Below the pieces are notes generated by a model, which worked only from the letters and a program-made list of their open reading frames with translations, was not told the origin of the DNA and ran no database searches. Shown in pieces: positions 1 to 32,315 of a stretch of DNA of 32,315 nt. The first letter of the stretch is position 1, and every line of letters begins with the position of its first letter. The stretch lies in contig SLOW01000259.1 in assembly GCA_007132315.1 (NCBI GenBank), positions 1 to 32,315 on the forward strand, written 5' to 3'. The position numbers and the translations under genes are program-made. The stretch is from Opitutales bacterium. Its GTDB lineage: Bacteria; Verrucomicrobiota; Verrucomicrobiia; Opitutales; T3Sed10-336.

Positions 1-67
1 GCCGGTCGCTTCGGGCCAGAAACGTTTTCTGCGGGTGCTCGTGAGTTTCCCCTGAAACCCGCGAAAC

Positions 68-127
68 TGATTTCCTCTTTTGGGAGTCTGTCGGCGAAGC
101 CCGACAGACTCCCAAAAGAGGAAATCA
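68..127. terminator. Perfect 27-bp inverted repeat, 6-nt loop; candidate terminator at the 3' end of the FAD oxidoreductase gene
   Basis: tgatttcctcttttgggagtctgtcgg (68-94) / cgaagc / ccgacagactcccaaaagaggaaatca (101-127). The minus-strand stop codon TGA (127-125) forms the first bases of the stem. No T-run follows on either strand. Confidence 0.6.
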
Positions 128-1207
128 GTGGGTCAGGCGAAAAATGGTTTGAAATGGAGGCATATTGCGCGCCACCAGAGCCATGATCAGGCGTTGGAAC
201 AGCGGACGCACCAGCATGGTCTGGAGGATCCCGGCCGTCAGGCGGCGTTTGCGGAATTTCCGGCGGCTGGCGTGCGAGGCGCGTCGCAGCGCTCCGAGCC
301 AGTCGATTTCCCCGTCCGCGTAGGCGAGCACATGAGGCAGGACGGTTTCGACGTTTTCGATGGCGAGCGACATGCCGTTGCCCGTGAAGGGAGGGATCAT
401 TCCTCCGGCGTCCCCCAGCCGGAGGGCCCGGGGGTTGCGCCCGTGTCGGCCCTCGGAAAAGTTGAAACCGGAAATCGCCGAAAAACTGCTTGCGACCGGG
501 TGCCCGGAATCGAGTTTGTCGGCCAGAGTGGTCAGTCCGGAACCGCGCAGATAGGCGGCGAGCAGGGTCGTTCCCTGTCCCTTGAGACTCGGGCGCCGGC
601 GAAACAGACCGCACAGGTTGAAGCGATCGTCCTCGATGCGGGAAACGCCGACATAGGCGCGGTCTCCGAGATACATCTGCAAGTCTTCCGTGGCGTCGGG
701 AAAGGCGCGCAGATGCACTTTCAGGCCGAGCCATTCGGATTTTCCACTGCCTTTGCCGGTTGCGACCACAGTGCCATCTGGCGGCGCGGAGAGTTCGGAG
801 GCCGCGACCCGTTCGCCCGTAAGAAGGGTTCCGCCGGCGTTTTCGAAGCGTTCCGCCAGGCGATAGTCCAGGCGCAGGCGGGACAGACCGCGTACCGGGA
901 CGGGCAGTTCGCAACGAAGCAGCCGCCGATCGCCCCGATACCAGCCCGTGACGCGATTGAACGCGCAGCCGTTGAAGGCGTCCGCGATCCCCAATGTTGC
1001 GAGCGTCTTGTCGGAGACGCCGCAGAGGAATTCGCCGCAGACTCGGTGGCGCGGGTACTGGGCCGCTTCGTGCAGGGTGACGGGAACCTCGCTTCGTCGG
1101 AGCGCTATTCCCAGTGACAATCCGGCGATTCCTCCTCCGATGATTTTGATCGGTCTCAATGTATTTGCGGGTTTGCGGGTAAACAGGTGCGGGATACCCG
1201 GAGGCAT
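125..1207 (-). CDS. FAD-dependent oxidoreductase (geranylgeranyl reductase/UbiH-like)
   Basis: N-terminal dinucleotide-binding motif [26 protein letters not shown] motif and later [20 protein letters not shown] motif. The start is uncertain; a downstream TTG just before RPIKIIGGG is possible. Confidence 0.8.
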
Positions 1208-1223
1208 CCCGCACCGTGGCGAG

Positions 1224-1297
1224 TCGGGGTGAGAGGATTCGAACCTCCGACCTCTTCGTCCCGAACGAAGCGCGCTGCCAGACTGCGCTACACCCCG
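1224..1297 (-). tRNA. tRNA-Pro(CGG)
   Basis: Reverse complement CGGGGTGTAGCGCAGTCTGGCAGCGCGCTTCGTTCGGGACGAAGAGGTCGGAGGTTCGAATCCTCTCACCCCGA folds as a cloverleaf. Acceptor CGGGGTG/CACCCCG, anticodon arm CTTCG-TTCGGGA-CGAAG, T-loop TTCGAAT. CCA is not encoded. Confidence 0.93.
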
Positions 1298-1411
1298 TAC
1301 TGATCAAAAGGGTAAAATCAGCCCATGTCGGTGGTCGATGCAAGATTAAATTCAGTTTTCCAAACCGGAATTCGATTGGGTTGAGCAGCGGCGGGCTCAG
1401 ACTGATGAATC

Positions 1412-2437
1412 ATGAAATCGAATGGGACTTTGCGGATCGGGATTATCGGGGCGGGTGCCAACACCCGCCTGCGCCACATCCCCGGTTTTCGGGCGATCGA
1501 CGGCGTGGAACTGACAAAGGTCGTCAACCGCAGCCGGGCGTCGTCGGAAAAGGTCGCCCGCGCGTTCGGGATCGCGGCGGTGGGAGACCACTGGCGCGAG
1601 GTCGTGGACTCGGCGGAAGTCGATGCGGTGATGATCGGCACCTGGCCCTGCCTGCACGCCGAGGCGGGTATCGCCGCGCTGGAGGCCGGCAAACACCTGC
1701 TGACTGAAGCGCGTATGGCGATGGACCTTCGGGAGGCGGAGGCGATGCTTGCCGCCGCCCGGCGGCATCCGCGCCTGGTCGCCCAGATCGTTCCGGCGCC
1801 GATGTCGCTCGATGTGGACGCCGCGGCGCACCGCCTGGTGACAGGCGGGGAGGTGGGCGAGATCCGCGAAGTGTCGGTGGTGCATACCGGCGGTCAGTAC
1901 GCGGACCCGTCCGCCCCGCTCACCTGGCGCCAGGATCGGGAGGCGAGTGGTGTCAATATGCTGACTTTGGGGATCTATCACGAAATGGTGCTGCGCTGGG
2001 TTTCGGGTGATCCGGAGGTGGTGCGGGCGGACGGCGCCGTCTTTACCCCGCACCGGCGGGATCCGGAAACCGGCCGGGACAAGGCGGTGGAAATCCCCGA
2101 AAGCGTCTCCGTCCTCGGGCGTTATCCGGATGGCGCACGGCTGATTTATCACTTCAGCGCGGTCGAACCCGGGAGTCCGCGCAACGAGATTCGAGTCAAC
2201 GGTTCGCGCGCCGGGCTGCGCTTCGACGTGGCCGCGAACCGATTGTTCCTGGCCCCGGCCGGGGGCGAGGAGGAGGAAGTGACCCTCCCCGCCGACGAAC
2301 GCCGTGGCTGGCGGGTGGAAGAGGACTTTGTGGCGTCGATCCGGGAGGGACGTCCGGTGAGTCTGACCGATTTCGAAACCGGCGTGCGCTACATGGGTTT
2401 TACCCAATCGGTGTGGGATTCATTGCATCGATCCTGA
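1412..2437 (+). CDS. Gfo/Idh/MocA family oxidoreductase (variant EAR motif)
   Basis: N-terminal LRIGIIGAGANTRLRHIPGF Rossmann motif; AEAGIAALEAGKHLLTEARMAMDLREAEAM in the position of the usual EKP segment. Confidence 0.85.
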   Translation: MKSNGTLRIGIIGAGANTRLRHIPGFRAIDGVELTKVVNRSRASSEKVARAFGIAAVGDHWREVVDSAEVDAVMIGTWPCLHAEAGIAALEAGKHLLTEARMAMDLREAEAMLAAARRHPRLVAQIVPAPMSLDVDAAAHRLVTGGEVGEIREVSVVHTGGQYADPSAPLTWRQDREASGVNMLTLGIYHEMVLRWVSGDPEVVRADGAVFTPHRRDPETGRDKAVEIPESVSVLGRYPDGARLIYHFSAVEPGSPRNEIRVNGSRAGLRFDVAANRLFLAPAGGEEEEVTLPADERRGWRVEEDFVASIREGRPVSLTDFETGVRYMGFTQSVWDSLHRS

Positions 2438-2471
2438 CCCCGGTTCGGGCCTGGGCGAATTGCGATTTTCT

Positions 2472-2500
2472 GGAGGGCGGCGCTCCCGCGCCGCCGCAGG
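2472..2500. repeat. Palindromic intergenic repeat, copy 1 (ggagggcggcgctcccgcgccgc...)
   Basis: 23 bp identical to 17841-17863; forms hairpin ggcggcgc-tccc-gcgccgcc (2476-2495) shortly after a CDS stop. Confidence 0.6.
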
Positions 2501-2530
2501 GGGGGGAAGGCGCTCCGATGAGGGTCGTTG

Positions 2531-2561
2531 CCGGGGGAAACGGGTCACCGTTTACCTCCGG
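2531..2561. terminator. Strong hairpin between convergent genes
   Basis: ccgggggaaacgg-gtca-ccgttt(a)cctccgg: 6-bp inner stem plus 7-bp outer stem with one bulge and one G-U pair. It lies between the Gfo/Idh gene (+) and the epimerase gene (-). Confidence 0.35.
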
Positions 2562-2688
2562 GACGCGCGGCGACCATGGCGGAGCAACTGCGTCTCACGC
2601 AAGCGCATTGTCGTGTTTCTTGATCAAAGATTGGATGTGGATGCGCATGGCCCTCCAGAGGGGAAGGGCCGGCCGACGTGGTTGCGGC

Positions 2689-4602
2689 TCAATCGAGGTG
2701 GGGGGAATATTCGGGGACGAAATGCCGAAGGCGCAATTTGATCTGGTCCGGGTCGCTCTGGTAGAGGATTTTCCGGAGTTCGGTCAGGAAGGTTTCGTAT
2801 TCCTGCAGAGAGGGAAGCGTTCCGTCGTCGCGGCGCAGGCGCAGGATGTTCGGATGATGGGTGGCTTCGGCGCGGTCCGCGTCCGGCCGGAAGACCTCGA
2901 CGATGTCGCCGCCCGGACGGAGTCCGACCGACTCGATCTGCAAGTCGATCTCCGGCCGCAGGCCGCTCAACTCGATCATCTGCCGGGCCAGATCGCGCAC
3001 CGGGATGGCCTGCCCGGTATCGAGGTAAAGGATGTCTCCGGCCTGTGCGAAGGCGGCGCACTCGAGCAGCAGGGAGCACGTCTCGGCCACCGAGACCACT
3101 TGCCGGACGGCTTCCGGGTGGGAGATGCGCACCGGGCCCCCATTGGCGATCTGGCGCGAGAAGGTGTCGATGAAACTGCCGGTGGAGCCGAGCGCGTGTC
3201 CGAAGCGCACCGATACAAAACGCGTTTGGTCCGGGGCTTCCCGTTGCAGGGTCTGGAGGCCGATTTCGATCAGGCGCTTCGCGGCGCCCATCACATCGGA
3301 CGGTTTCAGGGCGCTGTCGGTGGAGGTGAACACGAAGCGTTTGGCGCCGTATTTCCGGGCGGTTTGTGCGAGTTGAATGGTGCCGAGAATATTATTGCGG
3401 ATGGCCTCGCCGGGCTGATGTTCCATCATGACCGCGTGCTTGTGCGCGGCGGCGTGAAAAACAACCTCCGGACGGTGTTCGCGGAAAATGTTTTCCATGC
3501 GGCCGGCGTCGAGGATGTTTCCCACCAGCGGGACAATCCGCTCGCGGTGGCCGCGCTGGATCAGGTCCTGTTCCACTTGGAAGAGCTGAACTTCGCACTG
3601 CTCGACCAGAAGGAGCTGTGCGGGATCCTCCAACAGAATGCGCCGGCTCAGTTCCGCTCCGATGCTTCCTCCGGCGCCGGTCACTAGGACCGTCTTGGCG
3701 GAGAGGCATTGCCGGATGGCGTCACGCGACAGCGGCACCGGATTGGTTTCCAACAGATCCTCGACGCCCACCGAACGCAACTGGCTGACCCGGAACTCGC
3801 CGGTGGCCAGTTGGTGCATCGAGGGAACGGTCGTGAACCGGATTCTCGCCTGTTGCAGGAGTCCGATGATTTCCCGGATCCGCTTGGCCGGGGCTCCGGG
3901 CATGGCGATGATCACCTCGTCGAGCCGGCGGCGGATGCTTTCGTCGAGCAGTGCTTCGGGCGGCCCGATGATGGGGAGGTCGTGGATGCGCGAGCCGTGG
4001 CGGTCGGGGTTTTCGTCGAAAAACGCCACCGGTTTCCGTTTCAGGCTCGGCCGGTGGAAGAGCTCCTTGACCAGATTGGCGGCGGCGTCGCCGGTCCCGA
4101 TGATTCCCACCCGTCGCAGGTTACCGTTCTCTTGGCGGTTCCGGGCATCGCGTTGCTGGTAGCGGATCCGAAGCAACAGGCGAAAGGTCGAGATGCCGCC
4201 GAAACTGAGAAACAGATCAGCCAGAATTACGCCGCGCGGCGGGGAGTAGTCGATGCCGAGGAAGAAATACACCGCCAGCATGGCCGCCGAGGCGAGGGCC
4301 AGGGCGGAGAAGATTTTGATCAGGTCGGGGGTGCTGTAAAAACTCAGCACCGGATCGAATTGCCGGAACAGTTCGATCAGGAGCAGTTTGACCGGTATCA
4401 CCCACAGAAAGACAACGAGCATGTCTTCGCGCACGCTGGACGGTACCGCGAAGTCGAAACGCAACTGGTAGGCCAGCCAGAGACTCGCGATGCAGATGAG
4501 CGAGTAGGCCGCCAGCAGAAAAACGAAACGTGTGCCGGTGGCGCCCGAAAAGCGGCGCTTGACGTCCCAGTCGGAGAAGTATGAACGAAGCGGCCAATCC
4601 AT
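2689..4602 (-). CDS. Polysaccharide biosynthesis protein, nucleoside-diphosphate-sugar epimerase/dehydratase (CapD/FlaA1-like, membrane-anchored)
   Basis: 637 aa; N-terminal hydrophobic segments, first Rossmann region RVGIIGTGDAAANLVKEL, second TVLVTGAGGSIGAELSRRIL, plus FHAAAHKHAVMMEHQPGEAIRNNILGT and FVFTSTDSALKPSDVMGAAKRLIE. Confidence 0.92.
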   Translation of the reverse strand: MDWPLRSYFSDWDVKRRFSGATGTRFVFLLAAYSLICIASLWLAYQLRFDFAVPSSVREDMLVVFLWVIPVKLLLIELFRQFDPVLSFYSTPDLIKIFSALALASAAMLAVYFFLGIDYSPPRGVILADLFLSFGGISTFRLLLRIRYQQRDARNRQENGNLRRVGIIGTGDAAANLVKELFHRPSLKRKPVAFFDENPDRHGSRIHDLPIIGPPEALLDESIRRRLDEVIIAMPGAPAKRIREIIGLLQQARIRFTTVPSMHQLATGEFRVSQLRSVGVEDLLETNPVPLSRDAIRQCLSAKTVLVTGAGGSIGAELSRRILLEDPAQLLLVEQCEVQLFQVEQDLIQRGHRERIVPLVGNILDAGRMENIFREHRPEVVFHAAAHKHAVMMEHQPGEAIRNNILGTIQLAQTARKYGAKRFVFTSTDSALKPSDVMGAAKRLIEIGLQTLQREAPDQTRFVSVRFGHALGSTGSFIDTFSRQIANGGPVRISHPEAVRQVVSVAETCSLLLECAAFAQAGDILYLDTGQAIPVRDLARQMIELSGLRPEIDLQIESVGLRPGGDIVEVFRPDADRAEATHHPNILRLRRDDGTLPSLQEYETFLTELRKILYQSDPDQIKLRLRHFVPEYSPHLD

Positions 4603-4736
4603 GGTCGTAAAAAGAAACCGTGCGCTGATCCGAGCGACGGGTAAAGCCTGTTTTTCGGCTCATTTCCCGTTCCCGGGAATGGCGGGCGTCATGGTTCCGG
4701 GATTGACGCGGGACCGGCACGCGGTGGAATGCCGGC

Positions 4737-5192
4737 ATGCGCGCGGTGGTGCAACGGGTTTCTTCGGCTTCGGTCACGGCCATCGGGGCTCCTCGAACGG
4801 CGATTGGCCGCGGCCTGGTGGTCCTGGCGGCGGTGGAGGCCGGTGACGAGGCCGCCGACGCGGAGTGGCTCGCGCGGAAGTTCGTGCAACTGCGTTTGTT
4901 CCCGGACGATGCGGGCCGGATGAATCGGTCCCTGAGCGATGTCGCGGGCGACTTGATGGTGGTGAGCCAGTTTACCTTGCTCGGGACGGTGCGCAAAGGC
5001 ACCCGGCCCTCCTACAACCGGTCGGCAGGTCCGGACGAGGCGATCCCGTTGTACGAGGCCCTGGTGGCGCGCGCCGAATCGCTGTTGGGGCGGCCGGTCG
5101 CGACGGGCCTTTTTGGTGCCGATATGAGCTTGGCTTTGACCAACGATGGTCCGGTGACCATCATCCTCGATACCAAACGAAAGGATTATTAG
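4737..5192 (+). CDS. dtd: D-aminoacyl-tRNA deacylase
   Basis: MRAVVQRVSSASV start, LMVVSQFTLLG and LTNDGPVTIILDT motifs typical of DTD. Confidence 0.95.
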   Translation: MRAVVQRVSSASVTAIGAPRTAIGRGLVVLAAVEAGDEAADAEWLARKFVQLRLFPDDAGRMNRSLSDVAGDLMVVSQFTLLGTVRKGTRPSYNRSAGPDEAIPLYEALVARAESLLGRPVATGLFGADMSLALTNDGPVTIILDTKRKDY

Positions 5193-5195
5193 GAG

Positions 5196-5843
5196 ATGGC
5201 GAAAAGAGCATTGTTTGTGTGGGGTGGCTGGGAAGGTCACGAACCGAAGGCTTGTGTGGATCTGTTCGTTCCCCTGATGGAGAAGGAGGGGTTCGCAGTG
5301 GAGGTTTCGGACTCGCTGAAGACGTTCGCCGACGCGGACTGTCTCCGGAACATGGACCTGATCGTTCCGTGCTGGACCATGGGAGATCTTCCGCCTGAGT
5401 CGGAAAAGGGGCTGTTGGAAGCGGTACGCCGGGGTACCGGCGTGGCCGGCTGGCACGGGGGGATGGGGGACGCGTTTCGAAAGAATCCTTCCTACCAGTT
5501 TATGGTGGGCGGGCAGTGGGTGGCCCATCCCGACAACATCATCGACTACACGGTGAACATCATCGACCACGAGGATCCGATCACGCGGGGGTTGTCGGAT
5601 TTCCGGATGCGGTCGGAGCAGTACTACATGCACGTCGATCCGGCCAACGAAGTCCTGGCCACGACCACCTTCGAAACCCGCAGCGCCCCCTGGGTCAACG
5701 GCACGGTCATGCCGGTGGTGTGGAAACGGCGTTGGGACCAGGGCAAGGTCTTTTATTCCTCGCTGGGTCACGTCCGGTCCGATTTCGACGTCGAAGAAGC
5801 CCGTGAGATCCAGGTGCGCGGGATGGTGTGGGCGAGCCGTTGA
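5196..5843 (+). CDS. ThuA-like domain protein (trehalose utilization/glutamine amidotransferase-like fold)
   Basis: [63 protein letters not shown]. Confidence 0.9.
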
Positions 5844-5871
5844 GGAGGCCGGCGTTGCGACCGGGGTCCGT

Positions 5872-6552
5872 TCAGCTCTTTCCGGTTTTCAGTCGGCGGA
5901 AGTGCTTCCAGAAGTTTTCCGCCAGGAGTCGTTTCACTTCTTCGGGGTCCGGCGCGTAGCCGAGTTCCCGGCTGAGGGAGGTGACCGAAGCGCCGGTGAG
6001 ACCGCAGGGAACGATGCCAGAAAAATGGGCGAGGTCGGGGTCCCGGTTGAGCGCGAAGCCGTGCATGGTGATCCAGCGTTTCACCGCGACTCCGATGGCG
6101 GCAACCTTGCGGTCTCCCAGCCAGACCCCCGTCATGCCCTCCCGCCGGGAAGCCGCCAGGCCGAGCGCTCCGACACTGTCGATCAGCACCTGCTCGATCA
6201 GGCGCAGGTAATGGTGTAGATCCCCGGTGTTGGCGAGACTGACGATGGGGTATCCCACGATCTGCCCCGGGCCGTGATAGGTGACGTCGCCGCCCCGGTC
6301 GGTTTCGATCACCTCGACGCCGTGACCGGCGCGCTCGGTTTCCGACCAGATCAAGTGGCGCGCCGCTCCCACGCGTTTGCCGATGGTGAAGACGGGATCG
6401 TGTTCTGTGAAGATCAGGGCGTCGGGGACCCGGTTGTCGCGGCGGAGTTTCAGGCGTTCCAGCTGGCGCTCCCAGGCGGTCCGGTACGGCGTGCGTCCCC
6501 AGTCGAGGGTTTCGGCTTCCCGCCGTGCCGGCTCGGTGTGGTTTGCATTCAT
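5872..6552 (-). CDS. lipB: Lipoyl(octanoyl) transferase
   Basis: RGGDVTYHGPGQIVGYPIV, KVAAIGVAVKRWITMHGFALN, GIVPCGL. Start chosen at MNANHTEPARR rather than the longer ORF start at 6636. Confidence 0.95.
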   Translation of the reverse strand: MNANHTEPARREAETLDWGRTPYRTAWERQLERLKLRRDNRVPDALIFTEHDPVFTIGKRVGAARHLIWSETERAGHGVEVIETDRGGDVTYHGPGQIVGYPIVSLANTGDLHHYLRLIEQVLIDSVGALGLAASRREGMTGVWLGDRKVAAIGVAVKRWITMHGFALNRDPDLAHFSGIVPCGLTGASVTSLSRELGYAPDPEEVKRLLAENFWKHFRRLKTGKS

Positions 6553-6669
6553 GCGTTCCGACAGGATTGCGCCGTCGCGTGATTTATCAAGGCCGGGTTC
6601 CGGTAATCCTCGCGGGGAACCCTCGGCGGGAGCCAACCGCCGCGGAGATCGAGAAGTTTCCCAAATGCC

Positions 6670-6698
6670 TTGGCCAATCGGAGCGGAAGGGGTATGGT
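6670..6698 (+). promoter_or_regulatory. Candidate sigma70-type promoter for the 6784 ORF
   Basis: TTGGCC (6670-6675), 17-bp spacer, TATGGT (6693-6698). Its position argues for the ATG at 6784 as the start. Confidence 0.35.
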
Positions 6699-6783
6699 GC
6701 GGGGAGTCTTGGATGGCCGGGGCGTGTGCGAGCGCCGGCCCGGCATTTCATCCGCAACGGACGAATCCGCCGCCATACCGTTC

Positions 6784-7854
6784 ATGAGATCCGAAACCAA
6801 GCGCAAACCCACCTACCCGGTGATTCCGGCTCTGCGGGAGTATCTGTTGGAATTCAAGCGGGAGATGGACCTGCCGCTGGTGTACGAGGATCTGCTGGGC
6901 TTCCGGGAATCCATTCCCCTGCTCGATGCCCGGGGCAACGACACTCTGTGGGAATCGGTGATCTACGATCCCAGCGAAATGCAACGCTTGAACCGGGATC
7001 TGACCGAGATATACGCCGTGCTCAAAGTGGACGGCGACCTCAGTGTGATGCAGCACCTGTACGTCGACCGGGTCGATTTTTGCACGTTCGGCAATTCGCA
7101 CCCGTTTCGCATTCGCATCGTCAATTCGTACAACGACAACCAGGACTATTACTACGTCAAGAAAGCCGACGCCTCCCGCGTGTACGGCCTGGAGCTGGAA
7201 CACCTCCTGTCGCCCAACCGCATCAATTATCTGACCTGCGGGACGAATCTCGTGGAAGAACACATCAGCGGGATTCCGGGCGATGTGTTCATCGACGAAT
7301 GGCTCCACAGCGAACGCCTCAACCCGGTGCGGGTCGCGAAGGAACTGGTTAAATTCAACGAACGTTGTTTCATTCGACTGCTGGGGGACATGCGTTCCTA
7401 CAATTTTGTGGTGGACGTCACTCCCGATTTCGAGGGCGTGCAGGTGCGTATCCGCTGTATGGATTTCGATCAGCAGTCCTACGACGGCCGGAAGAACTTT
7501 TATCTCCCCCAGTTTTTCAAGGATAACAGCCCGCTGGTGCTCTTTTGTCAGGAACGCCTCAACCGCACCACCGCCCGCCAGTATCAGCGGGAGGAGCAGG
7601 CGTTGATCTACCGCCGGGTGCAGATCAGCGGGACCCGGCTGAACCGCCTGCTGGCGGTGATGGAAAACGAGGAAATCGCCCCGCCCGAAAACGTGGAGTC
7701 CCTGCGCGCCGCTCTCGCCGAACACTACGGGAACCCCGCCTTCGAACAGTGCGAGAGCATGGGGGAACTGGTGTCCGAGAGCCTCCGGACGCTCTCGAAC
7801 AACGTGCGCCGCCGCGACGAGGCCGCTGGCAGCCGGGTGTTCGATTTCAAGTGA
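6784..7854 (+). CDS. Conserved-looking hypothetical protein with kinase/APH-like motif order
   Basis: 356-aa ORF; segments YYYVKKADASRVYGLELEHLL, LVEEHISGIPGDVF, FIRLLGDMRSYNFVVD, VRIRCMDFDQQSY. Confidence 0.8.
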   Translation: MRSETKRKPTYPVIPALREYLLEFKREMDLPLVYEDLLGFRESIPLLDARGNDTLWESVIYDPSEMQRLNRDLTEIYAVLKVDGDLSVMQHLYVDRVDFCTFGNSHPFRIRIVNSYNDNQDYYYVKKADASRVYGLELEHLLSPNRINYLTCGTNLVEEHISGIPGDVFIDEWLHSERLNPVRVAKELVKFNERCFIRLLGDMRSYNFVVDVTPDFEGVQVRIRCMDFDQQSYDGRKNFYLPQFFKDNSPLVLFCQERLNRTTARQYQREEQALIYRRVQISGTRLNRLLAVMENEEIAPPENVESLRAALAEHYGNPAFEQCESMGELVSESLRTLSNNVRRRDEAAGSRVFDFK

Positions 7855-7941
7855 CGGCCCGCATTGCCTGGATGAGGTCCGGCCGGGGCCGCGGCATTTT
7901 GTCATGGCAATTGCCGGACCGGGCGCTAGGCTCGACCGCTT

Positions 7942-9402
7942 ATGAGTGAGACGTCCGCCAGTGACAACACGCATGACCTGTACGCGGTCCGCCTGGGAAA
8001 ACTCCGGGAGATGCGAGACGGAGGATTCGACCCGTTCCGGGCCGAGTTCGAACCGGCGCAAACCTCGGCGGAAGCCCTCGGGCTGTACCGCGAGGATGAA
8101 GAGAACGACGAGGTCGTATCCGTGGCCGGACGGCTGATGGTCCACCGGGTGATGGGCAAGAGCATCTTCGCCAAGATCCAGGACCGCGCCGGCCGGATCC
8201 AGCTTTACGCGAAGAAGGACGAACTCGGTGACGAGGCTTTCGCCGCGTTTAAGAAGCTCGACCTCGGCGACATCCTCGGCGCCGAAGGAACCCTGTTCAA
8301 GACCAGGACGGGCGAGATCACCGTGCGGCTGCGCGGTTTCAAGCTCCTGAGCAAGTCGCTGCGACCGCTTCCGGAAAAGTGGCACGGACTGACCGACAGC
8401 GAACGGATTTACCGCCAGCGCTACCTGGACCTGGTGATGAACGAGCAATCCCGGGAGCGATTTCGCCTCCGCAGCCGCATCATCAGGTGCATCCGGCGTT
8501 TTCTGGAGGAACGGGCGTTCATGGAGGTCGAGACGCCGGTGTTGCAATCCGTCCCCGGCGGCGCCGCCGCCCGGCCGTTTGTCACCCACTACAAGGCGTT
8601 GGGAAAGGATTTTTTCCTGCGTATCGCCCTGGAGCTTTACCTGAAACGCCTCCTGGTCGGCGGTTTTGACCGGGTGTTCGAGATCGGGAAGAACTTCCGC
8701 AACGAGGGCCTCTCCCGGCGGCACAACCCGGAATTCACCATGCTGGAGGTCTATCAGGCATACACCGATTTTCGCGGCATGATGCGCCTGGTCCGCGAGA
8801 TGATCAGCAGGATCTGCGCCGAGGTGCTCGGCACCGAGGATCTGGAACGGCCGGATGGCACCGTCATTCACCTCGGGGGCGAGTGGCGCGAAGCGCGTTA
8901 CAAGGATCTGGTCTGCGACGCCACCGGGGATCTGGACTGGTTTTCCCGCACGCGCGCGGAAAAGCTGGCGCGGGCGGGCGAGATGGGGATCGAGGTCGAT
9001 CCGGAACTGGAGGACCACGAAATCAGCAACGACGTGTTCGAGAAGCGGGTGGAGCCCACCCTGATCCAGCCGACGTTTGTCACGCACTTGCCCAAGGAGC
9101 TTTGTCCGCTGGCCAAGATCACCGCCGACGATCCCTCGACCATTGACGTGTTCGAGCTCTGCATCAACGGTCAGGAGATCGCGCCGGCCTATTCGGAGCA
9201 GAACGATCCCCTGGTGCAGCGCGAGATGTTCGAAGCCCAGGTCGGGGAGGACATTCAGAAAATGGACGAGGATTTCCTGACGGCTCTGGAACACGGCATG
9301 CCGCCCGCCGGCGGCATGGGCGTCGGCATCGACCGGCTGCTGATCATGCTGACCGGAGCGGAAAACATTCGCGACGTCATCCTCTTCCCGCAACTTCGCT
9401 AA
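7942..9402 (+). CDS. lysS: Lysyl-tRNA synthetase, class II
   Basis: VAGRLMVHRVMGKSIFAKIQD, RSRIIRCIRRFLEERAFMEVETPVLQ, FEIGKNFRNEGLSRRHNPEFTMLEVYQAY, GMGVGIDRLLIMLTGAENIRDVILFPQLR. Confidence 0.97.
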   Translation: MSETSASDNTHDLYAVRLGKLREMRDGGFDPFRAEFEPAQTSAEALGLYREDEENDEVVSVAGRLMVHRVMGKSIFAKIQDRAGRIQLYAKKDELGDEAFAAFKKLDLGDILGAEGTLFKTRTGEITVRLRGFKLLSKSLRPLPEKWHGLTDSERIYRQRYLDLVMNEQSRERFRLRSRIIRCIRRFLEERAFMEVETPVLQSVPGGAAARPFVTHYKALGKDFFLRIALELYLKRLLVGGFDRVFEIGKNFRNEGLSRRHNPEFTMLEVYQAYTDFRGMMRLVREMISRICAEVLGTEDLERPDGTVIHLGGEWREARYKDLVCDATGDLDWFSRTRAEKLARAGEMGIEVDPELEDHEISNDVFEKRVEPTLIQPTFVTHLPKELCPLAKITADDPSTIDVFELCINGQEIAPAYSEQNDPLVQREMFEAQVGEDIQKMDEDFLTALEHGMPPAGGMGVGIDRLLIMLTGAENIRDVILFPQLR

Positions 9403-9428
9403 GCTTGGACCGGTCTCTCGAATACGTG

Positions 9429-10664
9429 ATGCCGTGGTACCTTTATCTCGCCTTTAAGCAGTTGTTTCCCTCGGGGAAATGGATCTCGTTTTTTGCGGTG
9501 ATGTCGGCGTGCGGGGTGACGCTCGGCGTGATGCTCCTGATCATCGTGCAGAGCGTGATGAACGGTTTCGGCGAGGAACTGCGCGGCAAAATCGTCGATA
9601 CCGGTGGACACATTCGCGTGGTTTCGACCGAAGGCGACATCCTGCACGACTACGAACCCATGCTGGAATGGATGGAGGCGTTCGACGCCGTGAGCGCGGC
9701 CACCCCACACGCCGAGGGGATCGTGATGGTCCAGAGCGACCGGCGGCCCTCGTTGCCGTTGGTGCGCGGCATCGATCCGATGCGCGAGAGCGGGGTGATC
9801 AACCTGAAGGATTACCTGATCGCCGGTTCCTTCGACCATCTCTACGACGACGGCGTGTTTATCAGTTCCGGCCTGGCTTCGTCGTTGGGCGCGCGCGTGG
9901 GCTCGATCATCGAGGTTTACACCCCGCTCATCCTGGAGCGAATCAGGCGGGACGAGATCCTGCTGCCCCGGGAGCTCGAAGTGGTGGGAATTTTCGAGAC
10001 CGGGTGGCACCAGGTGGACGAGAACACGCTGGTGGTCACGCTGCGGTTGATGCAGGATTTGTACGGCATGAACGGGGGTGTTCACGGCCTGACGCTGCGT
10101 CTGCACGACGGCCACGACGCCGACGCGGTCACGGCCGCGATCAATCGGGAACTGGGGCCGGACGTGTGGGCGGTTTCCTGGATGGACACCCATCAGGACT
10201 TTCTGTGGATCCTGCAACTGGAGAAAAACGTGCTGTTCTTTCTCCTGATCTTTATCGTGATCGTGGCGGCCTTTGCGATCACCAGTTCTCTTCTGATCAC
10301 GGTGGTGCGCAAGATCAAGGAGATCGGGCTGCTGGGAGCGCTCGGCGCCACGCCTCGGCAGATCGCGCTTTGTTTCTGTTTCCAGGGATTCTTTATCGGA
10401 GCGGTGGGCACGGTGCTGGGCATCGTTTCGGCGGTGGTGCTCCTGCATTTCCGCAACGACATCATCCACGCCTTCGCGCGCCTGACCGAGAGCGAGGAGG
10501 CGTTGCGGCGCTTCTACGAATTCGCCTACATCCCGCTGCACTACTCGACCAACGACTTTATTGTGATCATCACCTGCACCCTCGTCATTTCCACCCTGGC
10601 CGGCCTGATTCCCGCGCTGCGTGCGGCCCGGTTGCAACCGACGGAGGCGTTTCGCAATGAGTGA
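9429..10664 (+). CDS. lolC: Lipoprotein-releasing ABC transporter permease (LolC/LolE family)
   Basis: FISFF-type MacB/LolC N-terminus (MPWYLYLAFKQLFPSGKWISFFAVMSACGVTLGVMLLIIVQSVMNGF); C-terminal VRKIKEIGLLGALGATPRQI. The gene overlaps lolD. A TTG start at 9405 is possible. Confidence 0.88.
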   Translation: MPWYLYLAFKQLFPSGKWISFFAVMSACGVTLGVMLLIIVQSVMNGFGEELRGKIVDTGGHIRVVSTEGDILHDYEPMLEWMEAFDAVSAATPHAEGIVMVQSDRRPSLPLVRGIDPMRESGVINLKDYLIAGSFDHLYDDGVFISSGLASSLGARVGSIIEVYTPLILERIRRDEILLPRELEVVGIFETGWHQVDENTLVVTLRLMQDLYGMNGGVHGLTLRLHDGHDADAVTAAINRELGPDVWAVSWMDTHQDFLWILQLEKNVLFFLLIFIVIVAAFAITSSLLITVVRKIKEIGLLGALGATPRQIALCFCFQGFFIGAVGTVLGIVSAVVLLHFRNDIIHAFARLTESEEALRRFYEFAYIPLHYSTNDFIVIITCTLVISTLAGLIPALRAARLQPTEAFRNE

Positions 10665-11352
10665 ACCGGTGGTGGAGGCGGACGACCTGTGGAAGGGATT
10701 TCGCAGCGGCGACAAGCGGATCGAAGTGCTCCGCGGCGTGGACCTCCGGCTCGGAGCGGGGGAGAGCGTGAGCATCCGGGGCGAATCCGGATCGGGCAAG
10801 ACGACGTTCGTGCACATCCTGGCCGGACTGGAAGCTCTGGACCGGGGCGATTTGCGCTGGCGTGGCGAAAGCCTGAAGGGACGTCGCCGGGCGAGCCTGG
10901 CGCGGGATCGGGCGCGCTTTCTGGGGATGGTGTTTCAGTCCTTCTATCTGATACCCGAGATGAACGCTCTCGACAACGTGCTGATGGCGCGGCGCATGCT
11001 CGGCACGCCTGACCGGACCTCCCGGGAACGCGCCCGGGAAATGATGGAACGGGTCGGTTTGGGCGAGCGGATGGACCACCTGCCGAGCCAGTTGTCGGGG
11101 GGCGAGAAGCAGCGCGTCGGTGTCGCCCGGGCCCTGGTGAACGAACCCGCCGTCATCCTCGCGGACGAACCCACCGGCAATCTCGACGAGCTTACCGGCA
11201 ACGCGATTCTGGATCTCCTGCTCTCCGTGTGCCGCGAACAGGACACCGCGCTCGTGCTGGTCACACACAACAAGGAGCACGCCCGGCGGACTGACCGCGG
11301 GTTTTTGCTGAAGCTGGGCCGCTTTGAGGAACCCGGCGAAAACGGTCAGTAA
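10657..11352 (+). CDS. lolD: ABC transporter ATP-binding protein (LolD-like)
   Basis: Walker A GESGSGKTTF, signature LSGGEKQRVGVARAL, Walker B VILADEPTGNLDE; overlaps the upstream permease by 8 bp. Confidence 0.93.
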   Translation: MSEPVVEADDLWKGFRSGDKRIEVLRGVDLRLGAGESVSIRGESGSGKTTFVHILAGLEALDRGDLRWRGESLKGRRRASLARDRARFLGMVFQSFYLIPEMNALDNVLMARRMLGTPDRTSRERAREMMERVGLGERMDHLPSQLSGGEKQRVGVARALVNEPAVILADEPTGNLDELTGNAILDLLLSVCREQDTALVLVTHNKEHARRTDRGFLLKLGRFEEPGENGQ

Positions 11353-11402
11353 AGGTTTGCCAGAGAGAGACTCCGGAGGTTTGAATTGGGTTTGTCCCGA
11401 TT

Positions 11403-12338
11403 ATGACTGAGGTGAAAGGCAAGCGAATCCGTTGCGGGGTGGCCGGGGTGGGGTACCTCGGCCGTCATCACGCCCGCGTGTATCACGAACTGACCGCGTG
11501 TGAGCTGGCGGGGGTGTACGATGTGGACGCGGATCGCGCCCGGGAGGTCGCCGACCAATACGGCTGCGCCGCGTTCGCATCGATCGGCGAACTCGGGGCC
11601 GCCTGCGAGGCCGTCAGCATCGTGGTGCCTACTGATGTCCATTGTGAGGTGGCCCTGCCCCTGATGGAGGCCGGGTGTCACGTCTTGGTGGAGAAGCCGC
11701 TCTGTTACGGCCTCGAAGAGGCCGAACGCATCCTGGAGGCCGCCCAGCGGAACGATCGGTTGATTCAAGTCGGACACATCGAGCATTTCAATCCGGTGAT
11801 GGGCTACCTGGAAAATGAGGTGGATCGCCCACGCTTCATCACGGCCGACCGTCTGGCGCCGTTTCAACCCCGCGGGACCGAAGTCGGGGTGGTGCTCGAT
11901 CTGATGATTCACGACATCGGGATCATTCTCCAACTGGTGAAATCCCCGGTGGAGCGGGTCGAGAGCGTGGGCGTGAACGTGTTGTCGCCTACCGAAGATA
12001 TCGCGAACGCGCGGATCCGCTTCGAAAGTGGTTGTGTGGCGAACCTGAACGCCAGCCGGGTGAGTCTCAAGAAGCTCCGGGAGATCCGGATCTTCCAGCC
12101 CTCGGCCTACCTGAGCCTCGATTTCATGAACCAGGCCGGCCACCTGATCAAGAAAGAGGGAACCGAACTGCGCAAGGAGGAGATTCCTCTGGAACGGGAG
12201 GAACCCTTGAAACTGGAATTGCTGTCCTTCGTCAACAGCATCACCGGATCCAGCCTTCCCAAAGTCGGCGGCGCCCTCGGAAAATCGGCTTTGGAACTGG
12301 CGATCAGGATCAGCGAACAAATCCGCCGGGCCGACTGA
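11403..12338 (+). CDS. Gfo/Idh/MocA family oxidoreductase, upstream of lpxB
   Basis: RCGVAGVGYLGRHHARVY, GCHVLVEKPLCYGLEEAERI, IQVGHIEHFNPVM. Confidence 0.9.
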   Translation: MTEVKGKRIRCGVAGVGYLGRHHARVYHELTACELAGVYDVDADRAREVADQYGCAAFASIGELGAACEAVSIVVPTDVHCEVALPLMEAGCHVLVEKPLCYGLEEAERILEAAQRNDRLIQVGHIEHFNPVMGYLENEVDRPRFITADRLAPFQPRGTEVGVVLDLMIHDIGIILQLVKSPVERVESVGVNVLSPTEDIANARIRFESGCVANLNASRVSLKKLREIRIFQPSAYLSLDFMNQAGHLIKKEGTELRKEEIPLEREEPLKLELLSFVNSITGSSLPKVGGALGKSALELAIRISEQIRRAD

Positions 12339-12379
12339 ACCCGCACCCCGAATCGAACAGCGAAACTTGTTTCAGGCAT

Positions 12380-13591
12380 ATGTCTTCCTCGTTCGCTCTC
12401 CCCCCCTCATTTCCTCCCCCTTACGGGGGCGGGCGGCCCGACTTGCTCGTGGTGGCCGGCGAGCACTCTGGTGATCAGCACGCCGCCGTGGCCGTGCGCC
12501 GGTTGATGGAGCGCGATTCCGAGTTGCGTGTCGCGGCACTCGGCGGAGCCGCTCTGCGCGAGACCGGAGCCACGTTCCTCTACGATATGACCCAGTCCTC
12601 GGTGGTCGGTGTATTCGAAGTGCTGAGACATCTCGGTTTTTTTCGCGCCCTCTTCAAGCGCATCCTTGACTGGATCGAGGAGCACCGACCGCGGGCAGTC
12701 TGTTTCGTGGACAATCCGGGTCTCAATCTGCGCCTCTGTGAAGCGCTTTACCGGCGCGGACTCGCCGGGAAGGCGGGCGGCGACGTCCGGTTGCTTTATT
12801 ACATCGGCCCCCAGGTCTGGGCCTGGAAAAAACAGCGGCGCTTCAAGATGGCCCGCTGCGTGGACGCGCTGGCGGTGATTTTCCCTTTTGAAATCGATAC
12901 CTACCGGGACACCGACCTGGAAGTCAGTTTTGTCGGCCATCCGTATCTGGCGGAGGGGCACCGCCCGTTGGTCCGGTACGACCCCGACGGCTCCATCCTG
13001 CTGCTGCCCGGAAGCCGCCGCATCGCGGTGGGACGCATCCTGCCGCTTCTGTTTGACGGATTCGAACGGCTGCTGCGCGAGCGGCCCGACGAGCGCGCGA
13101 CCGTGATCACACCCGATCCCGAGGTGCGCGCCGTGGTCGAGCGCGAACTGGGTAAACGGCCGGCGTTGAAGGACAAGGTCGCCCTGGCGGACAAATCGGA
13201 TCCGGTGCGGGGCAAGGCCGTCCTGACCAGTTCCGGCACCATGTCCTTGAGTTGCGCCCTGGCGGGCATCCCCGGCGCCATCGTTTACCGCGTCGCCCCG
13301 TTGACTTACTGGCTGGGCCGGATGTTGATCACGATTCCCTACCTGGGCATCTCCAATCTGCTGCTGGAGAAACCGATGTACCCCGAATACCTCCAGGGCA
13401 GGGCCACCGCCGAGCAACTGCTCCGGGAACTGTGCGAGTGCCTCGATTCGCCGGAGCGCCTGGAGGCGACCCATTGTGATACGGCCCGGCTGCGCCGGAA
13501 GCTGTCGGCTCCCGGAAGCGAAACCATCGACCGGTGGTTGGAAAAACGGATCGGCTCACCCGCGCGGCGGAACGACGGTGGAGATAATTAG
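12380..13591 (+). CDS. lpxB: Lipid-A-disaccharide synthase
   Basis: DLLVVAGEHSGDQHAAVAV, VCFVDNPGLNLRLCEAL, YYIGPQVWAWKKQR, VIFPFEIDTY, VSFVGHPYL, LLPGSRR. Start set at the ATG at 12380. Confidence 0.95.
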   Translation: MSSSFALPPSFPPPYGGGRPDLLVVAGEHSGDQHAAVAVRRLMERDSELRVAALGGAALRETGATFLYDMTQSSVVGVFEVLRHLGFFRALFKRILDWIEEHRPRAVCFVDNPGLNLRLCEALYRRGLAGKAGGDVRLLYYIGPQVWAWKKQRRFKMARCVDALAVIFPFEIDTYRDTDLEVSFVGHPYLAEGHRPLVRYDPDGSILLLPGSRRIAVGRILPLLFDGFERLLRERPDERATVITPDPEVRAVVERELGKRPALKDKVALADKSDPVRGKAVLTSSGTMSLSCALAGIPGAIVYRVAPLTYWLGRMLITIPYLGISNLLLEKPMYPEYLQGRATAEQLLRELCECLDSPERLEATHCDTARLRRKLSAPGSETIDRWLEKRIGSPARRNDGGDN

Positions 13592-13690
13592 TATTGTGAA
13601 TTGCGCGAACGATGGCGTAATGCTGGTCTTTTGGCGCGGCGTAGATGTGTTCGCCGCGCGGCCATCATCAAGGAAGGATCCACAAGCACC

Positions 13691-15310
13691 ATGAGCGGCG
13701 ACAACTCCGTTATCATCTACGACACCACTCTGCGCGACGGCACCCAGGGAGAAGGGATTTCCTTTTCCGTGGCCGACAAGATCCGGATTACCGAAAAACT
13801 CGACCATTTCGGGGTCGATTACGTGGAGGGCGGTTGGCCGGGTTCCAACCCGCGCGATATGGCTTACTTCGAGGGCGTTCGGTCGCTCCGGCTCAAACAC
13901 GCCAAAGTGGCCGCCTTTGGTTCCACGCGTCGCGCCAACGTTGCGGCGAGCGAGGACGCCCAGCTCAAGCTGCTGCTCGATGCCGGGACGGAGGTCGTGA
14001 CCCTCTTCGGCAAGAGCTGGATCTTGCACGTGACCGAGGTCCTCCGCACCACGCCGGAGGAAAACCTCGCCATGATCGAGGACTCCGTGCGGCACCTGGT
14101 GGAGAACGGACGCGAGGTCGTGTACGACGCCGAACACTTTTACGACGGTTATGTGGAGGATGTCGACTATGCTCTGAAAACCCTGGAAGCCGCCGTCCGC
14201 GGTGGCGCCTCCTGGCTGGTGCTCTGTGATACCAACGGGGGAAAGTTGGTGGATGAACTCGCGCGGATCACCGGTGAGGTCGTGCGCCGGTTCCCGGAGA
14301 GCCGGGTGGGCGTCCACACCCACAACGACTCCGGCCTCGGAGTGGCCACGTCGCTGGCCGGCATCGAAGCCGGAGCCAGGATGGTGCAGGGGACGATGAA
14401 CGGCTACGGGGAGAGGACCGGAAACGCGAACCTGACCAGTGTCATTCCCAATCTCGCGCTCAAGATGGGCCGCGTGCTCCATTGCGGTTCCCACCTCGCT
14501 GAGCTGCGGGAGTTGTCCCTCTTTCTCGACGAACTCGCCAATATCCGCGCCAACATCAAGGAACCGTTCGTGGGTTCTTCGGCCTTCGCGCACAAGGGAG
14601 GCGTGCATGCCAACGCCGCCCAGAAAGTCGCGCGCAGCTACGAGCACATGGACCCCGCCCTGGTGGGCAACCGGCAACGGGTGCTGATATCGGATATGTC
14701 CGGTCGCAGCAGTTTCATGATGAAGGCCAAGGAACTGGGCGTTCATCTCGACGAGAACGAAGCCGATATCAAACCGATGCTCGACGAACTCAAGCAGCTC
14801 GAGTTTCGCGGCTACGAGTACGAAGCGGCGGATGCCTCCTTTCAACTGCTTCTGTCGAAATGGCTGAAACGGCAGCAGGACTTTTTCGTTCTCAAAGGGT
14901 ATCGCGTGATCGTGGAAATGCGCGGCGGCGAGGATACGCTGATCGCGGAGGCGACGGTAAAGATCGAAGTCCACGGCGAGAGCGTCCACACCGTGGCGGA
15001 ATCGACCGGACCGGTGGACGCTCTCGACCAGGCGCTGCGCCGGGCGCTGGAACGTTTTTATCCCCAGATCAAATCGGTCGAGCTGCGCGACTTCAAGGTT
15101 CGCATCCTCGAGAGCGGCAGCGGCGCTCATTCGCGTATCCGCGTGCTGATCGAGTCCAGCGACGGCGAGGAGATCTGGGGGACGGTCGGGGTGAGCGACA
15201 ACATCATCGAAGCGAGCTGGGAAGCCCTGCGCGATTCGGTGGAGTACAAATTACTCAGAACAAGCAACCCGTCGGACTTGGGCGGCAGTCAATGCCCGAC
15301 AAACGCCTAG
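13691..15310 (+). CDS. cimA: (R)-citramalate synthase
   Basis: VIIYDTTLRDGTQGEGISFSVADKIRI, DYVEGGWPGSNPRD, VGVHTHNDSGLGVA, VQGTMNGYGERTGNANL; C-terminal LeuA-type regulatory domain. Confidence 0.93.
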   Translation: MSGDNSVIIYDTTLRDGTQGEGISFSVADKIRITEKLDHFGVDYVEGGWPGSNPRDMAYFEGVRSLRLKHAKVAAFGSTRRANVAASEDAQLKLLLDAGTEVVTLFGKSWILHVTEVLRTTPEENLAMIEDSVRHLVENGREVVYDAEHFYDGYVEDVDYALKTLEAAVRGGASWLVLCDTNGGKLVDELARITGEVVRRFPESRVGVHTHNDSGLGVATSLAGIEAGARMVQGTMNGYGERTGNANLTSVIPNLALKMGRVLHCGSHLAELRELSLFLDELANIRANIKEPFVGSSAFAHKGGVHANAAQKVARSYEHMDPALVGNRQRVLISDMSGRSSFMMKAKELGVHLDENEADIKPMLDELKQLEFRGYEYEAADASFQLLLSKWLKRQQDFFVLKGYRVIVEMRGGEDTLIAEATVKIEVHGESVHTVAESTGPVDALDQALRRALERFYPQIKSVELRDFKVRILESGSGAHSRIRVLIESSDGEEIWGTVGVSDNIIEASWEALRDSVEYKLLRTSNPSDLGGSQCPTNA

Positions 15311-15317
15311 CCGGCCG

Positions 15318-15351
15318 CGGGCGGGATTGCGTTTGAAACCGCCCGAGTTTT
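15318..15351 (+). terminator. Rho-independent-like terminator after cimA
   Basis: cgggcgg (15318-15324), 14-nt loop, ccgcccg (15339-15345), then agtttt. Confidence 0.6.
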
Positions 15352-15369
15352 CCTCATGCTGAGGGTTTT

Positions 15370-16002
15370 ATGCGAATTGACGTTTTGCCTGCGGGGCCCA
15401 TTGAAACCAACGCTTTCCTGATCACGGCGCCGTCCGGCGAAGCGTTGCTCATCGACGCGCCCCCCGACTTGGCCGAGGTTCTGCCCGGCGTGCTGGAACA
15501 ACGCGGGGCGCGTTTGACCGCCATCCTGGTGACCCATGGCCACTGGGATCACATCGCCGATCTGGGACGCCTGCAGGGTGACGGGATCACCGTGATCGCG
15601 CATCCGGGCGACCGCGACTGGATCGAACATCCCGAGGTGATGGCGGACTTCATGCCACCCGGGGTGCGGGTGGCACAGGGGAAGGTGGCCCGCTGGGTGG
15701 AGGACGGGGAAAACTGGGAATGGGCCGGCCAGACGATCGAAACACGCCACGTACCCGGTCACGCGCCGGGCAACGTGCTGTATTACTTTCCCGTTCTGCA
15801 GGCGGCGTTTGTCGGGGACGCCCTGTTCAGCGGGGGTGTCGGCCGCTTCGATCTGCCGGGGGGGGATTGGAACACGTTGGAGGCGTCGATCAAGCGACAG
15901 ATTTACACGCTTCCGAATGAAACCGCGGTTTACCCAGGTCACGGCCCGGTTACGACGGTCGGTGCCGAAAAGAAGACCAATCCTTTCGTAAGAGCGGATT
16001 AG
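15370..16002 (+). CDS. MBL-fold metallo-hydrolase (glyoxalase II-like)
   Basis: ILVTHGHWDHIADLGRL, HVPGHAPGNVLYYF, FVGDALFSGGVGRFDLPGGD, VYPGHGPVTTVGAEKKTNPFV. Confidence 0.92.
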   Translation: MRIDVLPAGPIETNAFLITAPSGEALLIDAPPDLAEVLPGVLEQRGARLTAILVTHGHWDHIADLGRLQGDGITVIAHPGDRDWIEHPEVMADFMPPGVRVAQGKVARWVEDGENWEWAGQTIETRHVPGHAPGNVLYYFPVLQAAFVGDALFSGGVGRFDLPGGDWNTLEASIKRQIYTLPNETAVYPGHGPVTTVGAEKKTNPFVRAD

Positions 16003-16033
16003 CCATCAAAACCAGTTGCCGGATTGCACGACA

Positions 16034-17194
16034 ATGAACCGATCGGAAAAAGAAAAATGGATGGGGCGCGCCCTGGAGCTGGCGCGGCAGGCGTGGGGGG
16101 AAACGCATCCCAATCCAATGGTTGGCGCCGTCCTGGTGGACTACGGTCAAGTGCTCGCCGAGGGCTGTCACCGGCGCGCCGGTGAGCAGCACGCCGAAGC
16201 GGAAGCACTGGCTCAGGTCTCGGAGCCCATTTCCGATACCGCAGTGCTGTACGTCACGTTGGAGCCCTGTTGCACCACCGGTCGCACCGGGCCTTGCACG
16301 GAGGTCATCCGCGACAGCGGTGTCAGAAATGTGGTGGTCGGAGCGCTCGACCCCAACCCCGAACACAACGGCCGCGGCGTGGCCTGGCTGAAAGAGCATG
16401 GGCTCCAGGTGGAATCCGGCATCCTGCAGGAGGAGTGCGAGGACCTGAATCTCATCTTCAACCACCTCATCAACACGGGCCAACCGCTGATCGCGGGCAA
16501 GATGGCGACCACCCTGGACGGCAAAATCGCCTGTCGCACCGGGCAGTCGAAATGGATCACCGGGGAGATCGCCCGCGAGGACGTCATGCGCTGGCGGCGC
16601 CTGTTTCCGGCGGTCGCGGTGGGGACCGGTACCGTCTTGTCCGACCAGCCGCGCCTGACCAGCCGTCTGGGCGACCGAGAGTGGTGTCCGGTCCGGATGG
16701 TGTTCGACGGCATGCTGCGCACGGCGAACCAGCGGGAGTTCCCCCGACTGTACACGGATGAGTTTCGCGAGCGTACCATCGTGGTCACCACCGAGCTTGC
16801 GGGCACGGGTTACGTGCGCCGGCTGGAACGGGAGGGGATTCGGGTCTGGGTGCTCTCGGCCGAAAATTCCTTGGTTTCCTATCAGTCGTTCCGGGACCGC
16901 TGCAGCCAGGAAGAAATCGACGGGGTGTTTATCGAGGGCGGCTCGCAATTGCTTAGCGGTATGATTCAGCACGCGGCGCTGGATTACCTGTTTGTTTACC
17001 AGGCGCCGATTCTGTTTGGCGACGACAAGGCAAAAGCTTCCGTGCGCGGGCTGCGCACGGAACGCATCGACCAGGCCGTGCGACTTCGCAACACCCGTCA
17101 CGCGGTGGTGGGTGACGACCGTTTGATTCGGGGATTTGTTAAGTACCCTTCCAGCATGCAGGTGGATGAACTTCTATTTAGCCACTTCAAATGA
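16034..17194 (+). CDS. ribD: Bifunctional riboflavin biosynthesis deaminase/reductase
   Basis: THPNPMVGAVLVD, AGEQHAEAEAL, TLEPCCTTGRTGPCTE, PLIAGKMATTLDGKIACRTGQSKWITGE. ATG at 16034. Confidence 0.95.
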   Translation: MNRSEKEKWMGRALELARQAWGETHPNPMVGAVLVDYGQVLAEGCHRRAGEQHAEAEALAQVSEPISDTAVLYVTLEPCCTTGRTGPCTEVIRDSGVRNVVVGALDPNPEHNGRGVAWLKEHGLQVESGILQEECEDLNLIFNHLINTGQPLIAGKMATTLDGKIACRTGQSKWITGEIAREDVMRWRRLFPAVAVGTGTVLSDQPRLTSRLGDREWCPVRMVFDGMLRTANQREFPRLYTDEFRERTIVVTTELAGTGYVRRLEREGIRVWVLSAENSLVSYQSFRDRCSQEEIDGVFIEGGSQLLSGMIQHAALDYLFVYQAPILFGDDKAKASVRGLRTERIDQAVRLRNTRHAVVGDDRLIRGFVKYPSSMQVDELLFSHFK

Positions 17195-17825
17195 CCACAA
17201 GATAACGGAGTTCCGGCGGTTGCTGGCCGACCGCGGGCTCACCGGCATCTCCGTTCGCGGCGCTGCGGAACTCGGCGGCATGCCGCCGGTTGCCGAAACC
17301 GCCTCCGGTTTCGCCGGCAACGCCCGTTTGAAGGCGCGCGCCCTCCGGGAACGGGCCGGCCGGCGGGGCTGGGTGCTGGCGGACGACAGCGGCTTGGAAG
17401 TGGATGCCCTGGCCGGAGCGCCCGGTGTTCGGTCCGCCCGCTACGCCGGGGAAAACGCTTCCGACCCGGAGAACAACGCGCGCCTGCTGCGCGAGCTGGA
17501 AGGCGTGTCCCCCGAATGCCGAACGGCGCGGTTTCGTTGTTGCCTGGTGCTGATCTCGCCCGATGCCGAGGAATTCGTGTTCGAGGGAAGCTGTGAGGGC
17601 CGGATCGCGGAAGAAGCGTCCGGAACGGCCGGTTTCGGCTACGATCCGTTGTTCGTGCCGGAAGGGCGCAACGCCACATTTGCGGCCCTCCGGCGGGAGG
17701 AAAAGGATCGCCTCAGCCACCGCGCCCGCGCCTGGGAGAAGCTAGCCGCCTGGCTGGAAAAGCGGTCGATTATCGGCCGGGACGACGCCGAGACCAAGCG
17801 GTCGCACGGCCGGCCGGAGGAGTGA
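17166..17825 (+). CDS. rdgB: Non-canonical purine NTP pyrophosphatase (RdgB/HAM1 family)
   Basis: MNFYLATSNDHKITEFRRLL, ADDSGLEVDALAGAPGVRSARYAGE, GYDPLFVPEG. Overlaps the 3' end of ribD. Confidence 0.94.
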   Translation: MNFYLATSNDHKITEFRRLLADRGLTGISVRGAAELGGMPPVAETASGFAGNARLKARALRERAGRRGWVLADDSGLEVDALAGAPGVRSARYAGENASDPENNARLLRELEGVSPECRTARFRCCLVLISPDAEEFVFEGSCEGRIAEEASGTAGFGYDPLFVPEGRNATFAALRREEKDRLSHRARAWEKLAAWLEKRSIIGRDDAETKRSHGRPEE

Positions 17826-17840
17826 GGGTCACTTTCTGCC

Positions 17841-17866
17841 GGAGGGCGGCGCTCCCGCGCCGCAGG
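17841..17866. repeat. Palindromic intergenic repeat, copy 2
   Basis: ggagggcggcgctcccgcgccgc is identical to 2472-2494; hairpin gcggcgc-tccc-gcgccgc; begins 16 nt after the rdgB stop. Confidence 0.6.
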
Positions 17867-17901
17867 TACCGGACACGAGGAGACGGTCTGCGTGAATTAC
17901 C

Positions 17902-17931
17902 TTTACCTGGAGTCAGGGAATTTCCTATAAA
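17902..17931 (+). promoter_or_regulatory. Candidate sigma70-type promoter for the small membrane protein ORF
   Basis: TTTACC (17902-17907), 18-bp spacer, TATAAA (17926-17931); the ATG follows at 17941, giving a very short or absent leader. Confidence 0.4.
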
Positions 17932-17940
17932 GCGGACGTC

Positions 17941-18147
17941 ATGAAAATCGAGCCGGAAGAAGACGACGACGAACCCGCCGAGTTCGGGTGGGTCGATGAG
18001 GACGAAAACGAAGTTCCGGAGGATAAGGGCACGACCTTGAGTTCCGTGGGTCCGGTGGCGGCCTGGATCATGGGCGGGCTGGTCGGGCTTTTTGTGCTCT
18101 ACTTGATCATGCGTCTGATGCTCTCTCTCGCCGATTATTTCGGCTGA
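17941..18147 (+). CDS. Small acidic single-TM hypothetical protein (68 aa)
   Basis: Acidic N-terminus MKIEPEEDDDEPAEFGWVDEDENEVPED followed by a hydrophobic segment VAAWIMGGLVGLFVLYLIMRLMLSL; preceded by a promoter-like sequence. Confidence 0.6.
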   Translation: MKIEPEEDDDEPAEFGWVDEDENEVPEDKGTTLSSVGPVAAWIMGGLVGLFVLYLIMRLMLSLADYFG

Positions 18148-18307
18148 GAGCGGGGGCGAACCGGCACGTCGATTTCGGCGGGCATGTGAGCACGCAACGG
18201 CGGGATGAGATCGAAGAACACTGGGATCGTCACACCACGCTCCGGTAGAGCGTCCGATCACCACACAAAAGACCGAGCGATTGAGCCGGCTATCTTTGGT
18301 GAAAACG

Positions 18308-18335
18308 AAAAAACCCGCAACGTTCTCGTTGCGGG
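18308..18335 (-). terminator. Rho-independent terminator of the HU gene
   Basis: Minus strand CCCGCAACG-AGAA-CGTTGCGGG followed by TTTTTT; about 30 nt after the HU stop. Confidence 0.9.
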
Positions 18336-18365
18336 CTTATTTATTCTAAATCGGATAAAATCGGC

Positions 18366-18641
18366 TCAGGCCATCGCCTTGAGGCCGGTTCCCGGTTTGA
18401 ACTTCACCGTTTTGGAAGCTTTGATCTTGATGGGTTCCTTCGTGCGCGGGTTGATGCCTTTGCGGGCGGCCCGCTTGGCCACACTGAAGGTGCCGAAGCC
18501 GGCCAGCTGAACGGATTTGTCTTTCTTGACGCCTTTCTTGATTCCTTCGAGGACGGCATCGACGGAACGTTCGGCGGCGGCTTTGGATGAGTCCGCGCCA
18601 AGTGACTTCTGTACTGCTTCAACGAGTTCTGATTTGTTCAT
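18366..18641 (-). CDS. HU-family DNA-binding protein
   Basis: MNKSELVEAVQKSLG..., VQLAGFGTFSVAKRAARKGINPRTKEPIKIKASKTVKFKPGTGLK. Confidence 0.95.
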   Translation of the reverse strand: MNKSELVEAVQKSLGADSSKAAAERSVDAVLEGIKKGVKKDKSVQLAGFGTFSVAKRAARKGINPRTKEPIKIKASKTVKFKPGTGLKAMA

Positions 18642-18846
18642 TTGTTCTTGAGTGAGGGTTCTATTAACGCGTTTCGCGTTGTTAACAGGGGCATCGAAGC
18701 GGATTATTCGATGTTTCGTCAACCTAAATCCCGCTATTTAAGCGGAATTCGTTACTTTCCTGAAAGGCTGTCGGCGTCGGGGGAGCGCGGGGGGCGGTTC
18801 GCTGGCGGGCGGTGCCCCGAACGCGTGTTCCCCGGCGGTGTGGAGC

Positions 18847-19920
18847 TTAACCGGCTTCGGCCTTTTCCTGGGCTTGCAGACAGAGCTCTGCGGCCTTGAA
18901 CGCGTGGGTTTGGGTCATGGCGTTTTCGGTGCGGTTCAGGCAATCGAGAACCAGCTGGCCGAAGTACGGGTAACCAACCTTTCCGTTAAGATCCATGTGT
19001 TGCTCGCCGTCCTGGTTCACCAGGTAGAGCTGGTTGCCTTTGCGGCCGGTGGCGATCTCGATGTATTTGCGCAATTCGATGTAGCCGTCGGTTCCGAGTA
19101 TAAACGTGCGGCCGTCGCCCCAGGTGCTCAAGCCTTCGGGCGTGAACCAGTCGACGCGGAAGTAGAAGGAGGCACCGTTGTCGCCGGCGAGCGAGGCCTC
19201 GCCGAAGTCTTCCAGTTCCGGATAGTCCGGGTGGTTGAAGTTGGCGACCCGGGCTGAATTGATCGTGGCGTCGGTCGCTCCCGTGTAGTGCAGAAACTGT
19301 TCGCACTGGTGGCTGCCGATATCGGTCAGGATGCCGCCATACTCCTTTTTGCGATAAAACCAATCCGGGCGTTTGCTCGGGTCGCCCAGGCGGTGCGGAC
19401 CGAAACCGACGACTTGCAGGACGCGGCCGATGGCGCCCTGTTCGATGAGTTCCCCGGCGAAGATGGCGCATTCCACATGCAGCCGTTCGCTGTAGTACAC
19501 GGCGTACTTGCGCCCGGTTTCGGCGACCTTTTTGCGGGCCGCTTCGAGCTGGTCCATCGAGGTGAACGGTGTCTTGTCGGTGAAATAGTCCTTGCCGGAA
19601 TCCATCACGCGGAGGCCGAGCGGGCCGCGTTGATTGGGGATGGCTGCGGCGGCCACGAGTTTGATGGCGGGGTCGTCCAGGATCTGTTCTTCGCTGGAGG
19701 CCACCTGGACCGTGGGGAATTTCTGGCGGAACGCTTCGATCTTCGCCGGATCGGGATCATAGACGTAGCGCAGGTCCGCGCCGGCTTCGATCAGCCCGTT
19801 GCACTGTCCGTGGATATGCCCGTGGTCGAGACCGATCACGGCGATGGGAAACTCGCCTTTTTCGACTACGGGTGCTGGTTTGCCCTGGGGGGCGTAGTTC
19901 ATGCCGTCTTTTGTGCTCAT
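18847..19920 (-). CDS. Gfo/Idh/MocA family oxidoreductase (variant DKTP motif)
   Basis: FPIAVIGLDHGHIHGQCNGLIEAGADLRYVYDPDPAK, KDYFTDKTPFTSMDQLEAARK, GILTDIGSHQCEQFLHYTG. Confidence 0.88.
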   Translation of the reverse strand: MSTKDGMNYAPQGKPAPVVEKGEFPIAVIGLDHGHIHGQCNGLIEAGADLRYVYDPDPAKIEAFRQKFPTVQVASSEEQILDDPAIKLVAAAAIPNQRGPLGLRVMDSGKDYFTDKTPFTSMDQLEAARKKVAETGRKYAVYYSERLHVECAIFAGELIEQGAIGRVLQVVGFGPHRLGDPSKRPDWFYRKKEYGGILTDIGSHQCEQFLHYTGATDATINSARVANFNHPDYPELEDFGEASLAGDNGASFYFRVDWFTPEGLSTWGDGRTFILGTDGYIELRKYIEIATGRKGNQLYLVNQDGEQHMDLNGKVGYPYFGQLVLDCLNRTENAMTQTHAFKAAELCLQAQEKAEAG

Positions 19921-19962
19921 AGTGGTTTTGTTAAAGGGTCGGGGCCGCGGGAAATCCGCGAA

Positions 19963-20737
19963 TCAATTGTCGCAGAGGTGATCGAGGATGTATTCAAAAC
20001 TCTGTCGTGCGGAGTCGAAGGGATCGCCGGGGCAGGTGTCCTGTTCGACCGCGAACCATCGGCAGCCGCTTTCCTCGGCGGCGGCGATGATGGGCCGGAA
20101 ATTGATGTTGCCGTTGCCGATTTCGGCGTAGTCGGGTTTCCGCTCTTCGGTGACGCGGTAGTCCTTGAGGTGAATGATGGGAAGCCGCCCCGCTAGTTTG
20201 CGGCACCAGTCTAGCGGACTGGCTCCTCCGTACTGAACCCAGTACGTGTCGATTTCGCCTTGAAGGTAACGGGAATCGGTTTTTTCGAATATCAGATCGA
20301 ATACGGTGCGGTCGCCGATGCGTCGAAACTCGTGATTGTGGTTGTGGTAGGCGAGTGTCAGTCCGGCTTCGTGCAGGACCCCGGCCAGAACGGTTGAGCT
20401 TTTCGATCAGGGCGTGCACCGCGTCGGCCGATCCGAAGTCGATGCCCTTGGGAGCTGGATACGCGGTGATCTCGCAGCCCAGGGCGCGCAGGCGATCCAC
20501 GACTTTTTCCGGCTCGTCGAGAATGGTGCCGGACGGTTCGTGGGTGGCGCATATGCGGAGGCCTTCGCCGTCGGTGATGGAAACGAGTTCCTTTTCGTCG
20601 ATCGGCCCCATACCGCTTACCTGAATGGCACGGTAGCCGATGGCGGCGACTTTCTTGAGGGAGGCGGCGATATCGGCCGGTGTCTTGAGGGCGTTGCGGA
20701 TGGTGTAGGTCTGAAGCGCGATTTGCTCGATTTTCAT
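19963..20737 (-). pseudogene. Sugar phosphate isomerase/epimerase (xylose isomerase-like TIM barrel) with an apparent 1-nt frameshift near 20395-20405
   Basis: Frame 1 reads MKIEQIALQTYTIRNALKTPADIAASLKKVAAIGYRAIQVSG...HALIEKLN. The shifted frame then reads VLAGVLHEAGLTLAYHNHNHEFRRIGDRTVFDLIFEKTDSRYLQGEIDTYWVQYGGASPLDWCRKLAGRLPIIHLKDYRVTEERKPDYAEIGNGNINFRPIIAAAEESGCRWFAVEQDTCPGDPFDSARQSFEYILDHLCDN and stops at 19963. Confidence 0.85.
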
Positions 20738-20781
20738 AGGTCGTGTCGGTCGGGAGGTCGGGGTGAGAGCGGCTGGCGGGG

Positions 20782-21948
20782 TCAGGTGTTGAAGGAGTTG
20801 GACAAGTCTTCCTCGACCCGGCGGACTTCCTTTTTTTGAAACGTGGAGTTTTCGATGCGCTCGCGCAGGGCTGACTCGTACTCGGCGCCTTCGATGGGCA
20901 GCTCGACGCTAGCGTCGCGGAACGCGGACAGGAGAATGGCGTTGGCCAGTTCCACGGAATGGATTCCCTCGGCGGCCGGGGCGATGAGTTCGGTTCCGTC
21001 GACGATGGCGTCCACGAAATTTTTGAGGATTTCGTTGTGCTGCCCCCCGTGCCCGCGCACGGGGATATTGACATCCCACACCGGCGGCCTGCCGAAACTA
21101 AACTCGGACCGGCGGCTGAATTCCGTCATGGGGGTTTCATTGCGCAGAAAACTGAGCCGGTCCTCTTCGACCACCAATCGGCCGCGCTCGCCCGTGATTT
21201 CCAGGCGGTTGGTGCCGGGTGCTTCGCCCGTGCTGGTGATGAAGATGCCGTTGGCGCCGTCGGCGTATTCCAGGTAGGCGGTGACCTCGTCCTCGACCTC
21301 GATGTCGTGGTGGCGGCCGAAGCCGCAGAAGGCGCGGACTTTTTGCGGCATCCCGAACATCCATTGGAACAGGTCGAGCTGGTGGGGGCATTGATTGAGC
21401 AGGACGCCGCCGCCCTCGCCCTTCCAGGTCGCCCGCCACCCGCCCGAAGCGTAGTACATTTCCGTGCGGAACCATTTTGTGATGATCCAGTTTACCCGGC
21501 GGATCGCGCCGAGTTCACCGTCCCGGATCAGCTGGCGCACCTTGCGGTAGTGGGGGTCGGTCCGCTGGTTGAACATCGCGGCGAAAACCTGCTTTGGGCC
21601 GCCGCGGTGGGCGGCGATCAACCGTTCGCAATCAGCCTTGTGCACGGAGATCGGTTTCTCGACCAGCACGTGCAGACCCGCTTCCAGGGCTTCGATGCCC
21701 AGGGTGGTGTGTGAGTAGTGGGGGGTGGCGATCAACACGGCATCGATTTCTCCCGACCGCAGCATTTCCGAGGGATCGGAAAACGCTTTCGCCTCCGGAA
21801 CCCGGTCGCGGTTGCTCTCGACCGCGTCACAAATCGCCGTGAGCCGACAGCGTGGGATTTTTCCGTCCAGTACATTGCGCGCATGGGTGGAGCCCATGTT
21901 GCCGATACCGATGATGCCCAAGCGGACGTCTGAATTGGAATTTGCCAT
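20782..21948 (-). CDS. Gfo/Idh/MocA family oxidoreductase
   Basis: VRLGIIGIGNMGSTHARNVL, GLHVLVEKPISVHKADCERLI, GGGVLLNQCPHQLDLFQWMFG. Confidence 0.93.
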   Translation of the reverse strand: MANSNSDVRLGIIGIGNMGSTHARNVLDGKIPRCRLTAICDAVESNRDRVPEAKAFSDPSEMLRSGEIDAVLIATPHYSHTTLGIEALEAGLHVLVEKPISVHKADCERLIAAHRGGPKQVFAAMFNQRTDPHYRKVRQLIRDGELGAIRRVNWIITKWFRTEMYYASGGWRATWKGEGGGVLLNQCPHQLDLFQWMFGMPQKVRAFCGFGRHHDIEVEDEVTAYLEYADGANGIFITSTGEAPGTNRLEITGERGRLVVEEDRLSFLRNETPMTEFSRRSEFSFGRPPVWDVNIPVRGHGGQHNEILKNFVDAIVDGTELIAPAAEGIHSVELANAILLSAFRDASVELPIEGAEYESALRERIENSTFQKKEVRRVEEDLSNSFNT

Positions 21949-22141
21949 GGGTACGATTCAACCGCCCCGACGGGAAATGTCTATGGGAAAACGTCTTGAA
22001 AGCAGGGAAATTCGTGGCGCGCACCGGTAAGGTGGAGCTGGCCGCGTTGGCGCTTGCACGGAGGAACCCGCCCGATGCCAAGATACCAAATGAACGAATG
22101 GGGTTGGATTGCGGCTTGATTGTATTATTGAATGTTCCGTT

Positions 22142-23062
22142 ATGAAACCGGTCCTCTACTTGTTGAGCGGCTGTACCGCAGCCGGAAAGACGGCGCTGGC
22201 CCTGGATTGGGCCGAGCGGAACGGGGCCGAGATCGTGTCGTGCGACGCAATGCTGTTTTACCGGGGGATGGATATCGGAACGGCGAAGCCCTCTGAGGCA
22301 GAGCGTCGTCGGATTCCGCACCACCTGATCGATGTCGCCCCGGTGGATCGCGCGTTCGACGTCGGGCGCTACGCGCACGAGGCGGTTCGGGTGGTCGCAT
22401 CCATCCTGGAACTGGGGAGACGGCCGTTGATTGTCGGCGGCAGCGGATTTTACCTGATGAGCTTTCTGCGTCCGGTGGTGGACGAGGTGACGGTGGATGC
22501 GTCCGCACGAACGCGAGCCGAGGAGATACGGCGGCGGGCGGGGACGGCCGGCCAGCTGGCGGAATTGCGCCGGCTCAATCCGGACGGGCTGGATGGGCTG
22601 GACCCGGTCAATCCCCGGCGCGTGAGCCGCGCCCTGGAGCGTTGCCTGGCGTCGGGGAAGACCCTGCGGGAGCAGCGCGAGGCGTTCCGGAGGTTGCCGC
22701 TGCCTTTCGCCGGGTACGACAAGCGAATTTCTCTGATCGACCGGGACGACGAGGAGTTGAGGAAGCGGGTGCGCGAACGGGCCTTCCGGATGGTCGAGAC
22801 GGGCTTGATCGAGGAGGTCCGCCGTCTGCTCGATCGCGGCATCGGGAACAACCCCGCGGCCGCCCGGGCCATCGGCTACCGGGAAACCATCGCCTGGCTG
22901 CGCGGCTCAGAAGCGGGTGGGCGAAATGAGCTGGCGGAGCGGATCGCGGCCAACACGTGGAAGCTGGTCAAGAAGCAACGCACCTGGTTTCGCAACCAAC
23001 TGCCCGACGCCCGGCGTGTGCCGCTTTCCGGCGACGCGCCCCCGCCGGACCCGTTCACTTGA
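22142..23062 (+). CDS. miaA: tRNA dimethylallyltransferase
   Basis: LLSGCTAAGKTALALDWAERNGAEIVSCDAMLFYRGMDIGTAKPS, HHLIDVAPVDRAFDVGRY, AIGYRETIAWL, VKKQRTWFRNQ. Confidence 0.95.
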   Translation: MKPVLYLLSGCTAAGKTALALDWAERNGAEIVSCDAMLFYRGMDIGTAKPSEAERRRIPHHLIDVAPVDRAFDVGRYAHEAVRVVASILELGRRPLIVGGSGFYLMSFLRPVVDEVTVDASARTRAEEIRRRAGTAGQLAELRRLNPDGLDGLDPVNPRRVSRALERCLASGKTLREQREAFRRLPLPFAGYDKRISLIDRDDEELRKRVRERAFRMVETGLIEEVRRLLDRGIGNNPAAARAIGYRETIAWLRGSEAGGRNELAERIAANTWKLVKKQRTWFRNQLPDARRVPLSGDAPPPDPFT

Positions 23063-23162
23063 GGAAGTATTGATGACTTTTTTCGATCCGGGCTTGCGTC
23101 CGGCCCCGGCGGCGGTCACCTTTATCCGTTTCACGCACCGCGTCGGAATTCCGGACGGGAAA

Positions 23163-23210
23163 TGCGCGGACCCTTTGCGAAGCCGGTTGACGGGTCGCAG
23201 GCTCCGCGCA
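23163..23210 (+). promoter_or_regulatory. Nested hairpin in the leader of rpsL-rpsG-fusA
   Basis: tgcgcgga...tccgcgca (8 bp) enclosing tgcga...tcgca (5 bp) enclosing ccg-gttga-cgg. Confidence 0.35.
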
Positions 23211-23322
23211 AAACGCTTCCCGTTTGAAAAACTGTCAAATTCCGCAAAAAATGACTTGCCCGTCGTTGGACGGCTCCTCATTTTGGTCTCTTTTCACCGA
23301 TTAACCGTAACACGATTCTGGC

Positions 23323-23700
<378 letters not shown>

Positions 23701-23706
23701 ACGATC

Positions 23707-24180
23707 ATGTCACGTCGTCGCAGAGCCGGTCGCAGGCCGATCATTCCCGATTCCCGTTACAACAGCACGTTGGTGACGCAGCTCATCAACATGATCATGG
23801 TTGACGGGAAGAAATCCACAGCCCAGCGCATTGTCTATGGTGCGTTCGAGCGGGTGAGTGAGAAACTCGCCAAGGGAGATCCGGTCGATCTCATGCTGGG
23901 CGCCATGGAAAACATCCGCCCCCGCCTCGAGGTCAAGAGCCGCCGTGTCGGCGGCGCGACCTATCAGGTTCCGGTGGAAGTTCCTTTTGAGCGGCAGCAG
24001 AGCGTCGCCTTCCGGTGGATCATCGCGTCCGCTCGCGGTCGCAAGGGTTTGCCCATGCGCGAAGCGCTGGCGGACGAGATTGTCGATGCTTACAATAACA
24101 CCGGCGCCGTCGTCAAGAAGCGGGAGGACACCCATCGCATGGCGCAGGCCAACCGCGCGTTCGCGCATTTACGCTGGTAG
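23707..24180 (+). CDS. rpsG: 30S ribosomal protein S7
   Basis: [44 protein letters not shown]...[13 protein letters not shown]. Confidence 0.98.
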
Positions 24181-24187
24181 TCAGATT

Positions 24188-26353
24188 ATGCCGAGTTCCG
24201 TCAAACAACACGAGATTTCCGCGGCCAACTGCAAGGCGCGTACCTACCCGATGGAGTTTACCCGCAACATCGGGATTGCGGCGCACATCGACGCGGGAAA
24301 AACCACGACCACCGAGCGTATCCTCTACTATACCGGGGTGGTACACAAGATCGGTGAGGTGCACGATGGCAACGCCGTGACCGACTGGATGGAGCAGGAG
24401 CGGGAACGCGGTATCACCATCACTTCGGCCGCGATTTCGTGTAGTTGGACCAACGCCACCGGTCCCTATGCCGACATCAAACACCAGATCAACATCATCG
24501 ATACGCCGGGACACGTCGATTTCACCGCCGAGGTGGAGCGTTCCCTGCGGGTGCTCGATGGAGCCGTTGCGGTGTTCTGCGCCGTGGCTGGCGTTCAGCC
24601 CCAGTCGGAAACCGTATGGCGGCAGGCGGACAAATACCGGGTTCCCCGCATTGCGCTCGTCAACAAGATGGACCGTGTCGGCGCCGACTTCCTCGGTGCC
24701 GTCAACGATATGCGGGAGAAACTCGGAGCCAACGCCCATCCGCTCTATCTCCCGATCGGCGCGGAAGAGAATTTCAAAGGCCTCGTCGACCTCGTCACCA
24801 TGCAGGCCTACTACTACGACGAGAGTGATCCGCTCGGCGTCAAGTACGACATTAAGGAGATCCCCGACGACCTGAAGGACCAGGCGCGCAAGTACCGCGA
24901 GGCGCTGATCGAAGCGATTTCCGATTACGACGACGTCATTGCCGAAAAGTACTTGGATGGCGCCGAATTCACGGAAGACGAACTCAAGACCGCGATCCGC
25001 AAAGCGACGATTTCGCTCGATTTTGTGGGGGTGATTCCCGGATCCGCCTTCAAAAACAAGGGCGTGCAGCGGGTTCTGGACGCCGTCGTCAATTACCTGC
25101 CCTCGCCGGTCGATATGCCGCCGGTGGAAGGCACCGATTCGGAAGATGAAACGGTCTCCATCCGTCCGGAGGATTCCGGCAAGACCGCCCTTCTCGCGTT
25201 CAAACTGGCGAGCGATCCGTACGTCGGCAAACTGGTTTTTGTGCGCGTGTACAGCGGAACCCTCAAGAAGGGCGACGAAGTGTACAACCCGCGCACCCGA
25301 AGAAAGGAGCGGGTCAGCCGCTTGATGCTGATGAAGTCGAACGCCCGCGAGGACGTCGATGTGGTGTACGCCGGGGATATCTGTGCCGTGATCGGGATCA
25401 AGGATGTCTCCACCGGGGACACCCTGGCTTCCCAGGGGCTCGACATTCGCCTGGAGCCGCCCTCTTTCCCGCAACCGGTCATTTCAATGTCCATCGAGCC
25501 GAAAACCAAGGCCGACCAGGAAAAGATGTCGAACGGCTTGCAGCGTCTGGCCGAGGAGGACCCGACGTTTGTGGTCAGCTCGAACGAGGAAACCGGTCAG
25601 ACCATTATCGCCGGGATGGGCGAGCTTCACCTCGAAATCATCCGCGACCGCCTGTTCCGCGAATTCAAGGTGGAAGCCGATGCGGGCAAACCGCAGATCG
25701 CCTACCGCGAAACCATTACCGGCAAGGCCGATGCCGAAGGCAAGTTCATCCGTCAGTCCGGCGGCCGCGGGCAATACGGTCACTGTGTGATCCGGGTGGA
25801 GCCCAACGAGTCCGGCAAGGGCCCCGAAATTCTCAACAAGATCGTCGGCGGCGTGATCCCGAAGGAGTTCATCAAGCCCACCATGGAAGGAATCACCGAA
25901 GCCTCCCACAACGGGGTGGTCGCGGGTTATCCGGTCATCGACTACAAGGTCGAGATCTACGACGGCAGTTTCCACGAGGTCGATTCTTCGGAAATGGCCT
26001 TCAAGATGGCCGGCATCTTCGCCTTCCGTGAAGCGATGAAAAAGGCCGGCCCGATCCTCCTCGAACCGATCATGAAAGTCGAGGTCACCACGCCCGAGGA
26101 ATACCAGGGCGACATTATGGGCGACCTGAACCGCCGCCGCGGCCGGATTCAGGAAATGGGCAGCAAAGGCAACGTGTGCATCATCAACGCCCAGGTTCCG
26201 CTGGAGACCATGTTCGGTTACGCCACAGACGTCCGGTCGCTCAGCAAGGGCCGGGCCAGCTATTCCATGGAACCCTCCCATTTTGAACAGGTTCCCGCGA
26301 GCCTTCTGGCGAACATCGTGGAAACCTCCTCTCGCGCTCCCGCGAGAACGTAA
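24188..26353 (+). CDS. fusA: Elongation factor G
   Basis: [75 protein letters not shown]. Start set at MPSSVKQHE (24188). Confidence 0.98.
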
Positions 26354-26363
26354 CAGGTGTGTC

Positions 26364-26672
26364 ATGAGCGATCAAAAGATACGAATTAAACTCAGAGGTT
26401 ACGATTACCGGGTCATCGACCAGTCCGCTTCGGATATTGTCGAAACCGCGAAGCGTTCCGGCGCGCGGGTCTCCGGCCCGGTTCCGTTGCCGATCCGGAT
26501 CGTGAAGTACACGGTCAATCGCTCCCCGCACGTGGACAAGAAATCGATGGACCAATTCGAAATGCGCACCCACAAGCGCCTGATCGATATCCTCGATCCC
26601 ACCGCACAGACGGTCGATGAGCTCAAGAAGCTCAACCTGCCGGCCGGGGTGGACATCACCATCAACGTCTGA
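26364..26672 (+). CDS. rpsJ: 30S ribosomal protein S10
   Basis: [46 protein letters not shown]...; ATG at 26364. Confidence 0.98.
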
Positions 26673-26745
26673 GCGCCAACCGTTGTTTGGAGTCCGGAAT
26701 TTAAGCAATACACGAGAGTATAGAACAATACATACAGCGACTAAC

Positions 26746-26788
26746 GTAGGTTGTTAAAAGTATAAACGGGAGCCTCGCTCCCACCTAC
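26746..26788 (+). promoter_or_regulatory. Nested hairpin in the rpsJ-rplC intergenic region
   Basis: gtaggt (26746-26751)... gggagc-ctc-gctccc (26768-26782) ...acctac (26783-26788). Confidence 0.35.
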
Positions 26789-26800
26789 CGCTTAGCAGTC

Positions 26801-27448
26801 ATGAAATTAGCACTATTGGGTAAGAAACTGGGTATGACCCAGATCTACGACAGTGACAACCAGCTGGTTCCGGTCACTGTGATCCAGGCCGGACCATGTC
26901 CGGTTGTCCAGGTAAAGAATCCGGAGCGGGACGGTTACCACGCAATCCAGATCGGGTTTTCGCCGCAAAAGGAATCACGCCTGACCAAGGGCAAACTCGG
27001 CCACATTCGCAAGGTCGGCGTCGACCCGGTTTCACGTCTGCAGGAAATCCGGCTCGGAGAAGCTCCGGAGCAGAAGGAAGGGGACGTCCTCAACGTCTCC
27101 CTGTTCAGTGAGGGTGAATTGATCGACGTGGTGGGCACCACCAAGGGCAAGGGATTCCAGGGGGTGATGAAGCGGTTCCGGACACGGGGCGGTCCGGCCA
27201 GCCACGGTTCGATGACCCACCGGCGGATCGGTTCGATCGGTCTCTGTCAGACACCGGGACATGTCTTTAAGAATCAGAAGATGCCCGGACACATGGGGGC
27301 GGTGCGCCGCACCGTGCAAAATCTCAAAGTGTTGAAAATCGATGCCGAGAAGAACCTTCTGCTGATCCGCGGCAACGTTCCGGGAGCCAACGGCGACACC
27401 GTTCTGGTGCGCGCGGCCAAGAAAACCCGCAAGGCCCAGGCCGCATAA
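26801..27448 (+). CDS. rplC: 50S ribosomal protein L3
   Basis: LLGKKLGMTQIY, VVGTTKGKGFQGVMKR, GSIGLCQTPGHVFKNQKMPGHMG. Confidence 0.98.
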   Translation: MKLALLGKKLGMTQIYDSDNQLVPVTVIQAGPCPVVQVKNPERDGYHAIQIGFSPQKESRLTKGKLGHIRKVGVDPVSRLQEIRLGEAPEQKEGDVLNVSLFSEGELIDVVGTTKGKGFQGVMKRFRTRGGPASHGSMTHRRIGSIGLCQTPGHVFKNQKMPGHMGAVRRTVQNLKVLKIDAEKNLLLIRGNVPGANGDTVLVRAAKKTRKAQAA

Positions 27449-27464
27449 CCGAGAGAGTTGATCG

Positions 27465-28103
27465 ATGAAGTTAAAGGTTTACACAGCGGATGGCTCGTCG
27501 AGCCAGGAGAAAGATTTCCCCGGAATTCCCTCGTTTGAGGGAGGAACGGGACAACAGGCGGTCAAGGACGTGGTCACCGCGATGCGGGCGAATGCCCGCC
27601 AGGGCGATGCCAACACCAAGACCCGCGGCGAAGTCAGCGGGGGCGGCAAAAAGCCCTGGCGCCAAAAGGGGACAGGCAACGCCCGGGCCGGGAGCCGGCG
27701 ATCGCCCATTTGGGTTGGCGGCGGCACGGTCTTCGGACCCCGGACCCGCGATTACTCCAAGAAGGTGAATCGCAGGGTCAAGAGCCTCGCCCTGCGGCGC
27801 GCGTTTTACGATCTGGCCAGCGGAGGCGGCCTCCACGTGATCGAAGAGTTTCGGGTGTCTCCCGCGAAGACGAAGGTTCTGGCCGGGACGCTGGACCGCA
27901 TCGTACCAAAGGGACGTTTGCTGCTGGTGGACGATTCGTTCACCGACGAGACCGTCATGGGCGGGCGCAACATCGCCCGGGCTCAGTTTCAGGAAGCCGA
28001 CACGCTGAACACCTACGATCTCGCCCTCTACCAGAACATCCTGATTTCCGAAAAAGCTCTGGAGCGTCTCCTGAAGCGAATCAACGGAGGAAACGAATCA
28101 TGA
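27465..28103 (+). CDS. rplD: 50S ribosomal protein L4
   Basis: TKTRGEVSGGGKKPWRQKGTGNARAGSRRSPIWVGGGTVFGPRTRDYSKKVNRRVKSLALRRAF. Confidence 0.98.
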   Translation: MKLKVYTADGSSSQEKDFPGIPSFEGGTGQQAVKDVVTAMRANARQGDANTKTRGEVSGGGKKPWRQKGTGNARAGSRRSPIWVGGGTVFGPRTRDYSKKVNRRVKSLALRRAFYDLASGGGLHVIEEFRVSPAKTKVLAGTLDRIVPKGRLLLVDDSFTDETVMGGRNIARAQFQEADTLNTYDLALYQNILISEKALERLLKRINGGNES

Positions 28104-28387
28104 AGTCGCCCGATCAAGTGATCAAGGCGCTGCGGTTGACCGAAAAATCGACCCAGCTTTCAGCCAATACCGGCCAGTACACCTTCGAGGTGTTCGACAG
28201 TGCCGACAGGATTTCCATCAAGAACGCCGTTGAAAAGGTGTTCAAGGTCACCGTTCGACGCGTCAACGTTCTGCGCACCAAGCCGCGCGTCTCGCGCAAC
28301 ATGCGCACCGGGCGCATGGGCCGCAAGAGCGGAATGAAAAAGGCGATCGTGACGCTTCAGGAAGGCGACAAGATCGAGATCGTGTAA
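28100..28387 (+). CDS. rplW: 50S ribosomal protein L23
   Basis: MKSPDQVIKALRLTEKST..., IKNAVEKVFKVTVRRVNVLRTKPR; ATGA overlap with rplD. Confidence 0.96.
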   Translation: MKSPDQVIKALRLTEKSTQLSANTGQYTFEVFDSADRISIKNAVEKVFKVTVRRVNVLRTKPRVSRNMRTGRMGRKSGMKKAIVTLQEGDKIEIV

Positions 28388-28421
28388 GGGTTGTCGAGAC
28401 CCGCGAAGGAGAATAACGACC

Positions 28422-29267
28422 ATGCCTCTCAAGAAATTCAGACCACACACGCCGACTCAGCGCTTCCTGTTGTTGAGCAAGCAGCCGGACCTGGCGGACA
28501 AGCGGCCGGAGAAGCGCCTCGCCAAATCGACCAAAAAGTCGGGAGGACGCAACGCCTACGGACGCATCACCTCGCGCCGACGCGGCGCGGGTCACAAGCG
28601 GCTCTATCGTCGGATCGATTTTCGGCGCGAGAAACTCGATATCCCCGCCCGGGTACAGACTATCGAACACGATCCCAACCGCTCCGCGAATATCGCCCTG
28701 CTGGCGTACCGTGACGGAGAAAAACGCTACATCCTCGCCCCGCGCGGAGTTGCGGTGGGTGACACGCTGATTACCTCGGAAAAGGCGGCGTTCGATTCCG
28801 GCAACTGCATGCCGCTGCGCGTGATCCCGCCCTCAACCAAGATTCACGCCATCGAGATGATTCCGGGCAAAGGCGCCCAAATAGCCCGCTCGGCCGGGAT
28901 GACGGCGCAACTGGTTTCGGTCGATGGCAACCGTGCCACAGTGAAATTGCCTTCCGGAGAAATCCGGATCATCCATGCGGCCTGCCGGGCGACCATCGGT
29001 GAAGTCGGCAACCACGAACACGGCAACGTCATCGAAGGCAAAGCCGGACGTCGTCGCTGGAAGGGGCGCCGGCCGCGCGTGCGCGGCGTGGCGATGAACC
29101 CGATCGACCACCCGATGGGCGGCGGTGAAGGCCGGACCTCGGGCGGCGGACACCCCGTCTCTCCCTGGGGCCAGCTCGCCAAGGGGTACCCGACCCGCCG
29201 GCGCTCGAAGCCGTCCAACGCCTTCATCCTGGTGCGCCGGGACGGAACCAAAGTGAAGAACAAATAA
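28422..29267 (+). CDS. rplB: 50S ribosomal protein L2
   Basis: [72 protein letters not shown]. Confidence 0.98.
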
Positions 29268-29271
29268 GGTT

Positions 29272-29541
29272 ATGGCACGTTCGATCAAAAAAGGATTCTA
29301 CGTCGATCCCTCCCTCCAGGACAAAATCGAGGAGGCGCAGAAAGGTGGCGCCCGCAAACCGGTTCAAACCTGGTCGCGCCGATCGACAATCACGCCCGAC
29401 TTTGTCGGCGTCACGTTTAATGTCCACAACGGCAAGTCTTTTGTGCCGGTGTACGTGACCGAGAACATGGTCGGGCACAAACTCGGCGAATTCGCGCTGA
29501 CCCGTACCTTCAAGGGACACGGTTCCCACACCAAGAAATAA
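29272..29541 (+). CDS. rpsS: 30S ribosomal protein S19
   Basis: [70 protein letters not shown]. Confidence 0.98.
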
Positions 29542-29561
29542 CCCGCCCGCCCGATAGTCCG

Positions 29562-29999
29562 ATGCCGTTCCAAACCAACAGAGTTTTCCGCGCCGCGCGC
29601 TCCTTCCCCCCCGGGAAGGCGGGCCTGGCCGCGCGAACCCTGTGTGGTTGCCTGGCGACGGCGGGGTTCCTTTGCGCGGAACCGGCCGGCGCGGAGCAGG
29701 AGACGCGGGCCTACGAACATCCGGCCTTTGTCGGAGTCGATTCGAGCGCCGTGCATCCGACCCGCGTTCACGACATCGTCTCGACCGAAGTCACCGACTT
29801 GGTCATGCTTCCGGCCGGAGCCGACGCGGGATATCGTCCGGGCATGGTTTGCCGGGTGACTCGCGACGGCGAAGCGGTGGCTGAAATTCTTCTGGTGGAA
29901 GTGCGCGAACACGTCGCGGCTGCCATCATTGTCGGAATCTTTCCCGATCAACTTATCCAGACCGGTGACGCGGTACGCGTCAAAACCGTCCAGCAGTAA
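29562..29999 (+). CDS. Hypothetical predicted exported protein inserted in the S10 operon
   Basis: 145-aa ORF filling the gap between rpsS and rplV. Signal-peptide-like N-terminus (basic RAARSFPPGK, hydrophobic AARTLCGCLATAGFLC, AGA-EQ) and C-terminal PGMVCRVTRDGEAVAEILLVEVREHVAAAIIVGIFPDQLIQTGDAVRV. Confidence 0.7.
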   Translation: MPFQTNRVFRAARSFPPGKAGLAARTLCGCLATAGFLCAEPAGAEQETRAYEHPAFVGVDSSAVHPTRVHDIVSTEVTDLVMLPAGADAGYRPGMVCRVTRDGEAVAEILLVEVREHVAAAIIVGIFPDQLIQTGDAVRVKTVQQ

Positions 30000-30013
30000 C
30001 CTCTATCACGAAC

Positions 30014-30358
30014 ATGGAAATCCAATCGTTAACCAAATACGCCCGAATGTCGCCGAAGAAGGTTCGGGAAATCGTCCTGGAAATCCAGGGGCGCAACGCG
30101 GCGGGCGCGCTGGAGATGTTATCCTTTATCCCCCGCAAGTCGGCGCGCCTGGTGGCGAAGACACTGAAGTCTGCCATAGCGAACGCCGAAAACAACAACA
30201 ATTTGTCCTCGGACGACCTCATCGTGAAGAAGGCCGTCGTCGAGCAGGGGCCGGCTTTTCGCCGTTTCCGCGCCGGCGCCCGCGGAATGGCCAAACCATA
30301 TCGTAAACGGACCAGTCACATCCGGATCGTGCTGAGCGATGAACCGGCAACCAAGTAA
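30014..30358 (+). CDS. rplV: 50S ribosomal protein L22
   Basis: KYARMSPKKVREIVLEIQGRNAAGALEMLSFIPRKSARLVAKTLKSAIANAENN...RARGMAKPYRKRTSHI-type C-terminus. Confidence 0.97.
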   Translation: MEIQSLTKYARMSPKKVREIVLEIQGRNAAGALEMLSFIPRKSARLVAKTLKSAIANAENNNNLSSDDLIVKKAVVEQGPAFRRFRAGARGMAKPYRKRTSHIRIVLSDEPATK

Positions 30359-30364
30359 TTTCCC

Positions 30365-31006
30365 ATGGGCCAAAAAGTAAATCCAATCGGTTTTCGTCTC
30401 CCTATCAACCGGGCCTGGCAATCGCGCTGGTATTCGGACAAGAAGAATTTCGGCCTGCTCCTGCGGGAGGATGAGTTGATCCGCGATCGCCTCCACGAGA
30501 AGCTTCGCTTCGCCGCGGTTCCCCGGATCCTGATCGAGCGCGCCTCCAACCGGGTGCGGGTGAAGATCTTCACCGCGCGCCCCGGCATCGTGATCGGGCG
30601 CAAAGGCCAGGAACTGGAGAAAATCAAGGAAGACCTGGCCAAGATCACCGGCCGCGACATCCTGCTGGATATCCAGGAGGTGAAGAAGCCGGAACTGGAC
30701 GCGCAGTTGGTGGCCGAGAGTGTCGCCCTCCAGCTTGAGCGCCGCATTTCCTTTCGGCGCGCCATGAAGAAGGCCGTGCAGATCGCTGTGAGTCTGGGCG
30801 CGGCGGGGATTCGCATTCAGGTGTCAGGACGCCTCGGCGGCGCCGATATCGCCCGAACCGAATCGCAGCGCTTCGGCAGCGTGCCCCTGCACACCCTGCG
30901 CGAGGAGATCGATTACGGCTTTGCCGAAGGCCGCACCATGTACGGGATCATCGGCGTGAAGTGCTGGGTGTGCGTTCCCGGCGCCGACGGCGACTCCAAT
31001 AATTGA
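30365..31006 (+). CDS. rpsC: 30S ribosomal protein S3
   Basis: MGQKVNPIGFRLPINRAWQSRWYSDKKNF, KIFTARPGIVIGRKGQELEKIKEDL, GRLGGADIARTE. Confidence 0.98.
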   Translation: MGQKVNPIGFRLPINRAWQSRWYSDKKNFGLLLREDELIRDRLHEKLRFAAVPRILIERASNRVRVKIFTARPGIVIGRKGQELEKIKEDLAKITGRDILLDIQEVKKPELDAQLVAESVALQLERRISFRRAMKKAVQIAVSLGAAGIRIQVSGRLGGADIARTESQRFGSVPLHTLREEIDYGFAEGRTMYGIIGVKCWVCVPGADGDSNN

Positions 31007-31049
31007 AAACACGTTAACGACCAGCAGAGAACGCCAGCCTGATTGAGCC

Positions 31050-31463
31050 ATGCCACTACTTCCAAGCAGAACCAAATACCGCAAGGTCCACCGCGGCAGC
31101 CGCGCCGGGAACGCCACTCGGGGCAATGCCTTGTCCTTCGGCGAATTCGGTATTCAGTCCCTGGGACGCGGTTGGATGACCGCCTCGCAGATTGAAGCCG
31201 CCCGTGTTGCCATCACCCGCAATATGAAACGTAAGGGAAAAGTGTGGATTCGGGTGTTTCCGCACAAACCGGTCAGCAAGAAACCGGCCGAGACCCGCAT
31301 GGGGAAAGGCAAAGGCGGCGTGGAATTCTGGGTGGCCGTGGTGCGGCCCGGCACGGTGTTGTTCGAAGTCTCCGGCGTCTCTCCCACCGTGGCCAAGGAG
31401 TCGCTGCGGCTGGCCGACACGAAGCTGCCCTTCCGCTGCCGGTTCATCGCCCGCGAAGCCTGA
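31050..31463 (+). CDS. rplP: 50S ribosomal protein L16
   Basis: [86 protein letters not shown]. Confidence 0.98.
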
Positions 31464-31486
31464 AGGCCCAACCCGGATAATCATCC

Positions 31487-31690
31487 ATGAAAGCATCGGA
31501 AATCAACGAATTGTCCATCGAGGAAATCGGCAAGAAACTCCGCGATTCGCGCGACGAATTGCTGGATCTGCGGTTGCGCAAACAAGCCGGCCAACTCGAG
31601 AAAACCCATGAAATTCGTCTGCTGCGGCGCGATATCGCGCGCTGCCAGACGGTTCTGGCCCGGAAGAAAAAGGCGAGTCCCGCCGCCTGA
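31487..31690 (+). CDS. rpmC: 50S ribosomal protein L29
   Basis: ELSIEEIGKKLRDSRDELLDLRLRKQAGQLEKTHEIRLLRRDIARCQTVL. Confidence 0.93.
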   Translation: MKASEINELSIEEIGKKLRDSRDELLDLRLRKQAGQLEKTHEIRLLRRDIARCQTVLARKKKASPAA

Positions 31691-31712
31691 CGCCAATCAA
31701 CCATTGACCACT

Positions 31713-32018
31713 ATGAGTGAACAGACGCGCAACAAGCGTAAATCCTACACCGGCACCGTTACCAGCAGCTCGGGCGACAAGTCCGTCAAAGTGACGATTC
31801 CGTACAAGATTCCCCACCCGCGCTACCGCAAGACGATCAACCGCAAGACGGTGGTGCACGCCCACGACGAGAACAGCGCGTCCAAGCCGGGCGACAAGGT
31901 GGAGATCATGGAAACCCGCCCACTGAGCAAGCTGAAGCGTTGGCGCATCCTCCGGGTCGTCGAAAGCGCTCCGGGGGGGGCCGTGCCTTCGGGCGCCGAA
32001 GCGGGGGAGGCTTCCTGA
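31713..32018 (+). CDS. rpsQ: 30S ribosomal protein S17
   Basis: [79 protein letters not shown] at 31713. Confidence 0.96.
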
Positions 32019-32040
32019 TTCCAGAAAGGAAAAATCCGTC

Positions 32041-32315
32041 ATGATACAACTTCTCAGCAGCTTACATGTCGCGGACAATACCGGCGCCCGGCGCGCGAAG
32101 ATGATCCGCCGCCTCGGTCAATTGAAAATGACCGCGGGGGTGGGAGACATCGTCGTGGTCAATATCAAGGACAGCGTCACCGACGCCAACGTCAAGAAGG
32201 GCGAAGTGGTCCGTGCCGTGGTGGTGCGCACCAAGGCGCCCATTCGCCGGGCGGACGGCAGCTACCTGCGTTTCGACAGCAACGCGGTGGTGATTCTGGA
32301 TGGCAACAACAACCC
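32041..32315 (+). CDS. rplN: 50S ribosomal protein L14 (truncated by window end)
   Basis: Reading from ATG 32041: [27 protein letters not shown]...[54 protein letters not shown]. Confidence 0.96.

Follow-up and report, generated by a model that had tools for sequence, protein, structure and literature searches.

An undescribed gene for a predicted exported barrel protein in the S10 ribosomal operon of Opitutales and other Verrucomicrobiota

In this study, we explored the conservation, history and possible role of an open reading frame (ORF) found among the ribosomal genes of an Opitutales bacterium. The window, that is, the whole stretch of DNA analysed (32,315 nt), is a single contig of a 2.9-Mb draft genome. 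Few bacterial gene clusters are as conserved as the S10 operon, to which the locus belongs. Here, family matches place the genes of ribosomal proteins L2 and S3 as outer neighbours, flanking those of S19 (rpsS) and L22 (rplV); between the latter two the ORF listing gives a frame with an ATG start, hereafter gene X, separated from the rpsS stop by 20 nt and from the rplV start by 14 nt (table 1). The initial annotation had described a same-strand ORF of this length filling the gap, with spacers of about these sizes, and both the coordinates and the NCBIfam matches of the neighbours agree. Its further statement, that rpsS usually directly precedes rplV, is borne out by the non-Verrucomicrobiota loci returned with rplV as bait, where the gap is mostly 8-58 nt; two Clostridia have gaps of 105 and 115 nt, both devoid of an ORF.

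Table 1. Gene X, its predicted parts and its adjacent genes in the window
Feature	Position	Strand	Evidence
Gene X, 145-aa predicted exported protein	29562..29999	+	ORF; same-slot orthologues in 51/103 order genomes; purifying selection
Predicted Sec signal peptide, residues 1-44, cleavage-like site AGA-EQ	29562..29693	+	Sequence; N-terminal features of relatives; low-confidence, no regular structure in model
C-terminal small beta-barrel, about residues 66-141, FlgT_C/TsaP-C-like	29757..29984	+	AlphaFold2; Foldseek; TsaP profile match
rpsS (30S ribosomal protein S19), upstream of gene X	29272..29541	+	NCBIfam TIGR01050, E 3.2e-39
rplV (50S ribosomal protein L22), downstream of gene X	30014..30358	+	NCBIfam TIGR01044, E 1.5e-31

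Relatives of the gene X protein were recovered by protein search in 24 of 53 near genomes, and all 24 best matches, the window's own included, sit between rpsS and rplV. A profile of 23 gene X sequences (A1), run on 103 genomes of the order in which rpsS and rplV were also searched, placed the gene in this slot in 51, as read from match coordinates and counting one genome (G239) where it is split across two contig ends. Fetched Opitutales loci lacking gene X have an rpsS-rplV gap of -4 to 218 nt. Among 15 pairs with unsaturated dS, dN/dS is 0.10-0.40 overall, far under 1, and 0.05-0.31, in round terms about 0.1, over the last 82 residues (the barrel), the N-terminal part being looser; at the sequence level, gene X is under purifying selection. 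The two comparisons first proposed for this ORF, of selection across orthologues and of same-locus orthologues with conserved C-terminus and signal peptide, thus both came out in its favor. Long chance ORFs do arise in GC-rich DNA, and an antisense ORF of 195 aa (window 29364-29951, minus strand), itself probably such a product of chance, overlaps both rpsS and gene X; yet a spurious reading is refuted by a protein that dozens of genomes keep at the same position, with dN/dS well under 1, and we give it next to no weight. Given this same-place conservation, the dN/dS values and the signal-peptide-like N-termini detailed below, gene X is not a chance ORF, and we hold with high confidence that it is a real, conserved gene with a product predicted to be exported.

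The N-terminus had been read as a signal peptide. In fact, a basic n-region and a hydrophobic run precede an AGA-EQ site at residues 42-46, and by a simple score of our own, other than SignalP, the n-, h- and c-regions of a Sec signal peptide recur in the family: 67 of 71 distinct relatives display such an N-terminus, against 24% of shuffled proteins. On this score export from the cytoplasm is likely, and the mature product is predicted to reside, probably, in the periplasm. The window protein has no lipobox cysteine, and in the relative set a lipobox-like motif occurs only in L045 and L112; no ribosomal family matches the gene X protein, the N-terminus of which is signal-peptide-like.

The C-terminus, likened from the start to FlgT C-terminal-type small beta-barrels, is modelled accordingly. 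An AlphaFold2 model built with 21 sequences has block pLDDT values of 85-98 at about residues 61-140 (barrel about 97) and low confidence before them, so that the structure prediction suggested for the 145 residues yields a confident barrel; in a longer form of the protein found outside the order (L096), the first 145 residues are mostly helical and the same barrel follows. In Foldseek searches FlgT ranks first and second for both forms, with E-values that are weak (at best 1.3e-3 for the window protein and 5.2e-4 for the long form) and with other barrels close behind; the same small barrel class also occurs in F1-ATPase, alanine racemase and MreC. A profile of the C-terminal domains of gene X relatives (A3) matches TsaP along two collinear stretches (E 9.1e-5), and Pfam FlgT_C gives weak matches, at best E 0.0015, to 5 of 21 members. 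No Pfam family matches the window protein itself up to E 10 and no PADLOC family does, nor is any NCBIfam match of long-form members convincing. Taken together, the FlgT ranking, the TsaP profile match and the weak FlgT_C matches place the barrel with FlgT_C/TsaP-C, an assignment that we consider very probable.

This placement holds at the level of the domain, since the LysM domain of TsaP is absent from gene X. TsaP, the type IV pilus secretin-associated protein (PDB 3jc8/3jc9, chain Ta), resembles gene X in its C-terminal domain; yet where the PDB names a LysM domain for TsaP, the corresponding part of gene X is a coiled coil or is missing, and no pilus genes adjoin it. LysM was without a Pfam match at E <= 1 in the window protein, and the families listed for members of the alignments do not include it. 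The FlgT C-terminal domain (Pfam PF16538; PDB 3w1e and 8z5n, the LPHT ring) is the best fold match of short and long gene X proteins alike, whereas FlgT itself carries further domains and has a flagellar role. MreC (Pfam PF04085), also among the fold matches, resembles the long form in its order of parts: an N-terminal export or anchor segment, a coiled coil and a small beta-barrel. Nevertheless, gene X is not MreC: PF04085 is not among the matches listed for the gene X alignments A1, A3 and A4, weak NCBIfam MreC matches occur in few long-form proteins only, and a true MreC is encoded separately in the window's genome. Our literature searches found no description of gene X, a so far unnamed and undescribed S10-operon gene that is widespread in the phylum. 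By description, not by sequence, it can be likened to CT421.2, likewise conserved, hypothetical and group-specific; the paper that reports CT421.2 as the one PVC-wide signature protein does not mention rplV (PMC3444138). An abundant Methylacidiphilum lipoprotein was considered and rejected, its gene lying beside glycosylation/amylase-type genes and ribosomal genes being unmentioned in the text (PMC10260701).

Outside Opitutales, profile matches to gene X fall in longer frames. All 11 of these class loci that were fetched (L045-L055) have gene X between rpsS and rplV, encoding 232-276 aa with a signal peptide, a coiled coil and the same C-terminus as the short form. Among loci recovered with rplV as bait, the long form occupies the same slot in records titled Roseibacillus (L096), Prosthecobacter (L130) and Chthoniobacterales (L111); it does so in Akkermansia-like genomes too, and one locus (L112) has a form of 159 aa. 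In two Victivallales/Lentisphaeria loci (L113, L114) gene X directly precedes rplV and rpsS is gone from upstream, and the S10 operon is thus split there. In the phylum survey, an uneven sample in which many class genomes come from one genus, gene X adjoins rplV in 6 of 13 genomes of the order, 13 of 19 others of the class and 31 of 64 others of the phylum. The comparison of rpsS-rplV neighborhoods thus finds the gene in its slot across much of Verrucomicrobiota. On a tree of the ribosomal proteins L2, S19, L22 and S3, presence at the root requires 21 steps, all losses, and pricing gains like losses gives a minimum of 15; the number of losses is approximate, because several inner nodes are weakly supported. 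A single gain at the base of Verrucomicrobiota followed by about 20 losses is compatible with this tree. The lineage-specific insertion entertained in the initial annotation is contradicted both by the same-slot long form across the phylum and by the tree with root presence. The best explanation for the two forms is that the ancestral gene was long, and that Opitutales lost the coiled coil and kept signal peptide and barrel. Both what gene X is and how old it is are thus well supported. The gene is also useful as a phylum marker in which loss, shortening and relocation are traceable.

Relocation is seen in one Lentisphaeria genus (g161), where gene X has moved out of the ribosomal operon: in three genomes (L166, L169, L170) the gene immediately upstream of it encodes an RND efflux permease, which is an envelope context, and in two what we take to be a DUF3089-like protein, itself without a family match. 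The Lentisphaeria loci L109 and L110, like L113 and L114, show an S10 operon split between rpsS and rplV, and have neither rpsS nor gene X upstream of rplV. One locus titled Akkermansia muciniphila (L102) carries a short gene X of the Opitutaceae type, and the tree places it among Opitutaceae-like loci; it is probably a mislabelled MAG.

No promoter- or terminator-like sites above chance were found between gene X and its neighbors, and together with the short spacing this makes co-transcription likely. Gene X diverges fast in sequence, yet keeps the same slot across the phylum, suggesting a benefit from being expressed alongside ribosomal genes. Overall, we favor, at a probability of roughly 60%, a model where gene X was already part of the S10 operon in the ancestor of Verrucomicrobiota; its product would be exported by Sec, probably to the periplasm, in amounts that follow growth rate owing to co-transcription, and would act there as an envelope scaffold or adaptor. 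The last element derives from the roles of TsaP and FlgT, both of them periplasmic components that surround the secretin and flagellar rings of the outer membrane; by this analogy, gene X may similarly serve outer-membrane assemblies, a function that we propose tentatively, at rather less than even odds. Presence of gene X tracks neither MreC (found in 96 of 103 genomes) nor secretins (99 of 103), and being independent of both it indicates no partner. It would be bolder, and rather unlikely, to see in gene X a phylum-wide, undescribed envelope scaffold with a dose linked to that of ribosomes by its place inside the S10 operon, so that Verrucomicrobiota would couple envelope building to growth rate through operon membership. 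Retained in the S10 operon across a phylum, Akkermansia-like genomes included, gene X is a testable candidate for growth-coupled envelope assembly.

Alternatively, gene X could encode an ordinary envelope protein, functionally untied to ribosomes or growth, whose gene happens to have stayed in the S10 operon because expression there is strong. The fold offers no tie to translation, about 20 losses took place with no other change to the operon, and in one Lentisphaeria genus the gene sits beside unrelated genes; conversely, the exact slot is kept phylum-wide despite fast divergence. We regard this alternative as possible, if somewhat doubtful. The widespread loss of gene X argues against an essential role, and its clean loss in many lineages indicates that ribosomes as such can function without it. 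In a third reading, gene X would act where ribosomes dock on the membrane and tune synthesis or secretion: its position alone speaks for such a factor, while a signal peptide and a periplasmic barrel, as predicted, leave no cytoplasmic part to touch the ribosome, and many members of the order without gene X keep all neighboring ribosomal genes, making the idea improbable. Least probable, short of a spurious ORF, is the idea first suggested for this gene, that it relays signals between envelope state and the synthesis of ribosomal proteins: beyond co-location nothing points to it, gene X has no regulatory domain, no transmembrane signalling part was seen, and no Rfam family matches the operon region (23000-32315). 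A regulatory link of this kind is thus not supported; it is neither upheld nor refuted, and nothing found favors it.

Two further observations concern genes other than gene X. A paralogous family (L025, G003:C115; L173, G305:C90) comprises proteins of about 280-305 aa with an N-terminal membrane segment, a coiled coil and the same barrel; their genes occur either as tandem pairs or singly, in the latter case next to an rsmI-like gene. Elsewhere in the window, a 247-aa ORF on the minus strand (19994-20737) has the look of a sugar-phosphate-isomerase-type protein with its second half out of frame, possibly through a frameshift.
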